This document shows, one piece after another, positions 1 to 64,000 of a DNA stretch of 64,000 nucleotides; positions within the stretch are counted from its first letter, which is position 1; every line of letters begins with the position of its first letter. The position numbers were made by a program, and so were the translations under genes. The DNA is taken from the NCBI GenBank assembly GCA_903899015.1, contig CAIUHP010000043.1, forward strand, positions 216,764 through 280,763. The letters run 5' to 3'. This DNA comes from an uncultured Armatimonadota bacterium. Its GTDB lineage: Bacteria; Armatimonadota; Fimbriimonadia; Fimbriimonadales; Fimbriimonadaceae. The notes below the pieces were generated by a model that ran no database searches, had not been told where the DNA came from, and saw nothing but the letters and a program-made list of their open reading frames with translations.

Positions 1-2
1 AG

Positions 3-272
3 TCTTTCAATTCCAGCCTTCGATTGTTCTCGGCTTACTCGTCTGATCTATCGATCGAAATCATTGAAGGAGATAAAGCAATCGATACCGCTTACTCAAG
101 TGCGCGAAATCGAGTTTTCTCCTTGATCCAAGCCACCCCAGCGGCAACCGAGCATCTCGTCCGGACGATCGAAGCGTTTCACGCGCTCGAACACGTTGCC
201 GATCATGCAGTAGCGATTGCCGTGAGGATGCGAATGCTTTACGACGCAGACACGTCTCATCGGTCCGACTAA
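3..272 (+). CDS. PhoU-like protein, C-terminal fragment
   Basis: The reading frame is open from the first bases of the window, so the 5' part of the gene lies outside. The visible ~89 residues are helical and end in a 'HALEHVADHAVAIAVRMR' stretch, which resembles the E-x-x-x-D-H-A motif that closes each three-helix bundle in PhoU proteins. PhoU-family proteins regulate phosphate transporters or accompany Pit-type transporters. The last four bases overlap the end of the convergent CNNM gene. The family assignment rests only on this short segment, and a DUF47/Pit-accessory protein is equally possible. Confidence 0.55.
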   Translation, partial: SFNSSLRLFSAYSSDLSIEIIEGDKAIDTAYSSARNRVFSLIQATPAATEHLVRTIEAFHALEHVADHAVAIAVRMRMLYDADTSHRSD

Positions 273-1597
273 AGACTGACCAGTTGAGGGTGTCCAAACT
301 CGGACTTGAGCTGAATGCTTACTCGAGTGATGCGTCTGCGAGCCATGTTCTCGACGCGCATCATCCCAATTGGAGTCTCAACACTGTCCCCGGTTCGAGG
401 TATGCGTTCCAATTCATTGATTACAATCGTAGCCAGAGTGTCGGTGTTTTCGCCTAGGTCGATATTGAGCCCAATCGCAGTGACGAGTTCATCAATCCGA
501 ACATCTGCTCGCGCTGAAATTCGACCGCTCGGATAAATATCAATCGGTTTGCGCTCGCTCTCCAGTCGATCTTCAAGATCGCCAAACACTTCTTCAACGA
601 CATCTTCTAACGTTACGAGGCCACTGGTACCGCCATATTCGTCCATGACGATCAGCATCTGAGTTTTCTCAACTCGCATACGCTCCAGGATTTTTGCCAT
701 GGGAAGGTTCTCTGGCACCGCGACCACCGGCCGAGCGATTTTCTCTAAACTTAAGTTAGCCGAATTGAGCTGCTTCACGATGTCGTGTAGGTAAACCACC
801 CCGACAACCTCATCAATGTCACCTCGGCAAACAGGCATCCGGCTATACGGAATCTCAATTAGCTTCGGCATCAGTTCTTCCTGAGTCAAATCTGCATCGA
901 GCCACTTAATGTCGATGCGATGAATCATGATGTCCTTAGCATCCAGAACATCGAGCCGAAGCGCTCGGGAAACCATATCCGCTTGCAGCTTATCGATGTT
1001 TCCCGAAACTCCGCCGGTCTGAATCAACATCAGAAGTTCGTCTTTGGGAATCGAATCATCATCGCGTTTCCGCATATTGATGCGAAGAGGCTTCAAGAGA
1101 AGATTGGCCGTCGACTGAGCCAAGATGATCAGCGGCTTCAAGACCGCGACGATAAACCTCAAGGGCGGAAACAGAAGTAGAGCCAAACGATCCGCGTGCT
1201 TCAGCGCGATATATTTCGGACAAAGTTCGCCTACGACCAAGAGAACGAAGACGACAACTAAATAAGACAGAACTCGAATCAAGCCGTTGTCAACGAAACG
1301 AAATTCACTCTCTAACCAGCCCGAAACATACGGTTCCGCGAAGCTACCAATGGCGATGCCGACCATCGTGATGCCGATCTGGGTGGCAGCGATATATGTC
1401 GACAGGTCGGCAAGTGCAGCGGCAAGTAGCTTGGCGTTCCTACTCCCCTTCTTGCCCATTGCTTCCAGGCGACTCCGGCGGGCACTTACGAGGGCATATT
1501 CTGCAGCCACGAAAAAAGCACTGCCCAGAATGAGCAATACACAAAAAAGCGGGCGCAAGGAATCCCAGACTTTAATCAGGCTTTCAGAACTCCCCAT
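269..1597 (-). CDS. CNNM/CorC-HlyC family membrane protein with CBS domains
   Basis: A 442-residue hemolysin C/CNNM-type protein, a family linked to divalent cation (Mg2+ or Co2+) efflux and wrongly named hemolysin. The order is canonical. A DUF21 domain with about four membrane segments occupies residues 1-200, including the 'AFFVAAEYALVSARRSR' motif. A CBS pair covers about 215-340, with 'MDEYGGTSGLVTLEDVVEE' typical of the second CBS, and a C-terminal CorC_HlyC domain follows at about 355-435. There is no Shine-Dalgarno sequence. Instead TACAAT lies 8 nt upstream of the ATG, which suggests a leaderless mRNA. Transport direction and ion cannot be read from sequence. Confidence 0.88.
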   Translation of the reverse strand: MGSSESLIKVWDSLRPLFCVLLILGSAFFVAAEYALVSARRSRLEAMGKKGSRNAKLLAAALADLSTYIAATQIGITMVGIAIGSFAEPYVSGWLESEFRFVDNGLIRVLSYLVVVFVLLVVGELCPKYIALKHADRLALLLFPPLRFIVAVLKPLIILAQSTANLLLKPLRINMRKRDDDSIPKDELLMLIQTGGVSGNIDKLQADMVSRALRLDVLDAKDIMIHRIDIKWLDADLTQEELMPKLIEIPYSRMPVCRGDIDEVVGVVYLHDIVKQLNSANLSLEKIARPVVAVPENLPMAKILERMRVEKTQMLIVMDEYGGTSGLVTLEDVVEEVFGDLEDRLESERKPIDIYPSGRISARADVRIDELVTAIGLNIDLGENTDTLATIVINELERIPRTGDSVETPIGMMRVENMARRRITRVSIQLKSEFGHPQLVSL

Positions 1598-1615
1598 GTG
1601 GGGTTATTGTATCAG

Positions 1616-2062
1616 TCACCGCGGCAAGCCGGGGAAAAGCTCGTGACTCATGCTCCGAACGTCGACCTTCCATTCGCCATCCACTTTAACCATGGGAAGC
1701 TCGACGGCCTCGTCATAGGCACCGGGACGATCCGCATCCTTGATGATTCTAAATCGAACGGAGCCCAGATTGTCTCCTGATTGGCTTGCACCTTCGACAT
1801 GGTAGGCAAAAGTGTAATATTTTCCAGCATGGTTCACGCACTGATCCCACTCTTTGCGGATCAGCTCGGGCGACGTACCGCTCATCATGCTCATCTTCGT
1901 TAAGGTGTCGACATCGTGTCGCTCAAGCGCGTCAAGAAAACGCGTACCCACTGAAGAGACTGACTCTTTACTAAACAAAAGGATCGCCGTGATAAACACC
2001 ACGGATACTATGCTCGCCAGCATTAGAATGCTTACTCGGCCAGACTGCTTCATCGGACTCAT
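1616..2062 (-). CDS. small membrane-anchored or secreted protein (NTF2-like/DUF4878-type)
   Basis: I place the start at the ATG giving 'MSPMKQSGRVSIL', because a GAGG ribosome-binding site sits just upstream. An upstream in-frame start would add 47 residues that overlap the preceding gene. The 148-residue product has one N-terminal hydrophobic segment (about residues 10-28). A soluble domain follows, with 'FLDALERHDVDTLTKM' and ending in 'VKVDGEWKVDVRSM'. That layout is typical of DUF4878/NTF2-like extracytoplasmic domains. It probably shares an operon with the similar gene 23 bp upstream. Its function is unknown. Confidence 0.6.
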   Translation of the reverse strand: MSPMKQSGRVSILMLASIVSVVFITAILLFSKESVSSVGTRFLDALERHDVDTLTKMSMMSGTSPELIRKEWDQCVNHAGKYYTFAYHVEGASQSGDNLGSVRFRIIKDADRPGAYDEAVELPMVKVDGEWKVDVRSMSHELFPGLPR

Positions 2063-2085
2063 ATTTAACCTCAATCCGGACCCTA

Positions 2086-2541
2086 TCAGAAGCCTTGAGC
2101 TCCTCTTAGGCTCGGTAATGTATCGCCAAGGATCGTCGCCGTCTTGTTGGCGTCGACTAACCAAGACTTTCCCCTCCTTACTACAACCCAAATCATTGCC
2201 CATTGAGTGCCCAAAGGATAGTCCGGTTGGGGAGGAATTGTAAAAAGAACCGCTGCTCGCACCTCATTATCAGTGCGCTCCATCTGTGCAAGCTGCATTG
2301 TGGCTCCGTATTGGTACCACTCTTTCAGCTTTTGCTTAAGAAAAACAACACTGCTAACTTGAGCATTTTCCGCGATGACCATTTTTAGCCCTTCGTCGTT
2401 GTCGTTGAGACTCAACTCATTAAAGCGGCGAATGGCACTTTCAGGGCCGTAATCTTGGAGCTGATAGAACACGCCGACGGTAAGGCAAGCCAAGAGGGTT
2501 GCCGCTAATATCGCTAACAGTCGTCGATGTCCAGTTTTCAA
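2086..2541 (-). CDS. small signal-anchored protein of unknown function
   Basis: A 151-residue protein with a basic N-terminus and one hydrophobic helix ('LLAILAATLLACLTVGVFY'), followed by a soluble domain. Like the downstream gene, that domain starts with a 'RRFNELSLNDNDEGLK' helix and ends in a beta-rich 'WVVVRRGKSWLVDAN' segment, so the two look like diverged relatives of an NTF2-like fold. It is the first gene of a two-gene unit. The cysteine in the hydrophobic segment does not form a convincing lipobox. No specific function can be assigned. Confidence 0.6.
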   Translation of the reverse strand: MKTGHRRLLAILAATLLACLTVGVFYQLQDYGPESAIRRFNELSLNDNDEGLKMVIAENAQVSSVVFLKQKLKEWYQYGATMQLAQMERTDNEVRAAVLFTIPPQPDYPLGTQWAMIWVVVRRGKSWLVDANKTATILGDTLPSLRGAQGF

Positions 2542-2658
2542 TCAATAAAGCTTACCTATCAGTGAACTCTTTCCAAGACAATGCGTCGCTACCCACTATC
2601 ACATACGGGAAGGACTGTGCCAAATTGCGCGTTTTGACGGATACTAGAGAGGCGAACT

Positions 2659-3894
2659 ATGAGTAACTCACTGACTCGAAGAGATGTAATCAAAGGTGGC
2701 GGTATGATCGCGGTGGGCTTAGTCGCCCCAAGATGGCTTTCGAGCATTGCCCAAGCCGATGTGCTGCGCCAGGCAAAGGGTGATAAGGCAGCCAGTGACA
2801 CGATCCTTGTGGTTTGCCAGTGGTCAGGTGGAAACGACGGATTGAATACCGTCATTCCTTATGCCAACAAAGCCTATTACAAATTACGCCCCATGATTGG
2901 CGTCCCAGACTCGAAAGTCCTCAAGCTCACAAACGAGATGGGCCTCAATCCTGGGCTCACCGGATTGCAGGAACTCTACCAAAAAGGAAAAGTTGCGATC
3001 ATCCAAAATGTTGGGTACCCGCAACCCAACCGATCCCACTTTAAGAGCATGGAGATCTGGCAATCTGCAAGCCCAGAAAGTAAGCTGAAATACGGTTGGC
3101 TCGGTCGCCACTTCGATAATGAACTCCGGTCCCATCCTTTGAATCCAGTCGTCGCTCTCGGACTTTCCACCGAACAACCCCTCGCACTTGCTGGCCAAGA
3201 CTCCAGCATTCCGTGTTTTGCAAGTCTCGCCGACCTCCGCAACATGATCGGTGACGCAGATTCGGAACGCATGCTCCGAGAAATTCAGGGCATGGATGCA
3301 GCCAACGGAACCGCCACCCGAGCCGTTCAGAATGCAAGCAAGTCGGCTCTGGATGCTGTTAGCATCCTTCAGAAACAGTTGGCAACTTACAAGTCTCAAT
3401 CGACTTATGGTAACGATGCCTTCGGCAGCGGTTTCAAACAGATTGCTCAGCTCATCGCCACCTCCCCATCAACACGCGTGGTCTACTTCCAAGCAGGAGG
3501 ATTCGATACTCACGCTCGTCAAGTAGAACAGCACCAGAGACTTCTGCAGAGCTTTGGAAACGCGATGAATACGTTCCAAAAAGAGATGGAAGCGATTGGC
3601 AAGGCGGACAAGGTTGTCACCCTCGTCTTCTCCGAATTCGGCCGCAGGGCTCAGGAAAATGCCAGCCTCGGAACCGATCATGGAGCAGCCGCTCCTATGT
3701 TTCTCGTAGGCAACAAAGTGAAAGGTGGACTCCACGGCCCGATCCCAGATCTTGACAATCTTAGAGAGGGTGATATCCAACACACCCAAGACTTCCGAGA
3801 AGTCTACGCCGCCACGCTGGATCATTGGATGGGAGGCGATTCTGAAACCGTCCTCGGTCAGAAGTTCTCTCCAGTCGACGTATTCACAGCTTAA
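2659..3894 (+). CDS. DUF1501 family Tat-exported protein
   Basis: A 411-residue DUF1501 protein, a family in the alkaline-phosphatase/sulfatase fold. It begins with a twin-arginine signal ('TRRDVIKGGGMIAVGLVAP', residues 7-25), so it should be exported folded. Family-typical segments are visible: 'QWSGGNDGLNTVIPY', 'FDTHARQVEQH' and 'FSEFGRRAQENASLGTDHG'. The last two supply the metal-binding Asp, His and Glu residues. Family members are usually paired with DUF1800 or DUF1549/1553 genes, but no partner is adjacent here. The ribosome-binding site GAGAGGCG precedes the ATG, and a strong terminator follows. The substrate is unknown for the family. Confidence 0.88.
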   Translation: MSNSLTRRDVIKGGGMIAVGLVAPRWLSSIAQADVLRQAKGDKAASDTILVVCQWSGGNDGLNTVIPYANKAYYKLRPMIGVPDSKVLKLTNEMGLNPGLTGLQELYQKGKVAIIQNVGYPQPNRSHFKSMEIWQSASPESKLKYGWLGRHFDNELRSHPLNPVVALGLSTEQPLALAGQDSSIPCFASLADLRNMIGDADSERMLREIQGMDAANGTATRAVQNASKSALDAVSILQKQLATYKSQSTYGNDAFGSGFKQIAQLIATSPSTRVVYFQAGGFDTHARQVEQHQRLLQSFGNAMNTFQKEMEAIGKADKVVTLVFSEFGRRAQENASLGTDHGAAAPMFLVGNKVKGGLHGPIPDLDNLREGDIQHTQDFREVYAATLDHWMGGDSETVLGQKFSPVDVFTA

Positions 3895-3911
3895 ATAGAC
3901 CCGACCCTAAC

Positions 3912-3955
3912 CGTGCACCTGGCCCAAAGAGTCGGCCCGGTGCACGTTTCTATTT
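3912..3955 (+). terminator. rho-independent terminator of the DUF1501 gene
   Basis: Arms CGTGCACC (3912-3919) and GGTGCACG (3939-3946) pair perfectly, and an inner GGCC/GGCC extends the stem across a 9-nt loop. A T-rich tract TTTCTATTT follows. It lies 17 bp after the stop codon. Confidence 0.75.
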
Positions 3956-4354
3956 AGATGTTATCCATCCTTCATAAGTCCGCACCAGGATTTGCTTTCA
4001 GAATCGCGTCTGACTGAGGCATCCAAATTCTTTGAATGGCTAAAACGTGCTTCGAGACAAGGGAAAGAGCTAAGACTTGGGTACGCGCAGGGCGTAAATT
4101 TCGTGAATTGCCCAAACCACAAAGGATGAGTGCTGGAATCCTCAAGACCGAACACTTCTTGAGTCTAGCGGCCAGAACTGCGATCAACATCTTGAAATCA
4201 AGGCCCGATTCCATATGATAGAGTCGGACCTGCCACTCGCAAAGCAGATAACAGTCCCAACGATAGTGAAAGGAAACAACGGACAGATGTGCAGAGAAAG
4301 CCATCCTCGTCCTATACTTTCTTGGACTGACTCAATTTCAGCCCAAACCACTCC
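3956..4354 (-). other. gene-poor stretch with possible decayed coding sequence
   Basis: About 400 bp without a convincing gene. On the minus strand a 110-codon frame (3972-4304) has no recognisable fold. Its last residues, 'RIWMPQSDAILKANPGADL', read like a genuine protein C-terminus and faintly recall the 'PIPQSEIDANP' ending of SusD/RagB proteins. There is no ribosome-binding site and composition is mixed, so this may be a gene remnant or chance. Confidence 0.25.
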
Positions 4355-7078
4355 ATGAAGCCTCCCGTTCTAACCATTTCTGCCGTCGCCCTTGCCTTTA
4401 CTGCCATTGGAGGTGTGGTCGCTTCTGCGCGCCAACCAACGGCTGTTAACGGCATCAAACCCGATCCATGCTGCAGTGAATATCGATTCAATATTTCGGG
4501 CAGTGTGCAGCATCGCAAGATTTCCGACGACATGAAGATTGATGTCACAGGTGCGCGGGCAGACTACAGCGAAGAGATTTACGGAAAGAGCTTTTTCATC
4601 TCTCTTCCTGGCTTACCGGATGGCAAGTATTCAGTGTCCGTATTGATGGCAGAAACCTACTACCGATCCCCAGGACAGCGTCGATTTGATATCTCGTCGG
4701 GTGGCCGAAAACTTGTCGAGAACTTAGACCTTGTCGAAATCGCGGGATATGCAAAAGGCTATGTTTTCAAAACGGAAATCAATCATGCCGCCGATTCCAT
4801 CGGAGGACCGCTTTCCTTGCAATTCGATGCCCACAGCGACAACGCGACCGTCGACGCCATTGAGGTGCGTGATGTAAACGGAACCCTGGTGGCTCGGGCA
4901 ACCGCAAATGACCTGGTAAGCCTCGAAGATCGTGCCGCCCAAACCATCCCCAAAGTGACATCTCCGGTCATTTACACTGATCCAAACCAAACGGTTGAGC
5001 GCCGAGTTGCCGACCTCGTGAGAAGGTTATCCCTCAAAGAGAAAGTCGAGCAACTTATGGATTCAGCTCCCCCCATTGAACGACTGGGTGTTCCTGGCTA
5101 TAACTATTGGAACGAGTGCCTTCACGGTGTCGCGCGGGCAGGCCACGCGACCGTGTTTCCCCAAGCAATCGGCATGGCCTCCGCCTGGGATCCCACTTTA
5201 ATGCACCAAGTCGCAGATACGATTGCGACCGAAGCCCGTGCAAAAAACAATGCCGCCAGAGCAGCAAACCCGAGAGGAACCGCGCGGTATTACGGTTTGA
5301 CGTTCTGGACTCCCAATATCAACATCTTTCGTGATCCACGATGGGGACGCGGACAGGAAACATATGGAGAAGATCCATTCCTTACGTCTCGCTTGGCTGT
5401 CGGATTCATCACCGGCTTGCAAGGCGACGATCCTCGCTATGTAAAGGCAATGGCATGTGCCAAGCACTTTGCCGTTCATAGCGGCCCAGAAAGAACACGC
5501 CACGTGTTTGACGCCTTGCCAACGGAGCGAGATCTCTTTGAGACCTATCTTCCTCAGTTTGAAGCTGCCGTGCGAGAAGGTCATGTGGGTATCGTTATGT
5601 CTGCCTATAATGCGGTCAATGGGGTTCCAGCCCCCGCAAGCAAGTTCCTTCTGACCGATGTCTTACGCAAACGATGGGGCTTCAAGGGCCATGTCGTTTC
5701 GGATTGCGGGGCAATCGACGATGTCTATGCTCAACACAAATACGTCGCGACCAAAGAGCAAGCTTCAGCCCTATCCGTTAAGGCTGGTACCGACATTGAA
5801 TGCGGAGGATCCTACGCTGCCCTAGTCGGCGCGGTGAATCAAAAACTCATTAAGGAATCGGAGATCGACATCGCCCTGAAGCATGTTTTGACTTCAAGGT
5901 TCCGACTCGGTTTGTTCGACCCGCAAGACAAATGTGCTTACCTGCGAATCCCAGCCACCGAGAATAACACCGCTGCGCATGGCGAGATTGCCCTCAAGAC
6001 TGCACGCGAATCGATGACCCTACTCAAGAACAATGGGGTCTTGCCACTATCACGAACAAAAGTTCATCGCATCGCCTTGATCGGCCCGAACGCAGACTCC
6101 GTAGATGCTCTTGTCGGAAACTATAACGGCGATCCATCGAACCCGATTACCGTTAAGAAAGGCATTGAATCTGAGGCAGGTTCGGATATCGAAATCAACT
6201 ATGTGAAAGGTTGCCCTCTTGCCACCAGGAAAGGAGTCGCTTTTCCCTCATTTGAAGACGCAATTCAAGCCGCGCAGAATGCCGATGCGGTGATTTTCGT
6301 AGGCGGCTTAGATGCTCAACTTGAAGGCGAAGAGATGCGTAGCGAATTCGAAGGTTTCGACGGCGGAGATCGCTCTCGGATTGAACTACCGAAGGTTCAA
6401 AACCAACTATTGAGAGCACTGCAAGCGACTGGCAAACCCGTGATTTTTGTCAACCTAAGCGGAAGCGCAATTGCGTTGCCATGGGAAGCAGATCACCTCT
6501 CCGCTATTTTGCAGGCTTGGTATCCCGGACAAGAAGGTGGGACCGCCGTCGCTGACGTGCTGTTTGGCAAGGCCAATCCCGCCGGGCGACTACCGGTTAC
6601 GTTCTATCGTTCGACAACCGACTTGCCCTCGTTCTCTGATTATTCGATGTCGAATCGCACTTACCGGTATTTCAAAGGACAGCCTCTGTTCCCATTCGGT
6701 TTCGGCCTCAGTTACACCCATTTTGAGTACGGCAAGATTCATTGCAGTGCCCCTGAATTAAGGGAAAATGGAAAAATTAGCTTGACCGTCCCGGTTAAAA
6801 ACACGGGCGATAGAGATGGGGATGAAGTCGTCCAAGTCTATGTTCGCAGACTGGATTCCACAATCGAGAACCCAATCCATAGCCTGGCTGCCTTCCAGCG
6901 GGTGTCGATTCCCAAAGGAACGAGTTCAAAGGTCACGCTTACACTGCCGGCAACCGCGCTGCATCACTGGGATCCTTCGAAGAAATCGTATATCGTCGAA
7001 CCAGGCAAGTTCCTAATTGAAGTTGGCGCATCGTCCGCCGACATTCGTCAGTCGGTTCAGATGAACGTTACTCGGTAA
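4355..7078 (+). CDS. malectin-domain GH3 glycosidase (beta-xylosidase/glucosidase type)
   Basis: A 907-residue secreted glycoside hydrolase. A signal-like N-terminus ends near 'VVASA' (about residue 24). A malectin-like carbohydrate-binding domain follows at about 40-180 ('YGKSFFISLPGLPDGKYSV', 'AETYYRSPGQRRFDI'). The GH3 N-terminal barrel spans about 210-530 with 'YNYWNECLHGVARAG' and the nucleophile Asp450 in 'HVVSDCGAIDD'. The GH3 C-terminal domain covers about 560-780 ('SMTLLKNNGVLPL', 'AWYPGQEGGTAVADVLFG'), and a fibronectin-III-like domain ends the protein. The 'WNECLHG' and 'SDCGAI' variants are those of the BxlA-like xylosidase/arabinosidase branch, so xylan-type oligosaccharides are the likeliest substrate (inference). 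Confidence 0.9.
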   Translation: MKPPVLTISAVALAFTAIGGVVASARQPTAVNGIKPDPCCSEYRFNISGSVQHRKISDDMKIDVTGARADYSEEIYGKSFFISLPGLPDGKYSVSVLMAETYYRSPGQRRFDISSGGRKLVENLDLVEIAGYAKGYVFKTEINHAADSIGGPLSLQFDAHSDNATVDAIEVRDVNGTLVARATANDLVSLEDRAAQTIPKVTSPVIYTDPNQTVERRVADLVRRLSLKEKVEQLMDSAPPIERLGVPGYNYWNECLHGVARAGHATVFPQAIGMASAWDPTLMHQVADTIATEARAKNNAARAANPRGTARYYGLTFWTPNINIFRDPRWGRGQETYGEDPFLTSRLAVGFITGLQGDDPRYVKAMACAKHFAVHSGPERTRHVFDALPTERDLFETYLPQFEAAVREGHVGIVMSAYNAVNGVPAPASKFLLTDVLRKRWGFKGHVVSDCGAIDDVYAQHKYVATKEQASALSVKAGTDIECGGSYAALVGAVNQKLIKESEIDIALKHVLTSRFRLGLFDPQDKCAYLRIPATENNTAAHGEIALKTARESMTLLKNNGVLPLSRTKVHRIALIGPNADSVDALVGNYNGDPSNPITVKKGIESEAGSDIEINYVKGCPLATRKGVAFPSFEDAIQAAQNADAVIFVGGLDAQLEGEEMRSEFEGFDGGDRSRIELPKVQNQLLRALQATGKPVIFVNLSGSAIALPWEADHLSAILQAWYPGQEGGTAVADVLFGKANPAGRLPVTFYRSTTDLPSFSDYSMSNRTYRYFKGQPLFPFGFGLSYTHFEYGKIHCSAPELRENGKISLTVPVKNTGDRDGDEVVQVYVRRLDSTIENPIHSLAAFQRVSIPKGTSSKVTLTLPATALHHWDPSKKSYIVEPGKFLIEVGASSADIRQSVQMNVTR

Positions 7079-7096
7079 CCAAAAACTCTCACCGCA

Positions 7097-8539
7097 CTAC
7101 GGATTTTGGCGGAGGTGATCTGAAATCACCTTCGCCTTCCTCTTTATTGACTTCTTGGTTATCTTTTCAACGACCGTAGTCTCGAAAGTCAAAACCTGAC
7201 CGTAGGCACTGGCTTTGATCTTGACCTTTCCGGTCTCTAGCGGATGCAAGGAGCCACCTTGGTCGATCCAAGCCGCACCCTGGGCACCCCAGATAACGTC
7301 GGAGTTTGCAACCTGATTACCATCAAGGGTTAAGTGAATATCGGTCTGGCCAGTGAGCTTGATTTGCTTGGGTACAACGATCTTCAGATCACCTTTGTAG
7401 GCAACCAACTTCGGTCCAAAAAGGAGCACGCCGTTGGATACCGGCCTTTCAGATCCGTCGCTTGGGCGATTTACGGTGACTCCCATCAGATGCATACAAG
7501 TGGAGCCCCCACCATCTAAATTGAGGGCATCGACGCATCCGAGCCGGAGCATGATCTTTGCCATTTCTTCGAGCGTAGCTCCCACGCTGATTTCTTGACG
7601 ACCATCAACCGCGACCATCCAAATGTCGCCTTCAGCCGTGCGACCAATCGCTGTTCGAGGATGTCGTTTTGCGTAGAATGCCGGCCCAAAGCCTTCCGCC
7701 TCACCGTCGATGGCTATCTTGCTATCTTTTAAGAGAACCGGACCACCGCCGATCACGTTCTCGATTTTCTCCCAATCGAACCCTGTGGTTTGGATCTGGA
7801 TTTTCAGCTTCTGCCCCGGTTTCATGGCCGACACCTGAGCTATCTTGTCTCCAGTAGCGATGATCAGCGCCTTTCCTTCGGGAACCTTCGTCTCTTTGGC
7901 GTCGGGAAGAACATATGCCAACGTCCCCGTGATTTCGGTGCTAGGCGACCAAATAGGACTGGTCAAATTGATAACCGCGGTGACATTGGGAACCGGACTT
8001 GTCGCCGTCCCTTCCGCGGGCGTATAAACCACCACTTGGTTGGCTCCGCAAGGCTGATTAATGGCATCGAGGTGGATGGCAGTGCCATCCTCGGGAGTGA
8101 TTGTGGAAGTTGTGCTGCAGAACCCGACCGCAGACTGGTGGGGCCCCCAAGCAAAGACCGCCCGGTTCCGATTAGGCGTGTCCAACAATTCACCTTCACG
8201 AACCATGAGCCCGATTGGCGCTCCCTGGGTGAATGAGAAGAAATCGCCGTTGATACCCGCGATTGCAGATTCCTGGGACACCATTTGCGCAGGAGTCAAG
8301 CGTCCCTTCACAGTTCCCGTCTCATTGATCGTGTGGCCCGCAAGTTCGGGCATCACTTTCAAGCCTGGCGTCCCCAGGCTTAAGCGGAGGGCGTGTACGA
8401 TCAAAGGCGTATCCGTGTCGACATCCATCCGATAAGTCAGACCGGGTGAAACAATTTTCTCCCACGTCTGAATCTTGGGGGCTTGGCTAAAGGCGGTCGA
8501 AGCAAGGCCGATGGCCAGAAAAATGGTTCTTAGTCGCAT
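7097..8539 (-). CDS. secreted phosphodiester glycosidase (NAGPA/DUF2233 domain)
   Basis: A 480-residue protein with a Sec signal peptide ('MRLRTIFLAIGLASTAFSQ', cut after about residue 19). It has a phosphodiester glycosidase (NAGPA-type) domain at about residues 45-370. Hallmarks are 'AGINGDFFSFTQGAPIGLMV', 'RHPRTAIGRTAEGDIWMVAVDGR' and 'LGCVDALNLDGGGSTCM'. The family removes N-acetylglucosamine or related sugars from phosphodiesters. The C-terminal ~100 residues resemble an Ig-like domain followed by a basic tail. It overlaps the end of ldcA by 10 bp, so the two genes are co-transcribed in the order ldcA then this gene. A cell-envelope or exopolymer role is plausible. Confidence 0.85.
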   Translation of the reverse strand: MRLRTIFLAIGLASTAFSQAPKIQTWEKIVSPGLTYRMDVDTDTPLIVHALRLSLGTPGLKVMPELAGHTINETGTVKGRLTPAQMVSQESAIAGINGDFFSFTQGAPIGLMVREGELLDTPNRNRAVFAWGPHQSAVGFCSTTSTITPEDGTAIHLDAINQPCGANQVVVYTPAEGTATSPVPNVTAVINLTSPIWSPSTEITGTLAYVLPDAKETKVPEGKALIIATGDKIAQVSAMKPGQKLKIQIQTTGFDWEKIENVIGGGPVLLKDSKIAIDGEAEGFGPAFYAKRHPRTAIGRTAEGDIWMVAVDGRQEISVGATLEEMAKIMLRLGCVDALNLDGGGSTCMHLMGVTVNRPSDGSERPVSNGVLLFGPKLVAYKGDLKIVVPKQIKLTGQTDIHLTLDGNQVANSDVIWGAQGAAWIDQGGSLHPLETGKVKIKASAYGQVLTFETTVVEKITKKSIKRKAKVISDHLRQNP

Positions 8540-9444
8540 AGAGTCTCTAGATAAGTTAAGGTGCCGTCGTCAGCGTCGAGCCGAGCTTCAACTCCAAGTG
8601 GAATCGTAAGCATATTCTTCATGTGGCCGAATGGATAGCCGATGACCATGGGTTTGCCTAACGGGGCGAGCCTTTCAATAATGATCTCTTTCCAAGGTCG
8701 GTCGCCAATATCCTTATCCACCTTTTCGTCCGTTCGAGTCATCTCCCCGATCACGAAGCCCGATGCTTTGGCTGCAAGACCACTATGGACCAAATGGGTA
8801 AACATCGCATCGATTCGGTGAGGCATTTCATCCACATCTTCGATAAACAAGATCTTTCCTTCGACATCAACTTCGTTCGGCGTACCAACCGAGTCCATCA
8901 GGAGACACATACATCCACCAACCGTCTTGCCGGTCCCGATGCCACCAACCACCGTAGTCGCACGAGGCGCTTCCAGCGGTACCGTCAGGTCGTTGCGCAG
9001 GATTCTAGACAGGGATTCCAATACAAACGGTTGCCTCGGATAGTGGAGCGTTAACGCCATCGGAGAATGAACTGTCGGCATACCTCGCCGGTTGAGAGCC
9101 GCATGGAGCGTTGTGACATCGCTAAACCCCAACAACATCTTGTGAGATCGCACAATGCGGTCGAGGTCGAGGAATGGGAACAGGCGAACACATCCGTAAC
9201 CGCCTCGAGTACACAGGACCGCATGCGTTTCCTCGTCCTCAAACGCAGCCATTAAGTCAGCCGCTCGGTCCTTATCGGTACCCGCGAGGTATCCATCAGC
9301 CTCAAGGGCATGAGGGGCGATTTTTGTGCGATAGCCCTGTCCTTCTAGCCAAGTGGTGATGAATTCAAGCTTATCTGCGGAAAGAGGCGAGGCGGGCGTG
9401 ACGAGTTGGACCGTGTCGCCTTTGCGGAGTGGATGGAGCTTCAT
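8530..9444 (-). CDS. ldcA: murein LD-carboxypeptidase (peptidase S66)
   Basis: A 304-residue cytoplasmic S66-family serine peptidase, which trims the terminal D-alanine from muropeptide tetrapeptides during cell-wall recycling. The catalytic triad is visible: Ser108 in 'LLGFSDVTTLHAAL', Glu202 in 'ILFIEDVDEMPHR' and a C-terminal His in 'VIGYPFGHMKNM'. The 'TRGGYGCVRLFPFLD' substrate-pocket segment is also present. Length matches the family. Some S66 members instead cleave microcin C-type antibiotics (MccF), which cannot be excluded. Confidence 0.88.
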   Translation of the reverse strand: MKLHPLRKGDTVQLVTPASPLSADKLEFITTWLEGQGYRTKIAPHALEADGYLAGTDKDRAADLMAAFEDEETHAVLCTRGGYGCVRLFPFLDLDRIVRSHKMLLGFSDVTTLHAALNRRGMPTVHSPMALTLHYPRQPFVLESLSRILRNDLTVPLEAPRATTVVGGIGTGKTVGGCMCLLMDSVGTPNEVDVEGKILFIEDVDEMPHRIDAMFTHLVHSGLAAKASGFVIGEMTRTDEKVDKDIGDRPWKEIIIERLAPLGKPMVIGYPFGHMKNMLTIPLGVEARLDADDGTLTYLETLCD

Positions 9445-9499
9445 GGGGCTTAGGTATTAAAGACGGTAGTGCGTCCGCGAACGTGCCTTAAAATAGCCC

Positions 9500-9547
9500 A
9501 CCAAAAAGGAATCGGCAGGGTTCACCACGAGGCGAACCCTGCCGATT
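9500..9547 (-). terminator. terminator of the rpmH-rnpA-yidD-yidC-jag operon
   Basis: A perfect 14-bp stem (9510-9523 with 9534-9547, arm AATCGGCAGGGTTC) encloses a 10-nt loop. On the minus strand it is followed by CCTTTTTGG. It lies about 20 bp beyond the jag stop codon. Confidence 0.85.
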
Positions 9548-9568
9548 TTGTCTTTCCGACCGAACGAG

Positions 9569-10459
9569 TTAGTCCGCAGGCGCGATAACGACTCGTCGGT
9601 TGGGCTCTTCACCTTCGGAGTAGGTTGAAATGCCTTCATAACCCGAAAGAGCCTTGTGCACGATTCGTCGCTCGAATGCTGGGAGTGCGTCGAGAACGGC
9701 TTCTTCTCCGCGCTCTTTAACTTGGTCTGCAATCTTGGTTGCAAGAACCGTAAGAGCATCTTCACGACGGCGACGATAGTCGTTGCCATCAAGGGTTGCC
9801 CGAACACCGTTGTCAAATCGGCGGCCTGCGATGATGTTCACGAGATACTGCATCGCGTTCAAAACTTCACCATGCTTGCCAACCAAGAAGGCTGCATCCT
9901 TGCCGTCAAGGTGAATGTTTACATAGCGACCCGCGATCTCACCAGTCTTGGCGTTAACTTGAAGGTTCGCCGCAGCCAGAAGTTCTTTAACAAGAGCCGT
10001 CAATCGCTCGCCATCCACGTCAGTAGCAACAATTTCCTTGTCGGGTTCTTCAGTCTTTTCGACTTCTGCAGCTTCTACCGGCGCCTCAACCTTTGGCTCT
10101 GCTTTCGCTCGGCCCTTTGGAGCTTTCTTTGCCACAGGCTCGACGACTGGGGCAGCAGCGGGAGCTTCTGGCTCGACTTCTACTTCGGGAGCTGGAGCAG
10201 CAGCCTTTGGCGCAGCCTTGGTCGTCTTTTTAACAGCCTTAGCCGGTGCAGGGGCGGGAGTGGGTTCGACGGCGGCTGGGGCTGACGCAACAACATCTGC
10301 TCGAATTCGAACACTGCTCTTGCCGAACAGGCCCTTTGTTTCCTCGAGCACGGTGACAGTAATGGCGTCGGTACCGACGCCGAGTTTTGTTGCGGCGGCT
10401 TTGGTGGCCTCTTGAACCGTTTTAGCCGTAATTTCAACTGATTGCATTGATGCTTGCAC
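9569..10459 (-). CDS. jag: Jag/KhpB-type RNA-binding protein (Jag_N-KH-R3H)
   Basis: A 296-residue SpoIIIJ-associated protein. An N-terminal Jag_N domain (about residues 5-55, 'VEITAKTVQEATKAAATKLG') is followed by a long Ala/Pro/Glu-rich linker (about 60-150). A KH domain with 'GKHGEVLNAMQYLVN' lies at about 165-225, and an R3H domain at about 228-295 ends in 'RRIVHKALSGYEGISTYSEG'. Jag binds RNA and acts with KhpA and YidC in cell-envelope regulation. The gene is last in the operon, as expected. The start is probably the GTG, preceded by AGGA. The acidic, low-complexity linker is longer than in Firmicutes. Confidence 0.92.
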   Translation of the reverse strand: MQASMQSVEITAKTVQEATKAAATKLGVGTDAITVTVLEETKGLFGKSSVRIRADVVASAPAAVEPTPAPAPAKAVKKTTKAAPKAAAPAPEVEVEPEAPAAAPVVEPVAKKAPKGRAKAEPKVEAPVEAAEVEKTEEPDKEIVATDVDGERLTALVKELLAAANLQVNAKTGEIAGRYVNIHLDGKDAAFLVGKHGEVLNAMQYLVNIIAGRRFDNGVRATLDGNDYRRRREDALTVLATKIADQVKERGEEAVLDALPAFERRIVHKALSGYEGISTYSEGEEPNRRVVIAPAD

Positions 10460-10533
10460 TTTACTTCATTCCTTCGGCCTAATGGCACTCTCGTCGCCCG
10501 TTGCGGTCAATGATATTGGATCGGGCTGAGAGT

Positions 10534-12015
10534 CTACTTCCGTTTCTTTGGCTTATGTTTAGCAGGTGTACCTGTTTTCGGAGCTTCCTCGATAATATCT
10601 ACCGATTTTTTCACAGATCCACCACGATTTGTTAGATTATCAGTTGGAGCAGATCCACCTTTCTGTTCCTGAAGTCTTCTCTGCTCGTCCATCATCTTAT
10701 CCATCATCTGCTGCCATTTGGAACTCTTCTTAGGCAAGGCTCCTCCACCGGGAGCATTTACCTTTACGAGCGCAGGCATTGGCAATCGATAAGCGCGTAG
10801 AGACTGAGCAGTTGCGAGGATGTTGGTGAATGTCCAATACAGAACAAAGCCCGCAACAACCGGGATCGCCCCCGTGAACATGAAGACCGTGAAGATAAGA
10901 CTGACGCCCACACCCATCAACCGTTGCTGAGTAGCTTGAGTCGGATCAGAAACAGGTGTCAACAGCGTCGCAATGACCATCGTGATGCCGTAAATAACAA
11001 TCAAGATGTAGTCTTGCTGGCCGAGGTTGGGACCGATAAAGCCGTGGGTTGATGCGCTTGTGGCAGGATTGATCCACAGGAACGTTCCCTTCACAAAGGT
11101 GAACTGGTAGCGCAACATGCACTGGTAAATCGTAAGGAACAATGGCATCTGGATCAGGGCGGGGAAACATCCCGCGAGCGGATTGATTCCGTATTCCCGA
11201 TATAACTCCATCACCTTCTGCTGCTGCTGTTGCTGATCGTTCTTATATTTCTGCTTGATCTCGTTGGTCAAAGGAATCAACTGAGACATCTGCCGACTGA
11301 ACATCAGCTGCTTTTGGGAAAGCGGGAAAACAATCGCACGAACACAAAGCGCGAGGAGGAATGCCGCAAAGGCATAGCTAAAACCAGGGTTCGCACCGGT
11401 CGCATGGACCAAAACTTCAATTAGCTGGTACCCAGGAATGATGCCGTAAACGTAGTCGGTCTTGTTCTTTGCCGCAAGGGTATCAACCACCGTGCTGAAC
11501 ATTTGATTGGTCGACCAACTGTTCCAATTGAATTTGGAAATACTTCCTTCAATGGGCGTGCCGTCCTTTTCGGCGGCTGGCTTATAAACCGTTCCGGAAG
11601 GAACCTTATAAACCTGATCTAACGCAGGCGTGCCCGCCAACTTCTTTGTAAGTGGAACGAGCGTCTGGTAGGCAGTTCGAATACGCCCAGTATCGTTTCG
11701 ATACAGTCCTGCCTTGTATTGGGCATCGGCCTCAAGAATCGTTGCTTCCAGCTTCTTATCTTCAGCGACCGCTTTGGTCATCTGCTTTTTGGAAACCAAG
11801 TCGTCAAGTTTATGATCGTAATCATTAACCGTCTGAATGATCGACTGATCAAGCAGTCGAGCGTTTTGATCCGTCAGCTTGGCGTAGATCTGATCGACCG
11901 TTTGATTGTCAGCTGGCTGGTTCTTATTGCCAAACAGAAGGTTGAACCCCAGGAACACCGTGACCATGATCAGGCCGGTCTGGAGAAAATTCGACTTGGG
12001 AGTGGGTTTGCTCAT
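10534..12015 (-). CDS. yidC: membrane protein insertase YidC
   Basis: A 493-residue Oxa1/YidC/Alb3 insertase that places proteins in the inner membrane, alone or with SecYEG. An N-terminal anchor (about residues 12-30) is followed by an extracytoplasmic region of about 165 residues, smaller than the Gram-negative P1 domain. The conserved five-helix core begins near residue 205 ('LLALCVRAIVFPLSQKQLMFSRQM') and carries the functional Arg. A cytoplasmic helical hairpin with a run of six Gln follows, and then 'GCFPALIQMPLFLTIYQCM'. The tail is strongly basic ('KHKPKKRK'), as in ribosome-binding YidC tails. Confidence 0.95.
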   Translation of the reverse strand: MSKPTPKSNFLQTGLIMVTVFLGFNLLFGNKNQPADNQTVDQIYAKLTDQNARLLDQSIIQTVNDYDHKLDDLVSKKQMTKAVAEDKKLEATILEADAQYKAGLYRNDTGRIRTAYQTLVPLTKKLAGTPALDQVYKVPSGTVYKPAAEKDGTPIEGSISKFNWNSWSTNQMFSTVVDTLAAKNKTDYVYGIIPGYQLIEVLVHATGANPGFSYAFAAFLLALCVRAIVFPLSQKQLMFSRQMSQLIPLTNEIKQKYKNDQQQQQQKVMELYREYGINPLAGCFPALIQMPLFLTIYQCMLRYQFTFVKGTFLWINPATSASTHGFIGPNLGQQDYILIVIYGITMVIATLLTPVSDPTQATQQRLMGVGVSLIFTVFMFTGAIPVVAGFVLYWTFTNILATAQSLRAYRLPMPALVKVNAPGGGALPKKSSKWQQMMDKMMDEQRRLQEQKGGSAPTDNLTNRGGSVKKSVDIIEEAPKTGTPAKHKPKKRK

Positions 12016-12053
12016 TCGACGTTGTTACAAATCTTTACTGGCTGACTGCTCAG

Positions 12054-12263
12054 CTAAGGAACGGGATCGTGTCCGCCAGGATGAAACGGATGGCATCTAG
12101 CGATTCGCTTCATGCCCATCCAACTACCCTTCATCAATCCGTAGCGTTGCACGGCTTCAAGCGTGTACTGACTACAACTCGGTGAAAATCTACAAGTTGG
12201 AGGCATCCACGCAAATCCTCGCTGATAACAGCGAATCAAGAAGATTCCGATTCTGCGGCCCAT
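12054..12263 (-). CDS. yidD: membrane protein insertion efficiency factor YidD
   Basis: A 69-residue YidD protein that supports YidC-dependent insertion. It shows the conserved Cys/His pattern 'PPTCRFSPSCSQYTLEA' and the ending 'ARCHPFHPGGHDPVP'. Its start lies 28 bp inside the 3' end of rnpA, and yidC begins 38 bp after its stop, so all three are co-transcribed and probably translationally coupled. Confidence 0.95.
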   Translation of the reverse strand: MGRRIGIFLIRCYQRGFAWMPPTCRFSPSCSQYTLEAVQRYGLMKGSWMGMKRIARCHPFHPGGHDPVP

Positions 12264-12628
12264 CTTTCCCCGATTCTGATGAAAAGCGATTGAACCTCAC
12301 TTTCAATCTGACTGAAAGCCTTGTCTACCGCTTCGACATGAACTACTACGACGTAGTCATACTCGCGGTTGAAGGAATCGTTGAGTTTGAGGATCGCTTC
12401 CCGGAATCTTCGCTTGAGTTTGTTTCGCTGGGGTCGGGATCCAATCTTTTTGGATACCGCAATCCCAACAAGGCCCGTTCCTGGCAACGCTATGATTCTA
12501 GCAACATCACCTTTCACTCTCTTTCCGAGAGTGAAAATCGATTCAAACCGTTGTTTAGTGGGACCCTTGATGCGAATCTTAAGCGGAAATCTTGGCGCGT
12601 CCTCGATTTCGTCGTCTCTTGAGGACAT
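12236..12628 (-). CDS. rnpA: ribonuclease P protein component
   Basis: A 130-residue RnpA, the protein subunit that helps the catalytic RNA mature tRNA 5' ends. The signature '[13 protein letters not shown]' is present, preceded by '[16 protein letters not shown]'. The N-terminus ('[17 protein letters not shown]') is an acidic extension of about 15 residues before the usual 'RIKG..QRFESIF' start. No other ATG, GTG or TTG occurs before that point, so the ATG at 12628 is the only standard start. It forces a 50-bp overlap with rpmH. Confidence 0.93.
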
Positions 12629-12713
12629 TCTGTCCGTCGGTCGTGCGCATTCGGACGCGAAATCCGTGCGTCTTGCTGCGTTTGCGGTTATTGGGTTGGA
12701 AAGTGCGCTTCAT
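12579..12713 (-). CDS. rpmH: 50S ribosomal protein L34
   Basis: A 44-residue ribosomal protein found by translating the minus strand upstream of rnpA. It begins '[19 protein letters not shown]', continues '[19 protein letters not shown]' and ends 'RAKISA', a full-length and very basic L34. Its last 50 bp overlap the start of rnpA in another frame. It is the first gene of the operon. GGAACTGAG precedes the ATG as a weak ribosome-binding site. dnaA, often upstream of rpmH, is not adjacent here. Confidence 0.96.
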
Positions 12714-12925
12714 CTCAGTTCCGTGTGATCAAAAATCTTGAACGTCAAAGTGTACCTAAGATGCGAGCCCTGTAGTCACCTTCGCGAGGCAACTCGCTGC
12801 GTCAGACGTTTTAGAAGTCAAAAAAGTGTCCAAGAACTGCTTTCCTTGTTGGTCAGCAACGGATCTTGCTTGCATTTCCAAGCTTCGAGAATCGGGTTTC
12901 GGGGGCGGTTTGCTTGCTGACTTAC

Positions 12926-13369
12926 CTAACTTCGATTGTGAATCTTCGCGGATACGAATGACGTCAAACTCGCCGCCTGATCTTCCAATGCTTTCAGCCC
13001 CGACGTATCCAAGCCCGTGATCGAGTGCAAAACGTCTGGCTTGAGGAGCGTCAGCAGGTCCAGGCTCTTTCGAACACGCCAAAGTTCAAGGAGCATTTGT
13101 TTCTTCTGTTCCAGGTTCATGGCGTCCACTTTGTTGTGAGCCTTCTTGTTCAGTCCTCCCACCATGGCTTTAATATCCTGAAAGCGCTTCGGCCACTCCT
13201 TAACGATCCTTTCGGCCGCAGGCCTCCCTTCCTCTTGAACCGTTTTCCAAGTGTCGTGAACCCAGCCCATAAATCCGCTCTCTTGCTTCTCAGGCAGCTT
13301 CTTGCCCGATTGCCCAAACACCAGCCCAAAACAGAGCAAGAGAACGAAAATAGGGAGCGCTCTTTTCAT
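12926..13369 (-). CDS. secreted protein of unknown function, possibly frameshifted at its 3' end
   Basis: A 147-residue protein with a clear Sec signal peptide ('[20 protein letters not shown]') and a helical, charged mature part. I do not recognise a family. The start codon overlaps the leuC stop by one base, so it is co-transcribed with leuC. After the stop (protein end 'SAKIHNRS'), another frame stays open to 12756 and reads 'SKLGKSASKPPPKPDS...' with coding-like composition. A one-base indel near 12930 would therefore add about 58 residues. The remaining gap to rpmH (12714-12755) shows nothing else. Confidence 0.65.
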   Translation of the reverse strand: MKRALPIFVLLLCFGLVFGQSGKKLPEKQESGFMGWVHDTWKTVQEEGRPAAERIVKEWPKRFQDIKAMVGGLNKKAHNKVDAMNLEQKKQMLLELWRVRKSLDLLTLLKPDVLHSITGLDTSGLKALEDQAASLTSFVSAKIHNRS

Positions 13370-14754
13370 TACAAGAATTCTCGAGGATCGGTGAAGTGCC
13401 CTTTGATGGCGGTTGCCGCCGCCGTCATGGGCGATACCAAGTGCGTCCTGGAACCCGGCCCCTGACGTCCTTCATAAGGTCGATTGGAAGTCGAAGCACT
13501 TCGCTCCAACGGACGCAGAATATCTCCGTTCATTCCAAGACACATGGAACAACCCGCTTGGTGCCATTCGAATCCCGCTTCTCGGAACAAGTGGTCAAGA
13601 CCTTCTTGCTCAGCAAGCCTTTTCACTTCGTGACTTCCAGGCACGACCATTGCTCTTACACCCGAAGCAACTTTCCTTCCTTTTACGATCAACGCCGCCT
13701 CTCGTAAATCCTCAATCCGAGAGTTCGTACACGAACCAATAAACACGGTGTTCACGGCTAGCTCGGACAGCGACATTCCCGGCTTGAGCCCCATGTAAGT
13801 AAGAGCCCTTTGCTCTCCCGCATCTCTCGGGTCGGGTATCCCTTCACCAATATCTACCGTCATTGCGGGCGTCGTTCCCCAAGTAACTTGAGGACTTAGT
13901 TTAGAAATATCCAACGTTTCATACCGGTCAAAAGCGGAGACTGCGTCTGTTTTCAAACCACGACTGTGCTCTACCAAGCGTTCAAACTCAGCGCCCTTCG
14001 GTGCAAACGGTCGATCCTCACTCGCAATATATTCAAGCGTGATGTCGTCAGGAGCAATCATGCCCGCTCGAGCGCCCATCTCAATCGACATGTTACAGAC
14101 TGTCATGCGACCGCTCATTCCTAGTCGCTCGATTGCCGATCCGAAATACTCGACGACATAGCCTGTTCCACCACCGGCTCCTAACTTGCGGATGAGATTC
14201 AAGATGAGGTCTTTTGCACCCACGCCTACGCCGAAAATGCCGTCAATTTGGACTCCCAGAGACTTCGGCTTACTGCTTGCTCGGAGTGTTTGAGTTGCCA
14301 AGACGTGTTCCACTTCCGTCGTACCAATCCCGAATGCCAAAGCACCAAACGCGCCATGTGTGGAGGTGTGACTATCGCCGCAGACAATGGTCAGCCCCGG
14401 CAACGTGATGCCAAGCTGCGGTCCGATGACATGGACAATGCCTTGCTTCTCCGCACCATAAGGGAAAAGGGGTACTCCAAATTCCTCGCAATTTCTCGTG
14501 AGGGCCGCCAACTGCTTTCCGCTTAAGCTCGACACATCGATTGCTCGACCATCTGTCGGAACGTTGTGATCGGCGGTCGCAAAAGTAAGATCGGGGCGGC
14601 GAACCGGACGACCGTGCTCGCGCAAACCGTCAAATGCTTGAGGCGAGGTCACTTCATGTACGAGGTGCCGATCAATAAAGAGCAATGCTCCGCCGCCTGG
14701 CAAATCAGCAACCACATGCTCGTTCCAAACCTTATCGAAGAGTGTCGAAGGCAT
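13369..14754 (-). CDS. leuC: 3-isopropylmalate dehydratase large subunit
   Basis: A 461-residue aconitase-family enzyme that isomerises 2- to 3-isopropylmalate in leucine synthesis, working with LeuD, which is not in this window. Visible family features are '[20 protein letters not shown]', '[20 protein letters not shown]', and the [4Fe-4S] cysteines in '[17 protein letters not shown]' and '[12 protein letters not shown]'. The ending '[19 protein letters not shown]' is typical of bacterial LeuC. TAGAAT lies 6 nt before the ATG with AGGAG between them, so the transcript may be leaderless or use that AGGAG. Confidence 0.95.
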
Positions 14755-14884
14755 ACTCCTATTCTATTCGAGTCGCAACGCCGAGGTCTGGGGGCAAGGA
14801 GCAAGAAAAAGGCCGAGAGAGGAAGTGGCCCTAACTTTTGGTTCCAAAGTGCTTCGGTTCTTTCTCCTTCCCCGAGACCAAACG

Positions 14885-15757
14885 CTACCGTAGCATCGGT
14901 TCGCTGCAAACCCGATTGCGGCCTTGTTTCTTAGCATTCAGGACCGCCAGGTCTGCCTTAGACACGAATTCGTAATCAAGTTGCCCTGGAAGGTGGGTGG
15001 TGAACCCGTAGCTTGCCGTTAACTTGATGCCCGCTTCGTGAGCGTCTTCAGACGAAGCTAAATTTCGCTTCAATCGCCAAATAACCGACTCGGCAATCTC
15101 CGTATCGGCTCCCCAAAGCACGATGATGAACTCATCGCCGCCCCATCGACCGACCCAATCGCCTTCTCGAATACTATCGGCGGCAACTTTTACAAAGTGC
15201 TGGAGGCATGCGTCTCCGACCGATGGGCCATAAGCGTCGTTGATCTTCTTGAACTCGTCAATATCAGCGACGATCATCGAAATCGGCATCAGTGTTCGGT
15301 CAGATCGCGCCAAGTCTTGATGAAGTCGTTCCAAACTGGCGCTTCGGTTGCTGATGCCAGTAAGCACATCGATCTGAGAGGCAACTTGAATCTCTTTCAT
15401 CGATCGATCAAGCTTGACGACCGTATTTCGAGCGTTGCGCATCAACAGTCCCATGTCATCTTGGTTGTGATCGGGCAAGTCCGTGATTTCACCCTTTTCA
15501 ACGTAAGAAGCCATGAACTTGGTGACTTGATCTAAAGGCTGGAGTAAGTGGCGAAGCACGATCAGTGTTGCGACCAAGAAAACCGCTGATAAGGTCACAA
15601 CAGGTCCAAGCGGCATTCGGGCATTCGACGTGGCCCATATGCCGAAAGTAAGCCCTTGCAGTGCCAAGCCGATCCCTGCTACTCCAAGCAACTTGGCGGA
15701 ATAGCTCATTTGGTTCGGAATCTTCTCGAGTAAAGAGTAAAGCTTCTGGGAGTTCAC
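14885..15757 (-). CDS. membrane diguanylate cyclase (HAMP-GGDEF)
   Basis: A 290-residue protein with two membrane helices (about residues 20-65), a HAMP-like linker ('LRHLLQPLDQVTKFM') and a C-terminal GGDEF domain (about 130-285). The active-site motif is intact ('GRWGGDEFIIVLWG'), as is the preceding 'DIDEFKKINDAYG', so it should make cyclic di-GMP. No obvious RxxD inhibitory site precedes the motif. The start is a GTG with GAGG upstream. There is no periplasmic sensor domain, so the input is unknown. Confidence 0.9.
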   Translation of the reverse strand: MNSQKLYSLLEKIPNQMSYSAKLLGVAGIGLALQGLTFGIWATSNARMPLGPVVTLSAVFLVATLIVLRHLLQPLDQVTKFMASYVEKGEITDLPDHNQDDMGLLMRNARNTVVKLDRSMKEIQVASQIDVLTGISNRSASLERLHQDLARSDRTLMPISMIVADIDEFKKINDAYGPSVGDACLQHFVKVAADSIREGDWVGRWGGDEFIIVLWGADTEIAESVIWRLKRNLASSEDAHEAGIKLTASYGFTTHLPGQLDYEFVSKADLAVLNAKKQGRNRVCSEPMLR

Positions 15758-15976
15758 CGGACGTTCAACCTCATCCAGTACTTCGGTTCTTCAGGCCTAA
15801 ATCTTCACCCGAATTTCACATTTTGCGAAATTCAGAACAACTTTCTACCGGCAATTTGATTGGATACGCTTTTCGACAATTGCAACCTCTCCATGTGGAA
15901 GTCAGGAAAGAAAGAAACTTAAGGGGGATTTAAGAACTCCGTCCCCAAAACGACGACTTGAGAGTCGAACCTAGGG

Positions 15977-15982
15977 TATAAC
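15977..15982 (+). promoter_or_regulatory. probable -10 element of the tRNA-Tyr/tRNA-Thr unit
   Basis: TATAAC lies 12 bp before the 5' end of tRNA-Tyr, a fitting distance for a short pre-tRNA leader. TTGAGA is found upstream but at a non-ideal 13-bp spacing. Confidence 0.4.
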
Positions 15983-15994
15983 TCTGCACCGTCT

Positions 15995-16079
15995 GGGGAG
16001 TTGCCCGAGTGGCCAATGGGAACAGACTGTAAATCTGTCGGCGATGCCTTCGTAGGTTCGAATCCTACACTCCCCACCA
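15995..16079 (+). tRNA. tRNA-Tyr (anticodon GTA)
   Basis: An 85-nt class II tRNA. Acceptor arm GGGGAGT pairs with ACTCCCC. The anticodon arm is ACAGA-CTGTAAA-TCTGT, giving GTA. A long variable arm and the T-arm TAGGTTCGAATCCTA follow. The 3' CCA is encoded. Confidence 0.95.
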
Positions 16080-16124
16080 TAAAACAAGCTCTATTTCCCA
16101 AAGAGCAACCGAAAAACCAAATAC

Positions 16125-16199
16125 GCCCTCGTAGCTCAGCGGCAGAGCACTTCTTTGGTAAAGAAGAGGTCACGGGTTCGATTCTCGTCGAGGGCTCCA
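16125..16199 (+). tRNA. tRNA-Thr (anticodon GGT)
   Basis: A 75-nt tRNA. Acceptor GCCCTCG pairs with CGAGGGC, and the D-arm is AGCTCAGCGGCAGAGC. The anticodon stem CTTCT/AGAAG encloses TTGGTAA, giving GGT. The T-arm is CGGGTTCGATTCTCG and CCA is encoded. It lies 45 bp after tRNA-Tyr and is probably on the same transcript. Confidence 0.95.
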
Positions 16200-16205
16200 G
16201 TTTTT

Positions 16206-16356
16206 GGCTCTACGCCATTCGTGGGGGCATTGATTCCACTCGTGGTACTATCCTATTCTCTATTGGTCTAGGAACCTCAGCATCGAACCGTGCGGCCAAA
16301 GAAACCTGCTCCTAAGCCATAGCCTCTTTCCAAGCGGAGGCTCTACGCCATTCGTC
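16206..16356. repeat. 17-bp direct repeat beside tRNA-Thr
   Basis: GGCTCTACGCCATTCGT occurs at 16206-16222 and again at 16340-16356. On the minus strand both copies can encode 'EWRRA', so they may be leftovers of duplicated coding sequence. A tRNA-proximal recombination scar is another reading. Confidence 0.55.
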
Positions 16357-16518
16357 GGGCAACTCTTCTTCACCCGAATACACAAAGTCGCCCGAACACT
16401 CGAAAAGGACATACAGGGACTCCTCAAATACCTGTTGTGGCGAATCACCAACGCGTACCGGAAAGCCGTCAAGGCTCTCATTCAGGAGATTAAGACTGTA
16501 GCAAGAGGATTTAGACAA
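16312..16518 (-). other. small ORF or gene remnant, 68 codons
   Basis: A TTG-initiated frame whose product has protein-like composition ('VFEESLYVLFECSGDFVYSG', then 'PDEWRRASAWKEAMA'). A stop lies a few codons upstream and there is no clear ribosome-binding site. The short motif 'EWRRA' recurs in the neighbouring repeat copy. It could be the C-terminal relic of a longer gene. I do not recognise it. Confidence 0.3.
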
Positions 16519-16861
16519 TTTGAAAACTTCAGAATTGCAATCCTATGCTTCCTGGGCAAAATTGGACTCCATCCACACAAAATCTCATAGAGCCGAAGAC
16601 ACTTGAACGCATCAACCATGCATGCTTGTTGAGCCGAACGATAGTTTAGAAGCTGCCGAGTTAACCGTAATTAGCTGAACAATTTAAACCGGGTTTGTGC
16701 GATCTAATGGTAACCCGTGCCGCATAAATTCCGGAAATTGAATTCGCGTTCGAATGACTAACGGGACAAACCTTGTCTCTAATGACTCGAAATCAATCTT
16801 CACAACAATAATTTTTGGCCCAACGTATACAATCTGTAAGTCCAACTAGGACGGAGAGTGA
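16519..16861 (+). promoter_or_regulatory. gene-free stretch ending in the promoter of the hybrid kinase
   Basis: No credible gene in about 340 bp. Near its end TACAAT (16828-16833) is a good -10 for the downstream kinase, and GGACGGAGAG just before the ATG is its ribosome-binding site. Confidence 0.45.
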
Positions 16862-18502
16862 ATGGAAAGTTCGGATCAAAGCAGAGTTGATTCTGCGCTT
16901 GTTGAAGCGGCAGAACAAAAGCGATTAGATGTCCTCTATTCGTATCACCTCCTTGATGCATCGATAGCGGATGAATATGCCAATGTCGTTGCACTAGCCG
17001 CGAACATTTTGGGAGTGCCGGACGGCTATGTCACTTTGCTTGACCATGATCGCCAGTGGATTAAAGCGGCCGTGAATCCCGATTGCATCGGGTCAGGACC
17101 GATGGAAGATTCGTTCTGCCGACATATGATCAACACTCACCAGCCAATGATTGTTGAGGACGCGAGCCTTCACGAGATTTTCAAGGCCTACGAGAACGTC
17201 TGCGGTTCTCCCTTTATTCGATTTTATGCGGGTGTTCCCCTTGAAGCTCCCGAAGGTGAAGTATTAGGAGCCCTTTGTGTCACAGACTCCAAACCCCGCC
17301 AAATTTCTGAGGAGCAGATCCGCGTACTACAAATTCTCGCAAAGCAGGTCCAGAACCAAATGGAGCTTCGCCGAACTTCAATCCGCCTCCAAGCGGCGCT
17401 TCTTGAAGCTAAAGAAGCGAGGAAATCAAGGGATCTGTTTTTTGCAAGCGTCAGCCACGACATTAGAACGCCTGCCGCTGCGATAGTGGGCGCCTCGCAT
17501 ATCTTGTCCCACGAAAAGTTGCCTGATAATGCACTCAAGCTTGTTGAAGGCATTGAAATTCAAGGCAAGCTCCTAACCCTCCTCATCAACAATCTCCTCG
17601 ACTTAGCAAAGTTGGATGCAGGAAAATTCGAACTCGTGAAGTCAACGTTCGACCTCTCAACGCTCGTACGAGAAGTTATCGAAGGGCAGAATCCGGTCGC
17701 CAGGGGCAAGAACATCGATTTGTGTTGGAGCTACGCTCCCGAGCTAGGCACGACGGTTGTGGGAGACCCCCTACGCCTGCGTCAGATTCTTGGCAACCTC
17801 ATTTCGAACGCAATCAAATTCACCAGTGAAGGTTCAGTGGTGCTGAGTGCGAGAAAGAGCGAAACTGGAATTCTGTTAACTGTTACCGACACGGGAATAG
17901 GGATTCCTGCTGACCGACTTGATGCAGTTCTACACGAATACGAGCAAGCCGATACCCACACTCAATCGAAATATGGAGGAACGGGTTTGGGTCTATCCAT
18001 CGTCTCAAAGTTGACGGCACTCATGAATGGGAAGCTGACGATCGCCAGCGAAATTGGAAAAGGAAGCGCATTCGCGGTGGATCTTCCGCTAGAAGAGGTC
18101 CGACTTTCTGACCTTGATAGAGAAATAAAGCGAGCATTGATCGTTGACGACAACGAAATCAACCAGTTAGTCGCCGAATCAATTCTATCGGACCTAAAAA
18201 TTCAAACTGACGTGGCAGGTTCCATTGCCAAAGCGAAAGTGCTCATTACGGAGCATCACTATGACCTCGTGCTACTTGACGAGCATCTGCCCGATGGTCG
18301 AGGAACAGATTTGGCAAAGATCATCCGCGAAAATCCCAACAACTCTCAAGTAATCGTGCTCGGCATATCGGCATCAGTTGAAGAAAGTGACGTTCAGAGC
18401 TATCACGCTGCGGGAATGAATGGTTACATGTCGAAACCCTTCACTGTCGGCCAATTACAAACTGCACTTCGATCGGCACAAGGCAATTCTGAACAGGACT
18501 AA
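16862..18502 (+). CDS. hybrid histidine kinase (GAF-HisKA-HATPase-REC)
   Basis: A 546-residue soluble sensor kinase with no membrane segment. A GAF domain (about residues 20-165, 'DDSFCRHMI'-type motif seen as 'EDSFCRHMINTHQPMIVEDA') senses an internal signal. HisKA has the phospho-acceptor His199 in 'FFASVSHDIRTPAAAIVGA'. The ATPase domain (about 300-415) has an N box ('LGNLISNAIKF') and G boxes ('DTGIGIP', 'GGTGLGLSIV'). The receiver domain (about 425-540) has Asp473 in 'LVLLDEHLPDGRG' and Lys in 'MSKPF'. No output domain or partner regulator is adjacent, so the phosphate is probably passed on elsewhere. Confidence 0.93.
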   Translation: MESSDQSRVDSALVEAAEQKRLDVLYSYHLLDASIADEYANVVALAANILGVPDGYVTLLDHDRQWIKAAVNPDCIGSGPMEDSFCRHMINTHQPMIVEDASLHEIFKAYENVCGSPFIRFYAGVPLEAPEGEVLGALCVTDSKPRQISEEQIRVLQILAKQVQNQMELRRTSIRLQAALLEAKEARKSRDLFFASVSHDIRTPAAAIVGASHILSHEKLPDNALKLVEGIEIQGKLLTLLINNLLDLAKLDAGKFELVKSTFDLSTLVREVIEGQNPVARGKNIDLCWSYAPELGTTVVGDPLRLRQILGNLISNAIKFTSEGSVVLSARKSETGILLTVTDTGIGIPADRLDAVLHEYEQADTHTQSKYGGTGLGLSIVSKLTALMNGKLTIASEIGKGSAFAVDLPLEEVRLSDLDREIKRALIVDDNEINQLVAESILSDLKIQTDVAGSIAKAKVLITEHHYDLVLLDEHLPDGRGTDLAKIIRENPNNSQVIVLGISASVEESDVQSYHAAGMNGYMSKPFTVGQLQTALRSAQGNSEQD

Positions 18503-18503
18503 C

Positions 18504-19109
18504 TCACCAGCTCACAAGATCAGACAAGCGAACTTCCTTTACTGCCAGCTCCCACACTTCCTCACCCTTGAAGGCCACTGATGCAACCCATGGGTCCGGA
18601 AGTTCTGGTCGCTGAACGGTCCATATTTCTCCTGTACCAACAACCTCAAAAACGGATGCGTCAACTTGATTCAAACCTTCAAGTGCAAGTGCCAACCCTC
18701 GCCCGGTACCCTTTGCGACGGCTTCACGCACCGTCCAGTCGATGAACTCTTGTTCGGACATTTCAAGCTGAGTGAGTCGCAATCGCGACTCGATATCAAG
18801 CCCGACGTCACCGTCCTGAGATAACGCAATAGCAGCCACACCCAGGGTGCTGGAACAGCTGAAACTGGGACCGTCCTCCACATAAGGCTTGCCCGCCCGG
18901 CCTTCAAGGATGGTTGGAAAGTCTCGTTTCGCTGCAGATTTCAGACTCCAAAGCCGTAATGCCCGGCTTGCAAGGGCTCGCACACGGCGATCCGAATCTC
19001 GAAACTGGGAGGCATACGCGCGATCAACCGGCGAAACTAATGAGATCAGTTCTTTCTCCTGAAGACCTTCCGTCCCCAACCAGAAAAGATTGACTTGATC
19101 AACCAGCAA
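18504..19109 (-). CDS. 4'-phosphopantetheinyl transferase (Sfp type)
   Basis: A 201-residue enzyme that converts apo carrier proteins to the holo form by adding phosphopantetheine from CoA. The Mg-binding 'GDVGLDIESR' motif (about residues 105-114) and the second motif 'FIDWTVREAVAKGTGRGLAL' are present, together with an upstream 'GRAGKPYVEDGPSFSCS'. Its start overlaps the end of the DUF418 gene by 11 bp. As the last gene of the NRPS operon, its obvious client is the carrier domain of the 1321-residue synthetase. Confidence 0.9.
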   Translation of the reverse strand: MLVDQVNLFWLGTEGLQEKELISLVSPVDRAYASQFRDSDRRVRALASRALRLWSLKSAAKRDFPTILEGRAGKPYVEDGPSFSCSSTLGVAAIALSQDGDVGLDIESRLRLTQLEMSEQEFIDWTVREAVAKGTGRGLALALEGLNQVDASVFEVVGTGEIWTVQRPELPDPWVASVAFKGEEVWELAVKEVRLSDLVSW

Positions 19110-20145
19110 AGCTTCTCCGCTCCGAGCCTGAAATCAAGCTGACAAGCCATTCAACCGGCCCACGTTTGAATCGCCTCAGCCAAAATTCTGAAAAGCAGAC
19201 CGCGAAGACTAGGTAGCCCGCCAATGTTAGAACTCCTATTCGTGTGGGCCATTCTTCGGCGGGATACCAGTGCCTCAGGGGCAACACAACCAACAGGATG
19301 TGACCTACATAGTGACTCAGCGATGTTCGCCCGATCGCGGCGTGCCAAGAAGCCAATTTGAATTTCTGGAACTTCCCTTCCCATGCCTCCAACCCAAATA
19401 CAACCGCGAAGGCGACACCTCCACAAATGAAAAGGAAAGGAATTGAAGTTGGCACCCATTCAATCGCAAACACAGAGGACGCGGCAGGGTGCAACCACAA
19501 CACCAGAAGCCCGGTCGCCAAGGCCAAGCTTGCAGAAACAACCAGTCCTATCGTCTTCTTTAGCTTCAGATCGACTGCCAAAATTCCCAACAGGATGAAA
19601 ACAAGCCACGGCATCAAGGGATAACAACCGTCCACAAAGATCAATTTCAAAGCAGAGGAGGCGGACAAAATGGGTTCTCCACTATCGTTCCAATCGTGCG
19701 CCATCCAAGCATGCCCAACGGGACTCAAAACGGGAATCAATAGGATGAGCGCTACTGCTACGCCACCGATCATCCATTTCCCTCCCGCCCGAATGAGGGC
19801 GGCCAGTGGCAAGGCACAACCAATCGCCATCAAAACTTCCGTTGGCCAAAGAGTCAAGTGGAGGATGACGCCTAGCAGTATTAAGGCAAAAGCACGTCGG
19901 ACGATAAAGATGAAGTAGGAACGCTCGAATCGACTCTCACCCATCTGAATGGCAAGTGACATGCCCACAAGCACAAAGAAAAGTGACGCCGATTTGCCTG
20001 CGAACCACTCCGATACCATGGTCACAACCCTTCCAAGGCTAGTGGTCGCTCCCTCCGTTGGCACGAGATGCTCGATCATCATCCCCATCAGCGCAAAGCC
20101 CCGAGCAAAATCGATGGCGAGGCGACGGGGAGCAGAAACGTTCAT
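19099..20145 (-). CDS. DUF418/heparan acetyltransferase-like integral membrane protein
   Basis: A 348-residue protein with about ten membrane helices. The N-terminus 'RRLAIDFARGFALMGMMIEH' and 'ASLFFVLVGMSLAIQMGES' are typical of the DUF1624/HGSNAT-cat and DUF418 families, and the C-terminus 'GRTSLSHYVGHILL' is DUF418. Such proteins are thought to move acyl groups across membranes, though most are uncharacterised. It overlaps the NRPS gene by 4 bp upstream and the PPTase gene downstream. This argues for acylation, capping or export of the NRPS product (inference). Confidence 0.82.
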   Translation of the reverse strand: MNVSAPRRLAIDFARGFALMGMMIEHLVPTEGATTSLGRVVTMVSEWFAGKSASLFFVLVGMSLAIQMGESRFERSYFIFIVRRAFALILLGVILHLTLWPTEVLMAIGCALPLAALIRAGGKWMIGGVAVALILLIPVLSPVGHAWMAHDWNDSGEPILSASSALKLIFVDGCYPLMPWLVFILLGILAVDLKLKKTIGLVVSASLALATGLLVLWLHPAASSVFAIEWVPTSIPFLFICGGVAFAVVFGLEAWEGKFQKFKLASWHAAIGRTSLSHYVGHILLVVLPLRHWYPAEEWPTRIGVLTLAGYLVFAVCFSEFWLRRFKRGPVEWLVSLISGSERRSFAG

Positions 20146-23100
20146 GGCTCAATCGTTTCGATTTGGCGGGAAGGGGCCCCTTGGTAGCGGCGCCCTGGAA
20201 GTAAGTGCTCATGCTTCATGATCACGCTATTCGGCTCGACCCTTGTATGCTCGCCCACTACTGCCCCGTAGAGAGGAACTGTTGCTCGTCCCAGCGTGGC
20301 TCCTTTTTTAACCACGACATGACCAATTTTGAGCACACGATCTTCGAAAGTGTGAGCCTGATAGTTGGCGGAAACCGTCGCGTCGTCTTCGATAATGATC
20401 ATGTCCGGGTCGACTACCTGCGAAAACCCATCAGAAAGAACGACTCGCTTCCCGATCTTCATTCCCATTGCACGCAGGTAGGGAATGAGAAGGAGTGAGC
20501 CTTCTAACGAGTGCAGAATGGGTTCCGCCCATTCCCCCCACGCCACATATAAGAAGTCCCATCTACTGCACCAACACGACCAGAGGGGATGGATACCCTC
20601 CTTCACTTTCCCGAGCAAAGCCCATTTCAGACCCAGAACTAAACCACACAAGAATGCCGCGGTCGCAGCCCCGCTAAGGGTTGCACCCAAGACAAACGTG
20701 AGCGGCGAACGCATCCACGGAGAGAAATCTGAAAGGAAGTCCCACCAAAGATAGAAAGAGAACAAAGGGATGGCTGGAACGGTAAACCGCAACGATTCCC
20801 AAAATATTCGATTCCAAAACCGAATTGGTGTCGGTTTAAACGTAAGGTCTTCGTCAACTGGAACGATCTCACGTTTCAGTAATTCGATCGGCGGCAAACC
20901 AAACCAAGCAGTGCTTTTGGCCATCACGCAATCATCGGCAACCGTGCATACCCCTAACAGAATATTTGGCGGAAGCGATTGCCCACCAGGAATAACCGCA
21001 TGGTTCCCAACAAAGCTGTACGACGAGACCGAAACGGGTCGAAGTGTACAACGACCCTCCTGAATCGAAGGTGAACCCAAGTACACGCCGTCGGCAAAGA
21101 ACACATGGCTGTCGATAGAAATAAGCTCCGGCACGACGTCAATGATTGTGCTGATTTCGCAATCCCTTCCAATCGACATCCCCGCCATTCGAAGCCACAC
21201 GGGCCAAAACAGAGTCCCGCTCAACCATCGCCCCGATGCTTCTACCATCATAGATTTCAAGGAAACTCGCGCAAATGCCGGTGACCTCAAGGGGATCGTT
21301 CCCGGCTCAACTTTGCCCAATAACCGACACGCCATGGCTTCTAAAACGACCATTACCGGAACGCAAGCAAGAGAGATCGCCAAACAAACTCCGAGCCAAA
21401 GGGGAAGGCTCGAAAAGGCAGAAGAACTCGATTGGACAAGGCGATAGGTCACGATAAAAGCAACCTGGAACGGTAGCATCTGAACGAAATGCACGATCGA
21501 GCGTGCACACGTTAACAGAAAGGCAAACCTAATCGGGGTCATCTCTGACTGCTCCGTTTTTCTCGGCTGAGGAGTCGCACCTGCGGGCCGCGCTGGAATA
21601 CCATTCCACTTTTCCCCTTTTGGAATGATTGCCCCGGGTTCAAGCGAAGACAATGGAGTCAGCATCGAACCTTCTCCCATTTGGGAGCCTGGCCCCACCA
21701 TCGCACGTGTCTCCACAACCGAGTTGGCACCGATCTGCACACTCCCAAGTACAACTTGGCCGGCTTCTAAGTCCCACACATTGAGCACTGCGTCCTGACA
21801 TACCGCTACATTGTCTCCAATATCTAATAGATCCCAGCCCCCAAACAATGGAATCGAGCCTTGGTGGAAATAGACGTTCTTTCCAATCTTTGCTCCTAGG
21901 GCGCGAAGAGCCATATTAGCGAACTCAGTCCCTTCAAGGTTCCTCCAAGGAATTAGCCTAACAAACAGACGAACGATCCAATTGCGAACGAAAAAACTTC
22001 CCCAAACAGGTTCTTTTCCAGTTTTGTAAGTTCCAATCAGTAGTTGCTTAACAAGCACCGCCAATCCAATCGTCACGGGAGTCAAGAAGGCAATTCCAAA
22101 TAATCCGATGAGGGGCCAAACGATCAGTAGCATCGTCCAATCTCCCAACTGATCGAACCAAGGGACGCCTTTCAACATAAACCAGGCTCCCGCAGTGGAA
22201 CCAAAAACCAGTTCCATGAAAAGAACTAAGGCTTGAATGCAAGTGGCCAGGATTGGATTGCCCTTTACCGTCGGTTCCGATGAAGTTAGCGGTGTAACAG
22301 CAGCTGAAGACTTCGTCCGCTGCGCAATTCCTTCGATCGTCCGACCTTCGTAAATATCTCGAACGGTTATGGATGACGTCTCGGAATCTGTCCGTAGTAG
22401 AGTGACGATCCTCGATGCCAGCAACGAGCTTCCGCCTAGATCCGAAAAGAAGTCGTCCTTGATCGATAAAGGCTCGGTTAATCCAAAGATCTTCTGACAT
22501 GCCAGAACGACACGCTTTTCAAGATCCGATTCAGGTGGGACAAATGCGGCCGAGTGATGCTCAAAATGAGGTGCGACAAACTCGAGAGCATCTCGGCGCA
22601 ACTTGCCACCCACGCTTTTGGGAAGCACATCGCAAACCGTATAGGCGTCCGGAACCATGTATCTCGGAAGCCGTTCTCCTATAAACTCCCTGAGCTCTTC
22701 AAAATCAATCTCCTGCGCCGGGTTTTCCAAGACCAAATGTGCTGACAACCACTCTCGGTCGTCCTGTTTTTGTAATCGACAAGCAGTCTCCCGAACACCC
22801 TTAAACTGAGCAATGATTGCCTCGATTGCCTCAAGTTCAATTCGGTAACCCCGCAACTTAATTTGAGCGTCGATCCGACCGAAATAGCTTAGATTTCCGC
22901 TCGGCTCAAGTCGAACTAAGTCCCCCGTCCGATAGATTCGCCCGAATTCTGGATGCTCAACAAACTTCTTCTGAGTCACCTCGGAAAGATTTCGATATCC
23001 TCGCGCTAAGCCAATGCCAGCAAGGTAAAGCTCACCCATTTCTCCTGGCAAAGCTTCCCTGCCATCCTCTGCGGCTACATAGGCGGTGATTCCGTCAACC

Positions 23101-24107
23101 GGCTTACCAATCGTGATTTCGCCGTTTTCGACAATATCGGTCCGAACGCATGTAACCGTACATTCAGTCGGGCCATAACCGTTTACGAGTCGACGACCCG
23201 GTGCCCATGCGTTTGCCACATCCTCCGTTAACGCTTCCCCTCCGACATACAAAAGCTTGAGATTTGGAAGCGCCTCGCGCGGATTAGAACACGCCATGGT
23301 CCTCAGCAAAGTTGGCGGAGGGCACAGCACGGTGATCCGCTCATTTTGTAGCCATGCCACTAGGTCTGGCCCCAGACGAGCCGTGTCATCGTCCATGACA
23401 ACCAACGTGGCCCCGGCGGCAAAAGCAAGCCAAGTTTCTTCGACCGAAGAGTCGTAACTAGCCGAGGAACCTTGTGCGATTCGATCCTGGGCCCCCAACT
23501 GAAATTCGCGCAAGTCGGAACGCACCAAGTTTGAGATGCTTCGTTCCTCGATCATGACCCCCTTGGGCAGCCCACTGGTACCCGAAGTATAAATCAGGTA
23601 GGCGAGGCGATCTTGGCGAAGATTCTCATCGGCTTGGAAGTCTTCGGTCGGGTGAATGTCATCGCTTGAAAGGACCATCTGATGGTGGTCCGCCAGAGAA
23701 ACAAGCCGAGGAATATATTCGGGATCAGAAACAATTGCGATAGGAGTCGCATCCAACAAAATCCGCCGGATGACTTCATCAGGCAAAGCTGGTTCGATAC
23801 AAACATAGGCAAATCCCGCCCGAAGCGCTCCTAACTGAGCAGCCCACAAATGCTCCGATGCTCGCGGTACGAGAATTGCAATAATCTGTTCGCCAACTCC
23901 AAGCTCAGTAAATCGCGATGCATAGCCGGAAGCAAGATAATCAAGCTCCTCGTAAGTAACCGTGTCGCGGTATGCCCTACCAATCCCTGGCGGAATATCT
24001 AGAGCGATCTGATGAGGATTTCTTTTTGCATTAAGCGCAAAGAGGGATGGCAGATCATGCCATTCAGCTCCAACGAACCCTAATTGCCCCTCATTGGCTT
24101 CCAGCAT
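20142..24107 (-). CDS. Pls/PosA-family non-ribosomal peptide synthetase
   Basis: A 1321-residue single-module synthetase with a membrane-bound terminal domain, the layout of epsilon-poly-L-lysine synthetase. The adenylation domain (about residues 20-510) has 'LIYTSGTSGLPKGVM', 'YGPTECT', 'YRTGDLV' and Lys502 in 'GGKLRRD'. A carrier domain follows, with Ser561 in 'DDFFSDLGGSSL'. Three left-handed-beta-helix blocks (about 735-845, 975-1080, 1210-1315) alternate with hydrophobic segments. There is no thioesterase or standard condensation domain. My hand-read specificity positions are D-S-E-C-Y-G-G-V-T plus K. The Glu also occurs in codes for basic amino acids, but this is weak evidence. The product is probably an amino acid homopolymer or conjugate. 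Confidence 0.9.
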   Translation of the reverse strand: MLEANEGQLGFVGAEWHDLPSLFALNAKRNPHQIALDIPPGIGRAYRDTVTYEELDYLASGYASRFTELGVGEQIIAILVPRASEHLWAAQLGALRAGFAYVCIEPALPDEVIRRILLDATPIAIVSDPEYIPRLVSLADHHQMVLSSDDIHPTEDFQADENLRQDRLAYLIYTSGTSGLPKGVMIEERSISNLVRSDLREFQLGAQDRIAQGSSASYDSSVEETWLAFAAGATLVVMDDDTARLGPDLVAWLQNERITVLCPPPTLLRTMACSNPREALPNLKLLYVGGEALTEDVANAWAPGRRLVNGYGPTECTVTCVRTDIVENGEITIGKPVDGITAYVAAEDGREALPGEMGELYLAGIGLARGYRNLSEVTQKKFVEHPEFGRIYRTGDLVRLEPSGNLSYFGRIDAQIKLRGYRIELEAIEAIIAQFKGVRETACRLQKQDDREWLSAHLVLENPAQEIDFEELREFIGERLPRYMVPDAYTVCDVLPKSVGGKLRRDALEFVAPHFEHHSAAFVPPESDLEKRVVLACQKIFGLTEPLSIKDDFFSDLGGSSLLASRIVTLLRTDSETSSITVRDIYEGRTIEGIAQRTKSSAAVTPLTSSEPTVKGNPILATCIQALVLFMELVFGSTAGAWFMLKGVPWFDQLGDWTMLLIVWPLIGLFGIAFLTPVTIGLAVLVKQLLIGTYKTGKEPVWGSFFVRNWIVRLFVRLIPWRNLEGTEFANMALRALGAKIGKNVYFHQGSIPLFGGWDLLDIGDNVAVCQDAVLNVWDLEAGQVVLGSVQIGANSVVETRAMVGPGSQMGEGSMLTPLSSLEPGAIIPKGEKWNGIPARPAGATPQPRKTEQSEMTPIRFAFLLTCARSIVHFVQMLPFQVAFIVTYRLVQSSSSAFSSLPLWLGVCLAISLACVPVMVVLEAMACRLLGKVEPGTIPLRSPAFARVSLKSMMVEASGRWLSGTLFWPVWLRMAGMSIGRDCEISTIIDVVPELISIDSHVFFADGVYLGSPSIQEGRCTLRPVSVSSYSFVGNHAVIPGGQSLPPNILLGVCTVADDCVMAKSTAWFGLPPIELLKREIVPVDEDLTFKPTPIRFWNRIFWESLRFTVPAIPLFSFYLWWDFLSDFSPWMRSPLTFVLGATLSGAATAAFLCGLVLGLKWALLGKVKEGIHPLWSCWCSRWDFLYVAWGEWAEPILHSLEGSLLLIPYLRAMGMKIGKRVVLSDGFSQVVDPDMIIIEDDATVSANYQAHTFEDRVLKIGHVVVKKGATLGRATVPLYGAVVGEHTRVEPNSVIMKHEHLLPGRRYQGAPSRQIETIEP

Positions 24108-24109
24108 TT

Positions 24110-24592
24110 TTAAGCCAATTCCGCTTGCGCGGTTTCCATCTCCCTTAATAGGTAATCGGAAACGTTAGCACGTAGCTGTTCGCGAACCGAAGGGTCTAAA
24201 TGTTTGAACCCACGGATTAATTTGCGACATTCAGGACTGCCGCAAAGACAATGAAACGGTTCGGCCATGTCCCATTCACTTGTTTCATAGTCAAACGTGA
24301 TTTCATCACCCGAATGGATCGTTCGGGTCGCCACTAGCTCGCGTCCACGAATGCGAGCATTGGGTGAGCAACTATGATTCGTGTAGATCCATGGCGTAAG
24401 TGCAACACCATTCGCATCGACGCCAATGGAGTGTGGAACGAGATGCGTGTTGTGGTCTAGCTGAATCGAAAAGCGGGATGCCGTATCAATTACGTCGCCT
24501 GCAAGGTAGCAAATAGACTCGCCTGCTGTCACATCTCGATTGATGGACACAAAGTGCCCTCCCGTTCTTGTCCCCACACTCAATCTATGCAT
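24110..24592 (-). CDS. SET-domain protein lysine methyltransferase-like
   Basis: A 160-residue protein made almost entirely of a SET domain, an S-adenosylmethionine-dependent lysine methyltransferase fold best known from eukaryotic histone enzymes. Residues 72-78 carry the cofactor-site motif 'NHSCSPN'. 'GDEITFDYETSEWD' supplies the catalytic Tyr region, and a post-SET zinc-type cluster follows (Cys115, Cys117, Cys122 in 'CLCGSPEC'). Its stop is 2 bp before the NRPS start, so it heads the biosynthetic operon. The client could be a lysine-containing product, a carrier-bound intermediate or a protein. This is inference. Confidence 0.85.
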   Translation of the reverse strand: MHRLSVGTRTGGHFVSINRDVTAGESICYLAGDVIDTASRFSIQLDHNTHLVPHSIGVDANGVALTPWIYTNHSCSPNARIRGRELVATRTIHSGDEITFDYETSEWDMAEPFHCLCGSPECRKLIRGFKHLDPSVREQLRANVSDYLLREMETAQAELA

Positions 24593-24621
24593 TTGAAATC
24601 TAGCAGACCGGCATCATGCGT

Positions 24622-24840
24622 TTAAGCTTGCTCGGAGCGACTCATTATGAACGGATTGGCAATGGTGTGTTTCACTTGAAGGAATTCGAGTGAACACTCA
24701 ATCCGGAAAGATGAGAACAGGAGAACTGCTCCCATAACCAGTAGTGCGTAAGCCTGCCACGAGATCCGGAATTTAAGAGATCGAATAGCGAAGACCTTAT
24801 CAATATGTTCTAATCCCCAATTTTCTAACCGCGAGTTCAA
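24622..24840 (-). other. possible small membrane protein upstream of the SET gene
   Basis: A 72-codon TTG-initiated frame with one hydrophobic segment ('YALLVMGAVLLFSSF'), ending 29 bp before the SET gene. No ribosome-binding site is visible and no family is recognised. The 276-bp divergent region (24593-24868) it fills must also hold promoters for both sides, so the frame may be fortuitous. Confidence 0.25.
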
Positions 24841-24877
24841 GTAATTCGAGTCATGATAAAGGAGACAGGTGCTGATA

Positions 24878-25687
24878 ATGAAGCGAAGATCGTGGGTTCA
24901 TGCTTGGGGAATTGGCGGAGCGGCTTGCTGCTTTTTCATGGGAAGCGCTTTCGCGACGCAGCGGTCGATGCTCGCGAAAGATCCGTTAAACGCAGGCCTC
25001 ATTCATCGATGGCAATTCGACGGCAACTGCTTCGACTCCGTTGGCAATCTCAGCACCAAACCAGTCGGGCCAGTCGGATACACCGAGGTCGGCTCGGGGA
25101 AAGGCATAGTTTTCGACGGTTCGACAACTGGAATGGTCCTTCCGCCCGAAAAGGATATGCAGTTCCAGGCTTCGTTTTCGATCAGTGTTTGGGCAAATCT
25201 ATTCGCGCGACCTTCAGCCTCTCATATGTGGTCCGCGATAATTTTTGATGGCGATGATCGCCCCGGTTTGGATCCTTATGCATTGCAAGCGGACCCTAAC
25301 GGAAAGATCCAGTTCCTTATCACCGGAGCAGGTGGAGCGTCAACGCTCGATGCACCGATACCACTTAACACCTTTGTTTACCTAACGGCTACTTACAATA
25401 AGCAAACGGGCATCCAGAGTTTTTACGAGAATGGCAAGTTGGTCAACCAGGCCACAGGTGTCCCAAATCTAACTCCCGTAGTAGGGCTAGATGGAAATCA
25501 GAATCCTGGTATCGGAATCGGAACGAACAATGCCTTCCCGAAGAGCAGTTACCATTTTGGCTGGAATGGGATCCTTAGCGATCTTAGGATCTATAACCGA
25601 GCCCTAACACCTGCCGAGGCCCTGGAATTATTCCATCGCGGAGTCACTCGTCCGCTCGGCACAAAAATCAACCCGATCAACCCTTAA
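24878..25687 (+). CDS. secreted LamG/concanavalin A-like domain protein
   Basis: A 269-residue exported protein. A signal peptide ('HAWGIGGAACCFFMGSAFA', cut near residue 29) precedes one LamG/laminin-G-like jelly-roll. Its pattern is classic: 'LIHRWQFDGNCFDSVGN', 'FSISVWANLF', 'FVYLTATYNKQTG' and 'LSDLRIYNRALTPAEALELF'. Such domains bind glycans or other surface ligands. There is no catalytic partner domain. A GTG nine bases upstream is a competing start. The GGAG site lies 4 bp from the GTG and 13 bp from the ATG, so the choice is uncertain. The gene meets the convergent aminotransferase gene tail to tail. Confidence 0.85.
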   Translation: MKRRSWVHAWGIGGAACCFFMGSAFATQRSMLAKDPLNAGLIHRWQFDGNCFDSVGNLSTKPVGPVGYTEVGSGKGIVFDGSTTGMVLPPEKDMQFQASFSISVWANLFARPSASHMWSAIIFDGDDRPGLDPYALQADPNGKIQFLITGAGGASTLDAPIPLNTFVYLTATYNKQTGIQSFYENGKLVNQATGVPNLTPVVGLDGNQNPGIGIGTNNAFPKSSYHFGWNGILSDLRIYNRALTPAEALELFHRGVTRPLGTKINPINP

Positions 25688-26982
25688 CCAATTCCCCGCG
25701 TCCCCGCAACGATCATCGCGTCAGCGAAGCGATCAACTTCCGCGGGAGTCGTGTAGATCTGAGGAGTCACTCGAATCCCATTGAACTGAACATGTTCAAT
25801 GGGAGCCGTGACGATCTGATAATTCTTTTCAAGCCAACTTGCGAGTTCGCCCGGCTTGGTGCCCACCACTTCCACCGTGCAAATGGCACAAGAATGGTCT
25901 GCATCCAGATTCGTATGAAATCGAATATTCGGAACATCAACCAGCTTTTCGGTCCAACGTGATCGCAAATACCGTAACCGCGCCGTCTTTCTCTCCGTTC
26001 CGATCATCTCATGAAATGTCAGCGCCTCAGCGATCGCGTTGTGTACCGCCGCTTGATGGGTTCCGATTTCCTCAAATTTCCGAATGTCGTTTGTCTGGGT
26101 AAGCGCAGGGGCCATGAGTGCCCAGAGGTCCGCGACCTTCTTCCGATTTACATACAGGAGCCCGGTTCCAATCGGCGCCATCAACCACTTGTGAAGGGAC
26201 GTAGCGAAGTAATCGCACCCCAAATCTTTCTGCTGAAATGGAAACTGGGCAAATGCGTGAGCTCCGTCTACAACGACCGGAATTCCGTGTTTACGTCCCA
26301 GATCACAAATCTCCCGAACCGGAAAAATCTGCCCGTTCATAAATCCGACGTGGGACACCAAAATGATCTTGGTTCGAGACGTAATTCCTCTCTCAAAAGC
26401 ATTAATGAGTTCGGCATGACTTTTGGGCACTGCTGGAATCTCAACCTGGACCATCTTGATCCCTTCCCTTTTCTCACGTTGCTGAATCGCAAAGATCATC
26501 CGTGGATAGTCCAAAGTGGTTGTCAGAATCTCGTCTCCCGACTCCATTGGGAGTCCAAACAGACAAGTCATCAGCGATTCACTTGCGTTTCGGGTAATCG
26601 CGATTTCCTCTGAATCTGCACCAAAAAACGCTGCGAGTCGTTTGCGCACCCCTTCGATTTCAGGGTCAAGATCGCGCCACATAAAGATGCTCGGTCCCTG
26701 ATTGGCTACATCAATCTGTCTTTTAAGCGACTCGCATACAACCCTCGGTGATGGCGAACATCCTCCGTTGTTGAAGTTGATGGTGGTTGGATGGAGCGTA
26801 AACGCATTTCGAATGCCTTGCCAAAAATCCTCGTCACTGCTGTTCAATTCCGGGGCAGAAGTGGCATTCGAAATCAGTTTCTCAACTTCGTCCAAACTGG
26901 AATCCCTAAATGAAGCGGGAGTGCTAGAGTAAGAAGCGACATCGTTTGGAAATTCCATCAAGGATGGAGACGGTTTACGCAA
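25684..26982 (-). CDS. class V PLP-dependent aminotransferase (isopenicillin-N epimerase-like)
   Basis: A 432-residue fold-type I PLP enzyme of the class V group, close in pattern to isopenicillin N epimerase-like and cysteine-desulfurase-like proteins. The PLP Lys is in 'DYFATSLHKWLMAPIGTGLLY', and the cofactor Asp/His in 'IPVVVDGAHAFAQF'. 'NFNNGGCSPSPRVV' and 'ITRNASESL' are also typical. The start is uncertain: TTG at 26982 or ATG at 26958, neither with a good ribosome-binding site. Many relatives carry a Tat signal, but here the N-terminus is Ser-rich without one. The substrate is unknown. Confidence 0.85.
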   Translation of the reverse strand: MRKPSPSLMEFPNDVASYSSTPASFRDSSLDEVEKLISNATSAPELNSSDEDFWQGIRNAFTLHPTTINFNNGGCSPSPRVVCESLKRQIDVANQGPSIFMWRDLDPEIEGVRKRLAAFFGADSEEIAITRNASESLMTCLFGLPMESGDEILTTTLDYPRMIFAIQQREKREGIKMVQVEIPAVPKSHAELINAFERGITSRTKIILVSHVGFMNGQIFPVREICDLGRKHGIPVVVDGAHAFAQFPFQQKDLGCDYFATSLHKWLMAPIGTGLLYVNRKKVADLWALMAPALTQTNDIRKFEEIGTHQAAVHNAIAEALTFHEMIGTERKTARLRYLRSRWTEKLVDVPNIRFHTNLDADHSCAICTVEVVGTKPGELASWLEKNYQIVTAPIEHVQFNGIRVTPQIYTTPAEVDRFADAMIVAGTRGIG

Positions 26983-27216
26983 GTTGTTGGACTCAATAAC
27001 AGAATTGGCAACTGATGTTTTTGGTTTCTCACTTCAGATGTTTATCATCAGCGGGCCTGCCAAAGCACGGCAAGGAAGCACTAACTCAAAACTGGCATCA
27101 CTGAGCGACTCAGATGGATCGTTCCATAATCAACGATTGGTACAGCCTCAAGGAAAGACTTACGTTCCTTTCCTGCTCGTTTAGAAGCGACGATGTGCCC
27201 CTCTTCTGATTTACGT

Positions 27217-27222
27217 TATACT
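27217..27222 (+). promoter_or_regulatory. -10 element giving a likely leaderless recQ transcript
   Basis: TATACT lies 6 nt upstream of the GTG at 27229. Transcription would start at or beside that codon. The rest of the 210-bp divergent spacer from 26983 shows no gene. Confidence 0.5.
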
Positions 27223-27228
27223 CATCAA

Positions 27229-29157
27229 GTGTCTACTACTTTAAAGCAGGACCTAGCCACTCACTTTGGATTCGATGAATTTCGACCTGGCCAAGAAAAA
27301 GTAATTGGGGCCTTGCTCGACGGGAGATCTGCCCTCGCGGTCTTTCCGACCGGTGGTGGGAAATCACTTTGCTATCAACTCCCAGCTTTAAGAATTCAAG
27401 GGCTGACCGTCGTGGTATCGCCTTTGATCGCTCTGATGAAGGATCAAATCGATTTTCTCCAAAAGCGAGGAATTTCGGCCGCTCGTTTGGACTCCTCGTT
27501 AACCGCAGCCGAAGTTGTCGCCGTCAACGAGTCGATTCAGAACGGTTCTTTGAAACTCCTTTACGTCGCTCCGGAGAGGTTTAACAATGAACGATTCGTC
27601 GGAGAGATGAAACGCGCCCAGATCGGGCTCTTCGCGATCGACGAAGCCCACTGCATTTCCGAATGGGGACACAACTTTCGTCCAGATTATTTAAAGCTTG
27701 CCGAGATCGTAAAAAGCATCGGAGCGGAGCGGGTTTTGGCATTGACCGCTACTGCGACTCCTACCGTCGTGGCAGACATCTGCAACGCCTTTGAGATCCC
27801 CCAAGACGATTCGGTTGTGACGGGTTTCTATCGGCCCAACTTAACCTTGTTGACCACCCCCGTTACCGACTCTGAAAGAGACTCAATCCTTGTTACCAAA
27901 ATAAAGGATCGCAAACCGGCGACAACGATCATTTACGTGACTCTTCAAAAAACCGCAGAGGCAATAGCGCAATTACTGTCCGCAAACCAGTTACCCGCTC
28001 GCGCTTATCATGCAGGAATGGATGCGGACTTGCGCAACGAGGTGCAGGAATGGTGGATGGCCGAGCCAAACGGAATTGTGGTCGCTACCATTGCGTTCGG
28101 AATGGGAATCGACAAGCGAGACGTACGCTACGTTTACCACTACAACCTGCCTAAGAGCCTCGAAAATTACTCGCAGGAAATTGGACGTGCAGGTCGGGAT
28201 AATGAACCCTCCATCGTTGAAATGCTTGCCTGCCCAAGAGATATTCCCACGTTGGAGAATTTCACATACGGAGACACCCCATCAACTGAATCTATCAGAG
28301 CATTAGTTGAAGCGGTTGCGTCTTGGTCTCCTGAAGAACCGGTTCCGGTTTCTACTTACGACCTCGCGAATCGATTGGATCTCAGGGGGCTCGTTCTTAA
28401 GACTGCTTTGACCTACCTCGAACTAAACGGCACGATCCAATCTGGAACTCCTGTCTACACTGGATACGACCTCAAACCTCTACGAACGATTCCTGAACTG
28501 AGCACCGAGTTTCCGGGAGTACATGGCGAATTCGTCAAACAAATTTTTGATAGTGCAAAACGGGGTCGTATTTGGTACAGCCTCAACCCAGATGACGTGG
28601 CTCAGAAGCTTGACGTCGAACGGCGCCGCATCATTCGGGTTATCGAGGTGCTCGAACAGAAGAGCTTAATCGAAGTGAAAGCGGGAGATGTAAGAACGCC
28701 TTATTTCAGATCATCGCATAAGCTCCATGTTGACGGCATTGTGGCTGAGCTAATGGCAAAGTTCGAAAAGCGAGAACGTCAAGAAATGGAACGCTTGCAG
28801 CAGGTGATCGACCTAATTGAACTTAATAAATGCCAAGTGAACGCGTTAGTTGCTTATTTTGGTGAGTCTCGCAAGAAGCCGTGCGGACATTGTTCCTGGT
28901 GCTTATCTGGCTTACAGCAGAAACTACCGAGCGATACGCAACCTAAAATTAACGTCGACTTTTCAGATGTTCGAGCGCTTTTTGAGAATTGCCCCGAGAG
29001 TATGCAAACTCCGAAGCACGTCGCGAAATTCCTTTGCGGCCTTACGAGCCCCGCGTTGACGAAAACGAAACTTTCGAAGCACCCTCTCTTTGGAGTCTTG
29101 GAGCACCACCGTTTTAGCGAGGTAACGGCGTGGTGCGCATCACAACTAACCGCTTAG
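27229..29157 (+). CDS. recQ: ATP-dependent DNA helicase RecQ
   Basis: A 642-residue superfamily 2 helicase. The N-terminal zero motif ('HFGFDEFRPGQEKVI') and Walker A ('FPTGGGKSLCYQLPAL') are intact. So are the DEAH box ('AIDEAHCISEWGHNFRPDY'), the helicase C domain ('ATIAFGMGIDKRDVRYVYHYNLP') and the arginine-finger region ('QEIGRAGRDNEPS'). The zinc-binding cysteines are recognisable in 'KKPCGHCSWC', and no clear HRDC domain follows. I chose the GTG at 27229 because it matches the usual RecQ start and has a -10 six bases upstream. An in-frame ATG at 27193 is possible. It acts in recombination repair and fork restart. Confidence 0.93.
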   Translation: MSTTLKQDLATHFGFDEFRPGQEKVIGALLDGRSALAVFPTGGGKSLCYQLPALRIQGLTVVVSPLIALMKDQIDFLQKRGISAARLDSSLTAAEVVAVNESIQNGSLKLLYVAPERFNNERFVGEMKRAQIGLFAIDEAHCISEWGHNFRPDYLKLAEIVKSIGAERVLALTATATPTVVADICNAFEIPQDDSVVTGFYRPNLTLLTTPVTDSERDSILVTKIKDRKPATTIIYVTLQKTAEAIAQLLSANQLPARAYHAGMDADLRNEVQEWWMAEPNGIVVATIAFGMGIDKRDVRYVYHYNLPKSLENYSQEIGRAGRDNEPSIVEMLACPRDIPTLENFTYGDTPSTESIRALVEAVASWSPEEPVPVSTYDLANRLDLRGLVLKTALTYLELNGTIQSGTPVYTGYDLKPLRTIPELSTEFPGVHGEFVKQIFDSAKRGRIWYSLNPDDVAQKLDVERRRIIRVIEVLEQKSLIEVKAGDVRTPYFRSSHKLHVDGIVAELMAKFEKRERQEMERLQQVIDLIELNKCQVNALVAYFGESRKKPCGHCSWCLSGLQQKLPSDTQPKINVDFSDVRALFENCPESMQTPKHVAKFLCGLTSPALTKTKLSKHPLFGVLEHHRFSEVTAWCASQLTA

Positions 29158-29231
29158 CGTTCATTGGGAATGTCTAAATTTTGATTTGGCAATCGACGTA
29201 TTTGCCGATACACTCCTAAAACGATTAGCCT

Positions 29232-29528
29232 ATGAGAACAAAGAAGCCAAGAACGAAGATCGCGAAAGGATTGTTCACGCTTATCCTTTTATCTGGATTT
29301 GTCTTAGCGAGCCCCGCCATCTACCATTCCTTGATGCGTTCCATCTTGCAAGAACGAGTGCAAAAGGCACTGTACAACTGCAATATCCACTGCGCTTCTG
29401 ACGCTCACGCAAAGGCCCTGGCTCCGCTGACCCTTGAGCAACGATCTACCGACAAATGCATGGAAAACGAATGCCCTGACTTAACCAAGGCAATGACCGA
29501 GCTAACTGAATTTGACCGGCGCTGGTAA
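29232..29528 (+). CDS. small signal-anchored protein with conserved-looking cysteines
   Basis: A 98-residue protein starting 'MRTKKPRTKIAKGLFTLILL', a basic N-terminus and hydrophobic helix (about residues 13-30) typical of a signal anchor. A short mature part follows with four cysteines ('NCNIHCASDA' and 'KCMENECPD') that could form disulfides or bind a metal. I do not recognise a family. It may be transcribed on its own or from the recQ transcript, whose stop lies 74 bp upstream. Confidence 0.5.
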   Translation: MRTKKPRTKIAKGLFTLILLSGFVLASPAIYHSLMRSILQERVQKALYNCNIHCASDAHAKALAPLTLEQRSTDKCMENECPDLTKAMTELTEFDRRW

Positions 29529-29531
29529 GAG

Positions 29532-29564
29532 TAGGCTCGTAACTGAACATCAGCCAAGAGCCTA
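29532..29564. terminator. weak hairpin between convergent genes
   Basis: TAGGCTC (29532-29538) pairs with GAGCCTA (29558-29564) across a 19-nt loop, with no T-run. It sits between the convergent 98-residue gene and the Ig-repeat gene. Confidence 0.35.
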
Positions 29565-29576
29565 GTTAGGTTCAAA

Positions 29577-31151
29577 TTAAGATTTGTGCAAGGTGATCGT
29601 AGTTTGAGACGATCCGTTCGGATTACTCAACATGACGATGAGTTGACCGTTGCCATCGAACGCAGCATAACCTGTGTTCTTGTCCGTTGTTCCATTATTA
29701 GTCACGTTCAGTGCAATGGCCCCCAAGTTGGAAACCGTGCCTTTCAGTGAATAAGTTGCTCCCCCTTCCTGAGAAGCTGATCCAGAAACTGCACCTGCAG
29801 CAGAAACCGTTAACGTGACCGTTCCTGCTCCATTTCCACTCATGAACGTTCCCGCGTAAGAACCGCTGAACATGAGAGGTTTGTTCACGTAATTCAGGGT
29901 GATCGCGATTGGGACACTCTGGTCAGTAACTAGGGAACCGAAGAGCAGGCCTGATTGCGTAAATGCAAAGGTACCCATTGCCGATCCCGTTCCTGAACCG
30001 TTCGATGCGATAAGCATTGAATTGCCTTGGCTATCGATGGAGCCAGAGAGAGTCTTCTGACTCTTACCAACAACTTGCCCGGTCACGGTCCCATCTGGAC
30101 CCACGGTTGCCGAAATTCCTCCCATCGTTCCATCAGGCTGATAGAACGACCCGACATAAGATCCTGCGAACGGACTCTTTGGAACGGCGGCCAGTTTCAA
30201 GTTCGTTGTGAACGTCGCGGTACCGAGTTTGGCTTTGATAACGACGGTGGTTGCCGTCACAACCGGATGCGTACTCACGGTAAACGTGGCTGAAGTTTCG
30301 CCGCTAGGAACAGTAACATCAACCGGGACAAATGCCTTCGATGAGTTTACTGAGAGCGATACCAGCGCTCCCGAAGGACCCGCCGGCGAATTCAAGGTTA
30401 CTTTTCCAGTGGCTTCTGTTCCACTTTGGACCGATGCTGGAGTGACAGAAACGCCAGTGAGGGCCGTCGGGGTGATCGTTAACGGAACGGTCATTGAACT
30501 CGCGCCAAGCTTAGCCGTGATCTTGGTCGAAGTAAGCGAAGATACGACCGTTGTCGAAACGGAGAATGAACCTGACTTCTCTCCAGCTGGAATCGACAAG
30601 CTCTCGGGCGCGATTGCAGCGGCAGAGTTGCTCTTGATCGAAACCGGGAGTCCTCCTGCTGGTGCTGCAGACTTGATGCGAACTGTGCCCGTGACGTTTG
30701 TTCCTCCTGCCACCTTACTGGCACTAAGCGCAAGTGAGTCAAGCGTAGGAGCTTTAATTGTAAGTCTTGCCGATGCTTGACTCTGGCCGATACTTGCGGC
30801 GATAACGGCAGTGGAATCTGACGAGGTAGGCGTAGTCGTAATCGGGAACGTTGCAGTTGTCTTCCCTTTCACGATGTTGACCGATTGAGGGGTAGTCGCG
30901 AAATCGCTCTGTGCACTTAAGGTCACCAAGACTCCATCAATACCTGCCTTAGGCGATATCGTCACCGTGCCGGTAGCTGTTGAACCACCGACCACTGAAT
31001 TCGGATTCACCGCCACCTTTGTGACCGTCTGCCCAGATGCAACCACCGAGAGACTCACGATCGACAATAAGACTAGAAGCAAACGAGGCACCTTATCAAA
31101 TAGGTGCCTGCCATTGGAATAAATACCATTTATCATATAAATCACCAGCAT
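29577..31151 (-). CDS. secreted Ig-like repeat protein, paralog A
   Basis: An exported protein of up to 524 residues. A signal peptide precedes 'SGQTVTKVAVNPNSVVGG'. Three Ig-like beta-sandwich repeats of about 85-90 residues follow, each opening with a 'P..V.GG...TGTV.I' strand pattern and containing 'S.....T....G...ATF...T'. A C-terminal region of about 190 residues starts 'FAGSYVGSFYQPDGTMGG' and repeats the same theme at 'SGSYAGTFMSGNGAG', so it is itself a tandem duplication. It is very rich in Ser, Thr, Gly and Val. The start is uncertain: ATGs at 31151 or 31136, or a GTG further in. It is a close paralog of the gene at 32.2-33.7 kb. An adhesive or surface role is likely. Confidence 0.8.
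   Translation of the reverse strand: MLVIYMINGIYSNGRHLFDKVPRLLLVLLSIVSLSVVASGQTVTKVAVNPNSVVGGSTATGTVTISPKAGIDGVLVTLSAQSDFATTPQSVNIVKGKTTATFPITTTPTSSDSTAVIAASIGQSQASARLTIKAPTLDSLALSASKVAGGTNVTGTVRIKSAAPAGGLPVSIKSNSAAAIAPESLSIPAGEKSGSFSVSTTVVSSLTSTKITAKLGASSMTVPLTITPTALTGVSVTPASVQSGTEATGKVTLNSPAGPSGALVSLSVNSSKAFVPVDVTVPSGETSATFTVSTHPVVTATTVVIKAKLGTATFTTNLKLAAVPKSPFAGSYVGSFYQPDGTMGGISATVGPDGTVTGQVVGKSQKTLSGSIDSQGNSMLIASNGSGTGSAMGTFAFTQSGLLFGSLVTDQSVPIAITLNYVNKPLMFSGSYAGTFMSGNGAGTVTLTVSAAGAVSGSASQEGGATYSLKGTVSNLGAIALNVTNNGTTDKNTGYAAFDGNGQLIVMLSNPNGSSQTTITLHKS
31086..31109 (-). promoter_or_regulatory. perfect hairpin at the start of paralog A
   Basis: AGGCACCT and AGGTGCCT form a perfect 8-bp stem with an 8-nt loop inside the signal-peptide region. 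The candidate GTG start lies in the stem. It could modulate translation. Confidence 0.35.
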
Positions 31152-31333
31152 CAGCCTTTGGTAGAAATTCGAACACCGAGGGCCTTGTTAAATGCCTACC
31201 ATCTAATATCGTATGACCCACGAGTCTGTGTGTAATGGCTCACGATATTTTCATTCAATTTGCGATAAATCCCACTCGAATGGCGACGATAGTGAAGCTC
31301 ATTGAAAGAACATCGAGCCTTTATGGACCTTCT

Positions 31334-32070
31334 TCAAAATTCCCAATGGAGTCTCATCGTGAGCACCGCAATTGATCCTCTATCTTGGTTGGATCCGGGA
31401 TTCTGGATGACCTGACCATCCAACGTTGCGGTCAAACTATCGAGGATGTGGTGCGAGTAATAAACCTCGACAGTATTCTCTCGACCGCCTTTTAATTTGC
31501 CATCCCCAAGAAGAAATCCTGCCCCACCGGCTGCCAAATAGTCGCGATGTGGAGCTGACAGTCCGTTTGTGGCAAGCGCAATTCCTACATGATCCTTTGG
31601 TGCATGCCAGTGCTTGCCTTAAACTTGAGCACCGACGCTCATCTGGTTGACGCATTCCGTATAAGCATAACTTTCGGTCTTGCCATCATCCCAGCCAAGT
31701 CGGGCAAAAACGCCCGTCTCGCCATTGTCGGCCAAAGTCTGCTCTAAATTGAGTCCAAACCCGTATTTGATGGCTCCGTCTCTTTCAGTTGCGGTCACGC
31801 TAGGAGGGTTCCCAGTCTGCTTGCCAACCGCGATGGCTTGTTCGTAACTACCCGTGTGGGACGTGTTTCGATACGCCAGGAATCGCAAGGTGGTCGAATC
31901 AATCTTTTTTCCCAAACTTCGGGGTTTATCTCTCGTTCAGCTTGATCTCCGTGATCATGCGATATGTTGGTCGCGAGGAACAGGCCATTTGGAAGGACCG
32001 GCATCTCAAAAACGCGAGTCTGGATCGTTGCGTACGATTCCAGAACAAGATTTAGGACTTCTTGACATTG
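31334..32070 (-). pseudogene. decayed OprB-type carbohydrate porin
   Basis: Three in-order blocks resemble carbohydrate-selective porins. The first, near 32060-31910, includes 'MPVLPNGLFLATNISHDHGD'. A second, in a different frame (31915-31619), includes 'GLNLEQTLADNGETGVFARL'. The third runs from 31618 to 31334 with 'HWHAPKDHVGIALATNGLS', 'AAGGAGFLLGDG' and the terminal beta-strand 'RGSIAVLTMRLHWEF'. Blocks two and three share a frame but are split by an in-frame TAA at 31619-31621. Blocks one and two are separated by a frameshift near 31910. The N-terminal half is missing. It is a dead gene lying between two Ig-repeat paralogs. 31152-31333 holds nothing else recognisable. Confidence 0.85.
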
Positions 32071-32114
32071 AGTAATAACTCAACGAAATGTAACTCAAGG
32101 CTTCCCCGTGCTCG

Positions 32115-32150
32115 AAAAAATGGCCCACACTTTTGAAATAGTGTAGGCCA
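32115..32150 (-). terminator. rho-independent terminator of Ig-repeat paralog B
   Basis: Minus-strand arms TGGCCTACACT and AGTGTGGGCCA pair over 11 bp with one G-U. An 8-nt loop lies between them and TTTTTT follows directly. It lies 23 bp beyond the paralog B stop. Confidence 0.85.
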
Positions 32151-32173
32151 AAGAAGATTAGATCGATTCTAAA

Positions 32174-33739
32174 CTACATCTTTTGAAGGGTGACTGTGGT
32201 GGTTGACTGTCCGTCAGCACTCGTTACTATCACGATTAATTGGCCCTCGGAATCAAATGCTCCAAATCCAGAGTTTTTGTCGGTTTTCCCATTGCTCGTG
32301 GCCGATAAGCTCACGACTCCGGTTGAATTCACCGCCCCCTTTAGAGTTGATGATCCTCCACTTTGCGGGGTTGCTGTCCCAGTTATTGCACCCGAAGCAG
32401 AAACAGAAATCGTCACTAAACCGGAAGAATCAGCATTGGAGAAAGTTCCCGAGTAAGTTCCTGCAAACATCAACGGCTTGTTGACATAGTTCAGAGTGAT
32501 CCATACCGTCGAGTTCTGATCGGTCGTGAGAGTTCCAAAGAGAAGTCCTTTCGGAGTGTAAGCAAACATTCCCGATGCAGTGTTGATGCCGCTTGTGTTG
32601 GAAACGGTCAGATTGGTATCGCCGTTCTTATCGATCGAGCCGGAAACCGTCTTTACACTGCTGCCGGTGACTTTGCCCGAGAGAGTTCCGTCCGCTGCTA
32701 TTCCAATCGTCGCACCGCCGATTGAACCATCTGGTTGAAGGAACGATCCCACATACGACCCCATAAATGGATTCTTGGGTGCAGCTGTAAGAACGAGGCT
32801 GGCTGTCAACGTTTTTCCGCCCAATTTGGCGGTGACAACAATCGTTTTCTTTGTGATGGTTGGTCTAGAAGAAACGGTGAAGGTTGCGGAGCTTTCGCCT
32901 TGGTTAATACTGACAAATGTTGGAAGGATCAGATCTTGACTTGAAGTCGCAGAGATTGGACATCCAAAGAGACCGGATGGCGCGGGACCAGAAAGTGTAA
33001 TCTTTCCCGTCGCCGAACCACCGCTGGCAATTGTTGAAGGAGTGAAGGCAAACGTAGTCAGAGTTGGAGGGTTAATCGTCACCGGAATAACCGCAGAGGT
33101 ATTTCCTAGAGTAACTGAGATCTTAGCGATCGTCGCCGAGCTTACAGGCGTAGTTGTGACGGAAAAAGTTCCGACTTTAGACCCCCCAGGAATTTGGAAA
33201 CTTTCTGGGGCAATTGCCGACTGCGAATTACTTGTTACAATAATTGATAGGCCGGTCGCAGGAGCCGCTGATTTAATCTTCACCGTGCCCGTCAAGCTGG
33301 TTCCTCCGGTCACCTTTACTGGAGTCAGGGTAAATGAATCAAAAGCTGGGCCCTTGATGGTGAGGTTTGCCGATGCATGTGAATCCGAGAGACTAGCTGT
33401 TATCGGCACACTCATGTCCGATGGAGTTGCGCTTGTCTTAATGGCAAAAGTTGCCGAGGACTTGCCTTTTGCAATTGAAACTGACTGGGGAACCGTTGCA
33501 AAGTCACTCTGTACGCTAAGGCTTACCATCACTCCGTCGGCTCCCGCCTTCGGCGTGATGCTCACCGTCCCGGTTGACGGCATGCCTCCCGTTACTGATG
33601 CCGGAGCAACCGTCACTTTGGTGACCGTTTGGGCCGCCGAAAAGGCCGACAAACCAATGGCCATGCAAATTGCTAACAACGATCGATTCAGTCCATGGGC
33701 AACTGAACTCGCAAGTATCCCCTGTGATGCGTACTTCAT
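32174..33739 (-). CDS. secreted Ig-like repeat protein, paralog B
   Basis: A 521-residue exported protein with the same architecture as the gene at 29.6-31.1 kb: signal peptide ('LLAICMAIGLSAFSAAQ'), three Ig-like repeats of about 85-90 residues, and a duplicated C-terminal module ('FMGSYVGSFLQPDGSIGG' and 'AGTYSGTFSNADSSGLV'). I start at the ATG 33739 because AGGAG lies five bases upstream. An upstream in-frame start adds 18 unlikely residues. A single cysteine in the third repeat ('GLFGCPISATSS') is absent from paralog A. The 217 bp upstream (33794-34010) shows no gene. Confidence 0.82.
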   Translation of the reverse strand: MKYASQGILASSVAHGLNRSLLAICMAIGLSAFSAAQTVTKVTVAPASVTGGMPSTGTVSITPKAGADGVMVSLSVQSDFATVPQSVSIAKGKSSATFAIKTSATPSDMSVPITASLSDSHASANLTIKGPAFDSFTLTPVKVTGGTSLTGTVKIKSAAPATGLSIIVTSNSQSAIAPESFQIPGGSKVGTFSVTTTPVSSATIAKISVTLGNTSAVIPVTINPPTLTTFAFTPSTIASGGSATGKITLSGPAPSGLFGCPISATSSQDLILPTFVSINQGESSATFTVSSRPTITKKTIVVTAKLGGKTLTASLVLTAAPKNPFMGSYVGSFLQPDGSIGGATIGIAADGTLSGKVTGSSVKTVSGSIDKNGDTNLTVSNTSGINTASGMFAYTPKGLLFGTLTTDQNSTVWITLNYVNKPLMFAGTYSGTFSNADSSGLVTISVSASGAITGTATPQSGGSSTLKGAVNSTGVVSLSATSNGKTDKNSGFGAFDSEGQLIVIVTSADGQSTTTVTLQKM

Positions 33740-34010
33740 AAAACTCCTAAAGGCTAACCCGAACGGAAACTGCAGAAAACATTCGCACTGCAACTTTCCT
33801 AAATTCTAAACTCACACAAAGCCTAAACTTTGTCGTAGTAGCCTGATTGTACACCGGCTTCCTCAGCACCATAAGGCTAAAGGCTTTGATAAAGAGTTGT
33901 TGGAATTGTTGGGCATGAATTAAGAGTCTAGGGTCACTACTCGCGACTAAAGAAGACGCACAACGACCGAGGTCCGCGGAGGGTACATGGAGACGACCAT
34001 TAGCGTCCAC

Positions 34011-34817
34011 TCACTCCATAACTTCTTCCGTTTGAACCCTAAACTGAGTGAGATTGGCCGCACCAAACGAAGTTGTAAGCGAAACATCGGATGCGTCTCT
34101 TCCGACCGCCATTAAGACTCTGCCAATGCGAGGAATGTTGTTGCGGGCATCAAATGTCCACCATCGACCACCTAAATAAACTTCAAACCAAGCACTGAAG
34201 TCGCCAGGAGGACGAGGAGGCACGCCGATATCTCCCAAATAACCAGTTGCATATCGAGCCGGGATGTTTAAAGCACGGCAGAAGGTTATCGCCAAATGCT
34301 GATAATCCCGACAAACACCGATTCGTTCGGTGTAGACATCGAGCGCGGTCTTGGTAGGTCGAGCATGAAGGTAAGAGAACGTGACCTTGTTATGGACCCA
34401 GTCACAAATCGCTTGAACTCTGCCCCAACCAGGCTGTATGTGTCCAAATAATTCATAAGCGGGTGCCGAAAGCCGATCGACTTCGCAGTAACGACTGTTG
34501 ATGAGGAACTGTAAGACTTCGTGAGGCAGATCTTCGACCGGGTGCTCGCAAGCTGACCAATCTGCAGGATCGGGCAGACCCGAATCTTGAATCAGCGTAG
34601 AGCCCGATAGCCTGAGCGTCCCAGCTTTGGCAACCAATCGCCCCACTCGATTGCCGAATCCGTCGATGTAGTCTTCAACCGTCTCACCAGAATCAACCTG
34701 CATGACGTCGGGCTGAAGCAAGTCAGCCACTCGCGAAGGATGCACGTAAAGCATCGTCAACATCGAGATTTGATTCGGAACTTCAAACTGCATTTCATAT
34801 TCGAGCCGAATCACCAT
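34011..34817 (-). CDS. transglutaminase-like cysteine protease-fold protein
   Basis: A 268-residue protein with an N-terminal beta-rich domain (about 1-95) and a transglutaminase core (about 130-230). The nucleophile Cys is in 'YTERIGVCRDYQHLAITFCR'. The catalytic Asp is in 'GRWWTFDARNN'. The position that holds His in most transglutaminases reads Ser in 'GDFSAWFEVYLGG'. As I recall, a bacterial subfamily ending 'PRIGRVL...GRDA' carries the same Ser, so this may be a lineage trait rather than a loss. Some relatives act as peptidases or peptide ligases. The substrate is unknown. Confidence 0.85.
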   Translation of the reverse strand: MVIRLEYEMQFEVPNQISMLTMLYVHPSRVADLLQPDVMQVDSGETVEDYIDGFGNRVGRLVAKAGTLRLSGSTLIQDSGLPDPADWSACEHPVEDLPHEVLQFLINSRYCEVDRLSAPAYELFGHIQPGWGRVQAICDWVHNKVTFSYLHARPTKTALDVYTERIGVCRDYQHLAITFCRALNIPARYATGYLGDIGVPPRPPGDFSAWFEVYLGGRWWTFDARNNIPRIGRVLMAVGRDASDVSLTTSFGAANLTQFRVQTEEVME

Positions 34818-34911
34818 GTCGTACTAGTATGAGTCAGCACAGGGCATAAAGAAAGCATAAAGATCCTTGTGGATATCTGCGCTGATTCAGCTTTAACGCA
34901 TCCTTCATGAA

Positions 34912-35223
34912 TTGCGCCTCGTATCTGGTTTCGGAGGCCGGCTTTCGATCTGGGATCAAATCGCCGAGCTCATACCATTGCTTGCAGTAAACGCACTTAT
35001 CTTTACAGTCCTCATTTTAGTCGCCATTGGATTCGTCGTATATCGACTCGTAGGCCGTCCGCTGGTCCAAGCCGTCACCAAGACCTGTGATCAAATCGAC
35101 CTAGAAAAGGAAGCCATAGCCAAGCAAGAGCAACTCAACAAAGAAGAAGAAGCTCGCCTAAGAGTTCTTGCCGAGCAAGAACTCGAGGCCCAATTTCCGC
35201 ACTTGCACTCTGGATCGGAGTGA
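34912..35223 (+). CDS. small membrane-anchored coiled-coil protein
   Basis: Up to 103 residues. A membrane helix ('LLAVNALIFTVLILVAIGFVVY') precedes a strongly charged helical tail ('DLEKEAIAKQEQLNKEEEAR') that should form a coiled coil. The TTG start is weakly supported, with no ribosome-binding site, and a later start is possible. The stop lies 7 bp before the first SPFH gene, whose ribosome-binding site is inside this gene's end. It is probably a partner of the SPFH pair. Confidence 0.55.
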   Translation: MRLVSGFGGRLSIWDQIAELIPLLAVNALIFTVLILVAIGFVVYRLVGRPLVQAVTKTCDQIDLEKEAIAKQEQLNKEEEARLRVLAEQELEAQFPHLHSGSE

Positions 35224-35230
35224 AATCTCA

Positions 35231-36124
35231 ATGAAAGTATTAAGAACAAAATCGAAGCTCTCGCTTTCGATTCTCGCCATTCTTGTCCTTGGCCTTGTGG
35301 GCTGGACCTATTATCGCCTGAACCTCCAATGGGTTCCCGCTGGATATGTCGGGATCAAATTCAATGCCCGAGCGGGTGCGGATCGATCACGCGTGTACGA
35401 ACCTCAAGCCTACTTTACGGGGCCATTCGAGCAGTTCTACCTCTATCCAACTCGAATTCAGAATGCGGTCTACACCCAAGATACAACAGCAGGTGAAGCG
35501 AAATCGGCTGATGGGATTCTCATCACAACCAACGACACCGCCAACACGATATTTGATGTTTCGGTCATCTATCGCATCGAAAAGCAAAACGTGTTCTTGG
35601 CGTTCGATACCTTCGGACCTATCCCCATCGAAACCATCCAATCGCAGCACATTCGTCGAGCGGTCCGAGAAGAATCGAGCGTGGTCGGTAACCAATACGA
35701 CGTGTATTCGCTCATGGGGCCCAAAAGGGTGGAAGCAAGTCAGATGCTCACCGACCGATTGAAAGAGAAGCTCTCTAAGAAAGGGATCACGATCATTCAG
35801 TCGATGATCTTGAATGCTTACCCTTCGCAAGACCTCGTCACCAAAATCCACAACAACGTGAACTCCGTGACGGGAGTTCAAATTGCGACTCTTAATCAGC
35901 AGATCGCCACGATGCAAAACCAGATCAATATCGTGAACGCTCAGGCAACCCAAGAAGCCCAGCGCATCACCGGTGCAGGGACCGTTGCAAAGTCGCTTGA
36001 CATCATCGACCTTGAACTTGCCGAGGAAGCGGCCAAGAGGTGGAATGGCTCACTTTCGAAAATTGAAGGTGGCAGCAATAAATCGATCATCGTCAATGGC
36101 GGAAATATTTTTGGAGGCAAATAA
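35231..36124 (+). CDS. SPFH/band 7 domain protein 1
   Basis: A 297-residue membrane-anchored SPFH protein (stomatin/prohibitin/flotillin/HflK-C superfamily). An N-terminal helix ('LSLSILAILVLGLVGWTYY') precedes 'VPAGYVGIKFNARAGADRS', the SPFH beta-domain and a helical C-terminal part ('QIATMQNQINIVNAQATQEA'). I start at the ATG 35231, because an upstream frame overlaps the preceding gene. SPFH proteins form large rings that organise membrane domains and proteases. It overlaps the next SPFH gene by one base. Confidence 0.88.
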   Translation: MKVLRTKSKLSLSILAILVLGLVGWTYYRLNLQWVPAGYVGIKFNARAGADRSRVYEPQAYFTGPFEQFYLYPTRIQNAVYTQDTTAGEAKSADGILITTNDTANTIFDVSVIYRIEKQNVFLAFDTFGPIPIETIQSQHIRRAVREESSVVGNQYDVYSLMGPKRVEASQMLTDRLKEKLSKKGITIIQSMILNAYPSQDLVTKIHNNVNSVTGVQIATLNQQIATMQNQINIVNAQATQEAQRITGAGTVAKSLDIIDLELAEEAAKRWNGSLSKIEGGSNKSIIVNGGNIFGGK

Positions 36125-37014
36125 TGAATAACTTCCGAATCAATAGGATTTTCATGGCTGCGGCCGGTTTAGTTGTAATGGGACTCGTTACCGCTGGATG
36201 CAACCCATACAAGCAAATCCCTCCTGGATCAGTTGGGGTCGTTTTCGACGCTTACTCAGGCGTTTCCAGAACCGTTTTGAAGCCGGGTGTGGTGTTCCAA
36301 GGCATCAACGATCGAGTTGTGATCTACCCCACAAGCATTCACAACGCCAGCTATGTGCGCAATTCGCATGAAGGTGAACGAATGGCGGAAGACGCCATCA
36401 TTGCGACGACCGTGGAAGGTGCGCAGCTACCAATTGACCTCACCGTTGTGTGGCACGTTGATCCTGCCAACACCGTCACCGTCTTCAATAACTTTGGCAC
36501 GGAAGATTTAGAAGCGATTCAAGCCGATTTTATTCGCTACATCGCTATTTACGGGGTCAACGCGGCGTCGGGCAATAAGTCGATTTTCGACATCACTTCA
36601 AAAGATCGAGCCAAATTTGGACCGGAAGTTAAAGCGATCATCACGCCCATCATGACCAATATGGGAATCACGTGTGACGATGTTTACGTTGGGGAAACCT
36701 ACCCCAGCCAAGACATTGACACCCTTGTAAAAGATCGTATTTCCAAACGAAACGAGCTTCAGATTGTGACCAACAACCTTCAAAAGGCAAAGATTGAAGC
36801 AGCGACGACGGTGAACAATGCCAAAGCCGCCGCTGACATCAACCGCCTCAAAGCCCAGCAAGGCGACGAGGCTGTTGAGCTCAAGAAACGCGATATTATG
36901 CGAATTCTGATAGCCAAGTGGAATGGCGCTCCTCCAGAAATTGGAGACGGCGGCATTCCGTTTATCAATCCGAGCCTCATTAAGCCCGGACAAAACCCTG
37001 GCAAAATCAAGTAA
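36124..37014 (+). CDS. SPFH/band 7 domain lipoprotein 2
   Basis: A 296-residue paralog of the preceding gene, but with a lipoprotein signal: 'AAGLVVMGLVTAGC' gives a lipobox with Cys at about residue 26. The SPFH domain starts at 'IPPGSVGVVFDAYSGVSRT'. The helical region contains 'AKIEAATTVNNAKAAADINR' and ends with a Gly/Pro-rich tail. One partner with a membrane helix and one lipid-anchored partner suggest a hetero-oligomeric ring on the outer face of the membrane (inference). A strong terminator follows. Confidence 0.86.
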   Translation: MNNFRINRIFMAAAGLVVMGLVTAGCNPYKQIPPGSVGVVFDAYSGVSRTVLKPGVVFQGINDRVVIYPTSIHNASYVRNSHEGERMAEDAIIATTVEGAQLPIDLTVVWHVDPANTVTVFNNFGTEDLEAIQADFIRYIAIYGVNAASGNKSIFDITSKDRAKFGPEVKAIITPIMTNMGITCDDVYVGETYPSQDIDTLVKDRISKRNELQIVTNNLQKAKIEAATTVNNAKAAADINRLKAQQGDEAVELKKRDIMRILIAKWNGAPPEIGDGGIPFINPSLIKPGQNPGKIK

Positions 37015-37031
37015 TCCAGCCCCCCTCTCAT

Positions 37032-37069
37032 GAGCCTTATCCTTTTCGTGGGATAAGGCTCGATTTTTT
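37032..37069 (+). terminator. rho-independent terminator of the SPFH operon
   Basis: Perfect 11-bp stem GAGCCTTATCC / GGATAAGGCTC (37032-37042 with 37051-37061) with an 8-nt loop, followed by GATTTTTTC. It lies 18 bp after the stop codon. Confidence 0.92.
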
Positions 37070-37144
37070 CTCATTCGGTTCGGCTTCGGAAGTGAGGTTG
37101 AGTCAGGCCATAATCCATCAACTGGCTTGGCTCGAACTTCTTCT

Positions 37145-38914
37145 ATGAAACAGCGTCGTCTCATCTATCCCCTAAATTGGGCTTTACTCTGCGTTCCCCT
37201 CTGTATTTCGAGTGCGCCTGCCGAGACTCCAAAGGTTCCATCCTTGCCTCCGGCAAGGTTCCTAAGTTCATTCACGTACGCAGACGTCAAACTCCTTTCG
37301 GATCCGTTAGCGAACCAGGCAAAGGCAGCGCGGGCGTTTTATTTAGCGCTGTCAGAAGACGACCTCCTCAACGGGTTTCGACTTCGGGCAAAATTGCCTG
37401 CGCCGGGAAAACCGATGGGTGGCTGGTATGACCCTGAGGATTTTGCGGGCGCTCACCCATTTGGGCAATTCATTTCTGCCCTCTCACGAATGTATGCGAC
37501 CACAAACGACCGTCGATTCAAGCAGAAAGTGGCGAGGCTCGTTCATGGGTTCCACCAAACCATTCGGCAAGATGGGTTCTTCTATTCATCTGACAAGGCT
37601 GCTCGCGACTGGCCCTGCTATATCTACGACAAGAACTGCACGGGCATGAGAGACGCCTTCCGACTTACCGGAAACAAGGAAGCTCTCCAAGTCCTCTCAA
37701 AGATGACGGATTGGGCGTTCACTCACATGCCCCGTCGCAATGACGAGTGGTATACGCTTCCCGAGAATCTGTATAACTGTTATGACCTTACGCACGACTC
37801 TCGCTATCTCAAGATGGCCAAGGAGTACGACTACAGCACTCCTTTCTACGACAAATTCGCGGTGGGACAAAACGCGTTTTCTCCCAATCTGCACGCGTAC
37901 AGCCACGTAAACACTCTCTCCTCGGCTGCGAAAGCTTTTGAAGCGACTGGCGATCCAAAGTATTTCGATGCGGTCGAAGGGGCTTGGAATTACCTGACTT
38001 CCACCCAAATGATCGCATCGGGTGGCTGGGGACCCAATGAGCGATTCGTGAACGCGGGCAAAGGAAACCTCTTAGCCGCAATCATGGGGACCGATCAAGG
38101 GTTTGAAACACTCTGCGGAACGTATGCCAACGTAAACCTTGATCGATACTTGCTTGGTTTCACCGGGAACGCTCAATATGGCGACAACATGGAAAGGGTG
38201 CTGTATAACGGTAGCCTCGCCTCACTCCCTCCTCAACCTGATGGACATACCTTTTATTATTCGGACTACCGGCCAACTACTCAGAAGGTGTTGCGTTCCG
38301 ATAAATGGACCTGCTGTTCGGGAACCTACGCCGAAGTAACCGCCGACTATCCGCTGAATGTTTATTTCCATCGGGATGACCAACTCTTTGTCAACCTCTA
38401 TCAAAGCTCAGAATTAACCTGGAATTTTAAGGGCCAAGCCATCCATCTTGCTCAGTCATCCACCTTTCCCGAGCAATTTGAGTCGGCACTCACGATTAAT
38501 CTCGCAGGGCCGGCGAAATTTACGCTCAACCTTAGAATTCCCACATGGTGTACATCGAGTCCTTTCATCACCGTCAACGGCCGGGTACCTCGAGATGCGA
38601 AACTAGAAAACGGATTTCTTTCGATCGTGCGTGACTGGAAAAATGGAGACACCATCCAATGCACGTTTTCCGCAAAATTGAGGTTTGAGGCCATCGATTC
38701 CGAGTCTCCCGACACCGTTGCCCTAATGTATGGACCGATTCTATTAGTCCAGGTGGGTGACACGGCGAAAAGCGTTGGTCGGGACGCCTTGAATGCGAAG
38801 AATGCGTTTAAGAGAGGGCCCGAACTGGAATTTGTTTATCAAGCAGAAAATATCCACTTTCGACCTTTCTATCGTGTCAAGCAAGAAAAATATACAACCT
38901 ACATGAAGCTTTAG
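37145..38914 (+). CDS. secreted GH127-type beta-L-arabinofuranosidase-like protein
   Basis: A 589-residue glycoside hydrolase of the DUF1680/GH127 family, which removes beta-L-arabinofuranose from plant glycans and glycoproteins. A signal peptide ('LNWALLCVPLCISSAPA') leads into an (alpha/alpha)6 barrel (about residues 40-420) and beta-sandwich domains. The Zn/catalytic residues are visible as the Glu in 'QGFETLCGTYANV' and the paired Cys in 'DKWTCCSGTYAEV', matching the Cys-nucleophile site of the family. 'GWYDPEDFAGAHPFGQFISA' is the usual N-terminal signature. An upstream in-frame ATG at 37127 adds six residues. Confidence 0.88.
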   Translation: MKQRRLIYPLNWALLCVPLCISSAPAETPKVPSLPPARFLSSFTYADVKLLSDPLANQAKAARAFYLALSEDDLLNGFRLRAKLPAPGKPMGGWYDPEDFAGAHPFGQFISALSRMYATTNDRRFKQKVARLVHGFHQTIRQDGFFYSSDKAARDWPCYIYDKNCTGMRDAFRLTGNKEALQVLSKMTDWAFTHMPRRNDEWYTLPENLYNCYDLTHDSRYLKMAKEYDYSTPFYDKFAVGQNAFSPNLHAYSHVNTLSSAAKAFEATGDPKYFDAVEGAWNYLTSTQMIASGGWGPNERFVNAGKGNLLAAIMGTDQGFETLCGTYANVNLDRYLLGFTGNAQYGDNMERVLYNGSLASLPPQPDGHTFYYSDYRPTTQKVLRSDKWTCCSGTYAEVTADYPLNVYFHRDDQLFVNLYQSSELTWNFKGQAIHLAQSSTFPEQFESALTINLAGPAKFTLNLRIPTWCTSSPFITVNGRVPRDAKLENGFLSIVRDWKNGDTIQCTFSAKLRFEAIDSESPDTVALMYGPILLVQVGDTAKSVGRDALNAKNAFKRGPELEFVYQAENIHFRPFYRVKQEKYTTYMKL

Positions 38915-38943
38915 CCGGGCACATTCAAAATGAGGTCGTCCCC

Positions 38944-38949
38944 TATAAT
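38944..38949 (+). promoter_or_regulatory. -10 element of the MFS gene
   Basis: TATAAT occurs 51 bp before the TTG start of the MFS gene in an otherwise gene-free 86-bp spacer. No good -35 is evident. Confidence 0.5.
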
Positions 38950-39000
38950 CAAGGCAGTGAACCAGGCCGCATTCGCATACCGAAATGGGGAGGTATTCCG

Positions 39001-40200
39001 TTGAAACTGCCGCAGAAAATGCCCAAGAGCATTTGGGCCCTCGGGTTCGTGAGCATGTTCATGGATATCTCATCCGAGATGATCCATGCGCTTCTTCCGG
39101 TTTTCCTCATGACCGTGCTCGGCGCAAGTGCCACGACTGTTGGGCTCATTGAGGGAATGGGAGAAGCTACCGCATCTCTCACGAAAGTGTTTTCAGGTTG
39201 GTTCAGCGACCGGTTTGGTAATCGAAAGCAATTGGCAATTCTCGGTTACGGTCTTGGTGCGTTGTCAAAGCCGTTTTTTGCAATCGCACCTTCTACATCG
39301 TTCATATTGGGCGCGAGGTTCTTCGACCGAGTCGGAAAAGGAGTGCGTGGGGCGCCTCGCGACGCATTGGTCACGGAAATTGCCGGTGCCGATATAAGGG
39401 GCGCGGCATTTGGGCTCAGACAATCCTTGGACACGATTGGCGCATTCGTCGGTCCGTTGATTGCACTCGCGCTCATGGCCATCTATCCCAATGCATTTAG
39501 ACTGGTGTTTTCTCTCGCAATCATTCCCGGCTTCATTGCGGTCGCGATTTTGGCAACCTTTGTTCACGAACCAGAAGGTAGTTCAAAGGGAAGCACGAAG
39601 GGGAATCTGATCAAGTGGTCCCAATTAAGGTCTCTCGGAACTCCTTTTTGGATCGTCGTCATGGTTGGCGGCATCATGACGCTTGCCAGATTCAGCGAAG
39701 CTTTCCTTGTCCTTCGGGCGAACGGCACCGGACTTCCGGTCGCGCTGACGCCACTTGTTTTGATCGTCATGAATATCGTTTACGGGGCAAGCGCCTACCC
39801 GATGGGAATTCTCTCAGACCGACTCGATCGTAAGCACTTACTTCTCGTCGGGTTTGGAGTCTTGGTAGTGGCCGACGTCGTTCTTGCTTCCAGCCACGGC
39901 CTACTTGTCACCGGACTTGGAGTCGTTTTATGGGGACTTCATATGGGAATGACTCAGGGCATCTTGTCTGCGTTAGTTGCCGACACCGCTCCCGCGAGTC
40001 TTAAAGGCACCGCATTTGGATTTTTCAACCTCTTTAGCGGATTAGCGCTTCTGGTAGCAAGTGTGCTTGCGGGATGGCTCTGGCAGCATTTCGGCCCTTC
40101 GGCAACCTTCCTTGCCGGAGCCGGTTTGACGATACTAGGGATCCTCGCATCCATCGCGCTGCTCTCTTCCAAACGCCCCCATACACCTTCGTTGGCTTAG
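39001..40200 (+). CDS. major facilitator superfamily transporter
   Basis: A 399-residue inner-membrane carrier with twelve predicted helices. 'SGWFSDRFGNRKQLAILGY' is the MFS loop 2-3 motif (G-x-x-x-D-R-x-G-x-R-K), and a weaker copy 'GILSDRLDRKHLLLVGF' lies between helices 8 and 9. 'DISSEMIHALLPVFLMTVLG' at the N-terminus is common in a poorly studied bacterial branch sometimes annotated as drug efflux. It starts with TTG behind a strong GGGGAGG ribosome-binding site. The substrate is unknown. Confidence 0.88.
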   Translation: MKLPQKMPKSIWALGFVSMFMDISSEMIHALLPVFLMTVLGASATTVGLIEGMGEATASLTKVFSGWFSDRFGNRKQLAILGYGLGALSKPFFAIAPSTSFILGARFFDRVGKGVRGAPRDALVTEIAGADIRGAAFGLRQSLDTIGAFVGPLIALALMAIYPNAFRLVFSLAIIPGFIAVAILATFVHEPEGSSKGSTKGNLIKWSQLRSLGTPFWIVVMVGGIMTLARFSEAFLVLRANGTGLPVALTPLVLIVMNIVYGASAYPMGILSDRLDRKHLLLVGFGVLVVADVVLASSHGLLVTGLGVVLWGLHMGMTQGILSALVADTAPASLKGTAFGFFNLFSGLALLVASVLAGWLWQHFGPSATFLAGAGLTILGILASIALLSSKRPHTPSLA

Positions 40201-40235
40201 CTGACTAGATGCTTGCTGAAAGGTAACCTGCAGAC

Positions 40236-41888
40236 ATGGGTCCCATTCAAACCTCGGCTCGATACCGTGAAATCGCCCGGATTCTCACGAAGAACGGGTT
40301 TGATTGGATGTGGTCTCGATGGGGAATCGGAGGGGTCCTCGGACATGCCGAACACCTTGCAGAAGGGGTCAAGCCATCGACGATTACTCAGCCGGAACGA
40401 CTGAGACTTACCCTTGAAGAACTCGGAACCACTTTCATCAAGATTGGACAAGTGCTCAGCACTCGACCAGACCTTGTGCCCGCTGAATACATTGCTGAGC
40501 TCAGCAAATTGCAAGATCACGCTCCTCAGGTACGGTACGCAGACATTCGCGAAAGAATCGGAGTTGAGCTTGGTGGTCCCCCCGAAACCGTCTTCCAATC
40601 CTTTGACCCAACACCGCTTGCAGCCGCCTCGATCGCACAGGTCCATCGCGCCGTCTTACCTGATGGCACTCCCGTCGTTGTCAAGGTTCGAAAACCTGGA
40701 ATCGATATTCAAATCGAACAAGATTTGGCGATTCTTGGGCATATGGCTCGTTTTCTCAGTAACAACACCGACTTAGGAAAGCGACTCGACCTTTCGGGAT
40801 TGGTGGATGAATTTGCATTTACCCTTCGAAATGAGCTCGACCTCCTACGAGAAGGGCAAAACGCAGAGCGGATCGCTGCCAATTTTGATGGCGATGCCGC
40901 CATTCACGTACCCAAGATCTATTGGGAGTTCAGCTCTCATGGAGTCCTGACGTTACAGGAAATGAAAGGCTTAAAGATTGATGATCTTGAAGCTTTGAAT
41001 TCGGCAGGTATTGATCGCAAGCAGTTGGCAAAGCGGTGCGCCCACATCGCTTTAAAGCAGATTCTGGATCACGGTTTCTTTCATGCCGATCCTCATCCGG
41101 GGAATTTCTTCGTTTACCCAGACGCCACCGTCGCCCTTATTGACTATGGGATGGTTGGGCGGCTGGATAGCCAACTCAAAGAGTCTCTGATTCGAATTGT
41201 TCTCGCCATTACTCATCACGACATCGATCAGATGATCGACAGTCTCCTCTCTATGGGAGCGGTAAGAGGAACGGTGAATCGCCAGATGCTCAAACGCGAT
41301 CTAGACCATTTGCTGGTCAAATACGATGACGTCGCGCTGGGAGAGATTTCCGCAGGACAAGTCTTTCGCGATATCACGGTTACCGCTCAAAAGCATGGTT
41401 TAACGTTGCCAAGCGACCTGATTATGGTTGCGCGCGTAATTGCGATGGATGAAGGAATGGGAGCCAATCTGGATCCAGACTTTAATCTCATCCAATTCTC
41501 AAAACCCTATTTTATGGAGTTCTGGAAGAAAAGCCATTCGGTTAATGCGATGATGCGTCGATTTGGAGAAGGTGCTTTTGATATTGCGGACATCGGCTTG
41601 GAACTTCCCCACCGACTATTGAGGCTCATGGGAGCGATCGAGAGAGGTGAACTTCGCGTGGTAACTTCAGTGGATGCACCCGAATCGATAACAAGAGGAT
41701 TTCAACAAGCAGCCAATCGAGTTGCGATCAGCATTTTGACCGCTGGTTTGGTAGTCGGGCTAAGCGTCTTGGCGGTCGTCTTTCGCCCTTCAGGAATCAG
41801 TCAAATTGTTCCGCCCGCCCTTCTTGTTATTGCGATGGGCTCCTCTGTTTGGCTTCTGATTGCGTTCTGGAAGTCATCTCGCGGTTAG
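40236..41888 (+). CDS. ABC1/UbiB-family atypical kinase
   Basis: A 550-residue protein kinase-like ATPase of the ABC1/ADCK/UbiB family, linked to quinone biosynthesis and lipid handling. The family KxGQ motif is in 'TTFIKIGQVLSTRPDLVP'. The Ala-rich loop lies in 'PLAAASIAQVHRAVLPDG', the catalytic region in 'GFFHADPHPGNFFV', and the metal-binding Asp in 'VALIDYGMVGRL'. Two C-terminal membrane helices anchor it ('ISILTAGLVVGLSVLAVVF' and 'ALLVIAMGSSVWLLIAF'). There is no quinone gene nearby. AAAGGTAA is a modest ribosome-binding site. Confidence 0.93.
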   Translation: MGPIQTSARYREIARILTKNGFDWMWSRWGIGGVLGHAEHLAEGVKPSTITQPERLRLTLEELGTTFIKIGQVLSTRPDLVPAEYIAELSKLQDHAPQVRYADIRERIGVELGGPPETVFQSFDPTPLAAASIAQVHRAVLPDGTPVVVKVRKPGIDIQIEQDLAILGHMARFLSNNTDLGKRLDLSGLVDEFAFTLRNELDLLREGQNAERIAANFDGDAAIHVPKIYWEFSSHGVLTLQEMKGLKIDDLEALNSAGIDRKQLAKRCAHIALKQILDHGFFHADPHPGNFFVYPDATVALIDYGMVGRLDSQLKESLIRIVLAITHHDIDQMIDSLLSMGAVRGTVNRQMLKRDLDHLLVKYDDVALGEISAGQVFRDITVTAQKHGLTLPSDLIMVARVIAMDEGMGANLDPDFNLIQFSKPYFMEFWKKSHSVNAMMRRFGEGAFDIADIGLELPHRLLRLMGAIERGELRVVTSVDAPESITRGFQQAANRVAISILTAGLVVGLSVLAVVFRPSGISQIVPPALLVIAMGSSVWLLIAFWKSSRG

Positions 41889-41908
41889 GCGCTGCAATGC
41901 CTAATCGC
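41881..41908. terminator. bidirectional hairpin between ABC1 and RND genes
   Basis: GCGGTTAGGC pairs with GCCTAATCGC over ten positions with one G-T, around an 8-nt loop. The stem includes the stop codons of both convergent genes. No long T-run follows on either strand. Confidence 0.55.
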
Positions 41909-44900
41909 TCGATGACTTCTGACCGATGATCTTTGCTTTTTCTCCTTTACACTCCGACAGGAAATACAGGACGGGAACGGCAATTCTGGAAAGCAAGGTG
42001 GAAGCAATTTCGCCTGCCATCAGCGCAATGGCAAGTCCTTGAAAAATAGGATCGAAAAGGATTACAAACGAGCCGACGATGACCGCGGCCGCAGTTAAGA
42101 GCATTGGTCGAAATCGTATGGCGCCTGCATCGACCACTGCCTGTTCCAGTGACGATCCTGCCCGCCTCCTAAGCTCAATAAAGTCCACCAAAATGATGGA
42201 GTTGCGAACGATGATCCCGGCTCCGGCGATGAATCCTATCATCGACGTTGCCGTAAAGAACGCACCCATCATCGCGTGAGCAGGCAAAATGCCAACCAGC
42301 GTTAAAGGGATCGGCGCCATGATCACGATCGGCGTCTTGAAATCTTGAAACCATGCGACTACCAGAATGTAGATGAGGACCAGAACCGCCGCAAAGGCGA
42401 TTCCCAAATCACGGAACACTTCGTACGTAATGAACCACTCGCCATCCCATTTCAGCGTCGACTGATTGGTATCGCTCGGCAATCGAGTGGTCATGACGTT
42501 CAGCTTGACGCCTTGTGGGAGAGCGACCTTGCTGATCGCTTCGTTCATCTTCAAGATCGCATAGACAGGACTTTCCTGTCGACCCACAACATCGCCCGTA
42601 ATGTAGACGACTGGCAAGAGATTCTTATGATACAAACTCTTGTCCGTCTCCACATTTTCAGCGGTGACGAGCTCGCTTAAGGGTGTTAACACCCCAGAGC
42701 CCGAACGAACTTGAAGCTGTTTCAGCTGTTCTAAACTGCTTCGCTCGGATCGATCCAGTCGAACCTTGACGGGAATATCTTCCGTTGACGCCTCGTCATG
42801 CAATAGCCCCACCTTTATCCCGCTTAATGCCATGTCTAGCGAGCGATTGACAGTGGCTTGGTTCACACCCGAAAGTGCGGCTTTAGACTTATCTACTTTG
42901 AATTGTGATGTGGCTTGATCGTCGTCCACGTACCAATCCACATCGGACACGCCTTCCGTCGAGGCAAAAACGTTCTTGATCCGCTTGGCAACATCGAGCC
43001 TTGTGGCTTGGTCAGGACCATACACTTCGGCGACAAGAGTCTCCAAAACCGGAGGGCCAGGCGGTACTTCGGCGATCTTGATCCGCGCTCCGTATCGAGC
43101 GGCAAGGTTGGTTAGGTCTTGTCTTACTCGCTTGACGATGTCATGGCTTTGAGCTTTTCGATCATTCTTGTCCGTCAAGTTGACCTGAATATCTGCTTGA
43201 TAGCTCATCCCTCGCATAAAGTAATGCCGAACCAAACCGTTAAAGTTATAGGGGCTACTGGTTCCGATGTAGATTTCGTAATTGGTGACCTCTGGAATCT
43301 TCGCGCCGTAATCAGCCAAAACCCTTGAAACCGCGGCAGTTTGCTCCAAGGTGGTCCCACCAGGCATATCAACAATCACCTGGAACTCATTTTTGTTGTC
43401 GAACGGAAGCATTTTCACGGTCACTGACTTGTTTCCGACAAGTGCCATTGCGCCGACCAGCATGACCGCAACCACGAGGAAAAACACACTTCGGACCTTC
43501 CATGACCGAAGCAGAGGAGTCATGACACGTCGGTACAAACGAGTCATCGCATCTTCTGGACCATCTTCGTGACCATGCTTGCCCTGATGGCCCTTCTTCA
43601 GGATCCGGACCGCCGCCCAAGGAGTAACGATGAAGGCAATAAGTAAGGAGAAAATCATAGCAGCCGACGCGCCGACCGGAATCGGCCGCATGTACGGCCC
43701 CATGAGGCCACCAACGAATGCCATCGGAAGGATCGCTGCGATAACCGCGAACGTCGCCAGAATTGTGGGGTTTCCGACTTCGTCAACGGCGTGAATCGCG
43801 GTATGAATCACACCGTTAGACTGTGCGTCGGGCATCCGAAGATGTCGCACGATATTCTCGACCACGACAATGGCATCGTCGACGAGAATTCCGATCGAGA
43901 AGATCAGTGCGAAGAGCGTGATTCGGTTGAGGGTGAACCCATAAAGGTAGAAAACAAGCAGAGTCAACGCAAGGGTTACGGGAATCGCGGTAAGCACGAC
44001 CATGGATTCCTTTCGACCAAGCGCAAGTGCGATCAAGATCGTCACCGAAACAACGGCTATCCCCATGTGGAAAAGCAGTTCGTTTGATTTCTCCGCTGAG
44101 GTCGCACCGTAGTTACGCGTCACCGTGACTTGGAGGTCGCTCGGGATGGTCGTCCCCTTGAGCGTCTCGACTTTGGCAAGGACTTCGCTCACGACGTCAA
44201 CGGCGTTGACACCCTGCCGTTTGGCGACACTGATGGTTACGGCCTGTTCCAACTGCGTCGATGCGGGTTCGTTACTTGATGGCCCGTTACCGTACAGAAC
44301 ATAGTCCTTCGCTTCTTCTGGCCCATCTGAGACCGTCGCAACGTCGGAAATATGGATTGCTCGTCCTCCAATAGTTGAAACAACGATCGACCGGATATCG
44401 GATGCAGATTTGAAGAACTCTCCTGACTTCACGATGATTTCATCGTTTTGAGCAGAAAAAGTGCCGGACTGTGATTGCTGATTTGCCTGACTCAGGGCAG
44501 AGGCAACTTCGTCGGAAGACAATCCAAAACCAGCCAACTTTGCTCGGTCAATAACGACCGAGAGTTCCCGCTTTTGACCGCCAATGATAAGCGTTTCGCT
44601 CACATTTGGAACGCTCTTAATAGCTGTTTCAACTCGACTGGCCACCTGCCGCAACGTAAACGAGTCGAGAGTCTTACTGTGTAAAGTCAGTGCAAGAATG
44701 GGGACATCGTCAATGGAGCGAGGCTTGATGATAGGTTGGGACGCCCCGGGTGGTATCAGATCGAAATGACTTTGAAGCTTTTCCCGTAATCGCACGAAAG
44801 CTCGTTCTTGGTCTTGCCCCACTAGGAACCGAACGACAACCATCGATTGTCCGGCGCTCGAGGTGGAGTAAACATATTCCACTCCGGGGATTTCCCAGAC

Positions 44901-45125
44901 CAGCTTCTCCATCGGAGCACTAATTCTTTGCTCAACTTCTTTGGCAGTTGCACCCGGCATCTGAACCAGGACATCGGCCATCGGAACGATGATCTGGGGC
45001 TCCTCTTCTCGCGGAGTCTTAATGACTGCAAAAGCACCCAACAGTAGCGAAGCGATTATGATGAGCGGCGTAAGCTTGCTATTGATAAATGCCGCTGCCA
45101 ACCTTCCCGCTATTCCGATTTTCAT
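41901..45125 (-). CDS. RND efflux transporter permease
   Basis: A 1074-residue AcrB/MexB-type proton antiporter of the inner membrane, with twelve helices and two large periplasmic loops. '[20 protein letters not shown]' near the N-terminus and '[19 protein letters not shown]' in helix 4, carrying the proton-relay Asp pair, are diagnostic. Its N-terminal signature '[19 protein letters not shown]' belongs to a branch that I recall often lying next to rhodanese and YgaP-like genes, as here. It overlaps the adaptor gene by 4 bp. The substrate is unknown, and no outer-membrane factor gene is adjacent. Confidence 0.93.
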
Positions 45126-46615
45126 GATTGACTCGCCTCGATCTTATCGCCGTCCGAAACATCGGTGACACGACCTGAGATCACCTTGTCACCTACGTTC
45201 AGCCCTGACAAGATCTCAATCTTGTCTCCAATTCGATCACCCCAAGTAATCATTCGGAGCCGAGCAATGCCTTGCTGATTGACGACAAATACATAGTGGA
45301 GCCCCTGTTTCTCCCAGGTCGCCGATTGAGGAACAAGCGTTCGAAGGGCCATGCCAGTTTGAATCTGTGCTCGACCGAACATCCCTGATTTAACGTCTGT
45401 CGACGTCGACAGGCGGAACTTGACATTGAACGTATGAGAGGCAGGGTCCCCTTGGGGCACGATTTCAACCACTTGCCCCGTCAGATCCCTCGCTCCCAAG
45501 GCATCAATTTGGATCTTGGCAGTTGTGCCGACTTTCACCGATTTCAAGATCGACTCGGGGACAACTGTTTCTAAGCGATAATCCCCTCCCTCAATTCCGA
45601 GGAGGGGGGTCCCAACTGAGGCAAGAGCGCCCGGATCCACATATCTTTGAACGACGCGTCCCGGATAGGGAGCCAGAATCTGACTATATGACAGAGCAAC
45701 GCGAGCCGATTGATCAACCGCGGACGCATGCTTCACTTGCGCCTGGGCCACTTCGACCTCTTTTCTCTTTAACGCGACCGTCATCGCCGCTGCTCTTGCT
45801 TGAGCGAGTGCTGACTTAGCTTGGCGAACAGATGCTCCCGCTTGTACGACTGCTTCCTGGACGGCCCGAATCTCTTGGCTGCGAGCCCCTTCCTTCGCCA
45901 TGCTCTCGCTCTCTCGTGCAATGTCAAATTGACCTTTTGCCAGATCGCATCGGTTTTGAGCAAGATCCAACTCGCGCGCCGCCAATGCTCCTTCGGCAAC
46001 AAGAATCCGAGTCCTTTCCAACTCAAGGCGAGCCAACTTATAGGTCGATTCAGCCTGTGAGACCACTAGATGGCTTTGAGAGATCTCCTGCTTTCTAAGG
46101 CCAGCATTCACTTGGTCGCGTCGAGCTTCTGCAGCCGCTAATGCCGCTTGGGATTGCATCAGAGCGGACTCGGACTGCGCAATCGCGGCCCGGGTAGTTC
46201 GGTCTTCCATGACCGCAGATGTCTTGGCACTACCCTCTCCCACAACTGATGCCTGAAGATTTGCTTGGGCTACGTTGACCGCTGCTTGAAGCTCCCGATT
46301 GTCGATCGAAACTACTTCTTGCCCTTGGCGAACCAGATCTCCTTCGCGCACCGAAATGGAAACGACCCGGCCCATGGCCTTGGATGCTAATGTCGTATTG
46401 AGAAGGGCCTTGATGCTTCCGGTCACCGCATAGGTGCTTGGAATAGCGGTTGTAGATACAGTGAGAACGTCGGCTCGAACCCTGCGTTGGGCAGAGACCA
46501 CAACCTTTGATTCGCTCGACTGACCACATCCGCCGACACCTAACATCAACAATGCTAGGGCCGGTGTGAACAGCAGCAAGTTGTCAAATTTCTTTACGTG
46601 GTTAGTTTTTCTCAT
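45122..46615 (-). CDS. RND efflux periplasmic adaptor (membrane fusion protein)
   Basis: A 497-residue HlyD/AcrA-family adaptor. The N-terminus has a possible lipobox ('[10 protein letters not shown]'). A lipoyl half-motif ('[20 protein letters not shown]') is followed by an unusually long alpha-helical hairpin (about residues 125-300, Ala/Gln/Glu-rich). The second lipoyl half ('[20 protein letters not shown]') and the beta-barrel domain come after it. It links the permease to an outer-membrane channel encoded elsewhere. It is first in the operon, and GGAAAG precedes the ATG. Confidence 0.92.
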
Positions 46616-46667
46616 GAATGCTTTCCAATTGAAGGTTCAGCAATCAGAGTCATGCTCCGTCAAAAAA

Positions 46668-46718
46668 GATTCATTTCATTTTATGAATCCTTTCGAGCTC
46701 GATTGAGCACTACTCAAT
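46668..46718. promoter_or_regulatory. two palindromes in the RND/rhodanese divergent spacer
   Basis: A perfect inverted repeat GATTCAT-N8-ATGAATC spans 46668-46689, and ATTGAG-N5-CTCAAT spans 46702-46718. Both lie in the 123-bp region between divergent operons, so they are candidate operators for a repressor encoded elsewhere. Confidence 0.5.
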
Positions 46719-46738
46719 AGTTAGCTCGGAGAATCACG

Positions 46739-47059
46739 ATGAAGAAAGAAATCACACCTTTAGAATTAAAGAAACGGCTCGATACGGGCGAATCCCTCCG
46801 GATTGTCGACGTGAGGATGCCCATCGAATTTGTCATCGGACACATCCCTGGCGCAGTGAATATGCCCCTTCCAAAGATCGTTGACCAAATTCCGGGAGTG
46901 AACGCCGATGAAACGCTGATCATGGTCTGTAAAGCAGGCGGTCGGTCAGGCATGGCTTGCGAAAGAGTTGAATCCCACTATCCAAATCTTATCAATCTTG
47001 AAGGTGGAACCGACGCTTGGATCGCTTCCGGATTAAAGATCAGTCGGGGGACCAAGTAA
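46739..47059 (+). CDS. rhodanese-like sulfurtransferase
   Basis: A 106-residue single-domain rhodanese with the active-site Cys in 'LIMVCKAGGRSGMACERV' and the family opening 'IVDVRMPIEFVIGHIPGAVN'. It moves sulfane sulfur, or acts in thiosulfate, persulfide or cyanide metabolism. The next gene, 2 bp later, encodes a YgaP-type membrane segment, so together they correspond to a split YgaP. A GGAG site precedes the ATG at good spacing. Confidence 0.9.
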   Translation: MKKEITPLELKKRLDTGESLRIVDVRMPIEFVIGHIPGAVNMPLPKIVDQIPGVNADETLIMVCKAGGRSGMACERVESHYPNLINLEGGTDAWIASGLKISRGTK

Positions 47060-47061
47060 TC

Positions 47062-47262
47062 ATGCCTGTTTCACGACAAACCCATCTCGTTGCCGCCCTC
47101 ATTCTTCTCGTTGCCTTTGGCCTGGGCCACTTCCTATCGCATCGCTGGGTGTATCTCGGGCTTCTTCCTACATTTGGCCTCACGTTAGACGCTGTAACCG
47201 GAATCTGCCCCGCAACTTTGCTTTTGAATTCGATGCCCTGGAATCGAGCAAAGACCGTTTGA
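47062..47262 (+). CDS. YgaP-like (DUF2892) membrane protein
   Basis: A 66-residue protein with two hydrophobic helices. The Cys motif 'LDAVTGICPATLLLNSM' matches the 'TGxCP' element of the YgaP membrane domain. In E. coli YgaP the rhodanese and this domain are fused, whereas here they are adjacent genes. I start at the ATG 47062, because a longer frame would overlap the rhodanese gene by 43 bp. Confidence 0.8.
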   Translation: MPVSRQTHLVAALILLVAFGLGHFLSHRWVYLGLLPTFGLTLDAVTGICPATLLLNSMPWNRAKTV

Positions 47263-47366
47263 CAGGCAAACGAAGCAATGCAAAAAGGCCGGCTACGTGA
47301 TGCGAAAGCATTCAGTTTTCGTGCAGATTGAATGTCGTTCATTCTTGAAATCTTCTTGTCACGAAC

Positions 47367-47382
47367 ATGACGAAGATCATAT
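47367..47382. promoter_or_regulatory. CRP/FNR-like site upstream of the 4Fe-4S/Rieske operon
   Basis: ATGACGAAGATCATAT, i.e. ATGA-N6-TCAT, lies 55 bp before the start codon. A near-identical site occurs at 51009-51024 before the molybdoenzyme gene. TGA-N6-TCA is the half-site geometry of the CRP/FNR superfamily. The rest of 47263-47421 shows no gene. Confidence 0.55.
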
Positions 47383-47421
47383 GCAAGCTTTCATTTATGA
47401 GTTACCCTGAACGGGGACACT

Positions 47422-48018
47422 ATGAGCGAGCGACAATTCTATATCGATCCAAGCCGATGCATCGGGTGTAATGCCTGCGTCGCGGCCTGTGCGGAATGTG
47501 AAACTCATGCCGGCGTTAGCATGATTCACCTTGAAACCATCGCTCGTGGAAACACCGTCCAAACGACACCCATTATCTGTATGCACTGCGACGAGCCTGC
47601 CTGTGCAGCAGTTTGCCCAGCCGATGCGATCAAGCGCACGCCAGATGGAGTGGTTCAGACCTCGCTCAAACCTCGATGCATTGGATGCACGAACTGCGTT
47701 TTCGCCTGTCCCTTCGGTGTTCCCAAATACGATTCGGCGATCGACCAAATGATGAAGTGCGATATGTGTTACGACCGCACGTCAATTGGGAAGAAACCGA
47801 TGTGCGCAACTGTCTGCCCGTCGCAAGCGCTCTTTTTCGGCACACCGGAAGAACTTGCCGAGCAAAGACGCGGAACTGCCATTCACGAATTCAGTTTTGA
47901 CGGGCACATCGTCAAGACCAAGGTTGGGTTGATGATGCCCAAGGGTTCAACTCGGTTGGAAGTCAAATCGGACGTCCTCATCCGAAAATCCGACCTTATG
48001 GAGCATGTTCGAAAATGA
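47422..48018 (+). CDS. 4Fe-4S electron-transfer protein (DmsB/NrfC-like)
   Basis: A 198-residue cytoplasmic ferredoxin-like subunit with four cysteine clusters: '[11 protein letters not shown]' (with a further Cys nearby), '[14 protein letters not shown]', '[12 protein letters not shown]' and 'CDMCYDR...CATVCP'. That is the four-cluster pattern of DmsB, NrfC and PsrB, which carry electrons to molybdenum enzymes. No Tat signal is present. Its stop overlaps the Rieske start by 4 bp. Together with the NarI-like cytochrome and NasA-type enzyme it probably forms an electron chain to nitrate (inference). The ribosome-binding site is GGGGA. Confidence 0.92.
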
Positions 48019-48515
48019 ATACCGATCCAAACACTCAAAACGATTTCCCTGTCGACTGGGAAGAGGATCACTACGTCAGCCGTCGAGAGTTCTTTAAGTT
48101 CTTAACTCTTGCTGGCGGAGGTCTCGCGGTTGGTACCGTCGGCATTTCAACACTAGCGAACCGTCCCAAGTCAGAGTTGAGATTCCAACCGGCGCTAATC
48201 GCCTCGATCAAGGATCTGAAACCGGGGGAATCCCTATCATTTGGGTTCCCGCGAGAGAACGACATGTGCATATTGATTCGGCCAACCGAATCCGAGTTCT
48301 TCGCTTACAAGCAACGCTGCACTCACCTTTCCTGCCCGGTTGAGTGGCGCCCCGATCAAGGACGGCTTTACTGTCCCTGCCATAACGGCGCATTCGCCAT
48401 CAAAACCGGCAAGGTACTTCAGGGCCCACCGCCAAGACCGCTCCCGAAAATCATGATCGAACGACGAGGAGATGAGATTTGGGCGGTCGGAATTCGCGAA
48501 GGTGAAGAGGCGTGA
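48015..48515 (+). CDS. Tat-exported Rieske [2Fe-2S] protein
   Basis: A 166-residue Rieske protein. An N-terminal twin-arginine motif ('[19 protein letters not shown]', residues 22-40) provides export and a membrane anchor. The cluster ligands are Cys102/His104 ('CTHLSC') and Cys120/His123 ('CPCHNG'). Cys107 and Cys122 can form the disulfide of high-potential bc1-type Rieske proteins. A Pro-rich ending '[12 protein letters not shown]' is standard. Finding it between a DmsB-like subunit and a NarI-like cytochrome, without a cytochrome b/c1, is unusual. Confidence 0.92.
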
Positions 48516-48745
48516 AACGAACGCTTCAACTTCGCCGCCAGCAAAAGTCCGTCGTGGTAGTTGGGCTCATTCTTTTTGGACTGGTGCTCTTTATCCTTCA
48601 ACTCTGGCTTTTCGTAACAACCCTCGAAGAAGCGATTGCAGGGCACCATCGAGCGTCTTGGGCTACAACTGCTGCAAGCATCCTACTAGTTGGAGTTGAC
48701 TATTGGATGCTGAGAGGTATCTACCGCCTCGACCGTTCTGCTTAG
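48512..48745 (+). CDS. small two-helix membrane protein (DUF6755-like)
   Basis: A 77-residue protein with two hydrophobic helices ('VVVVGLILFGLVLFILQLWLF' region and 'WATTAASILLVGVDYWML') and a basic N-terminus. It overlaps the Rieske gene by 4 bp and ends the operon. I recall small DUF6755 proteins accompanying Rieske genes, and they presumably anchor or assemble the complex. No cofactor ligands are obvious. Confidence 0.7.
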   Translation: MKRTLQLRRQQKSVVVVGLILFGLVLFILQLWLFVTTLEEAIAGHHRASWATTAASILLVGVDYWMLRGIYRLDRSA

Positions 48746-48760
48746 TTTACTAAGCAGAAC
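48735..48760. terminator. bidirectional terminator hairpin
   Basis: GTTCTGCTTAG and CTAAGCAGAAC form a perfect 11-bp stem around TTTA. The stem contains the stop codon of the small membrane protein and lies 11 bp from the end of the convergent cytochrome gene. It lacks a T-run. Confidence 0.6.
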
Positions 48761-48770
48761 CTAGCCGAGC

Positions 48771-49817
48771 CTAACCCACAAACGGCGTGCCATCCATGCT
48801 TGCAGCCTGGTTAAGCGAGATCAGTTTGCGCTTCTCTTGCGGCGAGAGGTTTTGGTGTGCTCCGAAATCCATCCCGACTTCTTTCATCACTTCAACTAAA
48901 TCGTCGTGATGGAGCTTGGATTGATATGGGGTCTGGGTTCGAGCGCAAAGGGCTTGGGGAGCATCCGGTCGAGCACCTTCTGCCTTGTAGTAAGCCACTC
49001 CAAGTTGGGCGGGACGCTGGATAACGTGAAACAGCTTGCCGAATGGTAGATAGAGGAGCAGGAGGATGACCGTGAAGGCATGCAGGAGCGAAATAAATGA
49101 GAAGTTCGCGCCCCCCATGAGTCGGTAGCTCGCCGTCAACATCAATCCGGAAACGGAAACGGCAAACAACAAGAACAAAGGGATGAAGTCTCCAGCAAGC
49201 GTCTCAACCGCCTGAGCACCCCGATCAAAGAGGCGACGATGCATAGCGAGCCCAACGCCCACCAACAGCATCACTGCGCTGATATTCAGTCCATTGAACA
49301 TGAAGAAATCAAAAATACTGTCGGGAGGGAACGCAAACTGCTTCATCCCCATGAATTCAACGACATAGTCCGTTCCGTTCTTTGCGATGCCGAACTGAAC
49401 CCAACCCCAACTCAGGGGAAAGGTGATCGCAAAAGCTAAGAGGCACCCCCATGCCAAACACATGTGAGCGGTCCACCTTTGGATGCTTCGCTTCTCGATG
49501 AATTTCTGAATGACAATGTCGTCCCACAGAAGGCCGACAAGTTTCAAACCGTTTCCGAATAACCTTTTTGGATTAAGGAAGAGCCGCCAACCAGCCGAGA
49601 AATACTTCCAAGTGGCGGGACGTTGAATCCAAATGATATAGCGGTAGGTGATGGCGAAGGCGGCAAAGACGGTTGCCATTGCATAAGCAGCCAAAGCGTT
49701 ATCAAATCGACTCAATCGGCCAGATCCACAATAGATGGCCATCAGGACTAATAGGCTCGCCACGATTCCGCCGGTAAGTGCCTTCGTGTGTGATTTAGGG
49801 AAAGTTTGAATAGCCAT
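48771..49817 (-). CDS. NarI-like cytochrome b membrane subunit
   Basis: A 348-residue protein with about seven membrane helices. The region 'LLHAFTVILLLLYLPFGKLF' followed by 'HVIQRP' matches the heme-His pattern of NarI/HdrE-type quinol-oxidising cytochromes. Further histidines lie in 'RWTAHMCLAWGCLLAF' and 'AMHRRLFD'. The C-terminal ~70 residues are soluble. It would feed quinol electrons to the 4Fe-4S and Mo subunits encoded next to it. No NarG/NarH/NarJ is present, so this is not a standard membrane nitrate reductase. The TDT gene ends 50 bp before its start. Confidence 0.75.
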   Translation of the reverse strand: MAIQTFPKSHTKALTGGIVASLLVLMAIYCGSGRLSRFDNALAAYAMATVFAAFAITYRYIIWIQRPATWKYFSAGWRLFLNPKRLFGNGLKLVGLLWDDIVIQKFIEKRSIQRWTAHMCLAWGCLLAFAITFPLSWGWVQFGIAKNGTDYVVEFMGMKQFAFPPDSIFDFFMFNGLNISAVMLLVGVGLAMHRRLFDRGAQAVETLAGDFIPLFLLFAVSVSGLMLTASYRLMGGANFSFISLLHAFTVILLLLYLPFGKLFHVIQRPAQLGVAYYKAEGARPDAPQALCARTQTPYQSKLHHDDLVEVMKEVGMDFGAHQNLSPQEKRKLISLNQAASMDGTPFVG

Positions 49818-49866
49818 TTCTTAATCTGAGTTCCATTTAACAGTAGAGACAGGATTCATGCTTGAA

Positions 49867-50946
49867 CTAGGCCGTGGGGTTAGGGGCTGACCTGAGATTT
49901 CGCACTTCGCGTATGGCCGTTTTCAGCAAACCCATTGCGACAAGTGCCCACACTGCAATGGCGACGTAGGCAAATACGCCCGAAATCAGTCCAAAAACCT
50001 TCACGTGGAAAGCCGCCTCCATCATCTTCGTACAAGTCGCGTACATTCCCAAGGGGAAAACCATCGACCACAGGGCCGGCGTAAACGAAAGCGGCAGTCG
50101 TGTGATCGCATGTTTCCACAGACCTAACAGGATAAGTAGTGGAATCCACCATGTCGCGAACGCCCAAAAGATAAATGTAATGCCTCCGAAGAACGGCAGA
50201 AGCGCTCCCATGTTCCCCGGGAAATGCGGCGCATCATTGATGATGCGCGTGCCCGCAAGGGTGGTAATGGATATCGCGCCCATATTGATCCAATAGGGCG
50301 GAACCAGCTGTTTGGGAGCGAGTTCAAAGAGCGTTAATCGGAAGAAGATCGCCGAAATAATGACGATGTATAACAGCGCGCCGGTGCCAAACCAAAAGGC
50401 GGTGGCTAGAGAGATCAGAGGTGAACCGTGGGCTACCTGCGATCCAAGTACCGCACAAGATTGAGTAGCCACCACTGCTAACAACCAACCACCACCTAAC
50501 GCTTCTCGCCAGTCGGGTTTGTTGGCATGGGCCATGACAAAGTAAAAAACGGCGTAAGTGAGCAGGACCCAAAGTCCGACGCTAAAGCACCAAATCCCAA
50601 AGGCAAGGTCAGGCAGCTTGAGGATTCGAACCGCTTGAACACCTAACACGTTTCCCGCGGCAATCCAAGTAAAGAAGCCAAAGGCACTCCTTACATCGCT
50701 GACGTCGGCGAGAACGTTCTTCGGAAAGGCGACTAATCGCCAAAGAGTCAGTAGCCATAGAACAATGAACGAAACAAAATTCACCACCGTAAGGGCCATT
50801 CCAATCGCTTGCATTCCATGAAGACTGGCCGCCATAGAGACAATCCCAGTTGCCATGACGATGGCAAACAGTGAGGGGCTCATGTTCGCTACAAAATCGG
50901 TGAGCCGATTCAGTTTAGAGGGAGCAGGATTGTCGGAGTATTTCAT
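49867..50946 (-). CDS. TDT/SLAC1-family (TehA-like) channel or exporter
   Basis: A 359-residue membrane protein with ten helices of the tellurite-resistance/dicarboxylate transporter family. The N-terminus 'NMSPSLFAIVMATGIVSMAA' and 'FATWWIPLLILLGLWKH' are typical. Relatives include plant SLAC1/SLAH anion channels, some of which pass nitrate, and the yeast sulfite pump Ssu1. It is divergent from the molybdoenzyme gene and stands where NarK would normally be, so nitrate or nitrite transport is the attractive reading (inference). Confidence 0.85.
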   Translation of the reverse strand: MKYSDNPAPSKLNRLTDFVANMSPSLFAIVMATGIVSMAASLHGMQAIGMALTVVNFVSFIVLWLLTLWRLVAFPKNVLADVSDVRSAFGFFTWIAAGNVLGVQAVRILKLPDLAFGIWCFSVGLWVLLTYAVFYFVMAHANKPDWREALGGGWLLAVVATQSCAVLGSQVAHGSPLISLATAFWFGTGALLYIVIISAIFFRLTLFELAPKQLVPPYWINMGAISITTLAGTRIINDAPHFPGNMGALLPFFGGITFIFWAFATWWIPLLILLGLWKHAITRLPLSFTPALWSMVFPLGMYATCTKMMEAAFHVKVFGLISGVFAYVAIAVWALVAMGLLKTAIREVRNLRSAPNPTA

Positions 50947-51008
50947 TCAGGTTTGCCGCTCAACTTTCTAATTTATTGAAAGTCTAAACCTTGATTGACC
51001 GATTTACT

Positions 51009-51024
51009 ATGACGAGAATCATAT
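51009..51024. promoter_or_regulatory. CRP/FNR-like site between TDT and molybdoenzyme genes
   Basis: ATGACGAGAATCATAT matches 47367-47382 at 14 of 16 positions and lies 48 bp before the molybdoenzyme start. With the preceding T the core reads TATGA-N6-TCATA, a symmetric site. It could control both divergent genes. Confidence 0.6.
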
Positions 51025-51056
51025 TGCGGAATATTAGCTAGGAGTAATGTATATCT

Positions 51057-53258
51057 ATGGCGCGTCCTCCCGTTCCCGTAGAATTGATAGAGACTCAGTT
51101 TGGGCCAACACTGAATTACCTCCCCGCAGGTGGTTGGAAGGGTCGAGGAGAGCCGGAAAAGCTTATCAAAACGCATTGCTGCTTTTGCGGTCAGCAGTGC
51201 GGCATCCAACTCAAGGTGCGCGAGAACCGTGTCATCGGTTTCGAGCCTTGGGAAGAGTTTCCATTCAATAAGGGCAAGTTGTGTCCTAAGGGTGTCAAGC
51301 GTTACATGCAGGACAACCATCCCGATCGGCTACTTTCTCCCCTGAAACGAGTCGAAGGGAAAGGATTTGAACCCATCGATTGGGAAGAAGCCTATTCAAC
51401 AACGATCTCCGAAATTAAGAGGGTTCAGGAGACTTACGGAAAGAATGCGGTCGCAATTCTATCGGGTGTCTCTCTCACAAACGAAAAGAGTTATCTCGTC
51501 GGCAAATTCGCCCGAGTGGCCCTTCAGACCCAAGAGCTAGACTACAACGGTCGACTCTGCATGGTAAGTGCGGGCGCAGGTAACAAGAAGGCTTTCGGCA
51601 TCGACCGAGCTGCAAATTATTGGGATGATATCGTTGAAGCGGAAGTCATTCTATGCGCCGGCACCAACGTCGCAGAATGTGCTCCGATAACGACCGACTA
51701 CATCTGGCGAGCCCGTGATCGAGGAGCAAAGCTGATCGTGATTGATCCGCGAGTAACCCCGATTGCGAGAACGTGCGACCTCCATCTTCCCGTGCGTCCC
51801 GGAACCGATTCGGCTCTATTCCTCGGGCTTCTTCGGGTCCTTATCGAAGAGGGCTATACCAACGACGAGTTTATCGAAGCCCATACGAGTGGATGGGAGG
51901 AAACCAAGGCGTCTGCGCTTGTCCTCTCTTTGGATGAAGTGAGCAACATCACCGGAGTCGAAGTTTCCGACATTCAGGCAGCCGCTCGCATGTGGGGAAA
52001 GGCAAAGACAAGCTTCCTGCTTCACGCCCGCGGCATTGAACACCATACGAAAGGCGTCGACAACGTCGTCTCCTGCATCAACCTCGTTTTAGCTACCGGT
52101 CGCATTGGTCGGAAAGGGTGTGGATACGGCACCATTACCGGACAAGGCAACGGTCAAGGTGGTCGCGAACACGGTCATAAATGCGACCAACTGCCTGGCA
52201 ACCGAGATATTTCGAATCCGGAACACCGAGCTTACATCTCAAGTGTTTGGGGCATTCCTGAAAGTGAGATGCCGGGCAAAGGGCACACCGCGCAAGAGAT
52301 CATGGACATGATTCATGCGGGAGAGATCAAAGCCCTCATCAGCATCTGCTTTAACCCCATCATTTCCCTTCCCGATTCCAATTTCACACGCGAAGCTCTC
52401 GGCAAGCTTGAGCACTACACAGCCATTGATTTCTTCCTCAGCGAGACCGCCCATCATGCAGACATCGTATTGGCGGGTTCGTTGCATGAAGAAGAAGAAG
52501 GTACAAGCACGAGCGCGGAAGGTCGAGTAATCAAGATCAATAAGGCAGTGGATCCTCCAGGAAATGCCAAGCCTGACACGGAGATCTTTCTGGAACTGGC
52601 AAAGCGCTTGGGACGGGGTCAATTCTTTCAATATTCCTGTTCAGAAGATATTTTCAATGAGCTAAGAATTGCCAGTAAGGGCGGTACGGCTGACTATTAC
52701 GGCATTACCTACGATCGAGTGGTCCAAGAGTTTGGAGTCTTCTGGCCATGTCCAGAGATTGGTCACCCTGGGACGCCCCGACTCTTCGAAGACCTTCAAT
52801 TTTCAACCCCAGACAAGAAGGCCCACTTCAATGCGGTCGCGCATCGGCCCTCGGCAGAGGAGCCAGATGCGGAATATCCAATTTTGCTTACTACCGGTCG
52901 GGTGGTTTCCCAGTATCTCAGCGGCACTCAAACAAGAAGGATTGGCGGTCTGGTCGACTTTTGCCCGGAGCCGTACGTCGAAATTCACCCGACTCTTGCC
53001 GCTCAATACGGAATCAAAGATCAGGACTGGATGAAGGTTGCCAGTCGACGAGGAGAAGTTACTCTCCAAGCGAAAGTTGTCACGACGATTCGTCCCGACA
53101 CGATCTTCATTCCCTACCATTGGTCGGGCAAGAAAGCGGCCAATATTCTCACGAAGCGAGCCCTTGATCCGGTCAGCAAGATTCCGGAATTCAAACGCTC
53201 TTGCGTGAACATCGCGAAGGCAACTGGACCTGACACGAGCCCCATCTCAAACCCATGA
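51057..53258 (+). CDS. NasA/NarB-type molybdopterin oxidoreductase (probable nitrate reductase)
   Basis: A 733-residue bis-MGD molybdoenzyme. The N-terminal [4Fe-4S] cysteines are Cys41/44/48 ('CCFCGQQC') and Cys76 ('KLCPKG'). Cys168 in '[13 protein letters not shown]' is the expected Mo ligand, as in NapA, NasA and NarB rather than the Sec/Cys site of formate dehydrogenases. '[20 protein letters not shown]' and the C-terminal MGD-binding domain ('[20 protein letters not shown]') are intact. No Tat signal is present, so it is cytoplasmic. The hemerythrin gene overlaps its end by 4 bp. Nitrate is the likeliest substrate from the family and the NO-related neighbours. Confidence 0.88.
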
Positions 53259-53740
53259 AGCGACATCCCGCCCTTCAACCGTTCTCACGAGACCACAACG
53301 TTGGGCTGATATTGGCGAGGTCAATGGTGCAGGCCGCCGACAATTTTGGCCAGCGTCCGGACGTGATTCAGTCACTTACGGACGCTTGGAGACTCGAGCT
53401 GGATGACCATTTCCAAAAAGAAGAGCTTCTCCTTCTTCCCTTGTGCTCCAAAGAGTCCTCTGAGCGGATGCAATCCGAGCATGCGGAATTGCGCTCTCTC
53501 TTCGAGGATTTGATTGCCGGATCGAAGGAAGCGGATGTTTTTCGGCTCGCCGGAGAAGGTCTTGACTCTCACATTAGGTGGGAAGAGCGTGAACTCTTTT
53601 GCCAAATAGAAGCTTCCGCCTCGCCCGAACAACTCGATGAGCTCGCAAAACGAACCTGGATTCCCGAAGAAACTCGGTGGGAATCGGGCCTCGCCCCTAG
53701 GCGTGAAGAGTTGATGAAACGCATTGTTCGAACCGAGTAA
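53255..53740 (+). CDS. hemerythrin-like (HHE) protein
   Basis: A 161-residue four-helix-bundle protein of the hemerythrin HHE family, which binds a di-iron centre for O2 or NO. Metal ligands are seen as His in '[11 protein letters not shown]', '[16 protein letters not shown]', '[12 protein letters not shown]' and '[13 protein letters not shown]'. It is translationally coupled to the nitrate reductase-like gene, which suggests a role in handling NO or in protecting or supplying iron during nitrate turnover (inference). Confidence 0.88.
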
Positions 53741-53803
53741 GGCTCCGATTCTCAGGACGAACGGGATAGCCGACGATTTCCTAATTTATAAACCAACACA
53801 ACC

Positions 53804-54979
53804 ATGATCCTGCCCGCACTCATCCCGACAAATCTTCAATACGAAGTTAGAATTCACCCCTATGCTGAAGTTCGAGAACGACTTGAACGGCACATCAATC
53901 CAACGTTTTCTTCGACCGTGGACAAGAATCGGAGCGACCTTTACTCACGATATCGAGTAGGAGTCGACATTGAAGTTAACAGAGGTTTAACGGCAAAACT
54001 CGAATATCAGTACGCTCAAGACACATTTTGGACTCAGGCTTCCAACGGAAGCACCGACGCAACCGACGTTTCCCAGGCCTATCTTCGATATTCAAATGAG
54101 CCAGGATCGGTAACCCTTGGACGCCAGAAGATCGAAATGGGCCAGCAGAGACTTATCGGATCGACCGAATGGCTAAATCTCGCTCGCTCTTTTGATGGTG
54201 GACGAGCAAGTTACGGACAATGGGAAGCCTGGAGTGGGCGTTTAGGAGTCGCTAATAACAAGCCGGAGTCAGCGCGGATGGGAGCCTTGATTCATGCTGA
54301 CAAAACACTGGGTGCAACGAGTTTCATTTACAAACATGACTTAGGAAAAGCCTCGGGGATCGACGTTCAAACGATCGATCAAGTCACGACCCAAAAAATC
54401 GGTCAGACGACCATCGATGCCGAAGGAGCCGCTCAATTCGGCAGCAATAACGGTCGTGACCAAAGAGCGTGGGCCTGGCACCTTCGAGCGTCAAGTCCGA
54501 TCCTTCCGCATACGCAATTCAAAGTAGAAGCCAATGCAGCCAGCGGAGGTGGAAACGCCACCACATCACGCACCTTCGACAACCTGTACCCTTCCAATCA
54601 CGACCTCTACGGACTCGCTGATTTGACCGCGTGGAAGAATATGAATGACGTTGCGTTCAAGGTTGAGAACAAATCATTCAAAGGTCTCACCCTTCAATCG
54701 GAGTTCCATATCCTTACACTTCGAGATCCATCCGATGCTTGGTACGGTGCCACAGGATCCGCGAACCCTAGAACAGGCGGAACATTTATCGATCCCACTG
54801 GAAACAGCGGACGCGACCTAGGGAATGAACTCGATTTCTCTGCTTCTTATGCCATGAAGTCCGGCGGCACATTCTCGCTGGGAGTCTCCTTTTTCGACCC
54901 CGGCCGCTTTGTCCAAAATTTAAGCGGGCATTCCAACCAACTCACCTACGGTTACCTTCAGTATCAGGCTCGCTTCTAG
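53804..54979 (+). CDS. alginate-export-like outer-membrane beta-barrel without signal peptide
   Basis: A 391-residue protein with alternating beta-strand pattern throughout. Features such as 'YSRYRVGVDIEVNRGLTAKL', 'SVTLGRQKIEMGQQRLIGST' and a final aromatic strand 'TYGYLQYQARF' fit the Alginate_exp family of outer-membrane barrels. The N-terminus ('MILPALIPTNLQYEVRIHPY') enters the barrel at once and has no normal signal peptide. An in-frame TAA lies 15 bases upstream of the ATG, so no longer start exists. Either the signal is cryptic or the 5' end has been lost. It follows the nitrate operon by 63 bp and could be its outer-membrane pore. Confidence 0.75.
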   Translation: MILPALIPTNLQYEVRIHPYAEVRERLERHINPTFSSTVDKNRSDLYSRYRVGVDIEVNRGLTAKLEYQYAQDTFWTQASNGSTDATDVSQAYLRYSNEPGSVTLGRQKIEMGQQRLIGSTEWLNLARSFDGGRASYGQWEAWSGRLGVANNKPESARMGALIHADKTLGATSFIYKHDLGKASGIDVQTIDQVTTQKIGQTTIDAEGAAQFGSNNGRDQRAWAWHLRASSPILPHTQFKVEANAASGGGNATTSRTFDNLYPSNHDLYGLADLTAWKNMNDVAFKVENKSFKGLTLQSEFHILTLRDPSDAWYGATGSANPRTGGTFIDPTGNSGRDLGNELDFSASYAMKSGGTFSLGVSFFDPGRFVQNLSGHSNQLTYGYLQYQARF

Positions 54980-54987
54980 CCGCAAGA

Positions 54988-55017
54988 GTCGCCCTGACCG
55001 TTCTTGGTCAGGACGAC
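54988..55017. terminator. bidirectional terminator between barrel gene and ric
   Basis: Arms GTCG-CCCTGACC and GGTCAGGA-CGAC pair around GTTCTT (54988-54999 with 55006-55017) with one internal mismatch. It sits between two convergent stop codons. Confidence 0.65.
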
Positions 55018-55033
55018 CCTATCTATCTTTCCA

Positions 55034-55729
55034 CTAGAAGTTGATCGTTCGGGGGAAGAGGATGTTGTTTTCTTTGTGGATATGCTGATGCATATCGGCT
55101 TCGAGTTCGGCGAGGGCCTGGAGCATGGCTCGATGGGTATTGCAGGCATCCTCGGAGGGGATATATCCATCGGTCAAGTTCTTCATGGCTTCAAGCGCTT
55201 CGCCCGCGTCGTCGTGATCGGCAAGCATGACCTGAATCGGAGCCTCAAGTGCGCGACCGGTGGGTTGAGCATTTGCAGAATTTTCAAGGTTTCGAATGGC
55301 TGGGAAGAGAACCGTATCTTCCTTCGCAGTGTGACTTTCCATCTCAGAACGGAAAGCGGCGAAGACTTCTTTTAACGTAAGGAGTCTGGGATCTTTCTCG
55401 CCATGGCGGTCAGCAACTTTCTCAGTCATAACCGTCAGGCGAGGAAGGGATTCGCGCAAATAGCCGTGATGCACTTCTTGAATATGATCACAAAGTGCGG
55501 TTAGTGTTTGACTGGTCCAATCGATGAAGGGTGGGGTGAAAGAGCGGTCCGAAAGCTCAAGCTCACTTACGACTGCGGCCGGATCAAGGTTCTTTTTGGC
55601 GCACACATCTGCAAGAGCCTTCTTCCCTCCGCAACAATAATCGATACCCCATCGCTCAAAAACACGCGAGCGGGCTGGTTTCTCGGCCACAAGCTGGCCA
55701 ACTGGACGATCGAGAAGTTGTGAGTTCAT
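55034..55729 (-). CDS. ric: iron-sulfur cluster repair di-iron protein (RIC/YtfE/ScdA)
   Basis: A 231-residue RIC protein, which repairs NO- or peroxide-damaged Fe-S clusters. The N-terminal ScdA_N domain (about 1-60) has the 'WGIDYCCGG' motif. The hemerythrin-like domain follows with His/Glu ligands in 'CDHIQEVHHGYLRE', 'SHTAKEDTVLFP', 'MLADHDDAGEAL' and 'MHQHIHKENNILFPR'. It is last in an nsrR-fdx-ric operon, so NO should induce it. AGGA precedes the ATG. Confidence 0.94.
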   Translation of the reverse strand: MNSQLLDRPVGQLVAEKPARSRVFERWGIDYCCGGKKALADVCAKKNLDPAAVVSELELSDRSFTPPFIDWTSQTLTALCDHIQEVHHGYLRESLPRLTVMTEKVADRHGEKDPRLLTLKEVFAAFRSEMESHTAKEDTVLFPAIRNLENSANAQPTGRALEAPIQVMLADHDDAGEALEAMKNLTDGYIPSEDACNTHRAMLQALAELEADMHQHIHKENNILFPRTINF

Positions 55730-55764
55730 TAGTTTGATTTCCTGCGTTCTAAAAAATGGCGAGG

Positions 55765-56010
55765 CTATTGAGCCAGTTTGCGGCTCTCAACGGAATTGAT
55801 CTCGATGTATTTCTTCCATTGAGCGGGAACATCGGTATCCACAAAAATGGCGTTCACAGGACACTCGGGTTCGCAAAGACCGCAATCGATGCATTCGTCG
55901 GGGTGGATGTAAACCATTTCTTCACCTTCGTAAATGCAGTCAACGGGACAGACGGTCATACACGACTTGTCTTTAACTCCGATACAGGGTTCTGTGATGA
56001 CGTAAGGCAA
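55765..56010 (-). CDS. fdxA: seven-iron-type ferredoxin
   Basis: An 81-residue ferredoxin. The first cluster region 'MPYVITEPCIGVKDKSCMTVCPVDC' type pattern (cysteines at about residues 9, 17, 21, 25) and the second 'CIDCGLCEPECP' match FdxA-like [3Fe-4S][4Fe-4S] ferredoxins, shorter than the 107-residue classical form. It starts 4 bp after the nsrR stop and lies 35 bp before ric, so it may donate electrons for cluster repair or NO detoxification. Confidence 0.93.
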   Translation of the reverse strand: MPYVITEPCIGVKDKSCMTVCPVDCIYEGEEMVYIHPDECIDCGLCEPECPVNAIFVDTDVPAQWKKYIEINSVESRKLAQ

Positions 56011-56014
56011 TAAA

Positions 56015-56521
56015 TTAACTCCTTTTCACTTGAGCTGGCGCTTGGTAAATCTGAGGGCCGGTCCGTGACTCTAAGCGGCTGTCTGTGAGGCGAAAAATCT
56101 CCGCCAAATCCACCCGATTGGATTCGGTAAGTTCGGCTAAATTTGCCGATCTCAGCTCCGCAAAAAATGCGTTGAGGGCGGAGTAGAGCACTCCCTTTAG
56201 GAGACAAGCAGGCTCGATGGTGCAACCGACTCCGTCGGTGCGATTAAAGCATTGAACAAGAGCAAAATCTGGCTCAATTGCCTTAACGACATCTTCTACC
56301 GTGATCTCATCTGCCGAACGTGCGAGTTTCAACCCGCCCGAGCGCCCCCGGGCAGCCGTCACGAGGCCAGTGGCTGACAGCTTCGCGGCAATCCGCATGA
56401 GGTGAGCCTGCGATAACCCAAGCTTGTTGGTCACTTCCTGAATGGTTGCCGCTTCTCCTTGCTTGGCAGCCAAGTACATCAGGATTCGGAGCGAAAAGTC
56501 TGTCTGAGCATTTAATCTCAT
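56015..56521 (-). CDS. nsrR: Rrf2-family NO-responsive repressor, NsrR-like
   Basis: A 168-residue Rrf2 winged-helix regulator. The DNA-binding part contains 'QTDFSLRILMYLAAKQ' and 'TIQEVTNKLGLSQAHLMRIA'. Three cysteines that can hold an Fe-S cluster lie in 'LVQCFNRTDGVGCTIEPACLL', the spacing and context of NsrR rather than IscR. NsrR loses repression when NO attacks its cluster. Its operon mates (ferredoxin, ric) and the neighbouring nitrate genes support this role. A palindrome covers its own -10. Confidence 0.9.
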   Translation of the reverse strand: MRLNAQTDFSLRILMYLAAKQGEAATIQEVTNKLGLSQAHLMRIAAKLSATGLVTAARGRSGGLKLARSADEITVEDVVKAIEPDFALVQCFNRTDGVGCTIEPACLLKGVLYSALNAFFAELRSANLAELTESNRVDLAEIFRLTDSRLESRTGPQIYQAPAQVKRS

Positions 56522-56532
56522 AATCTGAGTGG

Positions 56533-56560
56533 ATTATACATGAGTCTTGAATTCATGTAT
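56533..56560 (-). promoter_or_regulatory. nsrR promoter with overlapping palindromic operator
   Basis: On the minus strand TATAAT (complement of 56533-56538) lies 11 nt before the nsrR ATG. ATACATGA (56536-56543) and TCATGTAT (56553-56560) form a perfect 8-bp inverted repeat with a 9-nt spacer that overlaps this -10, as expected for an autorepressor site. Confidence 0.65.
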
Positions 56561-56633
56561 TTATCCAAATTTGACGACTCATGACGATATTTGCTAGCAA
56601 AGTTGGTCTTCCCTGGCCGTATAGTTCTCGATA

Positions 56634-57338
56634 ATGCTAAAGATCACTGGAACGAACGAGCCCTGGCTCAACAGATTGGACCACCTTATCTGCGAGGTCC
56701 CTGACATTGATCGGGCGATTGCGTTGTTCACGAGCTTTGGATTCCCAGTCGCTTGGCCCAAAGGTCGATTTTGGCCCCAAGGTTTGACAGCGGGAATTGC
56801 CTTGGGAGGCCTGAATTTGGAGTTCATACAACTTGACGCAGGCGCTCCCGACGAACCAGCCATTCGAACACTGGTATTTGAGCCGGTCAATCTAGACTCG
56901 GCGGTCCACCAACTTCAAAAATTGGGATTTCCGCTGCGGGTTGCTGATAAATGGGAATCGAACCCTGAATTACTGAAACTCCGAGGATTTCATGAGCGCG
57001 ACTGCCAGACTCCCCAATTGATTTGCCAGAATGCGTTTCCTGAGTCAAAATCCTCCTTTGACTTTTTCATCTGTGCTTACTCTGAATTTCTCAAAATGCA
57101 CCTTGTACCATCGGCGTTTCCAAATTCGCCGAAAGTCCATTCGATCACATTGGGAACTCCCAAACTGTCCGAAGATTGGGCGTTCGCGAACACAATTTGG
57201 GGCTTACCGAGTCATCCAAGCGATGTGACGATTCAGTTTGCGGAGTCCTTGCAGCACCCGAATGAGGTGGTTGAAATCGCGACTTCCCTCGGTTCTCTCG
57301 ATCTCAGTCACTGGACTTCTAGATTCCGATTCACCTAG
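56634..57338 (+). CDS. VOC/glyoxalase-3-like protein
   Basis: A 234-residue protein of the vicinal oxygen chelate superfamily. 'LNRLDHLICEVPDIDRAIAL' starts the first beta-alpha-beta-beta-beta unit with a metal-type His, and 'LNLEFIQLD' ends it with Glu. The layout resembles the Glyoxalase_3 (PF13468) group of unknown function. TATAGT lies 8 nt before the ATG and there is no ribosome-binding site, so the mRNA may be leaderless. It overlaps the convergent sulfatase gene by 4 bp. Confidence 0.75.
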   Translation: MLKITGTNEPWLNRLDHLICEVPDIDRAIALFTSFGFPVAWPKGRFWPQGLTAGIALGGLNLEFIQLDAGAPDEPAIRTLVFEPVNLDSAVHQLQKLGFPLRVADKWESNPELLKLRGFHERDCQTPQLICQNAFPESKSSFDFFICAYSEFLKMHLVPSAFPNSPKVHSITLGTPKLSEDWAFANTIWGLPSHPSDVTIQFAESLQHPNEVVEIATSLGSLDLSHWTSRFRFT

Positions 57339-59362
57339 TGTGAAAAGGAGCTAGAAGGAATTTCAACTGGATCGGAGTGGCTCGGACCCGACCAAAGAAG
57401 GTGGAATCCAGCAATCAATTGCGACTCATCGAACGTTGCTATGATCTTGATTGGATGCCATCCAGCCGATAGACGGATGGTGTTTTCTCTTCTCGGATGA
57501 GAGGCATCGGCCTCCGAATCCAACAGATGGGATTCATGAATCCAGACATGGGCGGCCTTTCCACCATCAACTTTCAAGTTATAGGTCCCGGTCGTTGGAA
57601 CGGATAGATAACCGGTCCATTCCAAAGTTATAGGGTTCCCTGTAGGAACCGAATAGCTTGTGCCGGCTGGAGTAGTCGCGATCCCGGACTCAATCTTCTT
57701 AAGATATCGAACATCGGGGGTCCACGGGGTTGGATCGGGATAAGCCGACCACCTCAATCCAGGATGAATACTTAGATTGGTGACGTTCGGCAAGGCAGCT
57801 GATTCATACGGTCGCTTATTGCCTTCCTGAGGAATACGCGCCGTTAGCATCAGTTCCTTCATGTGGTCGATAAGCGGTTTCATATCGGACTGACCGGACA
57901 AATCATGGTCTTCGTGGGGGTCCGATTCGACATTGTAGAGCTTCAACGGAGTCGATGAATCCTTGATTTGCGCCCGAATGCCGACGTATTTGCCCACCCT
58001 GATCGCCTGTTGTTGCCCCCAAGGATCTCCCTTGCTTCCCGATTCGGGGGAATATCCATGCCGAGAAGCAACTTGCTTGTCTTCTAACCGGTTGGTAGAG
58101 CCGAAGTACTCGAAGTACAGGAAATCTTCTTTGGGATCGATGCCTTTTCGCGTTAGGGACTTGGCTAATGAGTGTCCGTCGCTCGCGACGGGTGGAACGA
58201 CACCAGCAAGTTCGGCAAAGGTTGGTAACCAATCGTATTGAATCGAAGGCCCCACTTCGGTAAAGCCTTGTCTGATCTTTTTCGGCCACCAGGCAATCGT
58301 GGGCTCCCGCATTCCACCTTCAAAAAGGTCGCGCTTAAATCCATCAAGGATGCCCCAGGAGATCAGTTGCGGGGCATGCAGACCATCGTCATAAGCGGGG
58401 CCGTTATCGCTCGTAAAAACAATCAAGGTGTTCTTATCAATCTTCAGATCCCGAAGTGTTTGGACTAGGTCGCCAACCCCTTGGTCGATTCTCTTGACCA
58501 TGGTCGCGTAGTGTTGCATCTGCCAAGTCCAGGGGTGCTCTGGAGAACTCGGGTTGTTGTTCTCTCGATATGTCGCCTTCTCAAACTCAGGATAAATCCA
58601 TTTATTCTTGAATTCAGGATGGGTGCGAAGTGGAATCTGAACTCCTCCGGTTAGCCCTCCACCCGCTGGATAAGGTGAATCTGGAATATCGAACGCTTCG
58701 TGAGGCGCGATGTAGCCTAAGTACATGAAGAACGGTTGCTGAGGATGTTCCCGAGTCTGATGGATGATCCACTGCTTGGCTTTGGCTGTGTAGAGATCAG
58801 TTGAGTAACAGTCCTTAACGGATTCGGTTATATCGGTGTAGCCATCGAACAAAGGATGCTTCGAGTCTGGATAATGCACGTGGCCATCGTTGTGTCGATA
58901 GAGCCCGTACCAGGCATCGAAACCTCGTTTCATGGGATGGGCTGGAAAATGATCCTCGATAGATCCGCCAAGCCCCCATTTCCCAATCGCAAGTGTTCGG
59001 TATCCCGCGAACTTTAGCACCGATGCCATCGTGTTGGTCTCGGGGATTTCCCGATCAAATTGCTGGTCGCGAACGGGCACATGTCCGGTACTCAGACCCA
59101 ACAGCAACGACGCTCGGCTCGGCGCGCATACGGGCGCTCCGGAATAATGATGTGTTAATCGGGTCCCTTGCTTAGCCAAGAGATCCAAGTTAGGAGTTGT
59201 GAAGTGTGTCTGCCCAAAACTCCCAAGGTCGCCATAGCCCAAATCGTCGCAAAGAATGAACAGGATGTTCGGACGAGTCGGTCGGACCTTATGATCTGGT
59301 GACGAACCATACGCCAAAAATGGCAAAGCGGTCAGTAAAAACAAGCCTAGGCGACGCTTCAT
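57335..59362 (-). CDS. secreted sulfatase with C-terminal PA14-like domain
   Basis: A 675-residue sulfatase. A signal peptide ('MKRRLGLFLLTALPFLAYG') precedes the catalytic domain. Metal-binding Asp residues lie in 'PNILFILCDDLGYGDLG', and Cys79 in 'APVCAPSRASLLLG' is the formylglycine precursor (C-x-P-S-R). 'VFTSDNGPAYDDG' supplies further metal ligands. The last ~130 residues ('SAYPDPTPWTPDVRYL', 'TGYLSVPTTGTYNLKVDGG') look like a PA14 carbohydrate-binding domain. It probably desulfates extracellular polysaccharides. Maturation needs a formylglycine-generating system encoded elsewhere. An upstream in-frame ATG at 59383 adds seven residues. Confidence 0.9.
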   Translation of the reverse strand: MKRRLGLFLLTALPFLAYGSSPDHKVRPTRPNILFILCDDLGYGDLGSFGQTHFTTPNLDLLAKQGTRLTHHYSGAPVCAPSRASLLLGLSTGHVPVRDQQFDREIPETNTMASVLKFAGYRTLAIGKWGLGGSIEDHFPAHPMKRGFDAWYGLYRHNDGHVHYPDSKHPLFDGYTDITESVKDCYSTDLYTAKAKQWIIHQTREHPQQPFFMYLGYIAPHEAFDIPDSPYPAGGGLTGGVQIPLRTHPEFKNKWIYPEFEKATYRENNNPSSPEHPWTWQMQHYATMVKRIDQGVGDLVQTLRDLKIDKNTLIVFTSDNGPAYDDGLHAPQLISWGILDGFKRDLFEGGMREPTIAWWPKKIRQGFTEVGPSIQYDWLPTFAELAGVVPPVASDGHSLAKSLTRKGIDPKEDFLYFEYFGSTNRLEDKQVASRHGYSPESGSKGDPWGQQQAIRVGKYVGIRAQIKDSSTPLKLYNVESDPHEDHDLSGQSDMKPLIDHMKELMLTARIPQEGNKRPYESAALPNVTNLSIHPGLRWSAYPDPTPWTPDVRYLKKIESGIATTPAGTSYSVPTGNPITLEWTGYLSVPTTGTYNLKVDGGKAAHVWIHESHLLDSEADASHPRRENTIRLSAGWHPIKIIATFDESQLIAGFHLLWSGPSHSDPVEIPSSSFSH

Positions 59363-59534
59363 GGATCGTTCCCATTCTCTCATATTTTCAATCGGAGCGT
59401 GGCAAGGCTACTTGTTTCCTTAGCCTGATGAGGAGCGTTGAAAACTTATTCGATCGGACTTGAATCAAATTCTCATGACGGGACCTTTTCAAGCGTGATG
59501 GCTCGTAAATCCATCAAACTATTAAGCGACCGGT

Positions 59535-60341
59535 ATGCATATTCCTCTTCTCACAACTTCGATCAAGCTGGCTGCGCTTGCCTTGATTTCGATCAGTTCG
59601 GTCGCCTGCAGCCATCGAACTCCGGTCAAGCCACCTAAATCCAAATCGATCGTTTCGAACGAGGCATACATCCCTTCGTTGGCGCTTCTTCGCCGAGGAA
59701 ATCAAGAACTTAAAGAAGTCGCTCTTACGATCGATGATGGCCCCCACGACAAATGGGCTCCGACAATTTTAAAGGCGCTCCGCGACAATCACGTTCATGC
59801 AACGTTCTTCGTGGTCGGAAAGAAGGTCAAGGAACACCCAGAATTAGTCAAGCAAATGCTTGCCGACGGCAATGAAGTCGGAAACCACTCGATGAACCAC
59901 CCGAGGCTAGACTCCATTAGTTTGGCAAAAGTAAAGGATGAGATCGTCGAGTGTCACAAGACAGTATTTCAGGAAACCGGTTATCGTATGAAGCTCTTGC
60001 GTCCACCGGGATTGAGATACACGGAAGACATCCTGAAGCTTGGAAAATCTCTTGGGTACACGACAGTGGAAGAAAATATCGCGGTGGGCGATTTTATCGT
60101 CGTTGGTGATCACACATGGTACGAGAACAATCCGGGATTCCCTGCCCACGTGGCTAAGGTTCGTTTTAATGTTTTCAAGCAATTGAAGAACGGAGCCATC
60201 ATCGTTATTCACGATATGCCTGCCACCGCTGCTGCCTTAGACAGCATCCTGAAAGGGATTGCCGAGCGAGGATACAAGGTTGTGACCGCCTCCGAAATGC
60301 TTGCCCACCTTAAGAACTCGCCAGTTAAGGTTGGCCCCTAA
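59535..60341 (+). CDS. polysaccharide deacetylase (CE4) lipoprotein
   Basis: A 268-residue NodB-fold deacetylase that removes acetyl groups from amino-sugar polymers such as peptidoglycan or exopolysaccharide. The lipobox 'ALISISSVAC' (Cys25) predicts a lipoprotein. CE4 motifs are 'VALTIDDGPHDKW' (catalytic base and metal Asp), 'EVGNHSMNHPRLD' (two metal His), 'LLRPPGLRYTED' and 'IIVIHDMPATAAAL'. The 151-bp upstream spacer (59384-59534) shows no gene. Confidence 0.9.
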   Translation: MHIPLLTTSIKLAALALISISSVACSHRTPVKPPKSKSIVSNEAYIPSLALLRRGNQELKEVALTIDDGPHDKWAPTILKALRDNHVHATFFVVGKKVKEHPELVKQMLADGNEVGNHSMNHPRLDSISLAKVKDEIVECHKTVFQETGYRMKLLRPPGLRYTEDILKLGKSLGYTTVEENIAVGDFIVVGDHTWYENNPGFPAHVAKVRFNVFKQLKNGAIIVIHDMPATAAALDSILKGIAERGYKVVTASEMLAHLKNSPVKVGP

Positions 60342-60365
60342 CGGTCACTTCCAACTTGACCACTG

Positions 60366-60374
60366 TGTTATAAT
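60366..60374 (+). promoter_or_regulatory. extended -10 promoter of the attenuator leader
   Basis: TGTTATAAT is a perfect extended -10 (TGn-TATAAT). The leader ATG is only 9 nt after the hexamer, so the transcript would begin at or just before that codon. Confidence 0.7.
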
Positions 60375-60383
60375 CCTATCGTT

Positions 60384-60476
60384 ATGTCACGTACGCACCA
60401 AAATCTTAATGCTATGAATTCGACCGATCGATGCTCGACCGTGCGATTTTGGTGGTTTTTTACTTCCTCGACCTAA
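60384..60476 (+). CDS. putative leader peptide with Phe-Trp-Trp-Phe-Phe run
   Basis: A 30-residue frame beginning 'MSRTHQNLNAMNSTDR', carrying 'RFWWFF' at about residues 21-26 and ending 'TSST'. It has its own extended -10 promoter, no room for a ribosome-binding site, and is followed by a strong terminator before the ACT-domain gene. Clustered Trp and Phe codons placed inside one arm of competing hairpins are the hallmark of ribosome-mediated attenuation. It is not recognised as a known leader. Confidence 0.6.
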   Translation: MSRTHQNLNAMNSTDRCSTVRFWWFFTSST

Positions 60477-60544
60477 CGCCGGGAACCACCTTTACTGACT
60501 AACAAAAGGGCTCTCCCGACGACCGGGAGAGCCCTTCTTCTTTT
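60396..60544 (+). promoter_or_regulatory. putative transcription attenuator upstream of ACT gene
   Basis: Segment 1 CACCAAAATC (60396-60405) pairs perfectly with segment 2 GATTTTGGTG (60445-60454), which is followed by GTTTTTT. Part of segment 2, GGTGGTT (60451-60457), can instead pair with AACCACC (60484-60490). A 13-bp terminator stem (60506-60518 with 60524-60536) followed by a T-rich tract ending in TTTT closes the leader 18 bp before the ACT gene. The Trp codons lie in segment 2, so a stalled ribosome would change the folding. Confidence 0.65.
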
Positions 60545-60562
60545 GCATTTGGAGCATCGATC

Positions 60563-61054
60563 ATGTCCGCCATCTTGAACCTCACAACTACTGAATACAA
60601 TCTATCCGCCGTTCTCGACAACCAAATGTCCGCAGTGACAAGGCTTATTGAGGAACTGGAGACCTCTGGTATCCAAATCATTACTTGGAACTTAGCTTCG
60701 TGCGATCAGCCCAATGCCCTCCGACTTACGATGCGCCTTTCGGGAGATCCTGAAATCGTGAATCGTGCCCTCTTGCATTGTAAGGAACTTCAAGACTGCG
60801 AGTTCTGTGAAGTATCGGATGCCATTCATCTCGAACTAGCCCTTGTCAGCGTCGTTGCCAGTGGAACGATTCAGGATGAGGCGGCGAGCCTGATCGCAAG
60901 TCGTGGCGGACGTTTACTAGGACTCGGGCCAGACGGATTCACCGCTCAGATTTCAGAAAAGCCTGAAGCAATCGAGACGACAATTGCGCTCCTTCAAGCG
61001 ATTGCGCCCACCGAAGCCACCCGTTCGGGACAAGTATTCGTCCGCCGTTCATGA
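60563..61054 (+). CDS. orphan IlvH/IlvN-like ACT-domain protein
   Basis: A 163-residue protein with two ACT-type halves that aligns by eye with the acetolactate synthase regulatory subunit. 'VLDNQMSAVTRLIEELETSG' matches the IlvH opening. 'HLELALVSVVASG' and 'ATRSGQVFVRR' match the start of its second domain and its C-terminus ('...EVARSGVVGLSR'). No catalytic ilvB is adjacent. It sits behind a leader with Trp/Phe codons rather than branched-chain codons, which is odd for an AHAS subunit. It may bind another amino acid or act on a distant enzyme. The ribosome-binding site is GGAG. Confidence 0.75.
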   Translation: MSAILNLTTTEYNLSAVLDNQMSAVTRLIEELETSGIQIITWNLASCDQPNALRLTMRLSGDPEIVNRALLHCKELQDCEFCEVSDAIHLELALVSVVASGTIQDEAASLIASRGGRLLGLGPDGFTAQISEKPEAIETTIALLQAIAPTEATRSGQVFVRRS

Positions 61055-61118
61055 CCATAAAACTGACGACACGATAGCCTCTGACGCATAGGTAGACTCG
61101 GTTTGCAGAGGTTCTAAA

Positions 61119-61619
61119 ATGGCACGAAACTGTCCAAATTGCGCATCGGCGATGCAAGTCGAAACAATTCACGGAATTGGCGTGGATGTGTGTCTCGATT
61201 GTGGAGGGCTGTGGTTTGACTCCGACGAGTTACGAATTCTATTCGCGCAACCAGCAGATACCATGGATGAGTTGCAACACCTGAATCAGACCTCGGTTAG
61301 CCAAAGCAAGGGCGGAGTTTCTAAAATGCTTTGTCCCGACTGCGAGGTGTTGCTCGACGAGTATCACTATATGTACAACTCGCCTCTCATCATTAAGTCT
61401 TGCTCGCATTGCGGAGGATTCTTCGTGACCGAAGGAGAACTCGCTCAGATGCGCGAATGGCGCGAAATGTCTCATTCTCAACTCACTCATAAAGAGCAAG
61501 CGGCTGCGCTCATGGCCGAGGCGGTTGCTGAGCATGAGAACTTCCTCCACCGACAGCGAATTTTCCGTGACTTTTTCAAAGTGCTTCGAATTCACCAACC
61601 AGGTTTCTTCGGAATGTAA
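61119..61619 (+). CDS. double zf-TFIIB-type zinc-ribbon protein
   Basis: A 166-residue cytoplasmic protein with two zinc ribbons of the zf-TFIIB family. The first has 'CPNCASAM' and 'CLDCGGLWFDSDEL' (residues 5-36). The second has 'CPDCEVLLDEY' and 'CSHCGGFFVTEGEL' (about 71-105). The C-terminal third is helical and charged. Function is unknown, though such ribbons are often nucleic-acid or protein-binding. GAGG precedes the ATG. The 64-bp gap after the ACT gene has no terminator, so co-transcription is possible. Confidence 0.82.
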   Translation: MARNCPNCASAMQVETIHGIGVDVCLDCGGLWFDSDELRILFAQPADTMDELQHLNQTSVSQSKGGVSKMLCPDCEVLLDEYHYMYNSPLIIKSCSHCGGFFVTEGELAQMREWREMSHSQLTHKEQAAALMAEAVAEHENFLHRQRIFRDFFKVLRIHQPGFFGM

Positions 61620-61678
61620 AAGAACACTTCCCTTACGATTTGGATTAACTTTCGATCACGATTCACGTAGAATCTGCC

Positions 61679-62941
61679 ATGCAATTTCAACGGTCCAGCT
61701 TTCGGTTCTCGGGTGCTTTGCTTGCCTCAGGAATATTCGCAGTAGCATGCGGGCAACAAGGTTCTGCGGGTGTTTTCAAGGGCGAGGTACCGATGATCGA
61801 ACCTCCCGTCCCTAAAAACCCGGCCGCTCACGGCGAGCTTGGCCCGGGTGTCCCATCGGGATTCTGGGTACGCCCAGGTTTCAAAGTCACCGTCGTTGTC
61901 GATCGAATCAATAACGCACGTTTCATGGCATTCGATGATAAGGGGCGACTCTACGTGAGCCGCCCCGACAATGGCGACGTCAAAACTTATCTTCCTGGAC
62001 CAGACGGAACCTATGTTCCTAGTTCCACATTCATTTCCAACCGGTTTCAAATACAGCAGATGCAATTCGTGAAGGGCTGGATGTGGTTCGCCACATCACA
62101 AGGAGTTTTCAAAGCTCACGTTAGCCCCGATGGCAAAGCAACGGACCTACAAGACGTTTTGCCTCAAGGAACCCTTCCGGGTTCGAGCGGACACTGGTGG
62201 CGCTCACTGTTTGTGGCGAACGATGGTTTCTACACGAGCGTCGGTGACTCAGGGAATATTTCCGACCTCACAAAAACCGAACGCGAAAAGATTTGGAAGT
62301 ACTCCTTAGACGGTAAGAAACGCGAGCTATGGTGCTCTGGCATTCGCAACACCGAGAAGTTGGCTTATCGTCCCGGCACAACTGAACTTTGGGGAGGAGA
62401 TCAGGGCAGCGATTGGTACGGCAAGAACATTGGTGATCGAGATGGTCAACAGCCGATTACGGATTTCAACCCGCCGGACGAGATCAACCACTACATCAAA
62501 GACGGATTCTACGGTCACCCCTTTGTGGTCGGGTTCCGAACTCCGAGACCCGAGTATTACAGCCGTCCCGACATTATCAATCTTGCGAGTAAGACAATTG
62601 TCCCAGAGTTGGGTCTTCCCGCCCACTGCGCGATTGATGGCTGGTGCTGGATCACAAGCTCCAAGCAGTTGCCAAGCGACTATGTTGGAGATATGTTCGT
62701 GGGTCTGCATGGATCATGGAATCGATCGCGACGGTCGGGCTATAAGGTTGATCGCATCACTTTTGATAAAGTGACTGGTCGACCTTACGGCGAGCAGACA
62801 ATTGTTTCGACGATGGATAATAACGAGCAGGTCTACGCTCGGCCGGTTGACTGTGTTCAAGCGCCAGACGGATCTGTGCTCTTTACTTCTGACGCTGCTG
62901 ACGGTGGCAGAGTCTATCGGATCAGTTACGTCGGCAAGTAA
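61679..62941 (+). CDS. sorbosone/glucose dehydrogenase-like beta-propeller lipoprotein
   Basis: A 420-residue exported protein with a lipobox ('LLASGIFAVAC', Cys24). A six-bladed propeller of the soluble glucose/L-sorbosone dehydrogenase type follows, with 'NNARFMAFDDKGRLYVSRPD', 'HWWRSLFVANDGFYTSVGDS', 'IRNTEKLAYRPGTTELWGGD' and 'GDMFVGLHGSWNRSRRSGYK'. Family members oxidise sugars with PQQ, but many act on unknown substrates. TAGAAT lies only 5 nt before the ATG and there is no ribosome-binding site, which suggests a leaderless transcript. A perfect hairpin terminator follows. Confidence 0.88.
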   Translation: MQFQRSSFRFSGALLASGIFAVACGQQGSAGVFKGEVPMIEPPVPKNPAAHGELGPGVPSGFWVRPGFKVTVVVDRINNARFMAFDDKGRLYVSRPDNGDVKTYLPGPDGTYVPSSTFISNRFQIQQMQFVKGWMWFATSQGVFKAHVSPDGKATDLQDVLPQGTLPGSSGHWWRSLFVANDGFYTSVGDSGNISDLTKTEREKIWKYSLDGKKRELWCSGIRNTEKLAYRPGTTELWGGDQGSDWYGKNIGDRDGQQPITDFNPPDEINHYIKDGFYGHPFVVGFRTPRPEYYSRPDIINLASKTIVPELGLPAHCAIDGWCWITSSKQLPSDYVGDMFVGLHGSWNRSRRSGYKVDRITFDKVTGRPYGEQTIVSTMDNNEQVYARPVDCVQAPDGSVLFTSDAADGGRVYRISYVGK

Positions 62942-62947
62942 TTTAAC

Positions 62948-62980
62948 TTGGGCGCAGCAACTCTTGCATGCTGCGCCCAA
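62948..62980 (+). terminator. hairpin terminator of the propeller gene
   Basis: Perfect 12-bp stem TTGGGCGCAGCA / TGCTGCGCCCAA (62948-62959 with 62969-62980) around a 9-nt loop, 6 bp after the stop codon. No T-run follows. Confidence 0.65.
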
Positions 62981-63041
62981 CTCACTAGGTCAGCAAATGT
63001 AAGAGCAACCAATTGCCGCAAAAAAGCGATATTATGGGACC

Positions 63042-63890
63042 ATGATATTGCGGCGATGCTTAAGATTAACAAAGTCCCTTGCCTTGGTCTTGTCCTTAGG
63101 ATCGGTTATTTCTGGTAGCTATGCCAGCGAACATGGAGCGATTCGAGCATTCGAGTCCGCAAAACGTACTGATCCCGAGCTGATGCTTTTCTTCAAGCAG
63201 ATGCCGAAGGGCGGAGATTTGCATGTCCACGTATCTGGCGCGGTCTACAGCGACTATATGCTGGATTCGGCAATCGCAAAGGGGCTCTACTTTGACCCTG
63301 CGACATCGCAATTTGGAACGGACTCTACCAAGATTCCTGCCGCCCAACTTCTCAAGAACAATGCCCTTCTATACCAATTCATGGATGCCGCGAGCATGCG
63401 TGGTTGGATGGGCGGCGGTCAATCGGGCCATGACCATTTCTTTGCCACCTTTGGCATTTTCGGCAATGCGCTCGGTGCTCGGAATCGCCTGAACCAACTT
63501 GCAGAAGTGGTGGGGCGAGCAAAAGCTCAACACGAGGTCTATATGGAATTGATGGCGAGTGTCACACCATCAGACGCAAACGATGCCTACTTTGCCGACC
63601 TACCGAATAGCTCGAACATGGTCGCGGCACTCGCAACACTCCGTCCCAAGCTTGAAAAGCTGCTCCAGGCTTCGAAGCCCTACCTGGATGAACAAGAAAA
63701 GGTCGGTCCGCTCATTGGCCAGAAATCGCTCACGGGACTTGATAACCCAATTGCAGTGCGATACATTTGGTCCTGCAATCGCCTGAGTTCACCTGACACC
63801 TTTTTTGCTCAAGCCGCCGCAGGCATCTATTTAGCCGCGCACGAACATCGGATTGTCGCCATGAATATGGTGGTGACCTGTTCCCCTTAG
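63042..63890 (+). pseudogene. adenosine deaminase-like gene disrupted by an insertion sequence
   Basis: The 5' part of a secreted adenosine deaminase-superfamily gene. A signal peptide ('LALVLSLGSVISGSYA') is followed by the metal-binding 'MPKGGDLHVHVSGAVYSDYM' and a helical region. Family members continue for about 200 more residues with the catalytic His/Glu and Asp-Asp. Here homology stops at 'EHRIVAMNMV' and the frame ends nine bases into foreign DNA ('VTCSP'). The break coincides with an IS-like end (63874), so the 3' half should lie beyond the element. TATTAT lies 6 nt before the ATG. Confidence 0.82.
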
Positions 63891-64000
63891 GATGACCCAC
63901 ATGGAGTGTGAATTCCGTCTGGAATCACATCGATGAGAAAAGGCAAGCGTTACACAGAGGACGAGATCCTCAAAGTGCTCAAGGAAATCGAGGCTGGCGG
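63874..64000 (+). mobile_element. left end of an IS3-family insertion sequence
   Basis: Starts at TGACCTGTTCCCC, a terminal sequence of the TGACCTG type that I associate with the IS3 family (IS407-like branch), exactly where the deaminase homology stops. It is followed 60 bp later by the start of an orfA-like transposase gene. The right end is outside the window, so the target duplication cannot be checked. Confidence 0.72.
63933..64000 (+). CDS. IS3-family transposase OrfA, N-terminal fragment
   Basis: Only 22 codons lie in the window: 'MRKGKRYTEDEILKVLKE' and 'IEAG'. This matches the opening of IS3-type OrfA helix-turn-helix proteins ('KRYTEEQIIRILKEAEAG'-like). The frame is still open at the window edge. 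OrfB, with the DDE domain, would follow. Confidence 0.75.
   Translation, partial: MRKGKRYTEDEILKVLKEIEAG

Follow-up and report, generated by a model that had tools for sequence, protein, structure and literature searches.

A recurrent bacterial gene combination of a SET-domain protein, a poly-amino-acid-type synthetase with an arginine-associated pocket code and a DUF418 membrane protein

The window analyzed here is the whole stretch of 64,000 nucleotides from an uncultured Armatimonadota bacterium (G000:C43:216764-280763), whose assembly of 4.94 Mb is 99.87% complete. Four open reading frames, all on the minus strand and read in the direction 24592 to 18504, encode a SET-domain protein, a synthetase, a DUF418 membrane protein and a phosphopantetheinyl transferase (PPTase)-like protein, in that order. 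The SET and synthetase genes are separated by a 2-bp gap, the synthetase and DUF418 genes overlap by 4 bp and the DUF418 and PPTase genes by 11 bp; the coordinates and junctions agree with the compact same-direction arrangement given in the preliminary description. The first gene (24110..24592) encodes a predicted methyltransferase of 160 amino acids, which matches PF00856 (E 1.7e-8) and retains intact NHSC.PN, FDY and CxC..C motifs. It is followed by the 1321-residue synthetase (20142..24107), by a membrane protein of 348 residues (19099..20145) that matches DUF418 (5e-13) and HGSNAT_cat (2e-10) in Pfam and is predicted from these matches and a structural model to be an HGSNAT-fold acyltransferase, and by a predicted divergent Sfp/AcpT-type 4'-phosphopantetheinyl transferase of 201 residues with a TTG start (18504..19109). 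The identities first proposed for the SET, synthetase and DUF418/HGSNAT proteins are confirmed by Pfam and NCBIfam matches, and that of the PPTase is supported by motifs and a profile. Convergent with the operon is a GAF hybrid histidine kinase gene (16862-18502), with one base between the kinase end and the PPTase stop. On the other side, 25684-26982 encodes a protein of the class V aminotransferase fold; its best match in NCBIfam, far below the cut-off, is the periplasmic pyoverdine-tailoring protein PvdN. A promoter scan of the window gave a single promoter-like site, at a distance from the operon start, with 4.5 expected by shuffling.

The synthetase possesses the A-PCP-terminal-domain architecture of the Pls/PosA type. 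Its adenylation domain (residues 26-502; 22602..24032) is recognized by PF00501 (AMP-binding, E 6e-63) and PF13193 (AMP-binding_C), and its carrier domain (residues 536-596; 22320..22502) by PF00550 (PP-binding), with the phosphopantetheine serine in DLGGSSL. The membrane terminal domain (residues 638-1312; 20172..22196) contains three hydrophobic regions by hydropathy and a sub-threshold Pfam Hexapep match. By motif reading, adenylation motifs A3, A5, A7, A8, the A10 lysine, the carrier serine and the terminal motif are all intact. This terminal motif, QAHTFEDRVLK (residues 1250-1260; 20328..20360), is a candidate active site: Q1250, H1252, FEDRV 1254-1258 and K1260 are conserved in both synthetase clades described below, and a catalytic role may be supposed from that conservation. 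Against the Pls/PosA model TIGR02353 the terminal domain scores 369 bits (371 as a genome match), which misses the NCBI curated cut-off of 423.1. Across the 113 genomes of the order, four genes exceed the cut-off with 526-559 bits; below it are those of G028 and G000, a fragment in G032 and many short hexapeptide-type matches. All nine clade members that were scored (the window synthetase, G028, L057, L062, L055, L101, P0013, P0107 and L034) lie under the cut-off at 355-398 bits. The cut-off thus leaves out every scored member with the arginine-associated code, and the Streptomyces member is annotated merely as an adenylation-domain protein.

With the window synthetase as query and no more than two candidates scored in each genome, matches at 1e-60 were obtained in 35 of the phylum's 291 genomes. 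Close relatives with 43-69% identity are present in 15 of these genomes; 13 conventional Pls loci match at 30-35% identity, including one each in G155 and G156, genomes that also encode a close relative; and nine genomes match in the adenylation and carrier part alone. The G032 fragment is conventional (28% identity) and stands outside the 13 conventional loci. Identity of the window synthetase is 42-69% to 14 clade members but 28-32% to 11 conventional Pls-type sequences. In a tree of 70 rows, the 11 conventional sequences are split from 59 others, including the window synthetase, with a FastTree local support of 100; three long branches were flagged, L058 was too short to be included, and 44 of the 59 clade rows are without neighbor context. 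By these sequence comparisons, the window synthetase is a member of a sister clade that falls outside the TIGR02353 Pls/PosA group as delimited by the NCBI cut-off. A contig scan with one protein yielded three further loci, of which L034 and L035 were used, and L036, a weak adenylation-domain match, was left aside.

The ten residues that line the substrate pocket of the window synthetase read DSECYGGVTK, at positions chosen by the GrsA numbering; the resulting code is identical, letter for letter, to a published one. Of 13 phylum loci that could be read, the window's among them, 12 have this code, and L058 departs from it by an S for the C; L034, L035 and the Streptomyces plasmid locus L101 have it too. 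Among 119 homologs, 12 have gaps within the ten positions, and 99 of the remaining 107 carry the code. In the nine conventional phylum loci examined, the residues are DGESLGTVGK (six) or DAESIGTVIK (three). Because the guanidine group is a weak nucleophile in isopeptide bond formation, the usual isopeptide linkage is doubtful for arginine, so the linkage in the product of an arginine-specific enzyme may be new.

The aspartate and glutamate of a cationic pocket are retained at code positions 1 and 3, a pair whose importance is described in the main text of PMC10522769. According to the same text, a Bdellovibrionales adenylation domain with the code DSECYGGVTK exhibited modest activity with L-arginine and none with the four diamino acids Lys, Orn, Dab and Dap, and its authors suspect that a larger arginine analog is preferred; the products that they list for this type of enzyme are polymers of Lys, beta-Lys, Orn, Dab and Dap. 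This assay, although done with an enzyme of another species, gives the best indication of the substrate, and by analogy it points to arginine or a similar cation. The preliminary description had called the synthetase epsilon-poly-lysine-like, which stands for the domain layout but is, judged from the arginine-associated code, the sister clade and the sub-cut-off score, probably wrong for the substrate. The conventional poly-lysine reading was accordingly dropped as the best one, since both the code of the pocket and the separation of the clades speak against it. The wider notion of an ordinary poly-diamino-acid (NAPAA) locus with accessory or accidental neighbors would account for the shared layout and for the retained Asp and Glu; we nevertheless consider it very unlikely, because its code and clade set the synthetase apart from the phylum's conventional enzymes, and because the linkage to SET and DUF418 genes, including fusions, is specific.

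The membrane domain permits another reading, in which a single arginine-like residue would be moved by the terminal domain to a membrane lipid or glycan and there be modified by the SET protein and the acyltransferase. The hexapeptide-repeat match and membrane helices, comparable to the acyltransferase-like model published for PosA, and the poor suitability of arginine for isopeptide polymers are consistent with such a transfer; the terminal core motif around H1252, however, is common to the clade and to conventional Pls, and we judge this reading to be improbable.

The SET gene follows the sister clade and not the conventional synthetases. The SET query P0002 detected 11 of the 291 phylum genomes, and profile A4 at 1e-10 returned the same 11. 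All 11 fall within the 15 genomes of the synthetase clade (hypergeometric 5e-17, with genomes that are not independent). In nine of the 15 (G000, G028, G120, G140, G141, G142, G155, G156 and G211) the SET gene is adjacent to and upstream of the synthetase gene; in G124 and G126 it is on another contig, apart from the synthetase. Neither P0002 nor profile A4 detected a SET gene in G121, G123, G125 or G210 (96, 78, 92 and 69% complete, respectively); since no more than 12 candidates were scored in any genome for A4, two for the synthetase and seven for the DUF418 profile A3, such absences are not absolute. No SET gene adjoins any of the 13 conventional Pls genes found, versus nine of 15 in the clade (Fisher 8e-4, relatedness ignored); nine of the 13 were read as loci and the other four are in genomes without any SET match. 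G155 and G156 (L059, L062, L099, L100) each encode an arginine-code synthetase with a SET gene and a conventional Pls without one, and this pair is a natural within-genome control for the SET link.

In the further loci L034 (Phycisphaerales) and L035 (uncultured), too, the SET gene is directly upstream of the synthetase, and in protein cluster P0107 (10 member sequences) the SET domain is fused to the N terminus of the synthetase; a search for fusions among proteins sharing exact words gave no fusion cluster besides P0107. The SET-adjacent label is scattered through the tree, deep branches included, so that an old link followed by losses is likelier than one recent gain. The genes upstream of the synthetase in G121, G123 and G126, considered as SET substitutes, encode a SASA/LamG protein and phosphoesterases and were taken as chance neighbors. 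In L054 (G126) and L056 (G124), the SET gene is beside sulfatase-like and formylglycine-enzyme-like genes, as judged by a look at the sequences. The contigs of P0007, a synthetase relative, and P0128, a SET relative, are each of 373,628 bases and so are probably one contig.

Clade members in which no SET gene was found keep the same code (G121, G123 and G210, and none is annotated near the Streptomyces L101 synthetase), which indicates that SET is not required for loading. This bears on an alternative order of events, in which methylation of the free amino acid by the SET enzyme would come first and the adenylation domain would take the resulting larger cation as its true substrate. Such an order would explain why the homolog with the same code shows no more than modest activity on arginine and perhaps favors a larger analog (PMC10522769, main text), and BurB, the nearest SET relative, acts on a free amino acid; the identical code in members lacking a detected SET gene, such as G121 (96% complete), or an annotated one, such as L101, argues against it, and we think it unlikely. 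On the Streptomyces plasmid (NZ_CP108254.1), the synthetase gene of L101 (16162-22281) has no annotated SET neighbor; four hypothetical genes of about 458-464 codons each come after it, the first without a Pfam match. Downstream of the G141 synthetase, positions 4734-5372 of L055 encode an AbiEii-like nucleotidyltransferase.

The SET fold is known mainly from histone methyltransferases and, to our knowledge, has few small-molecule roles besides that of BurB. The AlphaFold model of the window SET protein (pLDDT 93.6) is nearest by Z to BurB (14.6 over 124 residues, 3.1 A), followed by ASH1L (12.6 over 118 residues, 2.2 A); in aligned rmsd the histone enzymes do better than BurB. In a profile search BurB came out ahead as well (74.5 versus 54.6 bits). 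The N-H-x-C motif is conserved in 21 aligned SET members, as in lysine N-methyltransferases; the fused P0107 SET domain has KHSC where other members have NH.C. BurB converts methionine to S-methylmethionine and holds methionine through main-chain contacts (PMC12542666), and for that reason the sequence does not reveal the SET substrate. From the model and the motif, we infer that an amine may be methylated. The P0107 fusion would be equally compatible with a protein lysine methyltransferase that controls the synthetase or some other protein; that the small-molecule enzyme BurB is the nearest relative by both profile and Z speaks against this regulatory role, to which we give little credence.

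The DUF418 profile A3 at E<=1e-20 found seven of the 291 genomes, and in all seven the gene is directly downstream of a clade synthetase (six of them were in the profile); in L035 the DUF418 domain is fused to the synthetase. It was not found beside the synthetase in G140, G141, G142, G155, G210 or L034, and none is annotated near the Streptomyces L101 synthetase. The structural model has a TNAT (HGSNAT) fold across the whole membrane domain. HGSNAT N-acetylates a luminal amine from cytosolic acetyl-CoA (PMC11357348, in its account of the enzyme), and the window protein may likewise be an acyltransferase. Of the two functions originally offered for it, acyl transfer is thus favored by the predicted fold, and export was rejected, as the fold search ranks acyltransferases far above transporters. 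Sequence searches of the PDB, with the single protein and with a profile, yielded nothing useful. The invariant histidines of the family are H26, H96, H278 and H282, and, as read by eye, the window protein (P0003) has no histidine in the first loop, where HGSNAT H269 would sit.

The PPTase-like protein matches no Pfam family, the ACPS model included, and only weakly matches AcpT in NCBIfam. It contains GLDIE and WTVREAVAK, which fit GxDxE and W..xEA..K, the catalytic motifs of PPTases. When it is aligned with the PPTases of seven neighbors, W, E and K of the second motif are the same in all eight sequences, and a profile of these eight reaches Sfp at 1.1e-23, a result carried mostly by the clearer relatives. 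A PPTase was recognized after DUF418 in just three loci (G000, G028 and G126, the last through the motif only). It is directly beside all five conventional loci of the order that were read (G042, G072, G020, G029 and G032), two of these PPTases being below the Pfam cut-off. Because it also adjoins conventional Pls and is rare after DUF418, the PPTase is a helper outside the defining core.

The order SET, synthetase, DUF418, PPTase is repeated in G028, with identities of 57, 69, 53 and 41%, respectively, and the first three genes are contiguous in G120, G156 and L035. This recurrence goes beyond chance; several bacterial families have the three as immediate neighbors. What is conserved is a core of SET plus synthetase, often with DUF418. 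The dedicated, conserved poly-amino-acid-type locus envisaged at the outset holds up in that the SET and DUF418 neighbors are kept in related genomes and the synthetase motifs are intact; its proposed four-gene extent contracts to this core, from which the PPTase drops out. A literature search at the level of titles and abstracts found no description of a SET-synthetase-DUF418 set, and the main text of PMC10522769 contains neither "methyltransferase" nor "SET domain" nor "DUF418". This is a real, conserved gene combination built on a known enzyme plan.

We tentatively favor, a little short of calling it probable, a pathway in which the SET-synthetase-DUF418 set, here with the PPTase-like protein, makes, at the membrane, a cationic chain of arginine or arginine-like residues, oligomeric or polymeric, that is N-methylated and N-acylated. 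The chemical steps, product and capping that we infer would run as follows, polymer formation being proposed by homology and the folds being taken from models. The PPTase would load phosphopantetheine onto the carrier domain, the adenylation domain would activate L-arginine or a larger analog and the membrane terminal domain would couple the residues. The SET enzyme would methylate an amine, either on the monomer, on the residue bound to the carrier or on the chain, and the HGSNAT-fold DUF418 enzyme would transfer an acyl group from cytosolic acyl-CoA to cap an amine, probably across the membrane. A nearly invariant arginine-type pocket in a large clade, with conserved methyltransferase and acyltransferase partners in part of it, may mean that tailored polycations of a new class exist and, if this is true, that a SET enzyme is tied to a peptide synthetase. 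The broadest form of the proposal is more speculative, and we regard it as doubtful: the sister family of the poly-lysine synthetases, widely distributed, would make arginine-type polycations, with SET as the dedicated tailoring partner in several lineages (fused in one) and an HGSNAT-fold enzyme capping the chain across the membrane, resulting in methylated, end-capped poly- or oligo-arginine.

The synthetase shares with Pls (epsilon-poly-L-lysine) and PosA (delta-poly-L-ornithine) the A-PCP-terminal-domain layout, the Asp/Glu cationic pocket, the membrane regions and the terminal motif around H1252. It differs from them in its code, DSECYGGVTK as opposed to their DAES.., DGES.. and PosA's DMEHNGTVSK, in falling under the NCBI cut-off and in its SET and DUF418 partners; posA is alone in its operon, as stated in the main text of PMC10522769. 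The Bdellovibrionales CHPA synthetase OFZ39577.1, source of the assayed adenylation domain, has a ten-residue code identical to that of the window enzyme, although SET or DUF418 neighbors are unmentioned in the main text of that paper (PMC10522769). The SET protein resembles BurB, the methionine S-methyltransferase of DMSP synthesis (PDB 9l4t, 9l4v), in being a small, single-domain enzyme of the SET fold; it differs in sequence (27% identity over the aligned part), in having NHSC in place of LHSC and in its link to a synthetase, and BurB methylates sulfur rather than nitrogen. The DUF418 protein shares, according to its model, the transmembrane N-acetyltransferase fold of human HGSNAT and bacterial YeiB/DUF418, but it has 16% identity, is without a luminal domain and has its conserved histidines elsewhere. 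The PPTase-like protein has the GLDIE and W..REA..K motifs of Sfp-type PPTases but is too divergent for the Pfam ACPS model.
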